A stretch of 58,827 nucleotides of DNA. Origin: an uncultured Porphyromonadaceae bacterium. Its GTDB lineage: Bacteria > Bacteroidota > Bacteroidia > Bacteroidales > Muribaculaceae. The DNA lies in assembly GCA_947175605.1 (NCBI GenBank), contig CAMWNH010000002.1, positions 81,754-140,580 on the forward strand, given 5' to 3'. Below, in pieces: positions 1-58,827 of this stretch (the first letter of the stretch is position 1; the number at the start of each line of letters is the position of its first letter). The notes beneath the pieces were generated by a model. The model was not told where the DNA came from, searched no databases, and saw only the letters and a program-made list of their open reading frames with translations. Made by a program: the position numbers and the translations under genes.

Positions 1-2
1 TG

Positions 3-1499
3 ACCTTCGCAAATCTTCCGGCCGTGGGATGCATAGACAACTATGTGTATGCCCCCCAGCAAGTCATCGAACAGCCCGAGAAAGCTCCCGTCGTGAGCCT
101 CTACCACTACCTCTTTGACACCGACGCCGGAAACACCGTCTTCACCTGGTATATGGCCGACACGAACACCCCCGTGGCCGAAGGCAATATCCGCGAGAAC
201 AACGGCCGATTCTTCTTCACAAATCCCGATCTGGGCAAGGTCTACTGCACGCTCTCGAACGCAGCCTTCCCCGACTTCGCCGGCGAGAACATCATGCGCA
301 CGAGCATAGTCGAGACCGCACCCATGCCCACCCACGTATTCGCCACATTCACGCCCAAAAACGACGGTAAGTGTACACTTATCCTCGCCGGCCACACAAA
401 GGGCACAGCCGTCTACGTAGACTGGACCGGCGAAGGCGATATGGTACAGTGCATTCTCGAAGCTACCGGACAATATACCATCTTCGAAGGTGATGTAATG
501 GGCGGCAAACAGGCCAAATGCTACTCCTACGGCGAGGACGACGGAGTATCCGTATTCTCCATCAGCGACATAGAAATGACTCAGCTTGACGGCTCGATGA
601 TGAAGAGTCTCATCTCCTTCATGGTGTATGACTCCCGGATCCGCTTCGCCGATCTCAAGCTTCCCGTCAGCCCCTCACTTCAAGAGCTCGCCCTCAACTA
701 CTGCTCCTTGCCGGATGTCGACTTCCTTAAGAACTACCCCGAACTCCGAATGCTATCCATCCAGAGCGAAGGCCTCGGCAAAGCCGACATATCCATGTGC
801 AAAAAGCTTCAGAGTGCAGTGATTGCCAACTCGAACCTCACCGAGGTGAAACTTGACAATCCCGTTCTCTGGAATCTCGACCTCGGATGCAACGATCTGG
901 AGAGCCTCGATCTTTCCCGCCTTCCCTCGCTGATACAGCTCACTCTCATCGACAACCGACTCTCGGCTCTCGATCTAAGCATGTTGAAATCGCTCCGCGA
1001 AATAAAGATCAACAACAACCGCTTCACGCTCGCCACACTGCCCTTACCCAATCCCGATTGGTATGTCTACCAATACTCTAATCAGGCGCTCATGGACATC
1101 GAAGTCATCAACGGACAGGTCGATCTTTCCTCCCAGGCCATGGTCAACGGAACTCCGACTGTCTACCGCTGGTTCATCGACTCGCCCTACCTTGACGAAA
1201 ACAACGAGCTTGCCGGCGAAGAACTCATCGAAGGCGAAGAATACACCCTCGACAAAGGCGTCACGACCTTCCTCTCGGATTTCGACAACGTGATGTGCGT
1301 GATGACAAATCCCGTCTTCCCCGAATTCTATCAGCTCACGCAGTTTGTGGACGTACGGCTCTCCGGCATCGACAACATCACCATCGACGAATCCGAGCCC
1401 GAGTACTACAACCTGCAGGGCATCCGTGTGGCCAATCCGCACGGCGGCATCTACATCCGCCGTCAGGGCCGACAGGCCACAAAGGTTTACATCCGCTAA
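3..1499 (+). CDS. Secreted leucine-rich-repeat protein, 5' end cut by window
   Basis: The reading frame is open from base 3 to the TAA at 1499, so the N-terminus, and any signal peptide, lies outside the window; the GTG at 24 is only the first start-like codon inside it. Numbered from that GTG, residues about 210-337 form short leucine-rich repeats (for example LWNLDLGCNDLESLDLS). The last 35 residues contain YYNLQGIRV, GGIYIRRQG and a basic KVYIR end, which is the pattern of the C-terminal sorting tails on secreted Bacteroidetes proteins. LRR proteins of this kind are usually exported binding proteins; the ligand cannot be told from sequence. A strong terminator follows. The LRR call and tail are seen; surface location is inference. 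Confidence 0.8.
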   Translation, partial: TFANLPAVGCIDNYVYAPQQVIEQPEKAPVVSLYHYLFDTDAGNTVFTWYMADTNTPVAEGNIRENNGRFFFTNPDLGKVYCTLSNAAFPDFAGENIMRTSIVETAPMPTHVFATFTPKNDGKCTLILAGHTKGTAVYVDWTGEGDMVQCILEATGQYTIFEGDVMGGKQAKCYSYGEDDGVSVFSISDIEMTQLDGSMMKSLISFMVYDSRIRFADLKLPVSPSLQELALNYCSLPDVDFLKNYPELRMLSIQSEGLGKADISMCKKLQSAVIANSNLTEVKLDNPVLWNLDLGCNDLESLDLSRLPSLIQLTLIDNRLSALDLSMLKSLREIKINNNRFTLATLPLPNPDWYVYQYSNQALMDIEVINGQVDLSSQAMVNGTPTVYRWFIDSPYLDENNELAGEELIEGEEYTLDKGVTTFLSDFDNVMCVMTNPVFPEFYQLTQFVDVRLSGIDNITIDESEPEYYNLQGIRVANPHGGIYIRRQGRQATKVYIR

Positions 1500-1522
1500 A
1501 CCATCCTGACTGACACAACAAC

Positions 1523-1569
1523 AGAGATGCATCGGGCGACCGTGGTCGCCGCGATGCATCTCTTTTTTT
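1523..1569 (+). terminator. Rho-independent terminator after the LRR gene
   Basis: A 12-bp outer stem (1523-1534 with 1552-1563, AGAGATGCATCG) continues into a 7-bp inner stem (GGCGACC with GGTCGCC, 1535-1541 and 1544-1550) with a 2-nt loop, followed by a run of seven T. Confidence 0.9.
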
Positions 1570-1680
1570 AGCCCGCGGAGCGTGTTAAATTTTTTTAATT
1601 TGAAGTTAGTTCCGTGATTTTACATTAACTTTACCTCAAATTCAAAAAACAAATACTAATACCATATTTTCCACCTCTAT

Positions 1681-4353
1681 ATGAAGCTGACATTCCATGT
1701 AGACTACCGCACCAACTGGGGCGAATCGGTGTACATCACCGGCTCAATCCCGGCCCTGGGCGGCGGCGATCTCGCCAAGGCTCCGAAGCTCGAACTGCAC
1801 AACGACTCGAAGTGGACCTTGAGCCTCAACGTCCCCGCCGACACCCCCGAATTCGAATACCGCTATTTCGTCAAGCACGAGAACGGCGAGATAAAGAACG
1901 AATGGGGCCCCGCGCACACCTTCCGCCCCGGTGCTGAAATTCCCCACTACCGTATCCACGACCGCTGGCAGGACATGCCCTGGGACAAGCCCTACTACTC
2001 CTCGGCTTTCACCGACTGCATCCGCCTGCGCTCCAAGCGCGCTGCCGCCGTCGAGCCCCGTCGCGGAGGTCTCACCCTGCGTGTGAGCGCCCCCATGGTC
2101 CCGAAGGACTGCGTGCTGGCCGTCAGCGGTTCCGGTCCTGCCCTGGGCAACTGGAAGGCTGAAGACGCCATCCCCATGAGCGATGCCAACTTCCCCGAAT
2201 GGACATGCACCATCGACGGCCCCGCCATCACCGCCGACACGGAATATAAATTTCTCATCCTCGACAAGGACGGCAAAGTAGTGGCATGGGAAGGCGGCGC
2301 CAACCGCGTGCTCCGCCACGCCACAGGCCCCGACAGCGCCCTCACCATCAGCGGCATGCGCTTCATATCCACCCTCTCGCCCTGGAAGGGCGCAGGCACG
2401 GCCATCCCCGTGTTCTCCCTCCGCAGCGAAGAAGACTTCGGCGTAGGCGACTTCTACGACCTCAAGAAGATGGTGGACTGGGCCGTGAAGACAGGCCAGA
2501 CCTTCATCCAGATTCTGCCCATCAACGACACGACGATGACCGGAACCTGGACCGACTCCTATCCCTACAACGCCAACTCCACCTTTGCCCTCCACCCCAT
2601 GTATCTGCGTCTGAGCGAGCTCGGCACACTCGAGGACAAGGAGCGTCAGGCGTGGTTCGACCGGCAGGCACGCGAGCTCAACGAACTCGAGACCGTCGAC
2701 TACGAGCGCGCCACACACACCAAGGATCAGTTCTGCCGCGAAATCTTCGCACAGGAAGGCGCAAAGACCATGAAGAGCCCTGCCTTCCGCAGCTTCCTCA
2801 AGAAAAACGCATACTGGCTCACACCCTACGCCATGTTCTGCGCCCTGCGCGATCGCTTCGGCACACCCGACATGAGCAAGTGGGGCGAATATGCCGAGTT
2901 CACGCCTGAAAAGATGGAAGCCTTCGTGAAGGAGAATCCCGACGCGATCAACTACGTATACTATCTGCAGTATCATCTCGACAAGCAGATGCACCACGTA
3001 AAGACCTACGCCAACTCCCACTCCGTGGCCATCAAGGGCGACATCCCCATCGGCATCTCGCGCACGAGCGTCGACGCATGGGTCAACCCCCGTCTCTTCA
3101 ACCTCGACTGCCAGGCCGGTGCGCCGCCGGATGACTTCTCCGTGCTCGGCCAGAACTGGGGCTTCCCCACATACAACTGGGAAGAGATGAACAAGGACGG
3201 CTTCAGCTGGTGGAAGGACCGCTTCCGCAAGATGAGCGAATACTTCGACGCATACCGCATCGACCACGTCCTGGGCTTCTTCCGCATATGGCAGATTCCA
3301 ATGGACGCCGTGCATGGTCTGCTCGGCGTGTTCAACCCCGCCCTGCCCTACAGCCCCGACGAGCTCCGCTACAACTACGACTTCTGGATCGACGTCGACA
3401 AGCAGACCACGCCCTACATCATGGACTACTTCGTAGGCGACTTCTTCGGCCCCTACACGGGCGAGGCCCTCGATCGCTTCATGTACTCCGTGGGCGACGG
3501 TCGCCACAAGCTCAAGGAAGAATTCAACACACAGCGCAAGATAGCCGACTACTTCGCCACACAGCCTAAGGACGACAAGAACACCCGTCTGTGCCAGGGC
3601 CTCCTCGGCCTCGTGGATCAGGTGCTCTTCATCGAGGATCCCTACGAGAAGGGCAAGTACCATCCCCGCATCTCCGGTCAGTTCACATACACATACCGCT
3701 CGCTCACCGACTACGAACGCTGGTGCTTCGACCGCCTCTACAACGACTTCTACTACCGACGTCACAACGACTTCTGGTATGGCAAGGCTATGTGGAAGCT
3801 GCCCCCGCTCATCGACGCCACCAACATGCTCTGCTGTGCCGAAGACCTCGGCATGATTCCCGCATGCGTGCCCGCCGTGATGCAGCAGCTCGAGATTCTC
3901 TCGCTCGAAATCCAGCGCATGCCCAAGGATCCCACCACGCCCTTCGGCAATACGTGGAACTATCCCTACTACAGCGTGTGCACCACATCCACCCACGACA
4001 TGGGCGGCATCCGAGCATGGTGGGAGGAAAACCGCGACAAGACGCAGGACTACTACAACAACGTCCTCCATCAGCATGGCGCAGCTCCCTACTTCGCCGA
4101 GCCCTGGATCTGCGAGAAGATAATCGACCTGCATCTGCAGTCGCCCTCGATGCTCTGCATCCTGCCTCTTCAGGACTGGATGAGCATGGACGGCAACCTG
4201 CGCCGCGAGAAGCCCGGCGACGAACAGATCAACGTTCCGGCCAATCCGCGTCACTACTGGCGCTACCGCATGCACCTCACACTCGAAGAGCTCATGAAAG
4301 CCGACGAGTTCAATACGCGCATCGCCGAGAAAGTGAAGTACACCGGCCGTTAA
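1681..4353 (+). CDS. malQ: 4-alpha-glucanotransferase (amylomaltase, GH77) with two N-terminal CBM20 domains
   Basis: Disproportionating enzyme that transfers alpha-1,4-glucan segments between maltodextrins in the cytoplasm. No signal peptide. Residues about 1-110 and 130-240 are two starch-binding CBM20 modules (GxxxxLGxW-type features: GSIPALGG, GSGPALGNWKAED). The GH77 barrel fills about 255-880, with the region I motif GDIPIGISR, the nucleophile Asp528 in YRIDHVLGF, the acid/base Glu721 in AEDLG and the transition-state Asp773 in STHD. At 890 residues it matches the long Bacteroidetes type, not the roughly 500-residue bacterial amylomaltase. It is monocistronic: terminators lie on both sides. 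The 111-base upstream gap is AT-rich but shows no clean TAnnTTTG box. Works with the pullulanase encoded nearby. Confidence 0.96.
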   Translation: MKLTFHVDYRTNWGESVYITGSIPALGGGDLAKAPKLELHNDSKWTLSLNVPADTPEFEYRYFVKHENGEIKNEWGPAHTFRPGAEIPHYRIHDRWQDMPWDKPYYSSAFTDCIRLRSKRAAAVEPRRGGLTLRVSAPMVPKDCVLAVSGSGPALGNWKAEDAIPMSDANFPEWTCTIDGPAITADTEYKFLILDKDGKVVAWEGGANRVLRHATGPDSALTISGMRFISTLSPWKGAGTAIPVFSLRSEEDFGVGDFYDLKKMVDWAVKTGQTFIQILPINDTTMTGTWTDSYPYNANSTFALHPMYLRLSELGTLEDKERQAWFDRQARELNELETVDYERATHTKDQFCREIFAQEGAKTMKSPAFRSFLKKNAYWLTPYAMFCALRDRFGTPDMSKWGEYAEFTPEKMEAFVKENPDAINYVYYLQYHLDKQMHHVKTYANSHSVAIKGDIPIGISRTSVDAWVNPRLFNLDCQAGAPPDDFSVLGQNWGFPTYNWEEMNKDGFSWWKDRFRKMSEYFDAYRIDHVLGFFRIWQIPMDAVHGLLGVFNPALPYSPDELRYNYDFWIDVDKQTTPYIMDYFVGDFFGPYTGEALDRFMYSVGDGRHKLKEEFNTQRKIADYFATQPKDDKNTRLCQGLLGLVDQVLFIEDPYEKGKYHPRISGQFTYTYRSLTDYERWCFDRLYNDFYYRRHNDFWYGKAMWKLPPLIDATNMLCCAEDLGMIPACVPAVMQQLEILSLEIQRMPKDPTTPFGNTWNYPYYSVCTTSTHDMGGIRAWWEENRDKTQDYYNNVLHQHGAAPYFAEPWICEKIIDLHLQSPSMLCILPLQDWMSMDGNLRREKPGDEQINVPANPRHYWRYRMHLTLEELMKADEFNTRIAEKVKYTGR

Positions 4354-4374
4354 CCATCCGACCCGCATAAACCG

Positions 4375-4428
4375 TCCGGCGACGACCTGTCCACACCACG
4401 TGTGCAAGTCGCCGCCGGATTTTTTTTT
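4375..4428 (+). terminator. Rho-independent terminator after malQ
   Basis: Stem TCCGGCGACGAC (4375-4386) pairs with GTCGCCGCCGGA (4408-4419) with one mismatch; an inner CACAC/GTGTG hairpin fills the loop and nine T follow. It separates malQ from the convergent GNAT gene. Confidence 0.85.
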
Positions 4429-4445
4429 AAGAGAACGAGCTGAAA

Positions 4446-4919
4446 CTACTTTTCAGGCTTATACACCAGATAGTCGCCCGCGTCTATGAAGCCATAGTTC
4501 TTGTAGAACTTGCGGGCCATGGGCGTAGTCTCCAGCATGATGCGTCCGCAGCCGCGGAAACGCGCCAGATCCACCAGAGCCTTCAGAATATCGCCGCCCA
4601 CACCCTCGTTGCGCCATGCCTCGCGCACGTAGAGGTTCATGATGTAGGCGCATCGGCCGTTGGCATTGTCCGGCGATGGCAGCTCCTCGTAGAAGCACAC
4701 ACCCCCGCAGCCTATAGCCTCGGGATTTCCGTCCTTATCCGGAAGCTGAGCCTCGAAGGCCACGTGTGTGCCGTCGGCATTATGAAAATCGTAGTAACGG
4801 GCGTTGGCCTTCAGAAGCTCCGTGGATGCCGGAGCTCCGAAAACGTCCTTTATCACCTCGGCTCGCCAGCGAAGCAGCTGTTCGAGCGACCGTATACGTT
4901 CTATTTTTAGACCTTTCAT
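4446..4919 (-). CDS. GNAT-family N-acetyltransferase
   Basis: A 157-residue single-domain GCN5-related acetyltransferase. The acetyl-CoA loop is visible as VREAWRNEGVGGDILKAL (R/QxxGxG/A type, near residues 98-115), followed by the usual ARFRGCGRIMLETTPMARKF and a YKNYGF end typical of GNAT strand 6-7. The acceptor substrate cannot be deduced. It is the last gene of the pulA-pyk-uup run, 47 nt after uup, and convergent with malQ. Confidence 0.88.
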   Translation of the reverse strand: MKGLKIERIRSLEQLLRWRAEVIKDVFGAPASTELLKANARYYDFHNADGTHVAFEAQLPDKDGNPEAIGCGGVCFYEELPSPDNANGRCAYIMNLYVREAWRNEGVGGDILKALVDLARFRGCGRIMLETTPMARKFYKNYGFIDAGDYLVYKPEK

Positions 4920-4966
4920 GACAGTTATGTTTTGGGAGAGATATAGTTGTTAACAATGTATATGCC

Positions 4967-6832
4967 TTATTGTTTCTCGGACAGCTCCAGCCATCGCATC
5001 TCCGCCTCGTCCAGCTCCTCCTTCACGGCCTCGAAGCGCGCGCTTTTCTCCAGAATATCATCGCCGCCTCCGGCATTGAAATACTCCTCGAGCGCACTCT
5101 TCTCCGCATTCAGGACTTCGAGCCGCTCCGTCAGCGCCTCGAACTCCTTGCGCTCCTTGAAACTCATACGCGCCGGACGCTCCGTGCGCGGACGCGACTT
5201 CTCCGCCGTCTTTTCATGCCGCGAGGCCTGCTCGGCGGCTGCGAGACGGTCGCGCTCATCGGCCCATTCGCGATACTCCGAGTAGGTGCCCGGAAAATCC
5301 TTTATCACACCCTCCCCTTCCATCACGAACAGATGGTCAGCAATAGTGTCGAGGAAGAAACGGTCGTGGCTTATCACGATCACGCAGCCCTTGAAGCCAG
5401 CGAGATACTCCTCCAGAATTCCCAGCGTGATGATGTCGAGATCATTCGTGGGCTCGTCGAGTATCAGGAAGTTGGGCCTCCGCATCAGCACGGTGGCCAG
5501 ATGCAGGCGGCAGCGCTCGCCGCCGCTGAGGGTGCTTATATACTTCTGCTGGTCGGCAGGCGAGAAAAGGAAGCGCTGCAGATACTGCATAGGCGCCACA
5601 TGCTCGCCCCCCTCGAGGGCAATATCCTCCGCAAGCTCCGTCACGGCGTCTATCACCTTCTTGTCCGCGCTGAAGGAAATGCCGTCCTGACTGTAGTAGC
5701 CGAACCGCACGGTCTCGCCCACATTCCAGCTCCCCGAATCCTGCGCCACAAGGCCCTGAAGCATCTTTATGAAGGTGCTCTTGCCCACTCCGTTCGCCCC
5801 TATCAGCCCCACGTGCTCGCCCCGGGCGAAGGTGTAGCTGAAGCCGTCGAGTATCACCTTGTCGCCGAAGCGTTTGCTGATGTCGCGGGCCTCGAAAATC
5901 TTCGACCCGATGTAGGACGACTTGGCATCGAGCGATACGTTCTTCTCCTCGAGCCGCACGCGCGAACGCTCCTTCAGATCATAGAACGAATCTATGCGGA
6001 ACTTAGCCTTGCCCGCACGCGCCTGAGGCTGACGGCTCATCCATTCCTGCTCGCGGCGCAGAGTGTTGCGCACACGCGCCAGCTCCGCGGCCATAGCCTC
6101 GATGCGCTCGGCGCGGCGCCGCAGGAAGTAATCGTAATTACCGTTGTATGAATAGAACGACGCATTGTCTATCTCGACTATACGGTTGCACACGCGGTCC
6201 AGAAAATAACGGTCGTGCGTCACCATTATAAGCGTGGCGCGGGCGCGTCGCAGATAGCCCTCGAGCCATTCGATCACGGGAATATCAAGGTGGTTGGTAG
6301 GCTCGTCGAGGATTATAAGATCCGCCTCCTGCATCACCACGCGCGCCAGGGCCAGGCGCTTGCGCTGGCCGCCGGACAACTTGTCCACGGGTGCGTTCAT
6401 GTCCGTCAGGCCCAGGCGTGTCAGCAATTGGCGCAGGCGGTCCTCATAGTCCCACGCATGCTCCGCATCCATGCGCTGCGTGGCGGCAGCCTGTTCGGCA
6501 GCCGTTCCGTGGTCGAGCGCACGGATATACCGGCGCACGGTCTCCGCAAGAGGTCCGTCGCCCTCGAGAGCCGCCTCGAGTACCGTTGCCCCGGGGCGGA
6601 ACTCCGGAGTCTGCTCGAGCCACGCCACGCGTAGCGAGCCCGCAAAGGTTATACGGCCCGAATCATAGTCCTCACGACCCGCGAGTATGCGCAGGAAGGT
6701 GCTCTTGCCCGTGCCGTTGCGCGCCACTATCCCTATCTTCTCCCCCGCCTCGACACCAAGATTAATGTCGGCGAAGAGCATGCGGTCGCCGTAGCTCTTG
6801 CTCAGATTTTCTATGTTGAGGACGTTGGCCAT
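4967..6832 (-). CDS. uup: ABC-F family ATPase, Uup type
   Basis: Soluble protein with two ABC ATPase domains and no membrane segment. Domain 1 has Walker A (NGTGKST, near residue 40), signature LSGGQRKRLALA and Walker B LIILDEPTNHLD; domain 2 has NGVGKST, LSGGERCRLHLA and FLILDEPTNDLD. The linker between them is charged and helical (RRRAERIEAM...), as in ABC-F proteins that act at the ribosomal E site. The last 80 residues are a predicted coiled coil (ERLEVLNAEKSALEEY, FEAVKEELDEAE), the Uup-type C-terminal domain. Family role is translation or DNA-related quality control. It begins 8 nt after the pyk stop, so translation is probably coupled to pyk. Its exact ABC-F subgroup is inferred from the C-terminal domain. 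Confidence 0.92.
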   Translation of the reverse strand: MANVLNIENLSKSYGDRMLFADINLGVEAGEKIGIVARNGTGKSTFLRILAGREDYDSGRITFAGSLRVAWLEQTPEFRPGATVLEAALEGDGPLAETVRRYIRALDHGTAAEQAAATQRMDAEHAWDYEDRLRQLLTRLGLTDMNAPVDKLSGGQRKRLALARVVMQEADLIILDEPTNHLDIPVIEWLEGYLRRARATLIMVTHDRYFLDRVCNRIVEIDNASFYSYNGNYDYFLRRRAERIEAMAAELARVRNTLRREQEWMSRQPQARAGKAKFRIDSFYDLKERSRVRLEEKNVSLDAKSSYIGSKIFEARDISKRFGDKVILDGFSYTFARGEHVGLIGANGVGKSTFIKMLQGLVAQDSGSWNVGETVRFGYYSQDGISFSADKKVIDAVTELAEDIALEGGEHVAPMQYLQRFLFSPADQQKYISTLSGGERCRLHLATVLMRRPNFLILDEPTNDLDIITLGILEEYLAGFKGCVIVISHDRFFLDTIADHLFVMEGEGVIKDFPGTYSEYREWADERDRLAAAEQASRHEKTAEKSRPRTERPARMSFKERKEFEALTERLEVLNAEKSALEEYFNAGGGDDILEKSARFEAVKEELDEAEMRWLELSEKQ

Positions 6833-6840
6833 AGGATGTT

Positions 6841-8295
6841 TCAGCTTTGGATGGCTACAGTGCCTCCGTTATCGAGAATAGCCTGCACGGCATTGATTTC
6901 CAGGAATGTAGCGCCCGTGCCGTTGATAGCTCCGAGATAGGCTATGCGGTCGGACGGCTCCAGGAGGCCCTGACTGACGAAGTCGTGCAAGGCTTGCAGG
7001 GGATAGCGCTGTTCGGCCGTATAGTCCTTGTAGTAATACGCCTTGACGCCGTACGACAGGCTGAGCCAGCGCATGGTCCGCCGGCGGTAGCAGATGGCAT
7101 AGACCGGCCGCGTGCTGCGGAACGATGCCAGGAAGCGCGCCGTGCGGCCGTAGAGCGCGTCGGCGATAATGGCCTTGACACCTATCTCACGGCCCGACAC
7201 CACGGCCTGTCGCGCAAGGAAGGATGTCACGTGCGCGTCAGCTAACTGTGGGATGTGTTCGGAGGTTGTCGTCGCAGTCAGTGAGGCCTCTACCTCGCAG
7301 GCCACGCGGGCCATCGTGCGCACGGCCTCCACGGGATAGCGTCCGTTGGCCGTCTCGCCGGAAAGCATCAGGCAGTCGGCCCGCTGATAGACGGAGTTGG
7401 CTATGTCGCTGACCTCCGCGCGCGTGGGCCGGGGATTGGAAATCATCGAATGAAGCATCTGCGTAGCCACTATCACCGGGCGGTGGGCGGCGATACACTT
7501 CTGGATCATCTCGTGCTGTATCACGGGGATACGCTCTGCCGCAACCTCTATGCCGAGGTCGCCGCGCGCGATCATTATACCGTATGAGGCCTCCAGTATC
7601 TCGTCGAAATTGTCCACGCCCTGCTGGTTCTCGATCTTCGAAATGATCTTCATGTCCGAGCCGAGGCGGTCCAGCTCATCCTGCACGGCCTTCACATCAG
7701 CGGCGGAGCGCACGAAGGAATGGGCCACGAAGTCCACACCCAGTCGTGCCGCCACACCCAGTGTCTCCTTGTCGCGGGCCGAAAGGGCCGGCAGGCGGAT
7801 ATCGCTGCCGGGGATATTCACGCTCTTGCGCGAGCCCAGCCAGCCGTCGTTGAGGCAGCGTGCGCTGATTATGCCCGAGCCCGTGTCCACGTTCTCGATC
7901 AGGAAGTCCAGCTCGCCGTCGTCTATCAGGAAATGCATCCCCGGCCGCACATCGGCGGCTATGCCTGCATAGTTGAGGCAGATGCGTCGTTGGCTCGTGC
8001 TTTCGGAGATATTGCCTGCGAATTCCACTATGTTGCCTTCACGGAAAAAAATCTTGTCGTCGGGGTTCTCGTTCGCCGTCGTGCGGATTTCCGGGCCCTT
8101 GGTGTCGATCATTACGCCTATACGGGGCGATACCTCTCGGCAATTCTCGACTATGCGTGTGATGCCGGCCTCGCCCAGATGGGCCGAATTCATGCGCACC
8201 ACGTTCATGCCTGCCTCGAAAAGACTGCGGATAAACTCCGTCTCGCAGCGGCGATCCGAGATCGTGGTGATGATTTTCGTGCTTTTCTGCAACAT
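6841..8295 (-). CDS. pyk: Pyruvate kinase
   Basis: Converts phosphoenolpyruvate and ADP to pyruvate and ATP. The N-terminus KIITTISDRRCETEFIRSL and GMNVVRMNSAH carry the substrate-binding Arg and Asn; IDTKGPEIRT follows, and the active-site lysine and metal-binding region is MIARGDLGIEVAAERIP. The ISKIENQQGVDNFDEI segment is also diagnostic. At 484 residues it is the usual bacterial length with the A, B and C domains. It lies 26 nt after pulA and 8 nt before uup, so the three genes probably share the pulA promoter at 10383-10414. Whether it responds to effectors is not readable from sequence. Confidence 0.96.
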   Translation of the reverse strand: MLQKSTKIITTISDRRCETEFIRSLFEAGMNVVRMNSAHLGEAGITRIVENCREVSPRIGVMIDTKGPEIRTTANENPDDKIFFREGNIVEFAGNISESTSQRRICLNYAGIAADVRPGMHFLIDDGELDFLIENVDTGSGIISARCLNDGWLGSRKSVNIPGSDIRLPALSARDKETLGVAARLGVDFVAHSFVRSAADVKAVQDELDRLGSDMKIISKIENQQGVDNFDEILEASYGIMIARGDLGIEVAAERIPVIQHEMIQKCIAAHRPVIVATQMLHSMISNPRPTRAEVSDIANSVYQRADCLMLSGETANGRYPVEAVRTMARVACEVEASLTATTTSEHIPQLADAHVTSFLARQAVVSGREIGVKAIIADALYGRTARFLASFRSTRPVYAICYRRRTMRWLSLSYGVKAYYYKDYTAEQRYPLQALHDFVSQGLLEPSDRIAYLGAINGTGATFLEINAVQAILDNGGTVAIQS

Positions 8296-8321
8296 ATTAT
8301 ATGTGGAATTTGTATGGTGTT

Positions 8322-10322
8322 TTATTTCTTACGGGCAAGGATCAGAGCGGACGTGGGAGTCACTACCACACTGCCGCCTTTGGATGCCTCGATGCCGTCG
8401 GCCTTCAGCTTGCCGTCGCGTGCGATGACGGTCCAGTCGCCCTTAGGCACACGGGCCACGAAAGGCGTGTCGGAGCCGTTGAAGATAAGCTTGATTTCCT
8501 TCCACTCGTCGCCGTTGGCGTTGTTCTTGATGGAGTAGCTTATCACGTTGGGAGCCACTACCTTGTCGAACACGATATTGCGGGCGATGTCCTCGGCCGT
8601 GGTCATGCGGAATGCAGGATGCTCGCGACGCAGCTTGATAAGCTCGCGATAGTAGTCGAACTGCTCGGCGTTCTTGTGCTTCAGTGTCCAGTCGATGGCG
8701 TTGATGCTGTCGGGGCTCTTGTAGGAATTGTGCACGCCTTTCTTGTCGCGGAACACTTCCTCGCCGGCAAACATGAAGGGCGTGCCCTGCGAGGTGAACA
8801 CGATAGTCTGTGCAAGGCGTGCTGCTCGCTGGCGATCGGCTTCCGAGCTGCCGGGCATCGACTTGGCCAGCTTGTCGGTCAGCGTCAGGTCGTCGTGGCA
8901 GGATACGTAATTGATGATCTGGGTGGGAGCCGAAGCGTAGGCGAATTTCGAATTGTTGCCCTTGCTGTAGTCCACCTGCGGATGGGCCGTGGATGCCACG
9001 ATGCCTATCTTCACTGTCTCCTCGTTGCCGGGCTTGCCGGTGGCGAAGCCGCGGTCGGCGGCATTGCTGTAGTGGCCCTTCACGGCATCGCGGATGTCAT
9101 CGGAGAAGACGGCGATGCCGTCCATCTTGGCCACGTTCTCTTTAAGCGCGCGCTTCTCCACAGGCAGTGGCGAATCTCCTGCAGTCCAGCCCTCGCCGTA
9201 GACGAAGATCGAAGGATTGATCTTCTTGAGTTCGGCGGCAACCTGGTTCATCGTTTCGGTATCGTGGATAGCCATGAGGTCAAAGCGGAACCCGTCGATG
9301 TGATATTCGTCGGCCCAGTACTTCACGGAGTTGACAATGAAATCGCGCATCTGCTGACGCTCGGAGGCAGTCTCGTTGCCGCAGCCGGATGCATCGCTGT
9401 AGGAGCCGTCCGCGCGGTGGCGGTAGTAGTAGCCGGGAGCCGTCAGCGAGAAATTGGAGTCGTCGTTATTGGCCGTGTGATTGTACACCACGTCCATCAC
9501 CACGCCTATGCCTGCATCGTGGAGGGCCTTCACCATCTCCTTCATCTCGCGCACGCGAGCCTCGGGATTGGCCGGATCCGTGGAATATGAACCTTCGGGC
9601 GTATTGTAGTTGAACGGATCATAACCCCAGTTGTACTGATTGGACGGGAGGTTAGCCTCGTCCACGGAGTTGTAGTCATAGCTGGGAAGGATATGCACGT
9701 GAGTCACGCCGAGTTCTTTCAGGTGGTCTATACCCGTCTTGTCGCCCAGAGGGCTGGTCGTTTCCGGCTCGGTAAGCGCAAGGAATTTGCCCTTGTGCAC
9801 TATGCCCGAGGAGGGATCCACGCTGAAGTCGCGGTGATGCATCTCGTAGAGCACTGCATCTGTGATACTCTTAAGCTCGGGACCTTTGTCGCTGCTCCAG
9901 CCTTCGGGATTGGTCTTGGCGAAATCAATGATAGCCGCACGCTGTCCGTTGGTGCCGGCAGCCTTGGCCCAAACACCCGGAGTCTCGGCCAGGCGCTTGC
10001 CGTTGGCATCGGTAATGCGGAACGTATAGAACTTGCCGTAGAGAGGTTTGTCAACCTGCGCGCGCCACACGCCGTTGTCGCCGAGCTTCATCTCAAGCGA
10101 ATCGTAAGGAGCCGTATTGCGGTCTGCGTTGTAAAGATATACGGTTGCAGCCTTGGCCTTGGGCGACCAGAGGGCGAAACGCGTGCCCCGGGCATCGACG
10201 GTCATTTCAAGATCCGTGCCTCCATATGTGGGCCAGGATGCATATTCTGTTTCCATGGTCTGTGCGAATGTGGGAGCGGCGGCAGCCATCGACAGCACCG
10301 CTGCACTGAGGAGTGTTTTCAT
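8322..10322 (-). CDS. pulA: Type I pullulanase (GH13), exported
   Basis: Debranching enzyme cutting alpha-1,6 bonds in pullulan, glycogen or amylopectin. The first 20 residues form a signal peptide (MKTLLSAAVLSMAAAAPTFA), so it should leave the cytoplasm. A CBM48-like domain (about 30-150) precedes the pullulanase signature YNWGYDPFNYNTPEGSYS. GH13 catalytic residues: nucleophile Asp348 (GFRFDLMAIHD), acid Glu377 (YGEGWTAGD) and Asp477 (VSCHDDLTL). It has the normal 666-residue type I length and no lipobox. It is the first gene of pulA-pyk-uup-GNAT and has its own promoter inside the preceding terminator hairpin. Confidence 0.95.
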   Translation of the reverse strand: MKTLLSAAVLSMAAAAPTFAQTMETEYASWPTYGGTDLEMTVDARGTRFALWSPKAKAATVYLYNADRNTAPYDSLEMKLGDNGVWRAQVDKPLYGKFYTFRITDANGKRLAETPGVWAKAAGTNGQRAAIIDFAKTNPEGWSSDKGPELKSITDAVLYEMHHRDFSVDPSSGIVHKGKFLALTEPETTSPLGDKTGIDHLKELGVTHVHILPSYDYNSVDEANLPSNQYNWGYDPFNYNTPEGSYSTDPANPEARVREMKEMVKALHDAGIGVVMDVVYNHTANNDDSNFSLTAPGYYYRHRADGSYSDASGCGNETASERQQMRDFIVNSVKYWADEYHIDGFRFDLMAIHDTETMNQVAAELKKINPSIFVYGEGWTAGDSPLPVEKRALKENVAKMDGIAVFSDDIRDAVKGHYSNAADRGFATGKPGNEETVKIGIVASTAHPQVDYSKGNNSKFAYASAPTQIINYVSCHDDLTLTDKLAKSMPGSSEADRQRAARLAQTIVFTSQGTPFMFAGEEVFRDKKGVHNSYKSPDSINAIDWTLKHKNAEQFDYYRELIKLRREHPAFRMTTAEDIARNIVFDKVVAPNVISYSIKNNANGDEWKEIKLIFNGSDTPFVARVPKGDWTVIARDGKLKADGIEASKGGSVVVTPTSALILARKK

Positions 10323-10382
10323 TTTATATAGTTATGGTTATTGTTTTTTGTCATTAAATCTAAGCCCGCACGGGCCCTCATA

Positions 10383-10414
10383 CAAAAATAACAATTATCC
10401 GGGTCATTCGCAAA
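10383..10414 (-). promoter_or_regulatory. Promoter of pulA operon
   Basis: On the minus strand: TTTG at 10414-10411, 20 nt, TATTTTTG at 10390-10383, the Bacteroidetes sigma consensus at ideal spacing. Predicted leader about 54 nt to the ATG at 10322. The -33 element sits in the loop of the hairpin 10397-10429. Confidence 0.75.
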
Positions 10415-10429
10415 TCGAACAACCCGGAT
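10397..10429. terminator. Hairpin terminator between cotH-like gene and pulA
   Basis: Stem ATCCGGGT (10397-10404) pairs with ACCCGGAT (10422-10429) across a 17-nt loop. Reading leftwards (the direction of the cotH-like gene) it is followed by AATTGTTATTTTT; reading rightwards by TTTTAGTTTTTTTT. Both tails are T-rich, but only the leftward one has a gene to terminate. Confidence 0.55.
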
Positions 10430-10488
10430 TTTAGTTTTTTTTGGAAATATTGTCCTTCACCCTCGCTAAAGAATGAGGACAAGTGTAT

Positions 10489-12474
10489 TTATTTCAGCAG
10501 CACCTTAGCTGTCTGTGCACCGCTGCGCACGATGTAAACTCCGCCCGGAAGCGCGGGAGTAGCACCCGTGCCGCGATATACGCTTCGCCCGTCAATCGCA
10601 TAGACCTCGAACTCGCGTCCGTCGCCCATGCTCACGACGCCACTCTGCAAACGCAGAGGCATATCGCCCAACGACTCAACGGAATTCACACCCGATAGCG
10701 AAGGATCGTAACCGATGATCGCGTCAAGATCGCGGAAGCGGTCGGCAAGATAACTCTTCACTCGGCTCACCTCGCCGTTATAGCTTCCCGAGATCGTAGG
10801 ATTCTGGTGTACCCAATCGTTCATTATCGGCCAGCGCATGAAATTCAGTCGCTGCGACTCCATCAGCTCCGCAGCCTTACTGTCGATAAAAGAAGCAACA
10901 TCATCATAGGTCAGCCGTCTGTCATTGCGCGCCAGCGACCATACGCGCTTCAAGTCGCCCTTCGTGCGGTTGTCGTTTTTCATAATACGGCGCACGAAGT
11001 TGTCCATATTGTTGGCCGAAGAAGCCAGTCCCGATTCGTAGAGGTAGCATCGGCTGCCTACACGGCTGTGGATCGGATATGTGCGGTTGTCATTGTCGAA
11101 GGCTATGTCGAAGTCCCATACCGGACCGGTGTAAATGACATCACTGCCGCGGTCCTTGTACATGTAGGTGCTCCAGTACGTATCCGTATTGCCCGAAAGC
11201 TCGCCCACTATAAAGTGTTGCAGGAAGGACTCGATGTCAAAGATATTGCGATAGTCATTGTCACCCGGAGTCGAAAGATTCGAGCCCCACACCATATTTT
11301 CGAGCTTGTTGAAATACGACAGTATATAGGCGTGCTGCTCGGGCGTACCGCCGTCGTCCGGCGATTTGATCGTCACGGGAATGCGGTAGCGGTTTGTCAC
11401 GAACCACTCGCCCTCCGGCTCCTCATTTGCGTATGCGTCAACCTCCACAAAGTATCCGCCCGTGAGAGCCTCGCCCTCTATGTCCGTCGTTTCCATTTCG
11501 GTGATCTCGACTCGGCCCGGATTCACCTCCACCTGGTCGCACAGCTGATAGCAGCCCTTGTATTCGCCGTTAAGCACCACATCCACAGCGTGGCCGTAAG
11601 GCACATACTTCATTCCCAGACGCTCGGCAATGTCGAACGCAATAAGATTTCGCATCAGCGTCTTGTCGCCGTAGTTGTTGATCAGCGTCCACTTCTTGGC
11701 CTTGGCCGGTGCATCCGGAAGCACTTGCTGCTTCTTCTCGAACTTCAGACGCCAGGGCTTCTTGGGAAAACTTCGCGAGGCATTGCCGCGCTCGCGGATT
11801 GTGCCGGGCTTGTCCACATAGGCCTTGTTGTCAGTGATGATTATGATATTGGCCGTGATGTCGTGTTCCTTATCGTAAGGTTCCTGCGCTCCAACCGTGT
11901 TCACGCACACCGTCGGAAGATTCGTTATCTGGAAAAGCTTCTCATCCGTGCCCTCGCCCGGTGTGCCGTAGAATTCAAGCTCGGCGATATTGCAGCGGTT
12001 GTCGCCCGTGCTCACGAAACGCACATAACGGAATCCCTTCGAGCAGTCCACATCGCCGTAGCTCATCGTGCCGATGATGCCCGACTCGCGGATTATGTAG
12101 AGAGGCACGGCATCGAGGAAGTCTTCCTGATTTGCACCCTGAATGATGCCGAGACGGACACGGGTCGGACCGACACCGTCGTTGCGGGGCGACCAGCCCA
12201 CACGGTCTATCACATGAGGTGTGCCGAGATCAAGGCCAACCCACGTATATGAGCGGGCGTCGGTGGCGAAATAGGTATTCAGGTTTCCGTCGAAAGCGTT
12301 CCCCTGGATATTCCACACAACCTGGCCCTGCTCGTAATTGAAACCGGCAGCCGTGCCTATGGGCGTGCCTGTGAGTTTTTCGCCGCCAGAGGCAGGAACT
12401 GTGCATGCAAAAAGCATCGCACCGACGATGCATGCCTTTGTGGATTTAATGATTGTAAAGTCAAAGAATTTCAC
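10489..12474 (-). CDS. CotH-family protein with discoidin-like domain and sorting tail
   Basis: Secreted protein. The GTG at 12474 is the chosen start: it gives a signal peptide (VKFFDFTIIKSTKAC, then a hydrophobic stretch ending ASG), and the upstream ATG at 12564 lies inside the promoter at 12531-12565. After the signal comes a discoidin/F5-8-type region (GNAFDGNLNTYF, WVGLDLGTPHVIDRVGW), then the CotH domain (RERGNASRSFPKKPWRLKF, GDKTLMRNLIAFDIAERLG, GEYKGCYQLCDQVEV), and a C-terminal tail FEVYAIDGRSVYRG...GGVYIVRSG...AKVLLK of the Bacteroidetes sorting type. CotH proteins are atypical kinases that phosphorylate proteins in spore coats; here the substrate is unknown. Monocistronic between its own promoter and the hairpin at 10397-10429. 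Confidence 0.88.
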   Translation of the reverse strand: MKFFDFTIIKSTKACIVGAMLFACTVPASGGEKLTGTPIGTAAGFNYEQGQVVWNIQGNAFDGNLNTYFATDARSYTWVGLDLGTPHVIDRVGWSPRNDGVGPTRVRLGIIQGANQEDFLDAVPLYIIRESGIIGTMSYGDVDCSKGFRYVRFVSTGDNRCNIAELEFYGTPGEGTDEKLFQITNLPTVCVNTVGAQEPYDKEHDITANIIIITDNKAYVDKPGTIRERGNASRSFPKKPWRLKFEKKQQVLPDAPAKAKKWTLINNYGDKTLMRNLIAFDIAERLGMKYVPYGHAVDVVLNGEYKGCYQLCDQVEVNPGRVEITEMETTDIEGEALTGGYFVEVDAYANEEPEGEWFVTNRYRIPVTIKSPDDGGTPEQHAYILSYFNKLENMVWGSNLSTPGDNDYRNIFDIESFLQHFIVGELSGNTDTYWSTYMYKDRGSDVIYTGPVWDFDIAFDNDNRTYPIHSRVGSRCYLYESGLASSANNMDNFVRRIMKNDNRTKGDLKRVWSLARNDRRLTYDDVASFIDSKAAELMESQRLNFMRWPIMNDWVHQNPTISGSYNGEVSRVKSYLADRFRDLDAIIGYDPSLSGVNSVESLGDMPLRLQSGVVSMGDGREFEVYAIDGRSVYRGTGATPALPGGVYIVRSGAQTAKVLLK

Positions 12475-12530
12475 GGTAATAAATGGTTTTAATAGTGCAG
12501 CATGCCTGCGGGCCTTCCACAAGCATGCTG

Positions 12531-12565
12531 CAAAGTTACGAATTATTTTCGTGCCGACGGCCAAA
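12531..12565 (-). promoter_or_regulatory. Promoter of the CotH-family gene
   Basis: Minus strand: TTTG at 12565-12562, 23 nt, TAACTTTG at 12538-12531. The spacing is longer than the 19-20 nt of the other promoters here, so the -33 element is less sure than the -7. Transcription should start near 12524, which makes a GTG start at 12474 the first usable one. Confidence 0.55.
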
Positions 12566-12624
12566 TTTTCTCCGCCGCTCGTTGAAATTCGGACTTTTCA
12601 ATCAGAAAAAGCTGAAATTCAGGC

Positions 12625-13641
12625 TCACACCTCGTTCTGCGGAGTCCCTGACTCCCATGCACGCAGATTGGCAAGCGCAATTTCCATCAGTCGCTCCCGC
12701 GCCTCCTCCGATGCCCAGGCTATGTGTGGCGTGATCACGCAGTTGCGCGCCGTCAGAAGCGGATTGTCCGGACGCGGCGGCTCGGTCGACAGAACGTCAA
12801 GACCCGCAGCCGCAATTCGCCCTTCGTTCAGGGCGTCCGCAAGAGCCTGCTCGTCGATCACCGGCCCGCGGGAAGTGTTGATCACGATCGCCTCCGGCTT
12901 CATCATCGCAAGGCGCCCGGCATTCAGCATGCCCCGCGTCTCCGCCGTGAGCGGACAGTGGAAGCTCAGCACATCGGCTTCGCGAAACAGGTCGTCAAGC
13001 TCCAGCTTTTCATAGCCTTCGGGGAGCGAGCTCTGCGGCTTCGATGTGAACACCTTCACCTTCATGCCCAGAGCCGAAGCGATGGCCGCAGTGGCACGCC
13101 CCGTGTGTCCGAATCCTATCACCGCAAAATTCTTCCCCGCAAGCTCTGTCAGCGGATAGTCGCGGAACGTGAAGTCGCGGCAGTTCGACCAACGGCCTGT
13201 GCGCACAGCCGTCGAATAGTGCTCCACGCGGTTCGTCACCGCAAGCAGAAGCGCAATTGCCGTCTGTGCCACCGATGCCGTGGAGTAGGCCGGAATGTTC
13301 GTCACCGTCATACCCCGTGCGGCAGCCGCCTGCAGGTCCACGATATTCGTGCCCGTGGCAAGCACGCCGATATACTTCACTTCTGGCAGGGCAGCGATTG
13401 TTTCGCCCGTCAGCGTAACCTTGTTGGTGAACACTACACGTGCCGCACGGCAGCGCTCCAGTGTTTCCGCCTCCGTGAGCGTGCGCTCGTACACGGCCAG
13501 CGGACCGAATTCCGCAAATGCTTTCCAGCGTTCATCGCAGGGAGGATAGAGCGTGAACCCGTCCAGCACCACCGTCGCGGCCGCCGGGATTGTCCCGCTG
13601 ATTTCCCACATCTTTCCGTCGGGCATATAGAGTACATCCAT
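12625..13641 (-). CDS. D-2-hydroxyacid dehydrogenase (glycerate dehydrogenase-like)
   Basis: NAD-dependent oxidoreductase for a 2-hydroxy/2-keto acid pair. The Rossmann motif is VIGFGHTGRATA; catalytic residues are Arg in VINTSRGPVIDE, Glu in GLDVLSTEPP and His in VITPHIAWAS. The His followed by IAWAS resembles hydroxypyruvate/glycerate dehydrogenases. At 338 residues it lacks the ACT domain of SerA-type enzymes. It starts 13 nt after the nifJ stop, so it is probably co-transcribed, which would place it near pyruvate metabolism; exact substrate is unresolved. Confidence 0.9.
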   Translation of the reverse strand: MDVLYMPDGKMWEISGTIPAAATVVLDGFTLYPPCDERWKAFAEFGPLAVYERTLTEAETLERCRAARVVFTNKVTLTGETIAALPEVKYIGVLATGTNIVDLQAAAARGMTVTNIPAYSTASVAQTAIALLLAVTNRVEHYSTAVRTGRWSNCRDFTFRDYPLTELAGKNFAVIGFGHTGRATAAIASALGMKVKVFTSKPQSSLPEGYEKLELDDLFREADVLSFHCPLTAETRGMLNAGRLAMMKPEAIVINTSRGPVIDEQALADALNEGRIAAAGLDVLSTEPPRPDNPLLTARNCVITPHIAWASEEARERLMEIALANLRAWESGTPQNEV

Positions 13642-13654
13642 ATCTGTTTACGAA

Positions 13655-16600
13655 TTATAGCTTTGTAAGTCCCGTAAGAATTTCATGAACTTTCACGCAA
13701 CGCTTCTCAAGCGCACTCTGCAGCGCCGGGGCATCCTTGGGATCCACGAGCTTGAGATCCGCATAACGGTCCTCGCCGTTGATGAACGGCAGGAAACCTG
13801 CCGTGTCCGGGGCCGCGCTGTCCACGGTCAGTGGCTCCTGATTCTGCGGATTGTAGCGGTAGAGAGGCCAGTATCCGCAGCGCACGGCATTGCGCTGCTC
13901 CACGGCCGAATGGCTCATGCCCGTGCGGATGCCGTGGTTGATACACGGACAGTAGGCAATGACAATCGACGGACCCGGGTAAGCCTCAGCCTCGCGCAAG
14001 GCATTGATGGCCTGCTGCATGTTAGCGCCCAGCGAGATGGATGCCACGTACACCTCCGGATAAGTCATCATCATTCTCCCCAGATCCTTCTTGTATGTCC
14101 GCTTGCCGTCAGGCGAATACTTCGTCACGGCACTCAGCGGTGTAGCCTTCGACGTCTGGCCGCCCGTATTCGAGTAGCATTCTGTATCCATCACAAGAAT
14201 ATTGATATTCTCGCCCGAGGCCAGAACGTGGTCCAGACCGGCGAAACCGATATCGTAAGCCCAGCCGTCGCCGCCAATCGCCCAGACGCTCTTGGCGCCG
14301 GTCACGTCGGCATAAGGCGCCATCTCCGGTGCAACCTTCAGCAGTGCTTCACCGGTCGTACGCGACTGCTCGGGATCGTCGAACGCTGCGAGCCACGCCC
14401 CTGCTGCCGTCTTGGCATCGGCGGATGCCGTGCTCTCCGCCACAATGGACTCGGCAATTTCTCGGGCCCGCGCACGCCTGTGCTCCAGAGCCGCAGCGAT
14501 GCCGTAGCCGTACTCTGCATTATCCTCGAAAAGCGAGTTGCCCCAGGCCGGACCGCGCCCGTCTTCTAAAGTGCAGTAGGCGTTGCTCGGATAATTGGCA
14601 CCCCAGATACTCGAGCAACCCGTGGCATTCGCTATCACCAGGCGCTCGCCGAAAAGCTGGGTCAGTAACTTCACGTATGGCGTCTCGCCGCAGCCACCGC
14701 AGGCACCCGAGAACTGCAGTAGCGGCCGATGCAGCTGTGCGCCCTTCACCGTAAAGCGCGGGAACAGATCGGGCTTCTCGCTCACATTTTCCGTCACCCA
14801 CTTCCAGCGCGGCTCCTCCTGCGTCAACTCCGGATAGAGGGGCACCATGTCCAGTGCCTTACCCGGACACATCGTGGCACACGACCCGCAGCCCGTGCAG
14901 TCCGCCGGATACACCTGTATCCTGTACGTGTAGCCCTCCACACCCTTGGCCGGAATGGTCGCAATGTCCTGCGGACATGCAGCCTGCTCTTTCGCATCAA
15001 GCAGATACGGCCTTATAGCCGCATGCGAGCACACCGTCGAGCATATCGTGCACTGAATGCACTTCGACGCATCCCAGCGAGGAATGTCTATCGCTATTTT
15101 TCGCTTCTCGTAAGCCGTCGTACCCATTGGCAGATTGCCCTCGGGATTGAACAGCGACACGGGCAGCTCATCGCCCTTCAGGTTATCGCAGGGTTCGGCC
15201 ACCTGACTTACGAATGCCGGAACCTTCACGGCATCCGCCGTCGCAGGCGCATCGCTTGCCTCGGCCCATGCAGCGGGCACCGGAATTTCCTTGATAGCCG
15301 CCACAGCCTTGTCTATCGCCGCAAGATTGGAGCTCACAACGGCCCCACCCTCGTGCATGTAAGTCTTGCTCACAAGATCCTTCAGCGCCGGCATCGAAAC
15401 GGATTCGGGTATCACTCCCGAAAGATGGAAAAATACGGCTTCCATCACAGTGTTGATGCGAGCACCCAGATTCTCTTCCGCGGCCACAGCCGTGGCATCC
15501 ACGACATAGAACCGGGACTTCTTCTGCGCAAGCCCCCTTCGCATGGAGGTCGGCAACTTGCTCTCCATCTCCTCGGCAGTCCATGGAGCGTTCAGCACGA
15601 ACACGCCGCCCTCGCGCAAGCGCGACACCATGTCGTAGTGGTTCACATAGGCAGCCTTATTGCAGAACACGAAATCCGCGCTCTCTATCTGCCACGCCGC
15701 GGCGATCGGTGCCGAGCCGAAACGCAGCTGACTCACCGTATATCCGCCCGACTTCTTCGCCGAGTAGCTGAAGAACGCCTGGGCATACTTATCCGGCTGC
15801 GAACCCACGATGGCCGCTATCTGCTTGGACGCGCCCACCGTTCCGTCCGACCCGAAGCCGTAGAAAATACATTCCGTATCCGCCCCGTGTGCGAGGGTGT
15901 AATCCGAATCAACCTCCAGCGAAAGATGCGTCACGTCGTCCGTTATACCCACGGTAAATTCCTTCGCAGGCTTCTCCTTGGACAGTTCTTTAAACACCGC
16001 CTGTACCATAGCCGGGCAGAAATCCTTGCTTGCGAGGCCGTATCTGCCGCCGATCACTGTAATCTGCCGTCCCGATCGGAGCACCGATGTAGCCACATCC
16101 TGATACAGCGGCTCGCCCTGCGAGCCCGGCTCCTTCGTGCGGTCAAGCACGGCGATCGCCTTCACCGACGCAGGCAATGCAGCCACGAAATCATCCGTAG
16201 ACCACGGACGGAACAGACGCACGTTCACCACGCCTACCTTCTCGCCCTTGGCCACAAGTGCCTCCGCAGTGCAACGCGCCACCTCGGCGCCCGAGCCCAT
16301 CACCACGATCACACGCTCGGCATCCGCCGCTCCGTAATAATCGAACAGATGGTACTGCCGCCCTGTCTTGGCCGCCACGCGGTCCATAGCCTTCTGCACT
16401 ATTGCCGGGAAAGCGTTGTAGGCCTTGTTGCAGGCCTCGCGATTCTGAAAATACACGTCCGAATTCTGTGCCGAGCCCCGCAGCGAGGGATGCTCCGGGT
16501 TCAGTGCGCCCGCGCGGAAGCGCGACACCGCATCTCGATCCAGCAGTGAGAAAATCGTGGGATAGTCTATCACGTCGATCGTCTGCATTTCCCCCGACGT

Positions 16601-17116
16601 GCGCCAGCCGTCGAAGAAATGAAGCACCGGCAGCGAACCGTCTATAGCCGCCAGATGTGCAACGACACCCAGATCCATCGTTTCCTGCACATTGCTCGAC
16701 CCCAGGAAGGCAAAGCCCGTTGCGCGGCATGCCATGATGTCCTGATGGTCACCGAATATCGACAACGCATGCGAGGCCAGCGAGCGCGTACCCACATGGA
16801 ACACGGCCGGCAGGCACTCCCCCGCAATCTTATACATATTCGGAATCATCAGAAGCAAGCCCTGCGAATTGGTGAAGGTCGTGGCCAGCGCACCACCGGC
16901 CAGGGCGCCGTGCGTGGCGCCGGCTGCCCCGAGCTCCGATTCCATCTCCTTCACGGCAAGCGCAGCGCCTGCATAATTCTTGCGTCCTTCAAGTCCCCAT
17001 TTCTGAGCCACTTGCCCCATCTCTGCCACGGGAGTGATAGGATATATCGTTGCCACATCGCTCAGCGCGAATGCCACATGTGTCGCCGCAGTGCAGCCGT
17101 CCATTATCTGTTTCAT
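13655..17116 (-). CDS. nifJ: Pyruvate:ferredoxin (flavodoxin) oxidoreductase
   Basis: Single-chain enzyme converting pyruvate, CoA and oxidised ferredoxin to acetyl-CoA, CO2 and reduced ferredoxin, the main pyruvate-oxidising step in anaerobic Bacteroidales. Order: pyruvate-binding domain (FALSDVATIYPITPVAEMG), middle domains, a two-cluster ferredoxin domain with CIQCTICSTVC (from residue 686) and CTGCGSCATMC (from residue 740), then the TPP domain with GDGWAYDIG near residue 949 and MDTECYSNTGGQTSK. At 1153 residues it is near normal length. The 97-base upstream gap is shared with the divergent cca; a TACTTTTG on the minus strand (17207-17200) could be its -7 box, but no clear -33 accompanies it. 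Confidence 0.97.
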   Translation of the reverse strand: MKQIMDGCTAATHVAFALSDVATIYPITPVAEMGQVAQKWGLEGRKNYAGAALAVKEMESELGAAGATHGALAGGALATTFTNSQGLLLMIPNMYKIAGECLPAVFHVGTRSLASHALSIFGDHQDIMACRATGFAFLGSSNVQETMDLGVVAHLAAIDGSLPVLHFFDGWRTSGEMQTIDVIDYPTIFSLLDRDAVSRFRAGALNPEHPSLRGSAQNSDVYFQNREACNKAYNAFPAIVQKAMDRVAAKTGRQYHLFDYYGAADAERVIVVMGSGAEVARCTAEALVAKGEKVGVVNVRLFRPWSTDDFVAALPASVKAIAVLDRTKEPGSQGEPLYQDVATSVLRSGRQITVIGGRYGLASKDFCPAMVQAVFKELSKEKPAKEFTVGITDDVTHLSLEVDSDYTLAHGADTECIFYGFGSDGTVGASKQIAAIVGSQPDKYAQAFFSYSAKKSGGYTVSQLRFGSAPIAAAWQIESADFVFCNKAAYVNHYDMVSRLREGGVFVLNAPWTAEEMESKLPTSMRRGLAQKKSRFYVVDATAVAAEENLGARINTVMEAVFFHLSGVIPESVSMPALKDLVSKTYMHEGGAVVSSNLAAIDKAVAAIKEIPVPAAWAEASDAPATADAVKVPAFVSQVAEPCDNLKGDELPVSLFNPEGNLPMGTTAYEKRKIAIDIPRWDASKCIQCTICSTVCSHAAIRPYLLDAKEQAACPQDIATIPAKGVEGYTYRIQVYPADCTGCGSCATMCPGKALDMVPLYPELTQEEPRWKWVTENVSEKPDLFPRFTVKGAQLHRPLLQFSGACGGCGETPYVKLLTQLFGERLVIANATGCSSIWGANYPSNAYCTLEDGRGPAWGNSLFEDNAEYGYGIAAALEHRRARAREIAESIVAESTASADAKTAAGAWLAAFDDPEQSRTTGEALLKVAPEMAPYADVTGAKSVWAIGGDGWAYDIGFAGLDHVLASGENINILVMDTECYSNTGGQTSKATPLSAVTKYSPDGKRTYKKDLGRMMMTYPEVYVASISLGANMQQAINALREAEAYPGPSIVIAYCPCINHGIRTGMSHSAVEQRNAVRCGYWPLYRYNPQNQEPLTVDSAAPDTAGFLPFINGEDRYADLKLVDPKDAPALQSALEKRCVKVHEILTGLTKL

Positions 17117-17185
17117 TTCATCGTATGTCGTTTAGGGTATATCTTTTAAAACGCAGGAGCCCCCGACTATTGTTCACCCCCCTTA

Positions 17186-17216
17186 TTGTTTAATCCCCGC
17201 AAAAGTATTACCTTTG
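17186..17216 (+). promoter_or_regulatory. Promoter of cca
   Basis: TTG at 17186-17188, 20 nt, TACCTTTG at 17209-17216. The -7 box covers the upstream TTG at 17214, so the ATG at 17241 is the first usable start, with a leader of about 18 nt. Confidence 0.8.
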
Positions 17217-17240
17217 CACCGACGGAGTATTTTTCCACCT

Positions 17241-18629
17241 ATGACTGTCCTCGAATTTCATAATATCATCGACTGGCTGAGGAGCCGCATTGCCGGCACC
17301 CCGTTCGAAGGCAAAGTATATGCCGTCGGAGGATGCACCCGCGACGAAGCCCTCGGCCGCCCCGAAATCAAGGACATTGACCTTGCCGTCGAGCTCCCGA
17401 ACGGTGGATTGAAGCTCGCCGAATGGCTATACGAGCGCCATCTCACCACAGCGGTCCCCACCACCTTTCCCCGTTACGGCACCGCCATGCTGCGGCTGCG
17501 TGAATTTCCCGAAGACGAAATCGAAATCGTACAGACCCGCCGCGGAAAATACAGCGGCCTCGAAGGCTCTGACCCATCCGAGATGTTCGGTCCCGTCGAC
17601 GGCGATTCCCGCCTGCGCGACCTAAGCATCAATTCGCTTTACCTGAACGTTTCCACCGGCGAGCTCCTCGACCCCTCGGGCCGTGCCTTCGACGATATCC
17701 GCCAAAAGCGACTGCGCACTCCCGACGATCCCCTCCGAGTGTTCGAGGACGACCCCGTGCGCATCCTGCGCGTTATCCGTTTCGCCACAGCCTTCGGCTG
17801 GGAAATCCCGCAGGATATACTCGAAGCCATGGAGGCCAATGCCCCGGGCCTCCGCACGATAAAGGTCGAACGCATGCGTCAGGAAATCGAAAAAATGTTT
17901 GCAGGGCCCGACCCGGCGCGTGCACTTGACCTCATGGACCGCACACACGCCCTGGGCTACGTCTTCCCCGACCTCTGCCGCGCCCGCACCTTTCAAGTCG
18001 ATGGCCGCCCGCTCATGGAGCACCTCAAAGCCTCCCTCGCACAGGCCGCGCGCCTCGACGGGCGCATCAGCGTGCGTCTGGCCGCCGCATTGCACGACCT
18101 CGGGAAAGTTGCCACAGAATGCCGGCGCAACAAAGACGGCATCACCGTCTATCCCGACCATGAGTCACGCGGTGCTCGCATCGCACGCAAAATGCTTGCT
18201 CGACTTCGTTTCGACTCGCCGCTGGTCCGCGAAATCGTCTTCCTGATTGCCCACCATCACTTCCCCGGCCCTCTGGAGCTCAAAAGCGAACAACGTGCCA
18301 CTTCGCGTCTGAGGAGCCTCCAGACAGAGTGTCGCTCCCCCGAACGACTCGAACGCCTGCTGGCGCTGATGCAGGCCAACCGCGATTCGAAATCCGAAGG
18401 CAATCGGCTGCCCGACCGTATCGAATGGATACGCCGGACCTCCGAATCACTTCGTCATAACGGCACATCCGCTTTCGCCAACGACCTCCGGCCCGAACAC
18501 AAGAGCGAAGAACCCTGCTCGGAAACACAGAAAGTCAAAGGCCGCAAACGCACACACCGCGGAGGCCGCAGGCACCACCGCCGCAGGCGTCCCGGCGGCG
18601 GAAAGCCGCAATCCGACAGCAAGCAATAA
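17241..18629 (+). CDS. cca: tRNA nucleotidyltransferase / poly(A) polymerase family, HD domain
   Basis: Adds or repairs the 3' CCA of tRNAs. Start chosen at ATG 17241 because the upstream TTG at 17214 lies in the promoter. The class II nucleotidyltransferase motif is VGGCTRDEALGR (Gly30-Gly31, Arg34, Asp35) with the metal-binding pair Asp45/Asp47 (KDIDLAV); DDPVRILRVIRFATAFGW is the next conserved block, and an HD phosphohydrolase domain has HDLGK at His285-Asp286. The last 40 residues are extremely basic (GRKRTHRGGRRHHRRRRPGG), probably an RNA-binding tail. CCA-adding and poly(A)-adding activities cannot be told apart by sequence alone. Convergent with the next gene, 12 nt between stops. Confidence 0.9.
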   Translation: MTVLEFHNIIDWLRSRIAGTPFEGKVYAVGGCTRDEALGRPEIKDIDLAVELPNGGLKLAEWLYERHLTTAVPTTFPRYGTAMLRLREFPEDEIEIVQTRRGKYSGLEGSDPSEMFGPVDGDSRLRDLSINSLYLNVSTGELLDPSGRAFDDIRQKRLRTPDDPLRVFEDDPVRILRVIRFATAFGWEIPQDILEAMEANAPGLRTIKVERMRQEIEKMFAGPDPARALDLMDRTHALGYVFPDLCRARTFQVDGRPLMEHLKASLAQAARLDGRISVRLAAALHDLGKVATECRRNKDGITVYPDHESRGARIARKMLARLRFDSPLVREIVFLIAHHHFPGPLELKSEQRATSRLRSLQTECRSPERLERLLALMQANRDSKSEGNRLPDRIEWIRRTSESLRHNGTSAFANDLRPEHKSEEPCSETQKVKGRKRTHRGGRRHHRRRRPGGGKPQSDSKQ

Positions 18630-18641
18630 GCCCCCGCCCTA

Positions 18642-19496
18642 TTATTTGAGCTTTATCTCGCCTGACGGATGTGCGATTTCTATTTTGTGTTCCTTGTAGA
18701 GTCCGCCCACGGCCTTCTTGAAATCCTTCTTACTGCATCCGAATAGAGCCTTGATTTTCTCCGGATCCATCTTGTCGGACAGAGCGGCCTCTGGCCTGTT
18801 GGAATTCAGATTCAGATACTCCAGAATACTCGCTGCGAGAGAGTGCACACGCTCCTGCGTGTCGCCCCCCAAGCTTAGATCTATCTTCCCGTCCGGTCGC
18901 ACATACTTCACGCAGGCCTCCACTTCCTGCCCCACTTCCAGCGGCTGGAACAGCTCGTTGTTGTAGAACATTCCGAAGTGACGGTTATCCACCACGCAGC
19001 GATAGCCCGTCTCATTGTGCGACAGCACAAGAGCCTTCACCTTCCGTCCGGGCCTGTAGTCCGGGAAAGTATTGCCCACGAACTTTTCCAGACGTGCCGA
19101 CGCAACCACACGCTGCGAGGCATCGTCGAGATACACATACACGGGATACACCCCGCCGGCACGCATCTTCACTTTCTGCTCCGAATACGGCACAAGCAGA
19201 TTCTTCGTCGGCAGCCCCCAGTCAAGGAAAGCCCCCGTAGCATTCACCTGCACAACCTGCAGAAACGCGAACTCCCCCACCCTCGCATACGGCTCCTCGG
19301 TCGTGGCTATCAGACGGTTCTCGGAATCCTTGTAAACGAACACGTCAATCGTGTCATCCGGGCGCAGATCATCCGGCATATATCTCTTGGGCAGCAGTAT
19401 CTCCCTGTCGTCATCCCCGGACGCATCAGTCAGATACGCACCGAAGTCTACCATTTTCACAACGCGCATCGCGTTGTCGCGGCCTATCTTTATCAT
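18642..19496 (-). CDS. cvfB: S1-like RNA-binding protein, CvfB family
   Basis: A 284-residue protein of tandem S1-like OB folds followed by a winged-helix end. Visible: VVKMVDFGAYLTD (first S1), VQVNATGAFLDWGLPTKNLLVPYSEQ (second), a third around VEACVKYVRPDGKIDLSLGG, and the C-terminal DKMDPEKIKALFGCSKKDFKKAVGGLYK winged-helix region given here only by its edges (from DKMDPEKIKALF to AVGGLYK). The family binds RNA and affects virulence gene expression in Firmicutes; its role in Bacteroidetes is unknown. It stands alone, divergent from rsmG. Confidence 0.88.
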   Translation of the reverse strand: MIKIGRDNAMRVVKMVDFGAYLTDASGDDDREILLPKRYMPDDLRPDDTIDVFVYKDSENRLIATTEEPYARVGEFAFLQVVQVNATGAFLDWGLPTKNLLVPYSEQKVKMRAGGVYPVYVYLDDASQRVVASARLEKFVGNTFPDYRPGRKVKALVLSHNETGYRCVVDNRHFGMFYNNELFQPLEVGQEVEACVKYVRPDGKIDLSLGGDTQERVHSLAASILEYLNLNSNRPEAALSDKMDPEKIKALFGCSKKDFKKAVGGLYKEHKIEIAHPSGEIKLK

Positions 19497-19546
19497 AGTG
19501 TCTTGTGCTCTTTCGTTTGGAAAGTGTAAATTTCGGAATTTTTTTT

Positions 19547-19554
19547 TAATTTTG
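19547..19554 (+). promoter_or_regulatory. Possible -7 box of rsmG
   Basis: TAATTTTG matches the -7 consensus, 47 nt before the ATG at 19602. The nearest TTTG (19516-19519) is 27 nt upstream, too far for the usual spacing, so the call is weak. Confidence 0.4.
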
Positions 19555-19601
19555 CCAATACTAAAAACAAGTTTGCCTGCACGCAGGTTTTAAATCACGA
19601 A

Positions 19602-20252
19602 ATGGAATCGTCAGAAATCATACTCGATGCCTTCCCCGCGCTCGACTCGCGACAGCAGGAGCAGTTCGCCGCCATGGCAGGACTCTATGCCGAGTGGAAT
19701 GCTCGCATCAACGTTATATCCCGCAAGGACATCGACAATCTTTACACCCGACATATCCTGCACTCGCTGGCCATTGCCCGCCTATGGGGCCCGTTGGCAC
19801 CCGACACCACAGTGCTCGACATCGGCACAGGCGGAGGCTTCCCCGGCATACCCCTAGCCGTAATGTATCCCCATGTCCGCTTCCACCTCATCGACCGCAT
19901 AGGCAAGAAAATCCGCGTAGCCTCCGAAGTCGCATCCGCACTTGGCCTCGGCAACGTTACCTTCCAGCATGGCGATATAGGCGAATGCCGCGAACGCTTC
20001 GACTATGTCGTGTCGCGTGCGGTCATGCCTCTCGATAAGCTCGTCAGGCTTATCGACAAGAACGTCGCGCGCACAAAACCGCGTCCCGGCAACGCCTTTG
20101 CCAACGGTCTCTTCACTCTCAAAGGCGGCGACCTCGCCGATGAATCCGCCGCCGTGCGCTACCCGGTCGTGGAATACTCCGTGCACGAACTCTTCTCCGA
20201 TCCGTTTTTTGATACGAAACTCATCGTCTACGTGCCCATCGGGCCTAAATAA
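19602..20252 (+). CDS. rsmG: 16S rRNA (guanine527-N7)-methyltransferase RsmG
   Basis: SAM-dependent methyltransferase modifying G527 of 16S rRNA. The SAM motif is VLDIGTGGGFPGIPLAV, preceded by the family block FAAMAGLYAEWNARINVIS and HILHSLAIA, and followed by VSRAVMPLDKLV. The 216 residues are normal length. Stop TAA at 20250-20252 is 2 nt before the next start, so the MBL gene is translated from the same mRNA. Confidence 0.95.
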   Translation: MESSEIILDAFPALDSRQQEQFAAMAGLYAEWNARINVISRKDIDNLYTRHILHSLAIARLWGPLAPDTTVLDIGTGGGFPGIPLAVMYPHVRFHLIDRIGKKIRVASEVASALGLGNVTFQHGDIGECRERFDYVVSRAVMPLDKLVRLIDKNVARTKPRPGNAFANGLFTLKGGDLADESAAVRYPVVEYSVHELFSDPFFDTKLIVYVPIGPK

Positions 20253-20254
20253 CT

Positions 20255-20863
20255 ATGCTTAAAATCAAGAAATTCACTTTCAACGGCTACGGCGAAAGCA
20301 CATATCTCGTCATAGACCCCGACACGCTGGAAGCCGCCGTAGTCGACCCCGGAATGACAAGTCCCGCGGAACGCGCCGAGTTCGATTCATTCGTTGAGCG
20401 CAACAATATACGCATCACACAGATCATAAACACACATCTCCACCTCGACCACTGTTTCGGCCACAACTACGTGCGCACGAAATATGGCATACCCGCCGCT
20501 GCATCCACCAAGGACCTCTTCCTCACATCCGCAGTTCCCGACAAAGTGGAGATCGACACACCCCTCGCCGACGGCGATACGATCAAAGTCGGCACCGACA
20601 AGCTCGAGGTAATTCATGTTCCCGGCCACTCACCCGGCAGCGTTGCACTCTACAGCCCCACGGGCGGCTTCGTACTCACGGGCGATGCCCTGTTTCAAGG
20701 CAGCGTCGGACGTGCCGACCTTCCCGGAGGCGACATGGCCACACTCCTGCGAAGCATCAAATCCAAGCTCCTCACCCTCCCGCCACAGACAGTCGTTCTC
20801 CCCGGCCACGGTCCCCAGACCACCATCGGCATCGAAACCCGCACCAACCCCTTCCTCCGCTAA
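20255..20863 (+). CDS. MBL-fold metallo-hydrolase, glyoxalase II-like
   Basis: A 202-residue metallo-beta-lactamase-fold hydrolase. Metal ligands are in THLHLDHCFGHN (HxHxDH), HVPGHSPGS, the bridging Asp in VLTGDALF and the final His in VLPGHGPQTT. The family includes hydroxyacylglutathione hydrolases, but Bacteroidales lack glutathione, so the natural thioester or other substrate is unknown. Two nt after rsmG; followed by the palindrome at 20906-20953. Confidence 0.92.
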   Translation: MLKIKKFTFNGYGESTYLVIDPDTLEAAVVDPGMTSPAERAEFDSFVERNNIRITQIINTHLHLDHCFGHNYVRTKYGIPAAASTKDLFLTSAVPDKVEIDTPLADGDTIKVGTDKLEVIHVPGHSPGSVALYSPTGGFVLTGDALFQGSVGRADLPGGDMATLLRSIKSKLLTLPPQTVVLPGHGPQTTIGIETRTNPFLR

Positions 20864-20905
20864 CCCCAAATATCTCTAACAGAAGAGGCTGTCTAACAAC
20901 CAGAG

Positions 20906-20953
20906 TGAACTGCACCCCAAAAGTTAGACAAAAAAATTTTGGGGTGCAGTTCA
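20906..20953. repeat. Perfect 17-bp palindrome resembling IS3-family ends; possible bidirectional terminator
   Basis: TGAACTGCACCCCAAAA (20906-20922) is repeated in inverted form at 20937-20953 across a 14-nt loop (GTTAGACAAAAAAA). The arm begins TGaACTGcACCCCaaaa, which resembles the terminal inverted repeats of IS150-type IS3 elements. An additional 8-bp inverted pair, TGTCTAAC (20890-20897) and GTTAGACA (20923-20930), overlaps it. No transposase is present. It lies between convergent genes and would fold as a strong hairpin in either transcript. Confidence 0.7.
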
Positions 20954-20973
20954 ACATTCTTCATTGTTTGTTA

Positions 20974-22377
20974 TTACTGTCCTCCTTCTTCGCGCGAGTT
21001 GTCCATCAGCTCGCGGAGGAAGAAGCGTGCGCCCTCATCGGCCCGCTCATAGAGGTCCCGGGCCACTATACCTGCCATTATTCCGAAAATAAGCTCCTCC
21101 TCCGCGCGTCCCGTCTCATGGAGCGAGCGCAAATAGAAATACGCTACGCGTGGTCCCGCAGCAAGTCCGTTCAGAATCTCCATCACATGCTCCGGACCTG
21201 CGAACAGCCCGCACACGCCCTCGAAGTCCCCGGCGCGGAAACAGCACTCTGCCTTCATGGCCCTCAGATCATCGTTCTCGCCTATCAGGCCGGCATAGCA
21301 GTCCGTAAGTCGCAGAGCATCCTCATAGCGGCAGTCCTCGATGAGCCCCTCCACCATGCGTAGCACCTCGCCGTAGGAGAATGCACCTCCTCCCGTAGCT
21401 ATCATCACCGTCTCGAAAATATCCGTGAAGCACGGCAGATGCAATTCTATGGCGGCCGACACAGTGTCGCGCGTATTCGGACAGCGCTCAGCGTAAGCCC
21501 TCAGCACACGCTCGGCATCGCGATTCCTGCCCCGGCTCACATACAGGCCAGCCAGCGTGCACGATGAGCGGAAATAATCCGGCTCCGCTTCGACAGCTGC
21601 CTCAAGCTTCTCGATCGCCACAGGCACAAGGTCGGGCATGGCATCAATCGCAGCCCCACCGAGACATACGGCCGTCTCCGGATCCTGAATCTCAAGGCCC
21701 GCGGCAAACTCAAAGGCCTCGCGGGCTTCGGGAATGCGCTTCAGACGAACCATCAGCGCGCTGTATAGAGCCCAGTATGCCGACTCGAACGGACACAGCC
21801 GCGTCAGCTCCTCCACATACACAGCCGCACGCTCATAGTCCAGCGCATCCATAAACGCCATTCCGGACTCATAAAGAAGCACCGGCAGATACGACGCACG
21901 AGCCCTTAGCTCGTCCGCGCGGGCCATAAGCCATTCATAGCAGCCCGTGCGAGCCGCAAGCTTCACGATGCGGATTATTTCCTCATCGCCGAACCGGTCC
22001 TCCGAGATCAGCAGTTCATCCAGACGACGCTCCGCCTCAGCGCGATCCGTCGACTCCTCCACAGCCCGCTCGATGCGCCACAGCAGACTCCCGCTATCCT
22101 GGTTGTCCGCGAGATAGCGTCCCGCAATATCCGTGCCCGGCATAGTCTCGCGATAGAGAATCGCGCGGCGCACACGCAGCCCGTCGCTGTCCGGATACAG
22201 ACGCTCGCCGCAGAACAGCACCTCCCAGCGCACATAGTCGTCGCCCCGGTCGCCCGCGTAATCGAATATCTCTATCAGCTCGTCCTCCTCGAAGTAGCGC
22301 TCGCGCACCGGCTTTACGAGCGCCTTCACAAAGCACTCGTAAAGACCCGGGCGGAAGTCTTCGTTATCTTCGGGCAT
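20974..22377 (-). CDS. Tetratricopeptide-repeat protein of unknown role
   Basis: A cytoplasmic protein (no signal peptide) of about 467 residues rich in Ala, Glu and Tyr, built of helical repeats: the middle third shows TPR-like segments (ESGMAFMDALDYERAAVYVEELTRL reads as one, and LAGLYVSRGRNRDAERVLRAYAE another; both quoted here are single TPR units). The C-terminal half repeats the pattern less clearly. Start chosen at ATG 22377, which shares its A with the TGA stop of glnS (TGATG); a GTG at 22380 is the alternative. The overlap shows translational coupling to glnS. Function unknown; TPR proteins are scaffolds. Confidence 0.7.
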   Translation of the reverse strand: MPEDNEDFRPGLYECFVKALVKPVRERYFEEDELIEIFDYAGDRGDDYVRWEVLFCGERLYPDSDGLRVRRAILYRETMPGTDIAGRYLADNQDSGSLLWRIERAVEESTDRAEAERRLDELLISEDRFGDEEIIRIVKLAARTGCYEWLMARADELRARASYLPVLLYESGMAFMDALDYERAAVYVEELTRLCPFESAYWALYSALMVRLKRIPEAREAFEFAAGLEIQDPETAVCLGGAAIDAMPDLVPVAIEKLEAAVEAEPDYFRSSCTLAGLYVSRGRNRDAERVLRAYAERCPNTRDTVSAAIELHLPCFTDIFETVMIATGGGAFSYGEVLRMVEGLIEDCRYEDALRLTDCYAGLIGENDDLRAMKAECCFRAGDFEGVCGLFAGPEHVMEILNGLAAGPRVAYFYLRSLHETGRAEEELIFGIMAGIVARDLYERADEGARFFLRELMDNSREEGGQ

Positions 22378-24086
22378 CACGCCTTTTTATGCACTTTTTC
22401 CCAGGTATCCTTCAGCGCTATAGTGCGGTTGAACACCGGAGCCTCCTTCGTATAGTCGTAGTCAGGAGTGAAGTAACCTATGCGCTGGAACTGGAATTTA
22501 TCGCCGGGCTTGGCCGTCTCCACGATATAAGGCTCGAGCTTCACGCCCTTCACCACCTTGAGCGAATCGGGATTGAGCAGCTCGCGGAAATCGCGCTCAG
22601 ACTCAGCGGCCGGATTTTCCACATTGAACAGGCGGTCGTACAGGCGTACTTCGCCGTCCACGGCATGCTGCGCCGATACCCAGTGCAGCGTACCCTTCAC
22701 CTTGCGCATCGAGCCCGGCAGCCCGCTGCGCGTCTCCGGGTCGTATGTGCAGTGGATAGCCGTAATATTGCCGTCGGCATCACGTTCGATATTGTCCGTG
22801 GCCTTGATGATGTATGCACCCTTCAGGCGCACCTCCTGTCCGGGAGCCAGGCGGAAGAACTTCTTGGGCGGATTCTCCATGAAGTCCTCGCGCTCTATGT
22901 AGAGTTCGCGCGAGAAAGGCATCTTGTGCGTGCCGCTGCCCTCCTGCTCGGGATTGTTTTCCATCTCCACGGTTTCGGTCTGTCCCTCCGGATAGTTGTC
23001 GATGATGAGCTTCACAGGATTCACCACAGCCATCACTCGCGTTGCCACACGGTTGAGGTCATCGCGCACGGCATGCTCCAGAAGGCTCACACTGTTCAGG
23101 GCCTCGTACTTCGTGTAGCCTATGGTGTCGATGAAATTGCGTATCGACTGCGGCGTGTAGCCGCGGCGGCGCATACCGCTGATCGTGGGCATGCGCGGAT
23201 CATCCCAGCCCGCAACCAGACCTTCCTTCACCAGCTGCAGAAGCTTGCGCTTGCTCATGACGGTATAGGTAAGGTTCAGGCGGTTGAACTCTATCTGACG
23301 CGGGCGGTAGCTCTCGTCGGCCAGCTCGTCCACGAAATAGTCGTAGAGCGGACGGTGAGGCACAAACTCAAGCGTGCATATCGAGTGCGTAACACCCTCG
23401 AAATAGTCGCTCTGCCCGTGCGCGAAGTCATACATCGGGTAGACCTTCCACGTTGTGCCCGTGCGGTGGTGAGGCGTCTTGATGATGCGGTACATGATAG
23501 GATCGCGGAAGTGCATGTTAGGCGATGCCATGTCAATTTTCGCACGGAGCACACGCGAACCCTCTTCGAACTCGCCGGCGTTCATACGCATGAAAAGGTC
23601 GATATTCTCCTCGGGCGTGCGGTCGCGATAGGGGCTGTGGGTGCCCGGTGTCGTGGGCGTGCCTTTCTGCGCGGCGATTTCTTCCGAGCTCTGGTCGTCC
23701 ACATAGGCCTTGCCTTCCTTGATCAGGCGCACGGCCAGATCGAACAGCTGAGGAAAATAGTCCGAGGCATAGTACTCGCGATTGCCCCAGTCAAAGCCCA
23801 GCCAATGGATATCCTCGCGGATCGAATCGACATACTCCACATCCTCCTTCACGGGATTGGTGTCGTCGAAACGCAGATTGCACGTGCCGCCGAACTTCTC
23901 GGCCACACCGAAGTCCATGCAGATTGCCTTAGCATGGCCGATGTGAAGGTAGCCGTTGGGCTCCGGAGGAAAACGCGTGCTTAGGCGTCCGCCGTTCTTT
24001 CCGGCCGCAAGATCGCCGGCCACAATCTCTTCTACAAAGTTCAGCCCTTTCTTCTCCTCGGGCATCTTTTCTTCCTTGATATCCAT
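22377..24086 (-). CDS. glnS: Glutaminyl-tRNA synthetase
   Basis: Class I synthetase charging tRNA-Gln. HIGH motif in PPEPNGYLHIGHAKAI (residues 48-51), the KMSKS equivalent VMSKRKL, and LRFDDTNPVKEDVEYVDSI as the GlnRS-type signature; the C-terminal anticodon-binding beta-barrels follow. 569 residues, standard. Its presence next to a separate gltX in the same window argues that glutamine charging is direct. Promoter at 24128-24158. Its stop overlaps the start of the TPR gene. Confidence 0.97.
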   Translation of the reverse strand: MDIKEEKMPEEKKGLNFVEEIVAGDLAAGKNGGRLSTRFPPEPNGYLHIGHAKAICMDFGVAEKFGGTCNLRFDDTNPVKEDVEYVDSIREDIHWLGFDWGNREYYASDYFPQLFDLAVRLIKEGKAYVDDQSSEEIAAQKGTPTTPGTHSPYRDRTPEENIDLFMRMNAGEFEEGSRVLRAKIDMASPNMHFRDPIMYRIIKTPHHRTGTTWKVYPMYDFAHGQSDYFEGVTHSICTLEFVPHRPLYDYFVDELADESYRPRQIEFNRLNLTYTVMSKRKLLQLVKEGLVAGWDDPRMPTISGMRRRGYTPQSIRNFIDTIGYTKYEALNSVSLLEHAVRDDLNRVATRVMAVVNPVKLIIDNYPEGQTETVEMENNPEQEGSGTHKMPFSRELYIEREDFMENPPKKFFRLAPGQEVRLKGAYIIKATDNIERDADGNITAIHCTYDPETRSGLPGSMRKVKGTLHWVSAQHAVDGEVRLYDRLFNVENPAAESERDFRELLNPDSLKVVKGVKLEPYIVETAKPGDKFQFQRIGYFTPDYDYTKEAPVFNRTIALKDTWEKVHKKA

Positions 24087-24127
24087 TGTTGTTTCGGGAA
24101 TGTTTGGGAATTTTCTCTTTTAAAGCG

Positions 24128-24158
24128 CAAAAATAACAATTTTCAGCGACATCTCCAA
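24128..24158 (-). promoter_or_regulatory. Promoter of glnS
   Basis: Minus strand: TTG at 24158-24156, 20 nt, TATTTTTG at 24135-24128. Expected leader about 35 nt. Confidence 0.7.
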
Positions 24159-24160
24159 CC

Positions 24161-24772
24161 CTATAGCGCGCCGAGACTGCGCATATACGCTGCCGTAGGA
24201 ACAAAAAATATTTCCACGCGCCGGTTGGCCGCACGCCCCTTCTTGGTCGCATCCGAGCCCACAGGCTCGTCATGGCCCAGTCCGTAGGGAATTATGTTGA
24301 GTTCGCGACCGGCCGTAGCCTCAAAAAAATCGTCAATGGCATTGGCGCGCGCCGATGTCAGATCATCGTTATACCGCTCGTCGCCCGTGCTGTCGCTGTG
24401 CACCGCCACAAGCACCTTGAACTGACTGTCGTGCTCCACAAACTGTGCCAGCCCTGTCAGTCGCGTACGCCCCTCAGGTGATAACTCCCTCGAATTGGCG
24501 CGGAACAGCTCCGAAGCCGGAATCAGCACACACACGACCTGCTCGTCGCGCTCCATTACCGTTTTGAACTTCTTATTCTGAAGCCGGCGCTGCAGTTCCT
24601 TCATCGCACCCTCCAGGCGGTCCGCCTTCTTGGCCGAGCATGGCGGATAGACGATGTTCTCCTCCAGCGTCATGGAGAACTCATCCCTCTCCACGGGCTC
24701 CGCACCGGCTGCCGCCAACACTCCCCCTGCAATCACCAGCAACGGGATCAAATATCTCAAAACGGCACGCAT
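24161..24772 (-). CDS. OmpA-family envelope protein
   Basis: Signal peptide MRAVLRYLIPLLVIAGGVLAAAGA, then an unassigned stretch, then a C-terminal OmpA-like domain (about 90-203) that binds peptidoglycan: LSPEGRTRLTGLAQFV, VAVHSDSTGDERYNDDLTSARA, YGLGHDEPVGSDATKKGRAANRRVEI. The usual Asp and Arg that contact meso-diaminopimelate are within DLTSARA and NRRVEI. No N-terminal beta-barrel is present, so it is a short periplasmic or anchored form. Start codon overlaps the stop of the upstream acidic gene (TGATG). Confidence 0.88.
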   Translation of the reverse strand: MRAVLRYLIPLLVIAGGVLAAAGAEPVERDEFSMTLEENIVYPPCSAKKADRLEGAMKELQRRLQNKKFKTVMERDEQVVCVLIPASELFRANSRELSPEGRTRLTGLAQFVEHDSQFKVLVAVHSDSTGDERYNDDLTSARANAIDDFFEATAGRELNIIPYGLGHDEPVGSDATKKGRAANRRVEIFFVPTAAYMRSLGAL

Positions 24773-25077
24773 CAGATCAGCGACAGCTCGTAGCCGTACT
24801 CGCCGCGCACCAACGCAGCCACATCGGCAGGATCAATCTTCGTCTTCTTATCCTTCTTGATGTAGCGCGTCACATAAGCGGCCGTGGCGGCCACCTCCTC
24901 CTCGTCGTCCACATCACTGTCATCGCCGTCGGGCTCCAGATCGCCGTTCTCCTCGTAGTGGTCGAATATCAGATCCAGAACCTCCAGAAGATCGTCGTCA
25001 CTATACTTTTCAGCCTTCCCTGGCTCCAGAGCCGCACGCATGGCCTCCAGGGCTTCGTCTTCATTAAATTCCTTCAT
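24772..25077 (-). CDS. Small acidic protein, conserved-looking, unknown function
   Basis: 101 residues, strongly acidic (EKYSDDDLLEVLDLIFDHY, then a DGDDSDVDDEEE run near residues 50-62) with a more basic end (YIKKDKKTKIDPADVAALV). No signal peptide or membrane segment. Sits 35 nt after rimM and is translationally coupled to the OmpA-like gene. It resembles a short acidic protein common in Bacteroidales, but I cannot name its family or function. Confidence 0.7.
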   Translation of the reverse strand: MKEFNEDEALEAMRAALEPGKAEKYSDDDLLEVLDLIFDHYEENGDLEPDGDDSDVDDEEEVAATAAYVTRYIKKDKKTKIDPADVAALVRGEYGYELSLI

Positions 25078-25112
25078 TGTCTAAGCTTTAAGTCTGTTAT
25101 TTCGGTTGTGTG

Positions 25113-25655
25113 TCAGAGCGTCAGCAGGCCCTCGGGCAAATCCATGGTAATAGTCCGGGCATCCGTATCGACCTCACTTATGAAATCATCGGCCACCGGC
25201 ACCATTACCTCACCGCCTCCCGGGCGCTCCACGACGAAAAGCACATTCGCCGTCGAATCCTCGATGCCGCTTATCACGCCTATCTCCGCGCCCGCTCCGT
25301 CGAGCATGCGGAAGCCTTTGAGGTCGGCCGCATAGAGCCCGTCGGAATCGAGCTCCTCCTCGTCCGACAGCGCCTCCGGCAGTTCTGCGCTAAGCGCATA
25401 GAAATCCTTGTTGGACAGCCGGGCCACGGCTGAATCGCTGTCGAATCCGTCTATTGTCAGAAGCACGCTTTCACGACCCTTCGGTCGGACAGTCCCGATG
25501 AAGAACGGAACATTTATGCCGTCCATCTTCACCACTATGCACCGCAGCGCCGCAGGGTCCAGCGTCTCATACATCAGCGATGCCACGATTTCGCCGTTCA
25601 CACCATGCGGCTTGCCGAAACGTCCTGCAAGCGTCAGTTCATTGTCGCGGATCAT
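25113..25655 (-). CDS. rimM: Ribosome maturation factor RimM
   Basis: Assists assembly of the 30S head by binding ribosomal protein S19. N-terminal RimM barrel shows LAGRFGKPHGVNGEIVAS; the linker and PRC barrel show DLKGFRMLDGAGAEIGVISG and the end EVMVPVADDFISEVDTDART. 180 residues, normal. Start overlaps the stop of the DUF4290 gene by 4 nt (ATGA), so the two are coupled. Confidence 0.94.
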   Translation of the reverse strand: MIRDNELTLAGRFGKPHGVNGEIVASLMYETLDPAALRCIVVKMDGINVPFFIGTVRPKGRESVLLTIDGFDSDSAVARLSNKDFYALSAELPEALSDEEELDSDGLYAADLKGFRMLDGAGAEIGVISGIEDSTANVLFVVERPGGGEVMVPVADDFISEVDTDARTITMDLPEGLLTL

Positions 25656-26245
25656 TTTCTCTTTTTCTTCTTACCCGTGGGCTGCGGAGCCACGGCCTTG
25701 TACTCCGGAAGCGCCATCGCCCCGCGAGGCACGTTTATCATACCCTTCGAAAGATAGTGCAGATCGTTGAATATGCGCTCGTCGTCAGTCTCCCTGTCGA
25801 TCACGCTGCGCTGCTTCTTCATCTGACAGGCTATCATATACACAAGTTCCGTCCTTTCCGGGCCCTCGGGCAGCTCCGTCGCCTTGCCTATCATTTCCTC
25901 TATTATCGTGCCGTAGTGGCGGAAAGCCATCTTCGGGTGGCCCGGCAGCGGCAGCGGATCCGGATGGCCGTCCAGCGTCTCGGGTCGCACAAGCTCGTAA
26001 GGCGCATCCACATCCAGCTTGAAATCACTCATGATGTACAGATGATCCCACAGCTTGCGCATATAAGCGTCGCGGTCGGATGTCGTGTTCGGGAACAGCG
26101 ACATCATCGCACGGATAATGGTCTGGGCACACAGCGTGCGCTCCGCACGGTCCTCTATGGTCAGACAGTGGTCCACCATATTCTGAATATTGCGCCCGTA
26201 CTCGGGGAGTATAAGTTTCTTAAGATGATTGGTGTAGGTCAGCAT
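25652..26245 (-). CDS. DUF4290 domain protein
   Basis: Bacteroidetes-specific family of unknown function; the core LILPEYGRNIQNMVDHCL and KQRSVIDRETDDERIFNDL-like blocks are recognisable. Start chosen at ATG 26245 (MLTYTNHLKK), which lies 17 nt after the murU stop; the in-frame ATG at 26293 would overlap murU by 32 nt and add 16 unconserved-looking residues. It ends with a basic GKKKKRK tail. No signal peptide. DUF4290 commonly lies beside rimM, as here. Confidence 0.88.
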   Translation of the reverse strand: MLTYTNHLKKLILPEYGRNIQNMVDHCLTIEDRAERTLCAQTIIRAMMSLFPNTTSDRDAYMRKLWDHLYIMSDFKLDVDAPYELVRPETLDGHPDPLPLPGHPKMAFRHYGTIIEEMIGKATELPEGPERTELVYMIACQMKKQRSVIDRETDDERIFNDLHYLSKGMINVPRGAMALPEYKAVAPQPTGKKKKRK

Positions 26246-26261
26246 TTGCTTCGCTAATGGA

Positions 26262-27008
26262 TTATTTTTCAAATTCTTTTTCTGCGGCTGCAAGCTTGTC
26301 GGGCGTTCCCGTGTCGTGCCACATGTATGGGGCTGAAGGCTCGTATGCCCGGATGCGCAGTTCGCCGCAGCTCGCTATGTAGAACGGCATGATGCCGAAC
26401 ACTTCCTCGGGCTGACGTCGTGCGTAGCTTTTGAGAGCGCTCTGGGCGCGCGGCCCAAGGATGTGCACGCCGCCGAACGCCAGCGGATGCAGCTCACCCG
26501 TCTCGAGTCCGCGGGGGAGGACGGTGCCGTCCTTGAGATTTTCCCAGCCACGCATGGTGCCCGTTGCGTCGAAAAGCAGTTGCCGCGAGCTGTCCCGACG
26601 GGCTGCAAGCAAGGTCACGTCCGACTCGGCGTCGATGTGTCGGGCCAGCATTTCCTCTATCGGAAAATCTGTGAGGATATCAGAATTATGCACGAGCAGC
26701 GGCTCGCCGCCACCGCCCAGAAGCTCTATGGCGCGTGCCATTCCGCCACCCGTGTCAAGCAGTAGCTTGCTTTCGTCGCTGACAATTATATCGAGTCCGA
26801 AATCCGTGGCCTCCAAGTAATCCTCGACCTGATCGGCAAAATGATGCACGTTCACAACCACTCGCTCCACAAGTCCGGAGTCCGCAAGCCTGCGCAGAAC
26901 ACGCCCCAGCATGGGCTCACCTCCCACCGCCACCAGCGCCTTGGGATGTTCAAGTGTCCAGGGCTTCAGACGCGTGCCCAGACCGGCGGCAAATACCAGT
27001 GCGTTCAT
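26262..27008 (-). CDS. murU: Sugar-1-phosphate nucleotidyltransferase, MurU-like
   Basis: Start chosen at ATG 27008 (MNALVFAAGLGTRLKP), since longer in-frame extensions run into the upstream coding sequence. The nucleotide-binding motif FAAGLGTRLKPWT and PKALVAVGGEPM are those of NDP-sugar pyrophosphorylases; LLVHNSDILTD carries the metal-binding Asp. About 248 residues, the short form used by MurU, which makes UDP-MurNAc from MurNAc-1-phosphate. Its 4-nt overlap with an AmgK-like kinase gene supports that role. Family is certain; the sugar is inferred from context. Confidence 0.85.
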   Translation of the reverse strand: MNALVFAAGLGTRLKPWTLEHPKALVAVGGEPMLGRVLRRLADSGLVERVVVNVHHFADQVEDYLEATDFGLDIIVSDESKLLLDTGGGMARAIELLGGGGEPLLVHNSDILTDFPIEEMLARHIDAESDVTLLAARRDSSRQLLFDATGTMRGWENLKDGTVLPRGLETGELHPLAFGGVHILGPRAQSALKSYARRQPEEVFGIMPFYIASCGELRIRAYEPSAPYMWHDTGTPDKLAAAEKEFEK

Positions 27009-28459
27009 CGGGCCTTGAATGTCTGTTCTATGTCCTGCTCGCGGTGCACGAGCTCTACCTTCACCATGGGAAAGGCGGCGGCTATATGCTCGGCAGTATG
27101 CTGGGCGCAATAGACTGAACGATGCCGCCCACCCGTACATCCGAAGCACACCATCAGATTCGAGAAACCGCGCTCGACATAGCGGTTCACGCTCGAATCC
27201 ACGAGCGTGTACACATGCTTGAGATACTCAAGCACTTCGCCGTCATTTTCCAGAAACTCTATGACATTGGCGTCAAGGCCCGTGAACTGCTTGTAGTGCT
27301 CATACTTGCCGGGATTGTTGATGGCGCGGCAGTCAAACACATATCCGCCTCCGTTGCCCGTGGGATCATCGGGAATTCCTTTCTTGTAGGCAAAGCTCAT
27401 CACCTTCACCGTAAGCGTGCGCTTTCCGGGCGTGTCGGAGAATTGCTTCATGTTCACAAGATTGGTCAGCACCTCCGTCAGGTAAGGATACTCGGGATAA
27501 GGACGGTCCAGAAGCTCCCGCAGGTTAGCGATGGCAAAGGGCACGCTCTGCATGAAGTGAGGCTTCTTCTCGAAATAGCCCCGGAAGCCGTATGCTCCTA
27601 ATACCTGCAGCGTGCGGAACAGCACGAAATGGCGCAGCTGCTCCATGAAGTAGCCCTCGTCTATCGGCTGGTACTTGCGCAGGCTCGACAGATACTCGCC
27701 GATGAGCTCCCGGCGCAGACTGCCCGGAAAATTGGCCTTCGCCTGCCAGAGGAAGGAAGCCACGTCGTAGTAGAAAGGTCCGCGACGGCCGCCCTGAAAA
27801 TCTATCAGCCAGGGTTCGCCGTCCTTTATCATCACGTTGCGGCTCTGGAAGTCGCGATACATGAAGGTGCCGCTCTGCGAGCGAAGGAGCACATTCGTAA
27901 GGTTCTGGAAATCATCCTCCAGACGATCCTCCTGAAACTCCAGTCCGGTCGCTTTCAGGAAACAGTACTTGAAATAATTGAGGTCCCAGAGAATCGAACG
28001 CGCATCGAACTGCGCCGTCGGATAGCAATGCGAGAAATCCATGCCCACAGCCCCGCCGAACTGCACGTCCGGCAAAAGCCGCATCGTCTTGGCCAGTAAT
28101 TCCTTCTCGGAGTTCGAGAAGGAGCGTGTGAGACGTCCCTTCTCTATTTCGTTGAAGAGCAGCCGGTCGCCCAGATCCGTCTGGATGTAGGCCATATGAT
28201 CGTCGCTCACCGCCAGCACACGCGGAACTGGGAGACCCTTCGCGGCAAAATGCTCGTCCATATAGAGGAAGGCATCGTTCTCCTCGCGGCATGTGCCCAG
28301 CACACCTATCACGCTCTCTTGCTCCGGAGCCGACAGGCGGAAGTAGCGGCGGTTGGAGCCTGATGATGACAGCTCCGTCACCTCAGTCGCCTCCGCTCCC
28401 ACATGGTCCCGGTAGAGTTGTTTCAATATATCTGTTTCCATTTCCTTTGTTGTTCTCAT
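27005..28459 (-). CDS. Fusion of APH/AmgK-like sugar kinase with RapZ C-terminal domain
   Basis: Residues about 1-335 form an aminoglycoside-phosphotransferase-fold kinase with the catalytic loop YRDFQSRNVM (Asp203) and metal-binding IDFQGG (Asp220), the arrangement of AmgK, which makes MurNAc- or GlcNAc-1-phosphate during murein recycling. Residues about 347-480 are a RapZ C-terminal domain: VKVMSFAYKKGIPDD, YVFDCRAINNPG, TGLDANVIEFLE and the signature GCTGGRHRSVY (440-450). The RapZ N-terminal ATPase of Enterobacteria is absent and replaced by the kinase. Known of the families: RapZ C-terminal domains sense glucosamine-6-phosphate. Inference: the fusion may tune recycling to amino-sugar levels. 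Followed by murU with ATGA overlap; preceded by recQ, 19 nt away. A second start (METDILKQ) lies at 28441. Confidence 0.9.
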   Translation of the reverse strand: MRTTKEMETDILKQLYRDHVGAEATEVTELSSSGSNRRYFRLSAPEQESVIGVLGTCREENDAFLYMDEHFAAKGLPVPRVLAVSDDHMAYIQTDLGDRLLFNEIEKGRLTRSFSNSEKELLAKTMRLLPDVQFGGAVGMDFSHCYPTAQFDARSILWDLNYFKYCFLKATGLEFQEDRLEDDFQNLTNVLLRSQSGTFMYRDFQSRNVMIKDGEPWLIDFQGGRRGPFYYDVASFLWQAKANFPGSLRRELIGEYLSSLRKYQPIDEGYFMEQLRHFVLFRTLQVLGAYGFRGYFEKKPHFMQSVPFAIANLRELLDRPYPEYPYLTEVLTNLVNMKQFSDTPGKRTLTVKVMSFAYKKGIPDDPTGNGGGYVFDCRAINNPGKYEHYKQFTGLDANVIEFLENDGEVLEYLKHVYTLVDSSVNRYVERGFSNLMVCFGCTGGRHRSVYCAQHTAEHIAAAFPMVKVELVHREQDIEQTFKAR

Positions 28460-28478
28460 GCTTGTTCGCAGCGGCGCG

Positions 28479-30659
28479 TCAGTTGCCTACTTCCGACAGG
28501 AACTTGATTCGCATCAGGCGCACCTCCTCCTCCGAGAATGCCGGACACAGCTCGTCGTAGGCCTGCGAAAGCTTATCGCTCTCGCTCGACTTGAAGTACT
28601 CGAATACCTCGTCCTGATCCTCCGGATCCATTATGTCGTTGATATAGTAGGAGATATTGATGCGTGTTCCGCTCATCACTATCGCCTCTATCTCATCCAG
28701 CAGCTGATCGAAGTCCATCCCGTTGCTCTGCGCTATTTCCGTCAGATCGATTTTACGGTCTATGGCCTGAATGATGGACACCTTGGGTTTGCTCTTGGAC
28801 GCCACGGAACGCACGCGCAGATCCTCGGGGCGCTCGATCTCATTGTCCTCCACATAGGTGCGGATCACCTTCACGAACTCCTCGCCATAACGGTGAGCCT
28901 TGCCGGCTCCTACTCCGGGAATACTCTGAAGCTCGTCGATGGTTATCGGGTAGGTCGTAGCCATGGCCTCCACCGAAGGATCCTGGAAGATGATGTAGGG
29001 AGGCAGCTTAAGGGTCCTGGCCATATTCTTGCGCAAAGCGCACAGAATGGCATAGAGCTGAGGATCGGCCGCACAGCCGGCCCCGCCCTTCACGGGTGCC
29101 TCGTCTTCATCCTCGGAGAAGTCGCTGTCCTCGATTACCTTGAAACTCTTGGGATGACGCATGAAATCGCGTCCCTTGTCGCTAAGTCGGAGTATGCCGA
29201 AATTTTCTACTCCTCGCTCGATATATCCGTCAAGCATGCCCTGACGCACTACCGTGGCCAGGAATTTCATATCCGAGCCTTCGCAGCTCCCGAACACCTC
29301 GAGTTCCTCGTGACGGTAGGAACGGACATCCTGCGTGGCACGACCCAGCATGACATCCACAATATGATCTGCTTTGAACTTTTCTTTTACAGCGGCTATT
29401 GTTTCCAATGCCGCAAGTAACTCCTCTTTTGCTTCCACTTTCTTTTTTGTGTTGAGACAGTTGTCGCAGTTTCCACAGTTTTCGTCAGTGAAATTCTCTC
29501 CGAAATAATGCAGCAGCGCACGCCGGCGGCACACCGCGCCCTCGGCGTAGGCCGCAGTCTCCGCAAGGAGCTGACGGCCTATTTCCTGCTCGTTCACAGG
29601 CTTGGCCTGGATGAACTTCTCCATCTTCTGGAGATCCTTGCGGGCATAGAAGCACAGGCAGTACCCCTCGCCGCCATCGCGGCCCGCACGGCCCGTCTCC
29701 TGATAGTAGCCTTCCAGACTCTTGGGAATGTCGTAATGAATCACATAACGTACATCCGGCTTGTCGATGCCCATGCCGAAAGCTATTGTCGCCACTATCA
29801 CGTCCACCTGCTCCAGCAGGAACGCATCCTGATTGGCATTACGCGTGGGGCTGTCCATTCCGGCATGATATGCCAGTGCCTTTATGTCGTTCACCAGCAG
29901 AAGCTCCGTGAGTTCCTCCACCTTCTTGCGCGAGAGACAGTAGACTATTCCGCTCTTGCCGCGACGCTGCTTGATGAAGCGGATGATATCGCGGTCGATG
30001 TTCGGCGTCTTCAGGCGCACTTCATAGTAGAGATTCGATCGGTTGAACGACGACTTGAATACGCTCGCCTCCGACATCCCGAGGTTCTTCTGTATATCAT
30101 GCTGGACCTTGGGCGTGGCCGTGGCTGTCAGCGCTATCACAGGCCGGGAACCTATTTCATTGATGATTGGCCTTATACGCCGGTATTCCGGACGGAAATC
30201 GTGGCCCCACTCGGAGATACAGTGGGCCTCGTCCACGGCGTAGAAGGATATGGAAACCGTTTTGAGAAATTCTATATTTTCTTCTTTCGTCAGCGATTCC
30301 GGAGCCACATACAGCAGCTTTGTCTGTCCGGAAACAATATCGCTCTTCACCTGCTCTATGGCACTGCGTGTGAGCGACGAGTTCAGGAAGTGGGCCACAT
30401 GGTCCGTCTCGCTGTAGTTGCGCATGGCATCCACCTGATTCTTCATCAGCGCAATGAGCGGGGAGATGACTATGGCCGTTCCCTCACTCATAAGCGCCGG
30501 AAGCTGATAGCACAGCGACTTGCCTCCGCCCGTGGGCATGATCACGAATGTGTCGTTGCCCGCGAGCAGACTTTCGATTATGGCCTCCTGATTCCCTTTG
30601 AAGGTATCGAAGCCGAAATGACGCTTGAGCGCTTCGCTGATGCTTGGATTTTTTTCCAT
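28479..30659 (-). CDS. recQ: ATP-dependent DNA helicase RecQ
   Basis: 3'-5' DNA helicase of recombination and repair. Superfamily 2 motifs: PTGGGKSLCYQLPAL (Walker A), DEAHC (Walker B), TATATPK, QETGRAGRDG (motif VI). The RQC zinc cluster is visible as CRRRALLHYFGE, CGNCDNCL. An HRDC domain follows near residues 520-595 (LRKNMARTLKLPPYIIF), and the C-terminus carries a helical extension usual in Bacteroidales RecQ. 726 residues. It lies 36 nt downstream of clpX. Confidence 0.95.
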   Translation of the reverse strand: MEKNPSISEALKRHFGFDTFKGNQEAIIESLLAGNDTFVIMPTGGGKSLCYQLPALMSEGTAIVISPLIALMKNQVDAMRNYSETDHVAHFLNSSLTRSAIEQVKSDIVSGQTKLLYVAPESLTKEENIEFLKTVSISFYAVDEAHCISEWGHDFRPEYRRIRPIINEIGSRPVIALTATATPKVQHDIQKNLGMSEASVFKSSFNRSNLYYEVRLKTPNIDRDIIRFIKQRRGKSGIVYCLSRKKVEELTELLLVNDIKALAYHAGMDSPTRNANQDAFLLEQVDVIVATIAFGMGIDKPDVRYVIHYDIPKSLEGYYQETGRAGRDGGEGYCLCFYARKDLQKMEKFIQAKPVNEQEIGRQLLAETAAYAEGAVCRRRALLHYFGENFTDENCGNCDNCLNTKKKVEAKEELLAALETIAAVKEKFKADHIVDVMLGRATQDVRSYRHEELEVFGSCEGSDMKFLATVVRQGMLDGYIERGVENFGILRLSDKGRDFMRHPKSFKVIEDSDFSEDEDEAPVKGGAGCAADPQLYAILCALRKNMARTLKLPPYIIFQDPSVEAMATTYPITIDELQSIPGVGAGKAHRYGEEFVKVIRTYVEDNEIERPEDLRVRSVASKSKPKVSIIQAIDRKIDLTEIAQSNGMDFDQLLDEIEAIVMSGTRINISYYINDIMDPEDQDEVFEYFKSSESDKLSQAYDELCPAFSEEEVRLMRIKFLSEVGN

Positions 30660-30695
30660 GGCATTTTGTGTGATGTGAGGAGAGAGGTTTATTCG

Positions 30696-31946
30696 TTACA
30701 CCATGGCGGCTTCGAAGTTGGCCTTCACAAGCGCCTCCTTGGCGTAATCGCGGGTGACCGTGAAACTCTTGGTCTTCGTGCCGGGCAGCGTGAACATGGG
30801 CTCCATCATTATGGTCTCCACTATCGAGCGCAGACCGCGGGCACCAAGCTTGAACTCGATGGCCTTGTCCACGATGTAGTCAAGTGCGTCATCATCAAAA
30901 TGAAGCTTCACGCCATCCATCTCGAAGAGTTTCTCGTATTGGCGCGTGATGGCGTTGCGGGGCTCCGTGAGAATTCGGCGCAATGCATCGCGGTCCAGCG
31001 GCAACAGATGCGTGAGTATGGGCAGACGCCCTATGATCTCGGGTATCAGACCGAACTTCTTCAGATCCTGCGGCGACACGTAGCTCATCAGATCCTCGCG
31101 GTCGATGCGCTTGGCCTGCTTGCCGTCGGTTGTGAAGCCTACGAAACGCGAGTTCAGGCGCTTGGCGATGGCATTCTCAATGCCGTCGAAAGCTCCGCCG
31201 CAGATGAAGAGTATGTTTTTCGTATCCACGGGAATCATCCGCTGCTCGGGATGTTTGCGGCCGCCCTGAGGAGGCACATTCACGATCGAGCCTTCCAGAA
31301 GTTTGAGCAGACCCTGCTGCACACCCTCACCGCTTACGTCGCGGGTTATGGACGGATTATCGCCCTTGCGTGCGATCTTGTCTATCTCATCGATAAACAC
31401 AATTCCGCGCTCGGCCTTCTCCACATCGTAGTCCGCGGCCTGAAGCAATCGGGTCAGAAGACTCTCGATATCCTCGCCGACATAACCGGCCTGCGTCAGA
31501 ACCGTAGCGTCCACTATCGTGAACGGAACATCCAAAAGCTTAGCTATGGTCTTGGCGATAAGAGTCTTGCCCGTACCGGTAGGGCCTACCATCACGATAT
31601 TGCTCTTCTCGATTTCCACATCGTCCGCATCGCCGGCCTTCTGCTGGCGCAGACGCTTGTAGTGGTTGAAGACAGCAACTGCAAGATACATCTTGGCCTG
31701 ATCCTGACCGATGACATACTGATCCAGATACTCCTTGATTTTCTGCGGTGTCGGAATCTTTCCCTTGAATTCCGACTTGCTGCTCTCACGATCGTCACGG
31801 CCGTATTCATTAAGAGCCGATGCCACCATCTGCACACAGTCCGTGCAGATGTAGGCATCGCTTATGGGAGAGTTCAGCAACTGCGCGCCCTCGGATGCCC
31901 CGCGGCCGCAGAAGCTGCACTTCGCTTCGTTCTTTTTCTTTGCCAT
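30696..31946 (-). CDS. clpX: ATP-dependent Clp protease, ATPase subunit ClpX
   Basis: AAA+ unfoldase that feeds ClpP. N-terminal zinc-binding domain with Cys10, Cys13, Cys34, Cys37; Walker A GPTGTGKT at 121-128; Walker [11 protein letters not shown]; the ClpP-docking loop [11 protein letters not shown]. 416 residues, normal. Located 23 nt after clpP with no terminator between, so the pair forms one transcript. Confidence 0.97.
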
Positions 31947-31969
31947 TCTCTAATTAAAAAAGCTTCGGA

Positions 31970-32674
31970 TCAATGCTTGGCCTTTACAAGTACCTGATCG
32001 ATCATGCCGTACTCGCGGGCCTCCTCGGCCGTCATCCAGTAGTCGCGGTCGGAGTCGCGCTCCACCTTGTCGAAAGGCTGACCCGAATGGTCGGAGATAA
32101 TGTGATAGAGCTCATCCTTGAGCTTACGGATTTCGCGTGCCGTGATTTCGATATCCGAGGCCTGACCCTGCGCGCCACCCATGGGCTGATGGATCATGAC
32201 ACGCGAATGACGCAGCGCGAATCGCTTGCCCTTCTCGCCTGCCACGAGCAGAACGGCGGCCATCGAGGCGGCCATGCCGGTGCAGATGGTAGCGACATCG
32301 CTCGAAATATACTGCATGGTGTCGTATATTCCAAGACCGGCATAAACCGAACCGCCGGGAGAATTTATGTAGATGCTCACGTCCTTGCCCGGATCGGACG
32401 AATCCAGATACAGGAGCTGTGCCTGAATCACATTGGCTGTATAGTCATTGACATCCGTACCGAGAAAAATGATGCGGTCCATCATAAGACGCGAGAACAC
32501 ATCCATCTGTGCCACATTCAGCTGACGCTCCTCGATGATGCTCGGGTTGATGTAGGACGCCGATGCAATCGCGGAACTCATTTTGCTCTGAGCCGATGCA
32601 TACTGGTCGAGGCTCAGACCGTTCATGCCAAGATGGTGAACGGCGTAATTGCGGAAATCATTGTTGTTCTTCAT
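31970..32674 (-). CDS. clpP: ATP-dependent Clp protease, proteolytic subunit ClpP
   Basis: Serine protease barrel. Catalytic triad by spacing: Ser137 in [10 protein letters not shown], His162 in [10 protein letters not shown], Asp211 in [12 protein letters not shown]. It has about 40 more N-terminal residues than enteric ClpP, which is common in this phylum and may be trimmed. Preceded by a strong promoter at 32766-32797 and followed by clpX. Confidence 0.97.
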
Positions 32675-32765
32675 TATTCAGTATCTATTGGTCGCTTATT
32701 TATTTACAATTTAGAATTTTGAAGTTGCGCTTCAAGGCCACGGCACCTTTGCGGCAACTTATTTT

Positions 32766-32797
32766 CAAAGTTACGAAAATTTTTCACCATATCCAAA
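32766..32797 (-). promoter_or_regulatory. Promoter of clpP-clpX
   Basis: Minus strand: TTTG at 32797-32794, 20 nt, TAACTTTG at 32773-32766. The -33 element lies within the T-tract of the tig terminator. Expected leader about 85 nt. Confidence 0.8.
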
Positions 32798-32836
32798 AAA
32801 ATTCCGTCGCCCGCGAAAAAAAATTCGGGCGACGGA
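32793..32836 (-). terminator. Rho-independent terminator of tig
   Basis: Minus-strand stem CCGTCGCCCG (32835-32826) pairs with CGGGCGACGG (32813-32804) around an A/T loop; AATTTTTTT follows. Ten perfect base pairs and a T run. Confidence 0.9.
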
Positions 32837-32896
32837 GATTTTTTACGGCTGCCGGGCATGAATCCCGACTACCTTGTGTCGTAAAGACTACACGCC

Positions 32897-34291
32897 TTAT
32901 TCGGCGGCAGCTTCCTCAGCGGGAGCGTTCTTCTTGTTCAGCTCCTCGGCCAGGTTACGGAATTCGTCGAGTGTCACGGTCTTTTCATCCAGCGAAACAG
33001 CGGCGTGGATAGCGCCGAAAAGCTGCTGGATAAAGGCCTGACGGGCCAGACGGCGGCGAGTATTCTCATCGCCCATCATATTGTCCACATACATTTTCAG
33101 GATGTCGTCGTTGAGTTCGAACATGCCGTACTGACGCAGCTGCTGGGCAGCGATGCTCTTGGCCAGCTCCTCAACCTGCTCCTTGTTCACCTCAACCTTG
33201 AGGGCACGGGCAGCCTGATTTTCGATGATATCCCACTTGATGCTCTCGATGGAGTCGGCATAAGCCTTGTCTACTTCCTCCTCGGTAAGCTTCTTCTCCT
33301 CGCTGCCTGCGATGAGCTTCTTGATCAGGTTCTCGGGGAGCTCCATCTTGCCATAGGTCTCCATGAGGTATTCCTCGGTCTGACGCTGGAAGAGGTTGGC
33401 GCTGTTGGGCTGGAGAGCCTGTGCGATAGCGCCGCGAAGCTTTTCGTTATATTCTTCCTCGTTGTGCACGGTGTCCTTGCCGAATACTGCATCGTAGAAG
33501 TCCTGATCGTGCTCGGCGGGGCGGTTAACGATGAGTTCGGAGATAGTCATTGCGAAGTTGGAGCGCATATCAGCCGTCTTGTCGCGGTCGATGTGGAGCA
33601 TCGAGCTCAGTTCGGCTTCATTGCCCTCGCAGCTTGCCCAGGGATTGAAGGTGACAGTGCCGCCAACCTTGGAGCCTTCGAACTTCTTGGCCTCTTCCTG
33701 ACTCTTGAACACGAACGGGCCGACGATAGCGTCCTCGACCACGATACCACCTTCCTTGACAGTGCCGTCCTCGTTGAGCTCCTGAAGCTTGCCCTTAACG
33801 AGAGCGCGGTCCTCATAGTCCTCGACATTGGTGCGCTTGCCGTTGCGTTCACGCAGCTCCTTGTCCTGATCGGCCATCATCTGCTCGCTCACTTCGATGT
33901 TGTAGAAAGGCAGATGCACATCCTTGTCGAACTTGATATTCAGCTCGGGAGCGAGAGCCAGCTCGTATGTGAAGGTGTAGTCCTTGTCGTCGAGCTTGAT
34001 TTCCTCGACATTCACGGGGATGGGATGACCGAGGATATCCATATTGTTATCGCGGAGATATTCGATAGCGGCGCGATATACTACATCATTGAGAACATCG
34101 CTCTTCACAGCCTTGCCGAAACGCTTTTTGAGCTGTGCCATATCAATGTGGCCCTTGCGGAAACCGGGAATATCTTTCTTCTTGCCGATTTCCTTGAGCT
34201 GTGCCGTAACTTTATCGGCGTAGTCGGCTTCAACGACATTGAGCGTGAGCTTGCCTTCGTTTTCGCCTGTTTTTTCGTAGTTAACTTGCAT
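32897..34291 (-). CDS. tig: Trigger factor
   Basis: Ribosome-bound chaperone. The ribosome-binding domain is recognised by the signature GFRKGHIDMAQLKKRFGKAV (near residues 42-61). The middle PPIase-like region and the long helical arm domain follow, ending in a Lys/Glu/Ala-rich tail (EELNKKNAPAEEAAAE). 464 residues, as in other Bacteroidetes. Has its own promoter (34365-34396) and terminator, upstream of clpP as is common in bacteria but as a separate transcript here. Confidence 0.93.
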   Translation of the reverse strand: MQVNYEKTGENEGKLTLNVVEADYADKVTAQLKEIGKKKDIPGFRKGHIDMAQLKKRFGKAVKSDVLNDVVYRAAIEYLRDNNMDILGHPIPVNVEEIKLDDKDYTFTYELALAPELNIKFDKDVHLPFYNIEVSEQMMADQDKELRERNGKRTNVEDYEDRALVKGKLQELNEDGTVKEGGIVVEDAIVGPFVFKSQEEAKKFEGSKVGGTVTFNPWASCEGNEAELSSMLHIDRDKTADMRSNFAMTISELIVNRPAEHDQDFYDAVFGKDTVHNEEEYNEKLRGAIAQALQPNSANLFQRQTEEYLMETYGKMELPENLIKKLIAGSEEKKLTEEEVDKAYADSIESIKWDIIENQAARALKVEVNKEQVEELAKSIAAQQLRQYGMFELNDDILKMYVDNMMGDENTRRRLARQAFIQQLFGAIHAAVSLDEKTVTLDEFRNLAEELNKKNAPAEEAAAE

Positions 34292-34364
34292 TTTATATGA
34301 AGTTTATGGTGATTATTGTAATTGTTTCTGACGTCTTGGCCGCCGGGCGCGGCATTTCATTCTG

Positions 34365-34396
34365 CAAAATTAATAGCTTTTCTGCAATTATACAAA
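34365..34396 (-). promoter_or_regulatory. Promoter of tig
   Basis: Minus strand: TTTG at 34396-34393, 20 nt, TAATTTTG at 34372-34365; leader about 67 nt. A second -7-like TAACTTTG lies at 34467-34460 but has no -33 partner at 19-21 nt. Confidence 0.7.
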
Positions 34397-34499
34397 CATC
34401 ATGCCGAAAACGTTCACTGACAGACGTGGCAGGTGGGCTCCGGCATGCGCTTTTACGCACAAAGTTACGATTAATTTTCTTCCAATGCGAAATTTTGCG

Positions 34500-34507
34500 T
34501 AATTTTG
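34500..34507 (+). promoter_or_regulatory. -7 box of ftsE, 7 nt before the start codon
   Basis: TAATTTTG matches the -7 consensus and ends 7 nt before the ATG at 34515. No TTG/TTTG sits at the expected distance (the sequence there is TTTTC), so the promoter is plausible but the -33 is degenerate. Transcription would start at the ATG. Confidence 0.5.
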
Positions 34508-34514
34508 TGGGCAT

Positions 34515-35213
34515 ATGGAAGACAAGACAAATACCGATATCAGCACCGACGCCACTCCCATCATCGACTATAAGGGCGTGGACATTCTTCGCAATGAGCA
34601 CGTGGTTCTCAAGGACGTGACTTTCAACATCATGCCCGGCGAAATGGTGTATCTTGTCGGACGTGTGGGCTCAGGCAAATCCTCCCTTCTCAAGACGCTA
34701 TACGGCGAGGTGCCCGTGCGTACGGGCGAGGCAAGGATATTCGACTACGACCTCCGCAACCTGCGGCGTCGAGACATCCCCTATCTCCGCCGCCGCATCG
34801 GAATTGTCTTTCAGGACTTTCAGCTGCTAATGGACCGCACGGCGTACGCGAATCTCGAATTCGTGCTCGAGGCCACCGGGTGGAAGGACCGCGAGGCCCG
34901 CGAGGAACGTATCGACAAGGTGCTCAAGGAGGTTGGCATGGCCACCAAGGCTCACAAAATGCCCCACGAACTTTCGGGGGGCGAGCAACAGCGCATCGTT
35001 ATTGCCCGCGCCCTTCTGAACGAGCCCACCCTGATACTTGCCGATGAACCCACAGGCAACCTCGACCCCACGACTTCCGAACAGATCATGACCCACCTCT
35101 ACGAGGTGACGCGCAATACGGATACGGCCGTAATCATGGCCACTCACAACATGACTATGCTCGACACCTTCCCCGGGCGCACGCTTAGGTGCGACGGCAA
35201 GAAGCTGATTTAA
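34515..35213 (+). CDS. ftsE: Cell-division ATP-binding protein FtsE
   Basis: ABC ATPase that partners FtsX to control cell-wall hydrolases at the septum. Walker [10 protein letters not shown] (residues 49-57), Q-loop IVFQDFQLL, signature [15 protein letters not shown], Walker [16 protein letters not shown], switch His in ATHNM. The family distinction from LolD-like ATPases rests on [10 protein letters not shown] and [16 protein letters not shown]. No ftsX follows; holA is convergent 21 nt away. 232 residues. Confidence 0.9.
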
Positions 35214-35234
35214 AGCCCGTTTACAACTGTCGCG

Positions 35235-36296
35235 TCACTTTCCGGCAGACTTGCGGGCATTCGAGCCGTCGGTGGTCAGGATCAGATACAACAGATCCCT
35301 GAACAGATCCGCGGCATCCTGGCGCGAGCCCACCCCTTTGCTGCGGACATCAAAGCGCCGCACTGCATCAATAATTTCCACAACGGCGAAAGGCGGGTAA
35401 TTGCTCAGACCCTGGCGAAATCGCTTTACCTGAAACGACGACTTGAGGCCCAAAGCCTCCTGGATACCCTTGTCGGAGCGATCGGGAGCGTACCATACCA
35501 CCATCAGATCGGCAAAAAACGCGAATATCGATGCAGCCACCATCACCGGAGGCGCCACCTTGGGATTAGCCCGGAAATATTCAGCGATACGGAACACCTT
35601 GGCCGCATCCCGGGCAGCGATAGCATCGACAATTTCATAGGAATTATACTCGCGGCTCACGCCTACATGACGCTCCACGACCTCGGGAGTCACCGTAGCC
35701 CGCGGAGGCAATATGGTCGCAAGCTTATCGAGCTCGTTATAAAGCCGGCTGAGGTCCGTTCCGATGAAATCACGAAGCATCTCCATAGCCTTGGCGTCGG
35801 CGCCCAAACCCTTTGTTTTCAGATACGAAGCAACAAGCGCCGGGATATTGTTCTCATAGACCTTCTTGCTCTCGAAGGCAACCGCCCCGGGGCTCTTCCG
35901 GATAGCGGCCTTGAGCTCGGCCCCCTTGATGTCGCTGCCTCGCCAGCACAAGACAAGCACGGTGGATTCCGTGGGCGAGGCGACATAGCTCTTGAGCTTG
36001 TCGAGCTGATCAGCGCGGGCGCTCTGACACTCCTTTACAATCACGAGCTGCCTCTCCGTGAGCATGGGCACTTGCCGGCACTGATCCACAATTCTCGCAG
36101 GCTCCGTCTCGGGGGCATAAAACACGAATTGCGCGAACTGCTTGTCCTCGTCCGGAATAAGGGTCTCGAAATCTTTAACCAGCACATCGATATAATATCC
36201 TTCCTGCCCATAGAGAGCATATACTGGTGCCACATTACCGCTCGAGATGGAGCGGCGCAACGAATCGAAGGTGAGAGTGGAGGGTGCGCTTGCCAT
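35235..36296 (-). CDS. holA: DNA polymerase III subunit delta
   Basis: Opens the beta sliding clamp in the clamp loader. Start chosen at ATG 36296 (MASAPSTLTF), since the upstream in-frame codons at 36350 are in the short divergent promoter region. N-terminal nucleotide-binding-like region APVYALYGQEGYYIDVLVKDF, FYAPETEP, RQVPMLTERQLVIVKE; then LVLCWRGSDIKG and the C-terminal collar domain. About 353 residues, normal. Divergent from the HsdR-N gene, an order common in Bacteroidales. Confidence 0.9.
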   Translation of the reverse strand: MASAPSTLTFDSLRRSISSGNVAPVYALYGQEGYYIDVLVKDFETLIPDEDKQFAQFVFYAPETEPARIVDQCRQVPMLTERQLVIVKECQSARADQLDKLKSYVASPTESTVLVLCWRGSDIKGAELKAAIRKSPGAVAFESKKVYENNIPALVASYLKTKGLGADAKAMEMLRDFIGTDLSRLYNELDKLATILPPRATVTPEVVERHVGVSREYNSYEIVDAIAARDAAKVFRIAEYFRANPKVAPPVMVAASIFAFFADLMVVWYAPDRSDKGIQEALGLKSSFQVKRFRQGLSNYPPFAVVEIIDAVRRFDVRSKGVGSRQDAADLFRDLLYLILTTDGSNARKSAGK

Positions 36297-36352
36297 GTGT
36301 TTTTGCCAATGCCGGAATTTTTCCGTAAATTTACGCAATATTTTCCACAATC

Positions 36353-36838
36353 ATGCAGTACACGCCGCTAAATCTTCCTCCCTGTCCGGAAATAGAGTTG
36401 CGCCCGTCGCCCGACACCCCCCCCGGCGAGCCGCAACTCTACGACCCGCTGCGCCGCAAATGGCTTGTGATTACGCCGGAGGAATGGGTGCGACAGCATT
36501 TCGTGAACTATCTCATAAAGTTCAAAGGCTATCCGCGCGAACTGATAGCCAATGAAATATCCCTTAAACTCAACGGCACTTCCCGCCGTTGCGACACGGT
36601 TGTATTCTCGCGTACACTGCAGCCCCTTGCCGTTGTGGAATACAAGGCCCCGTCCGTGGCCATCACACAGAAGGTTTTCGACCAGATAGCCCGCTACAAC
36701 ATCGTCATGCAGGCGCCATGTCTTATCGTCAGTAATGGCCTCAGACACTTCTGCTGCCGCTTTGACAAAGCAAAGGGCACCTACACGTTTCTACGCGAGG
36801 TGCCCGATTATGAGCTTATTCGAAGTTGGTGCGACTAA
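36353..36838 (+). CDS. Solitary HsdR N-terminal-domain (PD-(D/E)XK-like) protein
   Basis: 161 residues matching the type I restriction enzyme R-subunit N-terminal family without any helicase, specificity or modification partner. Nuclease-like elements: RCDTVVFS (the D of PD), then VVEYKAPSVAI (ExK) and QIARYNIVMQAPCLIVSNG (motif-III-like QxxxY). The catalytic D...ExK set therefore appears intact. Convergent with the outer-membrane gene (9 nt). Its conserved position beside holA suggests a housekeeping nuclease, but function is unknown. Confidence 0.85.
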   Translation: MQYTPLNLPPCPEIELRPSPDTPPGEPQLYDPLRRKWLVITPEEWVRQHFVNYLIKFKGYPRELIANEISLKLNGTSRRCDTVVFSRTLQPLAVVEYKAPSVAITQKVFDQIARYNIVMQAPCLIVSNGLRHFCCRFDKAKGTYTFLREVPDYELIRSWCD

Positions 36839-36847
36839 GCGGCTGAA

Positions 36848-37483
36848 TCAGAAGAGATAAGCCACCCGCACGCTCCATTGGCTTGAGCGCGCGCTGAAAT
36901 CGTCAAGCAGCTTGGTCTTCATCATGTATGTGATGCCCCAGGTATAGGATGCCGAGAGCTGCCAGTTGCGCCACAGTTCTACACCAAGGCCGGCCGTAAG
37001 GCCCAGACCGCCACCGGAATAGTTGAAGGGATTCTCCACTCCGGGATTGCCGCTCACCTTGTTGTGTCCGCAATTGATCAGGAATTCCGGACCACCGTAA
37101 ACGAAGGGAGCGATCTTCTCCTCGAGGCCGTTCATGCGAGTCCACTTGAAACGGACATGCACGGGTATATCTATCTGATGCAAAATCATTTTCTGACGTC
37201 CGAAGCCCTGTGAGGCCCACACCTCACGCTGTCCGATGTTTGCAAAACTCGAAGCCTGATTGTAGAGCAGCCCGAAATCAATGCCGAAACCAATGCCGGG
37301 GAACATCAGCTCCGCCTGCACGCCGGCCTGAAATCCGACGGCCTGACTGACGTCGAACAGATCCTGATTGAAGGAAAGCTTGCTGATATTCACGCCTGCA
37401 ACGGGGCCGTATCTGAACTGCGCATTCGTGCTGACAGCTCCGGCGAGCATGACGGCAAGGATGATGATTAGTAGTCTTTTCAT
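36848..37483 (-). CDS. Outer-membrane beta-barrel protein (porin/PorT-like family)
   Basis: Signal peptide MKRLLIIILAVMLAGAVSTNA, then about 190 residues of alternating beta-strands (VAGVNISKLSFN, GFQAGVQAELMFPGIGFGIDFGL given by its edges VQAEL and GIDFGL, LGLTAGLGVELWRNWQLSASY) ending in a terminal Phe (WSVRVAYLF), the outer-membrane insertion signal. An eight-stranded barrel is likely. Not identifiable as the T9SS component PorT itself. Confidence 0.85.
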   Translation of the reverse strand: MKRLLIIILAVMLAGAVSTNAQFRYGPVAGVNISKLSFNQDLFDVSQAVGFQAGVQAELMFPGIGFGIDFGLLYNQASSFANIGQREVWASQGFGRQKMILHQIDIPVHVRFKWTRMNGLEEKIAPFVYGGPEFLINCGHNKVSGNPGVENPFNYSGGGLGLTAGLGVELWRNWQLSASYTWGITYMMKTKLLDDFSARSSQWSVRVAYLF

Positions 37484-37505
37484 ATTTGCTTGAAGCTTAT
37501 GGGCG

Positions 37506-37534
37506 CAAAGTTAAGAAAAAAACTTCGTACGCAA
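37506..37534 (-). promoter_or_regulatory. Promoter of the outer-membrane barrel gene
   Basis: Minus strand: TTG at 37534-37532, 18 nt, TAACTTTG at 37513-37506. Spacing is a little short. Expected leader about 16 nt before the ATG at 37483. Confidence 0.6.
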
Positions 37535-37586
37535 GGTTTTTCTTAACGCATTTTATAGATTGGACCTACATTAAGCGTCTCCTTGC

Positions 37587-37617
37587 TTGACCCGCCGCAA
37601 AAAATGTCGTATCTTTG
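37587..37617 (+). promoter_or_regulatory. Promoter of the alanine/sodium symporter operon, 7 nt before the start codon
   Basis: TTG at 37587-37589, 20 nt, TATCTTTG at 37610-37617; the ATG is at 37625. The predicted start of transcription coincides with the start codon. Confidence 0.8.
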
Positions 37618-37624
37618 CGGAGTT

Positions 37625-39016
37625 ATGATTCACCAGATTGAACAATTCATTATAGCTGCCGCCGATGTACTGTCGGGCTACCCGCTCTTTTTCCTACTGA
37701 TCGGCGGCGGACTATATCTTTTCATATCCTCGGGTGCCGTTTCGCTCCGCCGTCTTCCCGCATCGATGGCGGAATTGCGCAAGCGCAATGACAAGGACGC
37801 CGGCACAGGCCAGATTTCCTCGGCACAGGCACTCACATCCGTCATCGGAGCCACCGTGGGCATGGGCAACATAGCCGGTGTGGCCATTGCCTTGGTCATG
37901 GGCGGCCCCGGCGCTATCTTCTGGATGTGGGTGAGCGCCATCGTGGGCATGGCCACCAAGTATCACGAGGGAGTGCTCGCCATCATGTACAAAGGCTCGG
38001 ACGACAAGGGCAATCCACAAGGCGGCCCCATGCACATAATCGAGAAAGGCATGGGCAACAAGTGGAAACCGCTCGCCAAGTTCTTTGCCATAGCCGGCCT
38101 GTTCGGCACAATGTGCATAATGAACGCCAATCAGCTCACCGAGGCTTTCATGACTGCTTTTACCAATCCCGACGACATCGCTGCCAGCCATACACTTAGC
38201 AGCATCGGCGCATATCTCAGCCTCGAAAACTATCAGGTGTACCGCCTGTTGTTCGGTTGTGCCATAGCCATTGTCGTAGGGCTCGTGATTCTCGGCGGCA
38301 TCAAGCGTATCGCCAACGTGGCGTCCGTGCTCGTGCCCTTTATGGTAGGAATGTATTTCCTTATGGTTCTGTATATTATACTCACCAACCTGCATGCTGT
38401 TCCGGGCGTTGTGGCAAGCATTTTCCGGGAGGCGTTCAACCTGCGGGCCGGCATAGGAGCCTTGGCGGGCATCGCCATCATCGGCGCGCGCCGTGCGGCA
38501 CTGGTCAATGACGCAGGCATTGGCACAGCCTCCATAATGCACGGAGCATCGGCAAACAAGAACGCTGTGCGCGAAGGACTTATCGCAATGCTCGGGCCCA
38601 GCATCGATTCCGGACTTGTGTGCACACTGACGGCTATCGCCATCCTTGTGTGCGGCAACATCGACGTTCCCGGCATCCAGGGTCTGGCAATCGCGATGGA
38701 TGCCTTCTCCAAGGGCATTCCCATGGGCGATCTGCTTCTGATGCTCGTGGTCATCTGTTTCGCACTTTCCTCCATGTTCAGCTATAGTTTCTACGGCACC
38801 AGTTGCGCCACATACCTTTTCGGGACACGCATCGGGCGTTACTACCGCTGGTTTTTCCTGCTTACGCTCATCGTCTTTGCGGTTGTACCCATCGAGGCAG
38901 CCGTGGGGGCCTGCGATCTGTTCTATGCACTCATGGCCATCCCGACCATGATAGCAATCCTGTATTTAAGCCCCAAGGTACGTCGGGCCACACGCGAATA
39001 CTTCAAAGAAAAATAA
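37625..39016 (+). CDS. Sodium:alanine/glycine symporter (AGCS family)
   Basis: Inner-membrane amino-acid:Na+ symporter of about 463 residues with 10-11 hydrophobic segments. Start chosen at ATG 37625 (MIHQIEQFI); an upstream TTG at 37583 overlaps the promoter. Family signature regions: GTGQISSAQALTSVIGATVG, GPGAIFWMWVSAIVGMATKY, GGPMHIIEKGMGNKWK and NDAGIGTASIMHGAS. Substrate alanine or glycine is inferred from the family. Stop TAA overlaps the lgt ATG by one base. Confidence 0.93.
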   Translation: MIHQIEQFIIAAADVLSGYPLFFLLIGGGLYLFISSGAVSLRRLPASMAELRKRNDKDAGTGQISSAQALTSVIGATVGMGNIAGVAIALVMGGPGAIFWMWVSAIVGMATKYHEGVLAIMYKGSDDKGNPQGGPMHIIEKGMGNKWKPLAKFFAIAGLFGTMCIMNANQLTEAFMTAFTNPDDIAASHTLSSIGAYLSLENYQVYRLLFGCAIAIVVGLVILGGIKRIANVASVLVPFMVGMYFLMVLYIILTNLHAVPGVVASIFREAFNLRAGIGALAGIAIIGARRAALVNDAGIGTASIMHGASANKNAVREGLIAMLGPSIDSGLVCTLTAIAILVCGNIDVPGIQGLAIAMDAFSKGIPMGDLLLMLVVICFALSSMFSYSFYGTSCATYLFGTRIGRYYRWFFLLTLIVFAVVPIEAAVGACDLFYALMAIPTMIAILYLSPKVRRATREYFKEK

Positions 39017-39867
39017 TGTTCGGATTCATCAACTGGGACGTCAGTCCCGACATTTTCACACTCGGGCCCATCACCGTGCGCTGGTATGGCATGATGTTCG
39101 CCATCGGATTCTGGATTGGCTATAACCTCGTGGCCAAGATGTTCAAACGCGAAGGCGCACCCGAGAGCTGGCTTGCGATCCTGCTTATCTACACGGGCGT
39201 GGCTACTATTATCGGGGCTCGCCTCGGACATGTATTCTTCTACCAGTGGGACTATTACAGTCAGCACCCCTGGAAAATACTCGCCACATGGGAGGGAGGC
39301 CTTGCCAGCCACGGCGGCGCGATAGGAATCATTATTGCCGTGATTCTATTCTCCATCTTCACCACCAAGCGCTCTCCCCTGTGGACTTTTGACCGCCTAA
39401 CGATCGTTATAGCACTCGTTGGCGGCATGATCCGCATCGGCAACCTCATGAACTCCGAAATCTTCGGTCACCCCACTACCCTGCCGTGGGGCTTCCGATT
39501 CCTGCGCTCGGCCGAGTGGCAGACTCTTTTTGCCCCGATGGCATGCCATCCTACGCAGCTCTATGAGGCATTCACTTACTTCGCCCTGTTCGGGCTCATG
39601 ATGTGGATGTACTGGAAGCGAAATGACGGCGAACGCCCGGGGCTGCTGTTCGGCACCTTCCTCACGGGCACATTCGGCTCCCGCATTCTGTGGGAGATGC
39701 TCAAGAACGATCAGGTGGCCTTCGAAGCAGACATGACCCTGAATATGGGGCAGATTCTGAGTATCCCTTTCACGCTCTTAGGCATCTTCCTCATTGTCAG
39801 AGCCTATATGCGTCCGCGCGTCCCGCTTAAATATCCCAATCGATTCGCGCCGGAGAAAAAGAAATGA
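39016..39867 (+). CDS. lgt: Prolipoprotein diacylglyceryl transferase
   Basis: Inner-membrane enzyme that attaches diacylglycerol to the lipobox Cys of prolipoproteins. The Lgt signature is intact: GGMIRIGNLMNSEIFG. Other family residues: WYGMMFAIGFWIGY near the start and HPTQLYEAF. About 283 residues with seven hydrophobic segments. Start is ATG 39016 (TAATG overlap with the symporter) and stop overlaps the next ATG by 4 nt (ATGA), so all three genes are coupled. Substrates in the window include the GldB-like and M49 lipoproteins. Confidence 0.96.
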   Translation: MFGFINWDVSPDIFTLGPITVRWYGMMFAIGFWIGYNLVAKMFKREGAPESWLAILLIYTGVATIIGARLGHVFFYQWDYYSQHPWKILATWEGGLASHGGAIGIIIAVILFSIFTTKRSPLWTFDRLTIVIALVGGMIRIGNLMNSEIFGHPTTLPWGFRFLRSAEWQTLFAPMACHPTQLYEAFTYFALFGLMMWMYWKRNDGERPGLLFGTFLTGTFGSRILWEMLKNDQVAFEADMTLNMGQILSIPFTLLGIFLIVRAYMRPRVPLKYPNRFAPEKKK

Positions 39868-40679
39868 ACAGCCCGGTCGCCATCACCATCACGGATCTCT
39901 CCGACGCGCGTGTCGCGCCCTTCGCGCGCCTGACGGAGGCGCAGTTGCGTTCGCGGCTCGATCCGTCGCAAGCTCTTTTCATAGCGGAGAGTCCCAAGGT
40001 GATTCATGTGGCTCTTGATGCAGGACTGCAACCCGCGGCCCTACTCTGTGAGGAAAAACACATAACGGGCGATGCGGCAGCCATCATTGCCCGCTGCCCG
40101 GAGATGCCGGTCTATACAGCTTCTCGCGGGCTACTGGAACAGCTCACGGGCTATACGCTCACGCGAGGAGTTCTCTGTGCCATGCGGCGTCCTGCCGAGC
40201 TAAAGCCGGCCGACGTGTGTCCGCCTGCGTCTAAGCGGAGCCGTGTGGTAGTAATAGACGGCGTTACGGACACGACGAATATCGGAGCTATCTTCCGTTC
40301 TGCGGCGGCTCTGGGTGTCGATGCCGTGCTTCTGTCGCCGACGTCCTGCGACCCTCTCAACCGCCGAAGCGTGCGTGTGTCGATGGGCTCCGTATTTCTT
40401 ATTCCATGGGCGTATACAGGCTGCGACTATCAGAGCGAGCTCCGTAATCTGGGTTACAAGACCGTAGCCATGGCACTGACAGACAAGTCAGTATCGCTTG
40501 ATGATCCGGCCCTGAAAAATGAGAATCGTCTCGCCCTGATAATGGGGACGGAAGGCGACGGACTACCGAGCCGCGAAATCGAGGAGGCAGATTATACCGT
40601 GCGCATACCAATGGCACATGGCGTAGACTCGCTCAACGTGGCTGCAGCTTCCGCCGTGGCTTTCTGGGAGTTGCGATAG
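39864..40679 (+). CDS. SpoU/TrmH-family RNA 2'-O-methyltransferase
   Basis: SPOUT methyltransferase of about 271 residues. N-terminal substrate-binding domain (FIAESPKVIHVALDAG), then the knotted SAM domain with motif 1 VTDTTNIGAIFRSAAALG (catalytic Asn and Arg), motif 2 LALIMGTEGDGLP and motif 3 VRIPMAHGVDSLNVAAASAV. It acts on rRNA or tRNA; the nucleotide cannot be assigned. Convergent with the next gene, 12 nt. Confidence 0.92.
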   Translation: MNSPVAITITDLSDARVAPFARLTEAQLRSRLDPSQALFIAESPKVIHVALDAGLQPAALLCEEKHITGDAAAIIARCPEMPVYTASRGLLEQLTGYTLTRGVLCAMRRPAELKPADVCPPASKRSRVVVIDGVTDTTNIGAIFRSAAALGVDAVLLSPTSCDPLNRRSVRVSMGSVFLIPWAYTGCDYQSELRNLGYKTVAMALTDKSVSLDDPALKNENRLALIMGTEGDGLPSREIEEADYTVRIPMAHGVDSLNVAAASAVAFWELR

Positions 40680-40691
40680 CGTCGGCGGCGA

Positions 40692-41183
40692 TCAGGCAAA
40701 GATTCTTTCCAGTTCCTCCGGCGTGGGATTATGGGCTATGATCTTTCCTTCAGGATTGATAAGCAGTGTTCCGTAGCCGTCCTTCAATGCGTAGTCTTTC
40801 CTAATCTGACGCGCTTCGCTGTCATCGGCATGGTACTGAAGCTCCTCATTCATGCCATCACGGCGCACGATTTCGTGAAAGAAAGCCTCCGAACGATCGA
40901 AGTTCACGCTTAGCAGACACACATCCGCATCCGGATGACGCGCTACCCATGTATCGTATTTGTTTGCAGCCACGCGTGAGGCTGCATCCGTGCTGTTCCA
41001 GAAATTCAACAGCACGTATTCTCCGCGCATGCGGTCGAGTGCGAACTCTCTATCAGCTTCTGTAATGGCCAATGCAGGAGCCTTGCGGCCTATGCCCGTG
41101 AGGAAATCGCTCTCGGAGGTCATGGTCATTGCCACAACCACACCTATAAATAGAGCGAGTATCAATAGAAATTTCTTTATCAT
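40692..41183 (-). CDS. Thioredoxin-fold (TlpA-like) protein lacking CxxC
   Basis: A signal-anchor or signal peptide (MIKKFLLILALFIGVVVAM) precedes a TlpA/redoxin-like fold: LLNFWNSTDAASRVAANKYD is where WCxxC normally stands, VCLLSVNFDRSEAF, and GYGTLLINPEGKI, where the cis-Pro is replaced. The only Cys is in DADVCLLS, so it cannot do thiol-disulfide exchange as thioredoxins do. 163 residues, envelope-located. It follows the GldB-like gene (46 nt) and probably shares its promoter. Role unknown; a binding or chaperone role is possible. Confidence 0.8.
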   Translation of the reverse strand: MIKKFLLILALFIGVVVAMTMTSESDFLTGIGRKAPALAITEADREFALDRMRGEYVLLNFWNSTDAASRVAANKYDTWVARHPDADVCLLSVNFDRSEAFFHEIVRRDGMNEELQYHADDSEARQIRKDYALKDGYGTLLINPEGKIIAHNPTPEELERIFA

Positions 41184-41229
41184 GGCGTTCTGATTGTTTA
41201 AAATAGAACGCCCAGCCCCCCTGAGGGGT

Positions 41230-42219
41230 TCAAATGGAGGGAGCGTAGCCTATCTCTTCGAGCACATCAGGATTGTTGTAGAATTCGGGCGAGAGCAGTG
41301 TGGCCAGATTGGCCTCAGGATGCTTGTCGAGGTAGCGGCATACCATCCTATAGCCGATAAAGCGGCCTGCCCGACCCGGAGCGGTAATGCTGAGAATCGC
41401 AGTTGCGGGGGTAGGATCCACAAGCTTCTGCGCAGTCTGCGGGTCGGTGTCAAACAGCAGTTTCTTTGCTACGAGTTCGCGCCATAGCTGCCCCTCGTGT
41501 TCCAGAAGCCACTCCCACTGTTCGTCGCTATATCCTGCGGCGGCAGCCTCGGAGGAGTTTTCCACAAGAGCATAGCGCGCGTACACCATAGCACCGCCAT
41601 ACAGCATGCGGCTAAGTGCAGTAGCACCATCATCAGCCGACTTATAGGGGCGTTCCGTCCCCGCGAGAGCCTCGGCAATATCGTATGGAATCTGCGACGG
41701 CTCCTTCAATGCACGCTCATAGGCCGGGAAAGCCTGATAGCCTTCGTAGTCGTGCCCGAGGTAATGATTCAGAGCAATATACATAGTGCTATCAGAAAAG
41801 CCCATGGGGAAACGACGCCCATAAACTACGGCAGCATAGCTACGCGACGGGAAATCCAGTCCGGACATCTTTCCGGCAGCAAGAGTATAGCCCAGATACT
41901 TACCCAATGGTGCGCCCTCGCGACCGAAAACACTATCGACCACAGGTGTGAAGACTCTGACAGGACGGGAGTCGGCCCACAATGCCGCAGCTGCCGACAG
42001 CGAATCCGTAATGTCTACAACCGCAAGGAAATCCTTCAGCATTTCCGGTCGGACCATAAGAGCCGCGCTGTCCCGATCGGCGAACATGCGATATAAGGGA
42101 ACGACATCAACAGACACCGGTGCAACAGCCTGAGGCTTCCGCACCGATTTCTCACCACAACTCAGAAGTACGGCGCAAATGACCGCCGACACCAATATAC
42201 GGGACACTACCTTATACAT
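41230..42219 (-). CDS. GldB-like gliding-motility-related lipoprotein
   Basis: Lipoprotein signal with lipobox SAVICAVLLSC (Cys at residue 21). The body matches the GldB-type family: FREGAPLGKYLGYTLAAGK-like Phe/Gly segments (here VFGREGAPLGKYLGYTL), LNHYLGHDYEGYQAFPAY, a central MLYGGAMVYARYALV, EQWEWLLEHEGQLWRELV, and the closing GRAGRFIGYRMVCRYLDKHP. In gliding Flavobacteria GldB is required for motility and T9SS function; most Bacteroidales carrying homologues do not glide, so the role here is open. Followed by the CxxC-less thioredoxin-fold gene. Confidence 0.82.
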   Translation of the reverse strand: MYKVVSRILVSAVICAVLLSCGEKSVRKPQAVAPVSVDVVPLYRMFADRDSAALMVRPEMLKDFLAVVDITDSLSAAAALWADSRPVRVFTPVVDSVFGREGAPLGKYLGYTLAAGKMSGLDFPSRSYAAVVYGRRFPMGFSDSTMYIALNHYLGHDYEGYQAFPAYERALKEPSQIPYDIAEALAGTERPYKSADDGATALSRMLYGGAMVYARYALVENSSEAAAAGYSDEQWEWLLEHEGQLWRELVAKKLLFDTDPQTAQKLVDPTPATAILSITAPGRAGRFIGYRMVCRYLDKHPEANLATLLSPEFYNNPDVLEEIGYAPSI

Positions 42220-42238
42220 CTATTCACATTTTTGTTCA

Positions 42239-42269
42239 CAAAAATAACATTTTCCGCGCAATTTTCAAA
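42239..42269 (-). promoter_or_regulatory. Promoter of the GldB-like gene
   Basis: Minus strand: TTTG at 42269-42266, 19 nt, TATTTTTG at 42246-42239. Expected leader about 13 nt before the ATG at 42219. Confidence 0.75.
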
Positions 42270-42379
42270 AAAGTCGTCAAAAAACCGCTTCGCATTTAAA
42301 CCATCTCCACCGGGTAAAGTCATAATGGTGTATCAATTAAACGCAGAATTTTATTAACTCCCTCAAAAATATCAAGTAA

Positions 42380-42910
42380 ATGAAAAAGAACATCATCGCC
42401 ATCGCCGTTATGGCCGTAGCAAGCCTGACCGCAAGCAGCGCCTTCGCTGCCCCCAAGGACGACAAGAAGTGTGACTCCGCCGACTGCACCAAGAAGGAGT
42501 GCAAGGACGAGGCCAAGTGCGACAAGCAGGACTGCAAGAAGGTGCCCTGCCCCTTTGCCGAACTGAATCTCACGGCTGAGCAGCAGACCAAGATCCAGGC
42601 ACTGCGTGAAGAGATGCAGCAGCAGCGACAAGCGAAGTGCGAAGAGCTGAAGGCCGACCGCGAGAAAGCTCGCAAGGAGGGTCTGAAATGCGCCAAGGAA
42701 GCCCGCAGCTCGTATCTCAAGAAGGTTAAGGAAATCCTGACCCCCGAGCAGTACGTTCAGTTCCTTGAGAACTCCTATCTCAACGCAAAGCCCGAACATC
42801 AGAAGCGCCCGCGCCTGGAAAGCCGTCATGAAATGCACCACGGCGACAAGGCTCAATGCAAAGATCACGCCCGCAAACTTGGCCAGCGCCCCGGCGAAAA
42901 TCGCCAGTAA
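42380..42910 (+). CDS. Cysteine-rich Spy/CpxP-like (LTxxQ) periplasmic protein
   Basis: Signal peptide MKKNIIAIAVMAVASLTASSAFA. The mature N-terminus holds six cysteines at residues 31, 36, 41, 47, 52 and 57 (spacing 4-4-5-4-4) within a Lys/Asp-rich stretch. Two LTxxQ motifs follow, LNLTAEQQTKIQAL (residues 62-75) and ILTPEQYVQF (119-128), separated by a long charged helix, as in Spy and CpxP stress chaperones. Three further Cys (87, 104, 160) and a His-rich tail (140, 150, 153, 154, 163) are present. A metal-handling or stress role is inference. Monocistronic; no clean promoter of the usual type is visible in the 160-base upstream gap. Confidence 0.82.
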   Translation: MKKNIIAIAVMAVASLTASSAFAAPKDDKKCDSADCTKKECKDEAKCDKQDCKKVPCPFAELNLTAEQQTKIQALREEMQQQRQAKCEELKADREKARKEGLKCAKEARSSYLKKVKEILTPEQYVQFLENSYLNAKPEHQKRPRLESRHEMHHGDKAQCKDHARKLGQRPGENRQ

Positions 42911-42945
42911 TCAGATGATAAAGTAAGAAAACATTATACCAACGA

Positions 42946-42998
42946 CGAGGGCCGCTTCGTAATTCAGTCTACGAAGCGGCCCTCGCTATTTTCTATTT
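42946..42998 (+). terminator. Rho-independent terminator after the Spy-like gene
   Basis: A perfect 16-bp stem (CGAGGGCCGCTTCGTA at 42946-42961 with 42970-42985), 8-nt loop, then CTATTTTCTATTTT. It lies between convergent genes and may also stop nrdJ transcripts, though the opposite tail is less T-rich. Confidence 0.85.
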
Positions 42999-43033
42999 TG
43001 ACCTTCTCGGACGGAGAAGCAGGAACGGGCTTA

Positions 43034-45601
43034 TCAGCCGCACTTGGATGTGCCGCAGTTTGTGCAGATCAAGCAGCCTTCCTGATATACGAGCGTTTCC
43101 TGTCCGCAATTGGGACAGGTCTGACCCTTGGCAGCCATGCCGTTAGGCAAGTATTTTTTCAAGGCACGTTCTACGCCCATTTTCCATGTGTTGATGCTCT
43201 GCGAGTCGAGTTCAAGGCCACCGATCAGTTTCAGCACCTGATCCATGGGCATGCCGTAGCGGAGCACGCCGGAGATGAGCTTGGCATAATTCCAGAATTC
43301 AGGATTGAACTTATCGGACAGGCCCTCGATCGTAGTCTTGTAGCCGCGCTTGTTTATAAACTGGAAGTCGTAGCGCTTCGAGCCATCGGCGGCCACACTC
43401 TTGATAATCTTGCCACGCGTTACGGACTTAGGACAGAAGATGCCTTCCTCGTCGTCGGCCAGACCGGTAAATATCTCATAGGGGCGGCCGTCCTTCAAGC
43501 CTACGAAGGCGATCCACTTTTCCTTATTGTTCTGGAAGCGCACCACATCAGCCTCAAGCTCGATTGGACGGACAAGCACATGCTGCGGAATCTCGCCGGC
43601 CACGGGCGCTGGAGCCTCCTTCTTTTTCTTGGACTTCTCCTCAAGAGCCACCAGTACACCCGAGCGCGAGCCGTCGCGATATACGGTACAGCCCTTGCAT
43701 CCTGCATGCCATGCTTCGAGGTACAGACGATTGACGGTCTCTTCGCTTACATCAGCCGGAAGATTGATCGTGACCGAGATGCTATGGTCCACCCACTTCT
43801 GGATTCGGCCCTGCATCTTCACCTTTTCTAGCCAATCGATTTCGGCAGCCGACGCGCCACGGTAAGGCGACCGGGCAACGAGAGCTTCGACTTCCTCCTG
43901 ACTGTAATCATCGCGGGGCTCGATACCCTGTGTCTTCATCCATTCAAGGAACTTGGGATGGTAGACTACATATTCCTCGAAGGCATCGCCCGTATCGTCC
44001 ACGTAGTCGACACGCGATCCGCTGTCGTTGGCATTTATCTTTCGGCGACGCTTATAGACGGGCATGAACACGGGCTCGATGCCGGATGATGTCTGCGTCA
44101 TAAGGCTCACCGTGCCTGTCGGGGCAATCGTGAGGCAAGCTATATTGCGTCGTCCTACGCGAGCCATGCGCTCGTATAGCGCGGGGTCGGCCTCGGCGAG
44201 ACGGCGGATATAGGGATTGTTCTTCTCGCGCTCCGTATCATACACTTCGAATGCGCCACGCTCCTCGGCCAGCTGTACGCTCGAGCCGTAGGCGGCAAGC
44301 GCAAGCGCACGATGAACGCTTTCGGAGAAGTCTGTGGCCTCGGGAGTACCATAAGTCAGGCCCATGGCTGCAATCATGTCTCCTTCAGCAGTCGTTCCCA
44401 CACCGGTGCGGCGACCCTTGAGAGTCTTGGTGCGGATCTTGGTCCAGAGGCGACGCTCCGTTTCCTTGACTTCCTCGGTTTCGGGATCGCGGTCTATTTT
44501 TGCAAGAATGGCATCGATCTTCTCCATCTCCAGATCAATGATGTCGTCCATCACGCGCTGGGCCATGGCCACATGCTTGCGGAACAGATCGAAATCAAAG
44601 CTTGCCTCGGGCGTGAAGGGATTGCGTACGTAGGAGTAGAGATTGATGGCCAGAAGGCGGCATGAGTCATAAGGACACAGGGGAATCTCGCCGCAGGGAT
44701 TCGTGGATATGGTGCGGAAACCGAGATCGGCATAACAGTCGGGCACGCTCTCGCGTGTGATGGTGTCCCAGAACAGCACTCCGGGCTCGGCGCTCTTCCA
44801 CGCGTTGTGAATAATCTTATTCCACAGCCGGCGGGCATCGATAGCGGACGTGACCTTTGGTTCGGCGGCATCAACGGGATAGACCTGCTTATACTCCTCG
44901 CCGCTCTCGACGGCACGCATGAATTCATCATCGATACGCACACTCACGTTGGCGCCCGTGACACGTCCTTCCGTCATCTTCGCATCGATAAAGGCTTCGG
45001 CTTCCGGGTGGCGGATATTCACGGTCATCATCAGCGCTCCGCGGCGTCCGTCCTGCGCAACTTCGCGCGTGGAATTGGAGTAGCGCTCCATGAAGGGAAC
45101 GATACCTGTGGATGTCAACGCGGAATTCTTCACGGGCATGCCCTTGGGTCGGATATGCGAGAGGTCATGACCCACGCCACCGCGACGCTTCATGAGCTGC
45201 ACCTGCTCCTCATCAATACGGATGATACCGCCATAGCTGTCGGGGGTACCGTCAAGGCCAATGACAAAGCAGTTCGACAGCGAGCCTACCTGATAGGGAT
45301 TGCCGATGCCGCTCATGGGGCTGCCCTGAGGGACGACATAGCGGAAATGATCAAGCAGACCGAACACCTCGTCGAAGCTCATGGGATTGGGATACTTATT
45401 CTCGATGCGCACAATCTCGGAGGCCAGGCGGCGGTGCATATCTTCAGGCGTAAGCTCATAGATATTGCCGAAAGAGTCCTTCAGGGCATACTTGCTCACC
45501 CATACGCGGGCAGCCAGTTCGTCGCCTCCGAAGTAATCGCGCGAGGCCTCGAAAGCCTCTTCAAAGGTGTGTGTCTTCGCTGTATTTTCTTTTGATTCCA
45601 T
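43034..45601 (-). CDS. nrdJ: Adenosylcobalamin-dependent ribonucleotide reductase, class II
   Basis: Reduces ribonucleotides to deoxyribonucleotides using B12, independent of oxygen. Start chosen at ATG 45601 (MESKENTAKT), 35 nt after the predicted transcription start. Visible: CFVIGLDGTPDSYGGI near residue 110 (an active-site Cys), GHDLSHIRPKGMPVKNS, NPCGEIPLCPYDS near residue 300 (the thiyl-radical Cys), LTIAPTGTVSLMTQTSSGIEP, and a C-terminal zinc-type tail CPNCGQETLVY, CLICTNCGTSKCG that carries the redox-relay cysteines. About 855 residues, no intein. Divergent from the DUF4954 gene. The leader is too short for a cobalamin riboswitch. Confidence 0.95.
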   Translation of the reverse strand: MESKENTAKTHTFEEAFEASRDYFGGDELAARVWVSKYALKDSFGNIYELTPEDMHRRLASEIVRIENKYPNPMSFDEVFGLLDHFRYVVPQGSPMSGIGNPYQVGSLSNCFVIGLDGTPDSYGGIIRIDEEQVQLMKRRGGVGHDLSHIRPKGMPVKNSALTSTGIVPFMERYSNSTREVAQDGRRGALMMTVNIRHPEAEAFIDAKMTEGRVTGANVSVRIDDEFMRAVESGEEYKQVYPVDAAEPKVTSAIDARRLWNKIIHNAWKSAEPGVLFWDTITRESVPDCYADLGFRTISTNPCGEIPLCPYDSCRLLAINLYSYVRNPFTPEASFDFDLFRKHVAMAQRVMDDIIDLEMEKIDAILAKIDRDPETEEVKETERRLWTKIRTKTLKGRRTGVGTTAEGDMIAAMGLTYGTPEATDFSESVHRALALAAYGSSVQLAEERGAFEVYDTEREKNNPYIRRLAEADPALYERMARVGRRNIACLTIAPTGTVSLMTQTSSGIEPVFMPVYKRRRKINANDSGSRVDYVDDTGDAFEEYVVYHPKFLEWMKTQGIEPRDDYSQEEVEALVARSPYRGASAAEIDWLEKVKMQGRIQKWVDHSISVTINLPADVSEETVNRLYLEAWHAGCKGCTVYRDGSRSGVLVALEEKSKKKKEAPAPVAGEIPQHVLVRPIELEADVVRFQNNKEKWIAFVGLKDGRPYEIFTGLADDEEGIFCPKSVTRGKIIKSVAADGSKRYDFQFINKRGYKTTIEGLSDKFNPEFWNYAKLISGVLRYGMPMDQVLKLIGGLELDSQSINTWKMGVERALKKYLPNGMAAKGQTCPNCGQETLVYQEGCLICTNCGTSKCG

Positions 45602-45642
45602 GGATTGGGGAAACAATGTGTAAATTTAGAATGATTGGTCTA

Positions 45643-45673
45643 CAAAGATAAGAACTTTCCCGGCAATCTGCAA
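45643..45673 (-). promoter_or_regulatory. Promoter of nrdJ
   Basis: Minus strand: TTG at 45673-45671, 20 nt, TATCTTTG at 45650-45643. Its -33 box lies 4 bp from the -33 box of the divergent promoter. Confidence 0.8.
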
Positions 45674-45677
45674 TTTT

Positions 45678-45709
45678 TTTGTAGCTCTGATTATTTTTTG
45701 CTAATTTTG
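45678..45709 (+). promoter_or_regulatory. Promoter of the DUF4954 gene
   Basis: TTTG at 45678-45681, 20 nt, TAATTTTG at 45702-45709. The -7 box includes the GTG at 45709, so that codon cannot be the start; the ATG at 45751 is. Confidence 0.8.
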
Positions 45710-45750
45710 TGAACGATATCACTTATACTCAATCCAAATCAATTCAAGCT

Positions 45751-47733
45751 ATGCAATACCGCTCACTTAGCGCCGGCGAAGTGACCGCCCTCGAAGCTGC
45801 CGGATGCAGCTGCGAAGACTGGTCGCGGGTGCTCGTACATCCTGATTTCTCGCCAGCTCCCCTGCACAATGTACGCTTTTCGGGCGACATCCGTCTGTCG
45901 ACATTCAATCGCCGCTTCGCCCTTCCGGGCGGCCTCGAGGTCAGTGCGGGAATTTCCGACGCTACTCTCCATAACTGCACCGTGGGCGCGGACGTATATA
46001 TCCGCCGCGTTTCCAACTATATTGCCAACTGCGACATCGAAGAGGACGTATTCATCGAAAACGTGGGCTACATATTAGCCACGGGGGACAGCACATTCGG
46101 CATAGGTACGGATGTGTCCGTCCTCAACGAGACCGGCGGCCGCGAGGTGCCTGCATATGAGCGTCTCTCGGCACAGATAGCATGGCTGCTTGCCATGTAT
46201 CGCCATCGTCCGGAGTTCGTCAACACCGTGCGCGGCATGATCAAGGCTCACGCGGAAAACTGCCGCACGCCACGCGCCACAATCGGCAAGGGAGCCCGCA
46301 TCGTGAACACTCCGGAAATCCGTAATGTGCGGATCGGAGCTCACGCCAGCATCGAAGGCGCCTCGCGTCTAAACGACGGCACCATCGCAGCCTCGGAAGT
46401 CGCTCCCGTGCGCATAGGTTCGGGTGTTATCGCCGACCACTTCGTTGTAGCATCCGGAGCCTGCATCGAGGATGGCGCCGTGGTGCTGAACTGCTTCATA
46501 GGCCAGGCCTGCCACCTGACGCATCTGTTCTCGGCCCATGATTCGCTGTTCTTTGCCAACTGCGCCTGCGAGAACGGCGAGGCATGCGCCATATTCGCCG
46601 GCCCGTACACCGTGACGATGCACAAGTCATCGCTACTGATAGCCGGCCTGTTCTCCTTCCTGAATGCCGGGTCGGGCTCCAACCAGAGCAACCACATGTA
46701 TAAGCTCGGGCCGCTCCATCAGGGTGTGGCTGAACGCGGCTCCAAGACCACATCGGACTCCTATATTCTCTGGCCCGCACGCATCGGAGCTTTCTCGCTG
46801 GTGATGGGCCGACACGTCAATCACCCCGACACGTCGCTGCTCCCCTTCTCGTATCTCATCGAGAACCGCGGCACCACATTCCTCGTGCCCGGCGTAAACC
46901 TCAAGAGCGTGGGCACAGTGCGCGATGCCCAGAAGTGGCCCAAACGCGACAAGCGCCACCCCGATGAAAAGCGCCTCGACGCCATCAATTTCAACTTGCT
47001 CTCGCCCTACACGGCGCGCAAGATGCTGCTCGGCATCGACCTGCTCAATACAATCGAATGCACCGAGGGAGTTTCTTCCGATCATTTTTCCTACTGCGGC
47101 ATGACTATCGAAGCCCGCGCGCTGCGCAAGGGCCGCGACTACTATCGCATTGCTCTTGACAAGTTCTTCGGCAATTCGCTGCTCACGCGCTTGAAGGACC
47201 TTGAGAATCCTACGGATGAGAAGATCAGGGAAAAACTCCGTCCGACCCATGCGGCCGGAAAGGGACAGTGGCTCGATCTGGCCGGCATGTTTGCCCCGCA
47301 GACAGAGGTGGACCGCCTGTGCGACGAGGTTGAAAACGGAACGCTCAGCAGCCTCGAAGCTATAGAGGAGCGCATTCACTCTCTGGCGGCCGACTACTAC
47401 GATATGGAATGGACCTGGGTTTCGGAGAACTTCGAGGCCTGGGCCGGCAAGGATATTTCCGAAGTAACGGTCGAGGATGTTCTGGCGCTGACAGATCGCT
47501 GGGAGAACTCGGTTATTACCCTCGACAAGATGCTCCACGAGGATGCTCGCAAGGAATTCTCGCTCAGCTCTTCGACGGGCTTTGGCGCTGATTGCCGCCA
47601 CGAGACCCGCGCCGAGGATTTCCGTCAGGTGCGCGGAGAATTCGAAAAAGACGGATTCGTATGCATGGTGCGCAAGCACATCGAATCCAAATCGGCTATA
47701 GCAACCGATCTCCGACGCCGTTTCGGCAAGTAA
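45751..47733 (+). CDS. DUF4954 family protein with left-handed beta-helix repeats
   Basis: About 660 residues, cytoplasmic. Start chosen at ATG 45751 (MQYRSLSAGE), because the in-frame GTG at 45709 is inside the promoter. The first 400 residues are built of hexapeptide-type turns (VRIGAHASIEGASRLNDGTI, VRIGSGVIADHFVVASGACI, CFIGQACHLTHLF), as in nucleotidyl-sugar and acyl transferases; MYKLGPLHQG and ILWPARIGAFSLVMGRHVNH are highly conserved-looking DUF4954 blocks. The C-terminal third is helical (FSLSSSTGFGAD, VRGEFEKDGFVCMV). The beta-helix implies sugar or nucleotide-sugar binding, but no enzymatic role is established. Confidence 0.9.
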   Translation: MQYRSLSAGEVTALEAAGCSCEDWSRVLVHPDFSPAPLHNVRFSGDIRLSTFNRRFALPGGLEVSAGISDATLHNCTVGADVYIRRVSNYIANCDIEEDVFIENVGYILATGDSTFGIGTDVSVLNETGGREVPAYERLSAQIAWLLAMYRHRPEFVNTVRGMIKAHAENCRTPRATIGKGARIVNTPEIRNVRIGAHASIEGASRLNDGTIAASEVAPVRIGSGVIADHFVVASGACIEDGAVVLNCFIGQACHLTHLFSAHDSLFFANCACENGEACAIFAGPYTVTMHKSSLLIAGLFSFLNAGSGSNQSNHMYKLGPLHQGVAERGSKTTSDSYILWPARIGAFSLVMGRHVNHPDTSLLPFSYLIENRGTTFLVPGVNLKSVGTVRDAQKWPKRDKRHPDEKRLDAINFNLLSPYTARKMLLGIDLLNTIECTEGVSSDHFSYCGMTIEARALRKGRDYYRIALDKFFGNSLLTRLKDLENPTDEKIREKLRPTHAAGKGQWLDLAGMFAPQTEVDRLCDEVENGTLSSLEAIEERIHSLAADYYDMEWTWVSENFEAWAGKDISEVTVEDVLALTDRWENSVITLDKMLHEDARKEFSLSSSTGFGADCRHETRAEDFRQVRGEFEKDGFVCMVRKHIESKSAIATDLRRRFGK

Positions 47734-47750
47734 ACAGTATCGACCTATGA

Positions 47751-47790
47751 TGAAAGAGACGGGCCCTGTCAGGCTCGTCTCTTTCATTTT
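47751..47790 (+). terminator. Rho-independent terminator after the DUF4954 gene
   Basis: Stem TGAAAGAGACGGGCC (47751-47765) pairs with GGCTCGTCTCTTTCA (47772-47786) with one G-T pair and a 6-nt loop; four T follow. Confidence 0.8.
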
Positions 47791-47813
47791 ATATCATCCG
47801 GTTGCTTGCTGAT

Positions 47814-48980
47814 TCAGTCCTTAATATTTTCAACGGTCTTGTATGCATGCAGGCTTCCATATTTAGCGGCAAGCTTCATGTGGCGTGCAGCTGTCGAAGA
47901 GTCGGCAGTCACGCCTTTGCCTTCTGCGTAGATTTTTGCGAGGCGCTCGTGCACAATAGACAGTGCGGCAGCCGGAAGCTTGCCATTCCGAGCTATGGGC
48001 TCGTAGTAGTGAAGTGCCTGCTTGTAGTTTTGATTGAGAAAATCGCCATTGTAGTTCATGCCTCCAAGGTAGAAGCGAGCCCAGTCATCGCCCTGCTCTG
48101 CGGCCTTCTCGAAGTTCTTGAGGCTTGGAAGAAAACCATCCTTATAGATCGGTTCGTTCTGAATCTTCTTACCCGACTGAGCCGCTGCGATCATCTGGAG
48201 TGCGGTCAGAGCGTCGCGCGCCGTCTCGGAGTCTCCGCGGGCTTCGCCACGAGCAGGCAAGTACAAGGCCGTGCGTGCAGCATCATCGCCCATGTCGCCT
48301 GCATTATAGAGCCAGAAGAAGGAGTCGGGATAATCTATCGGACCTCCGGCACTTGCCCGGAGATTGAAACCATAGAGGGCCATGCCGCGGGGATAGCCTT
48401 TCAGGGCAGCCTGATGGAAGTTTTCACGCGCCTTAGCAAGATCTTCGGGCACGCCGGATCCGGAAGTGTACATGCTTCCAAGAATAGTATAGCCCAAACC
48501 ATACATCGGATTGCAGGCTTCGATGGATGACTTTGCCTTTTTATAGTCCTTATGATTGAAGTAGTAGAGACCGAGGTAGCAGTTGGCCTCGTTCTGTCCG
48601 GCTTTCGCAGCCTGTTCGAGAAGCTTCAGGCCTTCGCCCGAACGTGCGGAGAACTCGGGAGAGAATGTATAGAGAGCGCCAAGCTCCAATGCCGCACGAG
48701 AATTGTCCTTGCCTACGAGTGTGAGGCATCGTTCAGCCAGTTCGGGGCTCCATATTTTGTGGTACTTCGCCAGACTCACCACACTGTCGGCCGAAATTTT
48801 TCCGGCAGCGTATTGCTTACTTACGGACTCGAACATCGACTCCGACTTATCGGCCTTGGCGGACGAGGCTGTTTTAGAAGATTTGAAAATGCGCGAAAAC
48901 GCAGCGGACTTGCCACGATTTGATGCCGAAAGAGCCAGACAGGGAATCAGCATACATAACAGGATTGATAATTTTTTCAT
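47814..48980 (-). CDS. Secreted Sel1/TPR-repeat protein
   Basis: Start chosen at ATG 48980 (MKKLSILLCMLIPCLALSAS, a clear signal peptide); earlier in-frame codons at 49049 overlap the preceding terminator. The mature 365 residues are Sel1-like helical repeats: EQAAKAGQNEANCYLGLYYF, HQAALKGYPRGMALYGFNL, EKAAEQGDDWARFYLGG and HMKLAAKYGSLHAYKTV. Such proteins are periplasmic scaffolds; no partner is apparent. Separate transcript from the M49 gene. Confidence 0.8.
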   Translation of the reverse strand: MKKLSILLCMLIPCLALSASNRGKSAAFSRIFKSSKTASSAKADKSESMFESVSKQYAAGKISADSVVSLAKYHKIWSPELAERCLTLVGKDNSRAALELGALYTFSPEFSARSGEGLKLLEQAAKAGQNEANCYLGLYYFNHKDYKKAKSSIEACNPMYGLGYTILGSMYTSGSGVPEDLAKARENFHQAALKGYPRGMALYGFNLRASAGGPIDYPDSFFWLYNAGDMGDDAARTALYLPARGEARGDSETARDALTALQMIAAAQSGKKIQNEPIYKDGFLPSLKNFEKAAEQGDDWARFYLGGMNYNGDFLNQNYKQALHYYEPIARNGKLPAAALSIVHERLAKIYAEGKGVTADSSTAARHMKLAAKYGSLHAYKTVENIKD

Positions 48981-49041
48981 TATGTCGGAGTGTTTGATGT
49001 TTGGATATAAACGTCCCCGGCACGTGTATTGTTCTTTGCTC

Positions 49042-49088
49042 AAAAACATGTCCGGCCTCCCGCTCTTGTTTCTTGCGGGAGGCCGGAC
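49042..49088 (-). terminator. Rho-independent terminator of the dxr-rseP-rlmI-M49 operon
   Basis: Perfect 14-bp stem: GTCCGGCCTCCCGC (minus strand 49088-49075) with its complement at 49063-49050, 11-nt loop, then ATGTTTTT reading leftwards. Confidence 0.85.
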
Positions 49089-49114
49089 TGATTATTTTCT
49101 CTTGGAGAGAAGGT

Positions 49115-51130
49115 TTATTTCTTCAGAGGATGATAGTCGCGCGAGTAGCGCTGCATCTGTCCGATATAGTCTTCGCCATATACGACCTTGACATCGGTGA
49201 TATTTCCATCCTTGTCCTTTACGAGTTCGTACGAGGGGTTCACGAAGCCTTTATAGGGCGCGATATCCAGCTTGGCGTAGCGATCGAGCACTTCCTTATG
49301 AAGCTTCGGATCAACCTTCACGGCATATTTCTCCACAAGATCACGTCCTGCGGCGTAGTCGCCTGTTGAACGGATACGCTGAATCTCGGCGAGCAGCTGG
49401 CCGAACAGACCGCGGAGAGCCTGATAGTCGTTGATCTTAACGAATGTCTTGCCATCGCGCTCCACAAGCTCGATTACATTGGCGTCCTTGCCGTGCTCGT
49501 AAGCCCATTCGGCAATGAGCTTGCGATTGCGCATGTGGGCTTCTTCCACGTCCTTTCCGGGCTCGATACGCATCAGCTGCGTCATCATACCGTTCAGAAT
49601 ATACTTGTAGTACTCTGCCTTGTATGCCTCGGGATTATCGAGCAGGCCGATTTCAACGAGCTTCGGATCCGCAAGATAGTAAAGTGCGAAGAGGTCGGCA
49701 CGTGTTTCTTCGAGTGTTGAGCCGTGAGCCTTGAGCGCATCCGGATCGACACCGGGCAGAAGCTTGCCGGAACCGTGGCCGAGGCACTCGTGAAGGTCGG
49801 TATGCAAATTATCGGTGATGAACAGATAGTCGTCGAGCAGCTTGGCCGTCTCCTCGTCGATCACGAATTCCTCGTTGAATCCATTGCCGTGAGAGGCTTC
49901 GTCATATGCCTGAGTGATATTTTCAAGCGTCACGCTCTTGGAGCCATGGGCTGCCCGAATCCAATTGGCATTCGGCAGGTTTATGCCGATGGGGGTTGCG
50001 GGATAGGAATCTCCGGCAAGGATGGCGGCGGTAATAACTTTGGCCGACACGCCCTTTACCTTTTCCTTCTTGAAGCGCGCGTCAACAGGCGAATTGTCTT
50101 CGAACCACTGGGCGTTGGACGACAGCACCTCCGTGCGGTGACTGGCCGGGATATTCTTGAAATTCACGATGGACTCCCACGAGCCGGTCATTCCCAGCGG
50201 GTCGTTGTAACTTTCGATGAAGCCGTTGATGAAATCGACCTGCGAGACTGTATCTTCAGCCCACTTGATGGAATATTCATCGAAGGTCTTCAAATCGCCG
50301 GTCGTGTAGAACTCGATCAGCGATGCGATGATTTCCTTCTGCGCCTCATTCTCGGCATAGGGCATAGCCTTAGTAAGATTGTCCACGATGTGGGCGATGG
50401 CCTCGCCGTAGAGTCCGCCGAGTTTATAGGGCACCTCCACAACCTTGCCGTCCTTATCCTTCTCGATACGGGTGTTGAGACCATAAGACACGGGCGTTGC
50501 GTCATTGGGATCCTTGAGCGCGGCGAAGTAGTCCTCGACCTCCTTCTGCGTAAGGCCGGGGCCGTACATGTTCACGGCCGACGTGGCTATCAGATCCTCG
50601 CCCTCAGCCTGATTGACCTTCTTGGGAGCGATTTCGGGGTTGAAGATAACTTCCACGAGCTCTTCAGCTCCGTCCGGAGCCTGAGGCAGAGCGGCGATCT
50701 GCTCCTCGAGGAAGGCGCGCGAAAACGCGGGCACGAACTTGTCGTTGGAATAATGGTGGTGAATGCCGTTGGCAAACCACACCTGCTTCAGATATGTCTC
50801 GAAGGCCTTGAAATCCTCCGTCTCACGGCTGCCCGAATAGTTGTCGTAGACGCTTTCCAACAGCTCGCGGATAGCAAGATTATACTTGTAGTTCTGATCC
50901 CACAGGATATCGCGGCCCCAGAGGGCAGCTTCCTGAAGATAGTACACAAGAATCTTCTGGTTCAGTGAGAGACTGTCGAAGTCGGGCACCTTGTAGCGGA
51001 GCACTTCGATATCGGCGAAACGGTCGGCCGTGTAGTCGAACTCCGACTCAGGCGCCGAGGCATCACCTCCGCGCGAGCATGAGGCCGCAAAAAGTCCTGC
51101 CATGGCTGTTGCTATAATCAATTTTTTCAT
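49115..51130 (-). CDS. Dipeptidyl-peptidase III (M49) lipoprotein
   Basis: Zinc dipeptidase releasing N-terminal dipeptides. A lipoprotein signal (MKKLIIATAMAGLFAASC, Cys at 18) is followed by an acidic linker, so it is probably anchored in the envelope. The zinc motif HECLGH is at residues 447-452 and the third ligand Glu in LEETRADLFALYYL near 474-475. HECLGH is the form known from Bacteroides DPP III. 671 residues, as in that enzyme. Last gene of the dxr operon, 19 nt after rlmI; its membrane anchoring contrasts with the cytosolic eukaryotic enzyme. Confidence 0.93.
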   Translation of the reverse strand: MKKLIIATAMAGLFAASCSRGGDASAPESEFDYTADRFADIEVLRYKVPDFDSLSLNQKILVYYLQEAALWGRDILWDQNYKYNLAIRELLESVYDNYSGSRETEDFKAFETYLKQVWFANGIHHHYSNDKFVPAFSRAFLEEQIAALPQAPDGAEELVEVIFNPEIAPKKVNQAEGEDLIATSAVNMYGPGLTQKEVEDYFAALKDPNDATPVSYGLNTRIEKDKDGKVVEVPYKLGGLYGEAIAHIVDNLTKAMPYAENEAQKEIIASLIEFYTTGDLKTFDEYSIKWAEDTVSQVDFINGFIESYNDPLGMTGSWESIVNFKNIPASHRTEVLSSNAQWFEDNSPVDARFKKEKVKGVSAKVITAAILAGDSYPATPIGINLPNANWIRAAHGSKSVTLENITQAYDEASHGNGFNEEFVIDEETAKLLDDYLFITDNLHTDLHECLGHGSGKLLPGVDPDALKAHGSTLEETRADLFALYYLADPKLVEIGLLDNPEAYKAEYYKYILNGMMTQLMRIEPGKDVEEAHMRNRKLIAEWAYEHGKDANVIELVERDGKTFVKINDYQALRGLFGQLLAEIQRIRSTGDYAAGRDLVEKYAVKVDPKLHKEVLDRYAKLDIAPYKGFVNPSYELVKDKDGNITDVKVVYGEDYIGQMQRYSRDYHPLKK

Positions 51131-51149
51131 TCTATGATAGGGTATTGGT

Positions 51150-52355
51150 TTATTCTACGTATAGTACGAGGCCCTTCAGGTATTCGCCCTCGGGGTGATA
51201 GATGTTCACAGGATGGTCAGCCGGCTGCGTGAGCTGATGAAGGATGCGCACCCTCCGTCCTGACTGTGCTGCCGCCGAGAAAACTGCAAGGCGGAACTGC
51301 TCCTTGCTCACGGCTTGCGAGCACGAGAATGTGAAAAGCACGCCGCCGGGTGCGATCTTCTCGAATGCTCGGGCATTGATGCGCTGATAGCCGCGCAGCG
51401 CATTGCGCAGGGCACTCCTGTGTTTCGCGAAAGCCGGAGGATCGAGCACGATGAGATCGTAGGCGCCGTCCCCCATATTGTCCAGAAACTTGAATGCGTC
51501 CTCGGCAAAGGAGCGGTGACGGCCGCCCGCGCCGGCACCGAAATTCAGTGCAACATTAGCATCCGTCAGCGATATGGCCTTGGCCGAAGAGTCCACGGAA
51601 TCCACCGACCGAGCGCCACCCGCAAGCGAATAGACACTGAAGCCACCCGTGTAGCAGAACATGTTCAGCACCCGGCGCCCCGCACTGTATCGCCGTAGAA
51701 GCGTGCGATTGTCGCGCTGGTCCACAAAAAAACCTGTCTTCTGACCCCGGAGCCAGTCGATACGGAAGCGCAAGCCGTTCTCTACAGCCTCATCCCCACG
51801 GAAATCGCCTACAATGTATGCGTTCTGCGGGTCGAGGTGGGCTTTATAGGGCAGAGTCGTCTCCGACTTATAGTAGACACTGTCCACACCCAGGCCGGGA
51901 ATCTCCACCAGTTCGCGGGCTATGATCTCGCGTGCGAAATGCATTCCCGGCGAGTGGGCCTGAAGCACGGCCGTTGGTCCGTACACATCCACCACCAGAC
52001 CGGGCAGGAAATCGCCCTCGCCATGCACAAGACGGAAGGCCGTATTGTCATCGCGCCGAAGGCCCAGCGTTTCGCGCAAAGCGAACGCCTCGCGCAGGCG
52101 ACGACGGTAGAAAGCGGCATCGATAGCTTCCGTCTCATCGAACGACAGCATGCGCACGGCTATCGAACCTATCTGGAAATGTCCCGTGCCTATCACACGG
52201 CCGTTGGAGGATACGACCTGCACCAGATCGCCCTCCTCTATGCCCGAACCTTCACCGGGCATTTGCACGAGAGCCCCGGAGAAAACCCAGGGATGATAGC
52301 GGTCCAGCGACTCTTCCTTGCCGCGCCGCAGCTTCAGTATGGGGAGTGTGTTCAT
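51150..52355 (-). CDS. rlmI: 23S rRNA (cytosine-C5) methyltransferase, RlmI type
   Basis: N-terminal PUA domain (LRRGKEESLDRYHPWVFSGA, EEGDLVQVVSSNGRVIGTG), then a central RlmI-type region (VYYKSETTLPYKA), then a Rossmann methyltransferase with MFCYTGGFSVYSLAGGA and the motif IV LDPPAFAKHRSAL; a catalytic Cys is in FTFSCSQAV. About 401 residues. Start overlaps rseP's stop by 4 nt. Substrate position (C1962 in E. coli) is inferred. Confidence 0.92.
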   Translation of the reverse strand: MNTLPILKLRRGKEESLDRYHPWVFSGALVQMPGEGSGIEEGDLVQVVSSNGRVIGTGHFQIGSIAVRMLSFDETEAIDAAFYRRRLREAFALRETLGLRRDDNTAFRLVHGEGDFLPGLVVDVYGPTAVLQAHSPGMHFAREIIARELVEIPGLGVDSVYYKSETTLPYKAHLDPQNAYIVGDFRGDEAVENGLRFRIDWLRGQKTGFFVDQRDNRTLLRRYSAGRRVLNMFCYTGGFSVYSLAGGARSVDSVDSSAKAISLTDANVALNFGAGAGGRHRSFAEDAFKFLDNMGDGAYDLIVLDPPAFAKHRSALRNALRGYQRINARAFEKIAPGGVLFTFSCSQAVSKEQFRLAVFSAAAQSGRRVRILHQLTQPADHPVNIYHPEGEYLKGLVLYVE

Positions 52356-53797
52356 TTCAGGAAATAACGGTAGATGTCATTGCCGTTGGCATAGACCAGC
52401 AGCAGTAGCAGGAAGGCGAAGCCCACCGTATTGGCAATCTCGAGAAAGCGGTCCGAGGGCTTGCGGCGCGTCACGATCTCCACGAGCAGGAACAGCGTGT
52501 GGCCGCCGTCCAGACCCGGAATAGGAATTATATTCATGAACGCAAGTATGATCGACAGGAAGGCCGTAATCTGCCAGAACGAATACCAGCTCCAATGTGT
52601 GGGAAAGAGGTCGCCCAACGTGCCGAAGCCGCCGAGACTCTGCGCGCCCTCCTTCGAGAAGATCAGGCCCAGCGACGAGACGTAGGTCGTCAGCTGCGTG
52701 GTGCCTATGTCCCACCCTCTGGGAATAGCGCCCAGAAAACTGTAGCGCACCGTCTCGAGGTCGAATATCTCCATTGGCGACAGCATCTGTATGCCTATCT
52801 TGCCATACTCGTTCACCGGCACCTCCATCACCGTCTCGCTGCCGTCGGCATGGCGCACGAGCATCGGTGTCTTGTTTCCTTTGGCTTTCTGAAGCGCGGG
52901 CATGAACTCGGTGATAGCAGGAGTCGTATCGTTGCCAACCTTGAGGATGCGGTCGCCCTGCGCGAGTCCGCCTTCAGCGGCGCCCTCGCCCGGCAGAAGC
53001 TTGGCCACGACAACAGGCACACGCATCGACATCGGACGATAATCCTTGCCCTTGGTAGCCATGGATTTCACCAGTCCGTCCGACACTGTCACAAGCGTCT
53101 CCGTGCCCTCGCGAAGCACCCCCACACGAGCCCCCGGCTGAATCATATCCCACCCTGAAGCATAGTCCTTGGCGTCGACCGGGCGCCCGTCAATACTCAT
53201 CAGTATGTCGCCGTCGCGGAAACCGGCCGCCTTCATCTCCTCGCTGAAGTCCATACCCTCGGACATGGCCTGATAAGGAATCACGCTGTCGCCCCAATGG
53301 AATGCTATACCTATATATATCGCAATGGCAAGCACGAAATTCAGCAGAACGCCCGCAACCATCACAAGCAACCGCTGCCATGCAGGCTTCGAACGGAACT
53401 CCCAGCTCTGGGGCTCCGACTCGAGTTTCGATGCGTCCTTCGTCTCATCTATCATGCCTGCGATATCGCAGTAGCCACCCAGAGGTAGCCAGCCGAGTCC
53501 GTAGATCGTATCGCGCCACGTCGGCTTGCCGTCGGCGCGGGGCGTGCGCGGCTTGCCGACCTGCCATGTATGCACGGCCTTGTCCGGGCCGCCATCCTTG
53601 CTGTTGTGTGGCAGGAATTCGAGTGTACCCTTCATCGGATTCCATTTCAGAATCGAGAACCAGGGATTGAAAAACAGGTAGAACCTGTTCACTTTCACGC
53701 CGAACATGCGGGCGAAAGCGTAATGCCCGAACTCGTGCACCGTCACAAGTATAACCAGTGCCAGAACGAGTTGAGCAGCCTTTACTAATATATCCAT
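52352..53797 (-). CDS. rseP: Site-2 protease RseP (RIP metalloprotease)
   Basis: Intramembrane zinc protease with HEFGH at residues 21-25 in the first membrane helix and the second metal motif NIIPIPGLDGGHTLF near the C-terminus. A central PDZ-like region (FRDGDILMSIDGRPV, LAQGDRILKVGNDTTPAI) regulates substrate access. About 481 residues, with four hydrophobic segments. Placed directly after dxr (23 nt), a conserved Bacteroidetes arrangement. Its substrate, an anti-sigma factor, is inferred from the family only. Confidence 0.95.
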   Translation of the reverse strand: MDILVKAAQLVLALVILVTVHEFGHYAFARMFGVKVNRFYLFFNPWFSILKWNPMKGTLEFLPHNSKDGGPDKAVHTWQVGKPRTPRADGKPTWRDTIYGLGWLPLGGYCDIAGMIDETKDASKLESEPQSWEFRSKPAWQRLLVMVAGVLLNFVLAIAIYIGIAFHWGDSVIPYQAMSEGMDFSEEMKAAGFRDGDILMSIDGRPVDAKDYASGWDMIQPGARVGVLREGTETLVTVSDGLVKSMATKGKDYRPMSMRVPVVVAKLLPGEGAAEGGLAQGDRILKVGNDTTPAITEFMPALQKAKGNKTPMLVRHADGSETVMEVPVNEYGKIGIQMLSPMEIFDLETVRYSFLGAIPRGWDIGTTQLTTYVSSLGLIFSKEGAQSLGGFGTLGDLFPTHWSWYSFWQITAFLSIILAFMNIIPIPGLDGGHTLFLLVEIVTRRKPSDRFLEIANTVGFAFLLLLLVYANGNDIYRYFLK

Positions 53798-53820
53798 TTC
53801 AGTTTCTTTGCTGCAAGATC

Positions 53821-55002
53821 TTAATTATTGAGTGCTATCCCCAGCTCCTCGGCTGCCAGACGGCGGCTCTCGGCATTCGACGCCACATAATCGGCGAAAT
53901 CGGGATTAGCGATGAATGTAGCGCGCTCCAGCGTGCGGGCTATCGTGCTGTAAATACGTCCGAAAGGAATCCGGCCCTGCAGGAATGCCGCGACAGCTAC
54001 CTCGTTGGCGCCGTTCACGGTGCATGCCGTTGTCCCGCGGCGCTCGAGGCTAAGCCGAGCGAAGCCCAGGCAAGGGAATTTCCGCTCGTCCGGCGCCTCG
54101 AACGTTAGATTCGACATCTTTTCAAGCGACAGGGGCTCCGATACCCCCGCAAGGCGGGAGCTGCGTCCCAGTGCATAAGCTATGGGCAGACGCATGTCAG
54201 GCACACCCAGCTGAGCCTTGATGGCTCCGTCCTCAAACTCCACCATCGAATGGACTATCGACTGCGGATGCACCACAGCCTCAATCCGCTCCGCCGGGAT
54301 ATCGAACAGATAATGCGCCTCGATAAGCTCGAAAGCCTTGTTCAGCATCGTGGCGGAATCGACAGTGATTTTAGCGCCCATATTCCAGTTCGGATGACGC
54401 AGAGCGTCAGCTGCCGTGGCCTGCGCTATGCGCGCCGGCTCCCACGTGCGGAATGGGCCGCCCGAGGCCGTTATTATCAGGCGCCGGACCTTGTCCGGAT
54501 CTTCGCCGGCCAGACACTGTGCCACAGCCGAATGCTCTGAATCCACCGGGAAGATCCGTGCCGACGGATTCTCTGCCATAAGGCGCCGTATATATTCGCC
54601 GGCCACGACAAGAGTTTCCTTGTTGGCCAGAGCGATTTCCTTACCTGCACGGATAGCGCGCACAGTCGGCTCGAGGCCACTGTAGCCTACCGTTGCCGTC
54701 ACCACCATATCCACATCCGGCGACTCTGCCGCAGCGCACAATGCCTCCGGACCGGAGGACACGGCAATGCCCAGAGGCTCGAGAGCCGCACGCAGACGGC
54801 CTTCGAGTTCCCGTCGTGCTATCACAACCAGCGACGGACGGAACTCACGCGCAAGCGCTGCAAGCTCGTCCACTCGCGAGCCCGCGGACAGCACCTCCGC
54901 ACGGTATAGTTCCGGATAGCGGCGCACTATATCCAGGGTCTGCATGCCTATCGAACCCGTGGCGCCAAGTATTGCAAGTCGTTTCAGACTGTCTTCTCTC
55001 AT
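53821..55002 (-). CDS. dxr: 1-Deoxy-D-xylulose-5-phosphate reductoisomerase
   Basis: Second step of the non-mevalonate isoprenoid pathway. Start at ATG 55002 (MREDSLKRL) because the upstream ATG at 55038 overlaps the promoter. NADPH motif [27 protein letters not shown]; substrate-metal motif [13 protein letters not shown]; and [10 protein letters not shown]. About 393 residues, normal. First gene of dxr-rseP-rlmI-M49; its promoter ends 6 nt before the start codon. Confidence 0.96.
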
Positions 55003-55008
55003 ATCCTG

Positions 55009-55039
55009 CAAATTTACGAAAAATATGAATATGGGCAAA
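55009..55039 (-). promoter_or_regulatory. Promoter of the dxr operon, 6 nt before the start codon
   Basis: Minus strand: TTTG at 55039-55036, 19 nt, TAAATTTG at 55016-55009. The predicted transcription start falls at or just before the ATG at 55002. Confidence 0.75.
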
Positions 55040-55047
55040 ATTTCCTT

Positions 55048-55081
55048 TTTGCGGCCTTTTCGATTTTTTTTCTTACCTTTG
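55048..55081 (+). promoter_or_regulatory. Promoter of gltX
   Basis: TTTG at 55048-55051, 22 nt, TACCTTTG at 55074-55081; leader about 35 nt. Its -33 element lies 8 bp from that of dxr. Confidence 0.7.
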
Positions 55082-55122
55082 TAGCTGATTTATCATCAAG
55101 CAATACCTTTAAAACACTGACA

Positions 55123-56655
55123 ATGGAACGCGAAGTTAGAGTTCGTTTTGCCCCCTCCCCCACAGGGCCTCTGCATATCGGCGGCGTACGCACCGCCCTC
55201 TACAACTATCTTTTTGCCCGCAAGCATGGCGGTAAGATGATACTGCGTATCGAGGACACCGATTCCCGCCGTTTTGTGCCCGGTGCCGAAGCATATATCA
55301 ACGAAGCCCTCGCGTGGCTCGGAATCACCATCGACGAAGGCGTGCGCGAAGGAGGCCCCTACGGACCATATAAGCAGAGCGAGCGCCGCGACATATACCG
55401 CCACTACGTCAAGCAGCTTCTCGACAACGGAAAGGCTTATATCGCCTTCGACACCCCCGCCGAGCTCGACGCGCGTCGTGCCGAGGTGCCTAACTTCCAG
55501 TACGACGCTTCCACGCGCATGTCCATGCGCAACTCCCTCACCCTCCCGGCCGATGAAGTGCAGCGCCTCATTGATGCCGGCGAGCAGTACGTCGTGCGCT
55601 TCCTTGTCGAGCCCGGACGCCTCGTCGAAGTCAACGACCTCCTCCGTGGCAAAGTCACCATCAAGAGCGACATTCTCGACGATAAAGTACTCTATAAGAG
55701 CGCCGACGATCTGCCCACCTACCACCTCGCAAATATTGTCGACGACCATCTGATGAAAATCTCGCACGTGATACGAGGCGAAGAATGGCTCCCGTCAGCA
55801 CCCCTCCATGTGCTCCTTTACGAAGCATTCGGATGGGCAGACACCGCTCCCGACTTCGTGCATCTCCCCCTGCTGCTAAAGCCCGACGGAAAAGGCAAGC
55901 TTAGCAAGCGCGACGGCGACCGTCTCGGATTCCCCGTATTCCCCCTCGAATGGCACGACCCCGCTTCCGGCGAAGTGTCGCGTGGCTATCGCGAGAGCGG
56001 CTATCTGCCCGAAGCTGTCGTCAATTTCCTCGCACTCCTTGGCTGGAACCCCGGCGACGACACCGAAGTAATGAGCATGGACGAACTCATTTCCAAATTC
56101 TCCTTCGACCACTGCTCCCGCTCAGGTGCGCGTTTCGCTTTCGACAAAGGCAAGTGGTTCAACCACACATATCTCCAGGCCCTCCCCGACGAGCGCCTCG
56201 CCGAACTCTTCAAACCCGTCATGCGCGCACATGGAGTCGACCCTGACACATTCTCCGACAGCTACATCGCTCGTGCCGTCGGCATGGTCAAGGGCCGCAT
56301 CAACTTTGTCGAAGACCTTTGGGATCAGGCCGCCTTCTTCTTCCGCGCCCCCGAGGAGTATAGCGAGAAAGATGTTCGCAAACGCTGGAGTCCGGAGATG
56401 CCGGAACTGATGCGCACGCTCGCCGCCATCCTCGAACAGCAGTCCGACTTCTCCGCTGCTGCAGTAGAGCCCGTGATTATGGACTGGATCAAATCCAACA
56501 GCCTCCACATGGGCAACGTCATGAACGCTTTCCGCCTCACAGTTGTTGGTGAATGTAAGGGCCCCCATATGTTCGAAGTCTCCGAACTCATGGGCAAGGA
56601 CGAAACCGTGCGCCGCATCCTCGCCGGTGTCGAACGCATAAAGCCCGCTGAATAA
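55123..56655 (+). CDS. gltX: Glutamyl-tRNA synthetase
   Basis: Class I synthetase charging tRNA-Glu. HIGG motif at 18-21 ([19 protein letters not shown]), followed by [14 protein letters not shown] equivalent KLSKR at 259-263; C-terminal anticodon-binding helices. 510 residues, normal. Own promoter at 55048-55081; the degenerate ArgC gene follows 34 nt later with no terminator, so the two may be co-transcribed. Confidence 0.97.
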
Positions 56656-56689
56656 TATTCCATTTTGCAACCCTATAACTCTCCCCGCA

Positions 56690-57634
56690 ATGATTAAAGC
56701 CGGAATACACGGCACAACCGACACCCCCAACGCGCGCGACCTCGTACGCCTGCTTCTCATCCATCCCGATATACAGTTCATGGGATTCGCCAACGAGGAG
56801 CATGCCGGCCGCCCGCTTTGGGAGGACGTCTTCGACATTTACGGTAGCACCGAGCTGCGCTATGCACGCTCCCTCGATCTCTCCTCTCTCGACGTTCTCT
56901 TCTGTCTCGACGCCCATCGTGTACCCGATGAAGCCATAGCACGGCTCAACACGGATCCCGAATTCCGGCTCATTGTCTTCCCCCCCGCTCCCGGCATGCC
57001 CTCCGCCGTCGAAGGCAACGAAAAATTTGTCTACGGCATTCCCGAGCTCAACCGCAAAGCCATGGTGCGCGGTGCACGTGCCGTGCGTCTTGCAACGGCT
57101 CCCGCCATGGCCCTCCTCGATGCCGCATTCCCCATAGCGCGAGCCCTGATGCTCCCTTCATCCTCGGACCCACTTGAAGTCCATGTCGAAGGCCCCGCAT
57201 ACGACCCCGCTCGCGCAGCCCGCGAATCCGAAATATGCCTTCGGGCCGTTCAAAGCTCCTTCGGAGCTCCCGTGCATTTTCAGGGGCCCTCCGCTCCCGC
57301 CCATTCCTTGCGAGGCATGACCGGCGACATGGAAATACCCTGCAATATCGACGACGAAACACTCCGCAACGCATACTCCGAAGCATACTCTGACCATAAC
57401 TTCGCCTTCCTCCTCCCACCTGGCACAGAACTCCCCACAGGAGCCGAGGACGCACCCCTGGCAGGATGCAACAAATGCTTCATCTCCCTCACGCACCCCG
57501 AACACGGACGCATCAGACTGCGTGCTGCCATCGATCCGCGCATGAAAGGAGCAGTAGGAAATGCAATACACTGCATGAATCTCCTCTTCGGACTGCACGA
57601 ACGCACCGGACTTGACCTCAAGCCCGGCGAATGA
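56690..57634 (+). CDS. ArgC-family protein lacking catalytic residues (pseudoenzyme)
   Basis: Homology to N-acetyl-gamma-glutamyl-phosphate reductase is clear along the whole length: MIKAGI start, DLVRLLLIHPDIQ, FVYGIPELNRKA, CNKCFISL and the C-terminal MKGAVGNAIHCMNLLFGL. But the nucleotide loop GxGYTG is replaced by GTTDTPN (residues 8-14), the catalytic block NPGCxxT is replaced by LATAPAM (residues 134-140, with Ala137 in place of the Cys), and the segment carrying the catalytic His is shortened. 314 residues. The frame is intact with normal codon use, so it is maintained rather than decaying. It cannot perform the reductase reaction; function is unknown. Confidence 0.85.
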   Translation: MIKAGIHGTTDTPNARDLVRLLLIHPDIQFMGFANEEHAGRPLWEDVFDIYGSTELRYARSLDLSSLDVLFCLDAHRVPDEAIARLNTDPEFRLIVFPPAPGMPSAVEGNEKFVYGIPELNRKAMVRGARAVRLATAPAMALLDAAFPIARALMLPSSSDPLEVHVEGPAYDPARAARESEICLRAVQSSFGAPVHFQGPSAPAHSLRGMTGDMEIPCNIDDETLRNAYSEAYSDHNFAFLLPPGTELPTGAEDAPLAGCNKCFISLTHPEHGRIRLRAAIDPRMKGAVGNAIHCMNLLFGLHERTGLDLKPGE

Positions 57635-57641
57635 AAAAAAA

Positions 57642-57673
57642 TTTGCTACTCTTGAAAATTGTAGCTACCTTTG
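57642..57673 (+). promoter_or_regulatory. Promoter of tRNA-Leu
   Basis: TTTG at 57642-57645, 20 nt, TACCTTTG at 57666-57673; the tRNA begins 15 nt after the box. Confidence 0.85.
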
Positions 57674-57687
57674 CACATCCAATGGCC

Positions 57688-57771
57688 GCCCGGATGGTGG
57701 AATGGTAGACACGAGGGACTTAAAATCCCTTGACCATTGCGGTCGTGCGGGTTCGAGTCCCGCTCCGGGCA
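57688..57771 (+). tRNA. tRNA-Leu (anticodon UAA)
   Basis: 84 nt. Acceptor stem GCCCGGA (57688-57694) pairs with TCCGGGC (57764-57770), A discriminator at 57771. Anticodon stem AGGGA/TCCCT encloses loop CTTAAAA with anticodon TAA (57721-57723). A long variable arm (TGACCATTGCGGTCG) and GTTCGAGTC T-loop identify a class II tRNA-Leu. CCA is not encoded, so the cca enzyme at 17241 would add it. Confidence 0.96.
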
Positions 57772-57781
57772 CAATATCTCG

Positions 57782-57817
57782 TATCTTCAGGCGCTCTGGC
57801 GCTTGAAGATATATTTT
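57782..57817 (+). terminator. tRNA-Leu terminator inside the 3' end of the convergent membrane gene
   Basis: Stem TATCTTCAGGCGC (57782-57794) pairs with GCGCTTGAAGATA (57799-57811), one G-T pair, 4-nt loop, then TATTTT. It extends over the last codons and stop (57787-57789) of the minus-strand gene, and the same hairpin could serve both transcripts. Confidence 0.75.
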
Positions 57818-58551
57818 GCAAGGCCGAAGATATATCTCCGGAAACCCGGTATATATTTCAGCAATCTGTCAAACCAGCCAATGTGAGGATTGATAAACTT
57901 TACCACCAGCCCCACATAGAACATCGCGAATAGCGTCCCCGCTCCAATCACATTCCAAAGCCACGCATCGAAAAACAAATAGCTTAGCGCCACAGCACCG
58001 AGCACAAGCATCGTATCCACAACAATCTTCACCTTTGCGAATGGCTGTCCCGTAACACGGCCCAAAGCGATTGTTATACCCTCGCCCGGCATAGTCACCG
58101 AACCGCATCTCACCTCAAAAGCAATACCTATACCCATAACCGTACAGCCCGCCAGCTGAACAAGTCCCTGACGCCACAACACCGAGCAATCCAGAGCCGA
58201 CGTAAGCGACATATTCAGATCAATAAGCCAGCCGAACACAAAGCCAATAAGCAACTGAAAAAGCTGCACAAGCTCGAAACGCCTGCGCAGAATCAGAATC
58301 TGCAGAAACACAAACAGGAAATTCATCCCAATCGTATAATCGCCTATCGTCCATGCAGGTACACCATGCCCCGCACTGCCGGCCAAAGAAAGCACGAACG
58401 GCACAGACGAAATAACACTACTACCCTGACACGACCGCACACATAGCGCCACACCGAGAGTCATCAAATATAGAGAACACAGCAGCAGCAAATGTTGCCA
58501 GCAAAACGAAAGCACACGCGTCTTCAAGACGCCCGAATTAGACCTATCCAT
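57787..58551 (-). CDS. YitT/YczE-like integral membrane protein (DUF6198 type)
   Basis: Start chosen at ATG 58551 (MDRSNSGVLKTRVL), 36 nt after the predicted transcription start; an upstream in-frame codon near 58689 would cross the promoter. About 254 residues with five hydrophobic segments (LLLLCSLYLMTLGVALCV, FLFVFLQILIL, LLIGFVFGWLIDL, LVQLAGCTVMGIGIAFEV, MLVLGAVALSYLFF). GSVTMPGEGITIALGRVTG is the recognisable family loop. Function unknown. Confidence 0.82.
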   Translation of the reverse strand: MDRSNSGVLKTRVLSFCWQHLLLLCSLYLMTLGVALCVRSCQGSSVISSVPFVLSLAGSAGHGVPAWTIGDYTIGMNFLFVFLQILILRRRFELVQLFQLLIGFVFGWLIDLNMSLTSALDCSVLWRQGLVQLAGCTVMGIGIAFEVRCGSVTMPGEGITIALGRVTGQPFAKVKIVVDTMLVLGAVALSYLFFDAWLWNVIGAGTLFAMFYVGLVVKFINPHIGWFDRLLKYIPGFRRYIFGLAKYIFKRQSA

Positions 58552-58593
58552 TGAAAAAAACCTATAGAAACCAGGAGACACTCGTCTCCACCA

Positions 58594-58624
58594 CAAAAAT
58601 ACAAAAAAACACGCAAACCACAAA
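58594..58624 (-). promoter_or_regulatory. Promoter of the YitT/YczE-like gene
   Basis: Minus strand: TTTG at 58624-58621, 19 nt, TATTTTTG at 58601-58594. Confidence 0.75.
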
Positions 58625-58633
58625 ACCACCCCG

Positions 58634-58675
58634 CGACCTTTAGAGACGAGCCTTCGGCACGTCAACAACGCCCCG
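58634..58675. repeat. 42-bp imperfect direct repeat, copy 1
   Basis: Runs from CGACCTTTAGAGACGAGCC to GTCAACAACGCCCCG and is 38/42 identical to the copy at 58749-58790. The core (TAG[AG]GACG[AC]GCCTTCG) is GC-rich and contains short inverted segments. Confidence 0.75.
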
Positions 58676-58697
58676 CGAGGGAAAACCACGCTAAAAA

Positions 58698-58720
58698 AGC
58701 TATAATAGCTATAACAGCTA
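58698..58720. repeat. Short tandem repeat, 9-bp unit
   Basis: AGCTATAAT (58698-58706), AGCTATAAC (58707-58715) and a partial AGCTA follow each other between the two 42-bp repeats. Confidence 0.5.
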
Positions 58721-58748
58721 ACCCGCGACAGGTTGCACCCTATCCCCC

Positions 58749-58790
58749 CGACCTGTAGGGACGCGCCTTCGCCACGTCAACAACGCCCCG
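58749..58790. repeat. 42-bp imperfect direct repeat, copy 2
   Basis: Runs from CGACCTGTAGGGACGCGCC to GTCAACAACGCCCCG; differs from copy 1 at four positions. 73 bases separate the copies. Confidence 0.75.
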
Positions 58791-58808
58791 ATAGCAAAAT
58801 CCGGGATA

Positions 58809-58827
58809 AATCACGATTAATCACGAT
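58809..58827. repeat. Tandem AATCACGAT at the window edge
   Basis: AATCACGAT occurs at 58809-58817 and 58819-58827, a 10-base period that stops only because the window ends. More copies may follow outside. Confidence 0.4.

Follow-up and report, generated by a model that had tools for sequence, protein, structure and literature searches.

The question raised by this locus is why a bacterium would keep an ArgC gene whose active site has been lost. The window, the whole stretch of 58,827 nucleotides that was analysed, covers positions 81754-140580 of its contig in a source genome of 2.24 Mb with 98.2% completeness. It contains an open reading frame of 314 amino acids with an ATG start and an intact frame (Table 1), which the initial annotation described as a maintained homologue of N-acetyl-gamma-glutamyl-phosphate reductase (ArgC). 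Judged from sequence comparison, the protein is a genuine, though weak, homologue of ArgC. The NCBIfam ArgC profile TIGR01850 matched the window protein with E=5.6e-20 and 71.8 bits, which did not reach the cut-off of 233.6, and both Pfam semialdehyde-dehydrogenase domains scored under their cut-offs. With the same profile, three other Cys-less members gave 85.3, 90.3 and 211.5 bits, and the catalytic ArgC of locus L289 gave 305.7. A profile built from 22 family sequences, three of them with the Cys, matched 13 distinct solved sequences, which were ArgC or close to it, with a best E of 1.4e-45. The likeness to ArgC, solved for example as 2cvo, 1xyg, 1vkn, 8afu and 2i3g, is one of whole-length homology. 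The window protein shares the C-terminal KGxxGxA segment, YGxPE and D282 with these enzymes, whereas it lacks the catalytic Cys, the HxH motif and the GAG loop, its NADP loop is altered, and ArgG and an over-cut-off ArgB are absent from the genome.

In an alignment of 215 genes, Ala137 occupied the catalytic Cys column, and the NADP loop read GTTDTPN in place of the GGAGYT of catalytic relatives, both as initially annotated. The region of the catalytic His, which had been called shortened, was found to have lost the GAG...HFSWRN segment, and ARA stood in place of HQH. In the DaArgC report (PMC10170137), a catalytic Cys is described together with an HRH motif that binds the phosphate and the carbonyl, and a GAG motif flanked by NADPH-binding residues. 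The mycobacterial ArgC report (PMC8220418) gives a catalytic role to His217 and Tyr211. Given the residues that they have lost, the Cys-less proteins would be devoid of catalytic activity. The intact frame noted earlier was matched by open frames in the relatives. The accompanying argument from codon use was weak, because the RSCU correlation with the neighbours was 0.60 for the gene and 0.58 when its DNA was read in the +1 frame; gltX itself gave 0.53. Selection on the window gene is shown by dN/dS and by the open frames of its relatives instead of by codon use.

Table 1. Features at and around the Cys-less argC gene, in coordinates of the window
Feature	Position	Strand	Basis
Element TACCTTTG, matching TAnnTTTG, upstream of gltX	55074..55081	+	motif scan
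gltX, glutamyl-tRNA synthetase, directly upstream of the Cys-less argC	55123..56655	+	PF00749, E=8.3e-87
Spacer between gltX and the Cys-less argC, 34 nt	56656..56689	+	terminator-like site not found
Cys-less ArgC homologue (ArgC1 lineage), 314 aa	56690..57634	+	profile match, alignment, trees
Former NADP loop, residues 8-14, GTTDTPN	56711..56731	+	alignment
Retained loop R122-K123-A-M-V126-R127-G128, including the family's characteristic one-residue insertion	57053..57073	+	R122 in 99/99 Cys-less
Ala137 codon (gct), catalytic Cys position	57098..57100	+	sequence, alignment
Residues 174-176, ARA, replacing the catalytic HQH (HRH) motif; preceding GAG/HFSWRN segment deleted	57209..57217	+	alignment; motif roles from PMC10170137
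Retained D235-H236	57392..57397	+	H236: 99/99 Cys-less, 59/60 ArgC1, 0/34 ArgC2, 31/68 order
Retained H294 in the C-terminal KGxxGxAxHxMNLLFGLHERTGL segment	57569..57571	+	H294: 98/99 Cys-less, 60/60 ArgC1, 2/34 ArgC2, 29/68 order
tRNA-Leu(TAA) downstream of the Cys-less argC, with its own TACCTTTG at 57666	57688..57772	+	

The arginine pathway was sought in the source genome through ArgC, ArgB and ArgG. Profile searches found no ArgC and no ArgB over the cut-off and no match to ArgG, and the controls of each search were positive in 14 of 14 genomes. A second ArgC match (on C34, 42.8 bits) is presumably an aspartate-semialdehyde dehydrogenase.

The same state of the gene recurred across the Muribaculaceae. 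In a family sample of 149 genomes, the source genome included, 145 had an ArgC-like gene, as did 110 of the 110 family genomes with at least 90% completeness and at most 5% contamination; the four without a match (G045, G048, G093, G127) were 69-89% complete. From the family and genus samples, 215 distinct genes of 178 genomes, a part of all matches, were read. Among these 178 genomes 103 Cys-less genes were found, all with open frames, and the Cys position was taken by Pro in 38, Ala in 36, Ser in 13 and other residues in the rest. This recurrence led us to reject an artefact of assembly or annotation. Internal-stop flags in G071, G115, G159, G163, G173 and G017 coincided with the terminal stop when the gene ends were compared.

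ArgG was matched at E<=0.001 in 97 of the 149 family genomes and passed the curated cut-off in 20, most of the other matches being full-length and only narrowly short of it. No ArgG match was found in 52 of the 149 genomes, roughly one in three; with two weak cases (G086 and G093) counted as ArgG-less, the number was 54. Fifty of these were read, ArgC being without a match in G045, G048 and G093, and G081 not being fetched. A single Cys-less copy only was present in 47 of the 50, the Cys was kept in two (G073 and G142), and one was unreadable; ArgB over the cut-off was found in none of them. Among 93 ArgG-positive genomes read, 61 had one Cys copy, 16 a Cys copy together with a Cys-less one, and eight two Cys copies. 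The remainder comprised six with only a Cys-less copy read, five of which have two ArgC matches with the second copy not fetched, and two with an unreadable copy. In G079, a single ArgC match that was Cys-less accompanied an ArgG match of 217 bits, below the cut-off. The initial annotation had regarded Cys-bearing orthologues as speaking against its reading. Such copies of the ArgC1 lineage, ArgC1 being the family's arginine-operon ArgC, do occur in the family sample, but there they are confined to genomes with ArgG and to two genus g6 genomes that lack it.

In the genus of the source genome, 45 of 49 genomes were read. Thirty had Cys-less copies only, and 13 had a Cys-less copy beside a copy of the type ArgC2, the name used here for the Cys-bearing copy that adjoins argG where a genome has two copies. 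The gene was thus present without Cys in 43 of the 45 and was not absent from close relatives, an outcome that the earlier reading had also held against itself. The other two had a catalytic ArgC1 (G158) and an ArgC2-type copy only (G153). No ArgC match was found in G155, G180 and G182, and G179 had a partial match only. ArgC1 was not strictly universal: besides the genomes without a match, G018 and G153 carried no copy other than a Cys-bearing one of another type.

The rest of the order differed from the family. The order sample held 247 genomes, of which 73 matched; without four own-family genomes and one weak match (G374), ArgC was present in 68 of 243 genomes outside the family, and 67 of these 68 kept the Cys. 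The exception was G208 of family f22, in which one of nine genomes had a Cys-less ArgC. This ArgC carried the one-residue insertion of the Muribaculaceae and fell among the Cys-less rows in the tree (fork support 88), with argR upstream (127.8 bits, cut-off 130.45) and a gene named from its sequence as proC-like downstream. This copy was probably transferred from the Muribaculaceae.

Pairwise dN/dS values (NG86, non-saturated pairs of at least 62% identity, which are not independent of each other) had medians of 0.115 for Cys-less copies (81 pairs), 0.11 for catalytic ArgC1 (623 pairs) and 0.166 for ArgC2 (282 pairs). Values for Cys-less pairs ranged from 0.014 to 0.30, with close pairs as low as 0.014 and 0.026, and so lay far below 1. 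By pairwise alignment, 80 of 137 Cys-less pairs were counted, the other 57 being saturated. When only pairs with dS<1.2 were used, the medians were 0.175 (17 pairs), 0.127 (64 pairs) and 0.243 (51 pairs), respectively. The constraint on the Cys-less copies may therefore be a little weaker than that on ArgC1, and it is not weaker than that on ArgC2. For the window gene and its closest relative (L256), dN/dS was 0.25/1.55 over 134 codons. A dead active site and purifying selection, the two marks of a pseudoenzyme, were found together in these genes.

Descent was followed in two trees. In the first (IQ-TREE, C20, 103 rows), the Muribaculaceae ArgC1 including the Cys-less rows formed one clade (98), and ArgC2 formed a separate clade outside it (99). 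Of 35 Cys-less rows, 34 formed one group (88) that included the L349 row, and the Cys loss of G114 was separate with a catalytic sister (99); G114 additionally holds an ArgC2-type copy. In the second tree (FastTree, 270 rows), which is more prone to long-branch error, ArgC2 (33 rows, 95) lay among the ArgC of other families, and the Cys-less rows were spread over several places, so that at least four Cys changes were needed. The two trees disagree on whether the Cys-less copies are a single group, and the terminal branches of these copies are long. The window gene itself has a long row (1.0 and 1.4), which leaves its precise position uncertain. Both trees and the synteny gave vertical descent from the family's ArgC. 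The idea of a maintained pseudoenzyme is strongly supported by the number of Cys-less genes, by purifying selection like that on ArgC1 and by this descent. In the simplest history, the arginine operon would have been lost with ArgC1 kept, and an operon with ArgC2 would then have been gained in some lineages, where ArgC1 would not have been lost on the gain. ArgC2 would thus be the later acquisition and is presumably functional.

The variation within the Cys-less proteins was unevenly distributed. Across 98 Cys-less sequences (effective number 75), the NADP loop, positions 134, 136-138 and 140, the TGS strand (168-170), the HQH motif (174-176) and positions 199 and 201 were scattered, whereas the same positions were fixed in both catalytic sets. 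Like R122 and H236, E119 was present in 99 of 99 Cys-less sequences; D235 and V126 were each present in 98 and K123 in 96, and H294 and E304 were each missing from one sequence, through a gap. The one-residue insertion was a mark of the family, present in 54 of 60 ArgC1 and in 99 of 99 Cys-less sequences, and residue 128 was absent from 34 of 34 ArgC2 and 67 of 68 order sequences. The idea that H236 and H294 are exclusive to the Cys-less proteins was rejected, and the two residues do not prove a second function, because catalytic ArgC from other families in the order also has them (31/68 and 29/68). A relocated nucleophile was likewise rejected. C263 was present in 80 of 99 sequences and is not invariant, and Ser at the Cys position was limited to the 13 genes counted above.

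We consider it probable that the Muribaculaceae contain a conserved set of dead ArgC proteins, descended vertically from ArgC1, which keep a catalysis-independent second function after the loss of the pathway. Most likely, ArgC1 had this function before the pathway was lost. With the pathway gone, the Cys, the HxH motif, the GAG loop and the NADP loop would have decayed while the protein body was kept, although this order of events is conjectural. The Cys-less protein would have a non-catalytic binding or regulatory role through a retained surface or pocket. This is proposed to include E119, R122-K123, V126-R127-G128, D235-H236, K262, H294 and E304, which may form one site. A bolder form of this explanation, which we offer tentatively and with some doubt, is that the family's ArgC is a two-job protein. 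Its near-universal second job would reside in a surface or pocket around R122-K123, D235-H236 and H294 together with the insertion, would be selected without the pathway, would be isolated in the Cys-less proteins and could not be taken over by an ArgC from outside.

The strongest rival is a new enzyme activity, in which E119, R122, K123, D235, H236, K262, H294 and E304 would make up a new catalytic site for another substrate. The fixation of charged and His residues over 99 Cys-less sequences is in line with this. However, the same residues are present in the catalytic ArgC1, and several of them in other ArgC, so they may serve the fold or the oligomer, and no new conserved Cys has appeared, C263 included. 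We regard such a neofunctionalised enzyme as unlikely.

A further rival draws on the gene neighbourhood. The window gene had been placed 34 nt behind gltX without a terminator; the start of the reading frame was confirmed, and no plus-strand terminator-like site was found between 55000 and 57800, both sites found there being on the minus strand. A scan of the window for TAnnTTTG, which we take to be the Bacteroidota -7 element, gave 26 matches against 13 expected. After the match at 55074, the next on the plus strand lay at 57666, and none separately preceded the Cys-less argC, whose transcription may start at the promoter of gltX. The consensus scans for promoters and terminators gave nothing of weight.

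Named relatives (L loci), mostly Muribaculaceae, Porphyromonadaceae or Bacteroidales MAGs with a few of other groups, were compared at this locus. The order gltX-waaA-argR-GNAT-argG-argC was found in L289 and L326 (waaA below the NCBIfam cut-offs), and gltX was present in seven of 17 named loci with argG directly before argC. The Cys-less argC followed gltX-waaA in 12 loci (for example, L257), gltX in L268 and argR in other relatives. Among 70 Cys-less copies of the family sample, argR was directly upstream in 30 and gltX lay within the fetched stretch in 18. Since gltX also occurs near argG-argC, its adjacency to the window gene is probably left over from the former arg locus. A role tied to gltX by conserved adjacency was rejected as a general rule, argR being the direct upstream neighbour in those 30 copies, and the suggested link through gltX between glutamate charging and arginine synthesis was not supported. 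Gaps between argR and the Cys-less argC were between -8 and 103 nt in 27 of 29 cases, those between waaA and the Cys-less argC were -4 in 5 of 12, and those between gltX and argC were -4 in 7 of 7 Cys-bearing named loci.

Two arrangements in these loci were observed in passing. In L272, L279, L291, L313, L321, L325 and L327, a gltX-linked ArgC with the Cys (NPGCLA and similar) overlapped gltX by 4 nt, and its motif was as in g6. Together with the ArgG-less, Cys-keeping g6 genomes G073 and G142, this group is a possible intermediate. In L259, L261, L266, L281, L283 and others, argR and the Cys-less argC were followed by a conserved block of ssb, a SpeA-like arginine decarboxylase, truA and ligA, with gene names given from sequence and with ssb and truA not called in L261.

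The rival built on this neighbourhood is a ligand sensor, which would bind glutamate or acyl-glutamate and connect GltX or ArgR with the status of arginine or glutamate. Besides the frequency of argR and gltX near the Cys-less copies, it has in its favour that the junctions in the named loci are often short or overlap by 4 nt. However, the substrate and NADP pocket residues are the ones lost, and the initially suggested acyl-glutamate-binding role finds no support, as the residues expected to hold the ligand and NADP are the decayed ones. Moreover, argR and gltX also stand in the argG-argC loci of prototrophs and may be leftovers. The source genome gave no ArgR match, which makes an ArgR-dependent role there doubtful, though the same search was positive in only 9 of 14 controls; it gave matches in 100 of the 149 family genomes, none over the cut-off. 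None of the 18 gltX-linked Cys-less copies came from a genome with an ArgR match. We think a sensor somewhat less likely still than a new enzyme, and ArgR and GltX are partner candidates by virtue of gene neighbourhood only. A functionless, decaying relic of the arginine operon would fit the eroded arg locus, the scattered active-site motifs and the long branches, but is very improbable given the Cys-less dN/dS near that of catalytic ArgC1, the dN/dS of the L256 pair and the persistence beside ArgC2; decay to a pseudogene was rejected by dN/dS and the open frames.

A dead ArgC kept for a second function has partial parallels. Pseudoenzymes retained after the loss of catalysis are a known kind, and the Cys-less ArgC resembles them in its enzyme fold, dead active site and purifying selection. 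It differs in that the dead ArgC persists even beside a Cys-bearing ArgC2. Yeast Arg5,6 is an ArgC-domain moonlighting protein with a proposed second, non-metabolic role and with catalysis kept. The ArgC domain and a proposed second role are shared with it, whereas catalysis is lost here and DNA binding is not indicated. No description of a Cys-less ArgC family was found in the literature searched, a partial body of sources with most subscription journals outside its scope.

In the Cys-less proteins, nature offers a dissection of a core metabolic enzyme: nearly all ArgG-less genomes read keep the ArgC body without the Cys, under selection similar to that acting on the functional enzyme, and lineages with a Cys-bearing ArgC2 retain the dead ArgC1 as well. 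A hidden function of a textbook enzyme thereby becomes testable in cultured isolates. An ArgC-like gene is no predictor of arginine synthesis in these gut bacteria. A side observation concerns ArgB in genus g17, where the ArgG-less genomes G017, G040, G060, G095, G122, G135 and G146 carry a full-length, divergent ArgB-like protein of 118.8-143.6 bits (cut-off 151.3), which may be a second arginine enzyme that outlasted the pathway.
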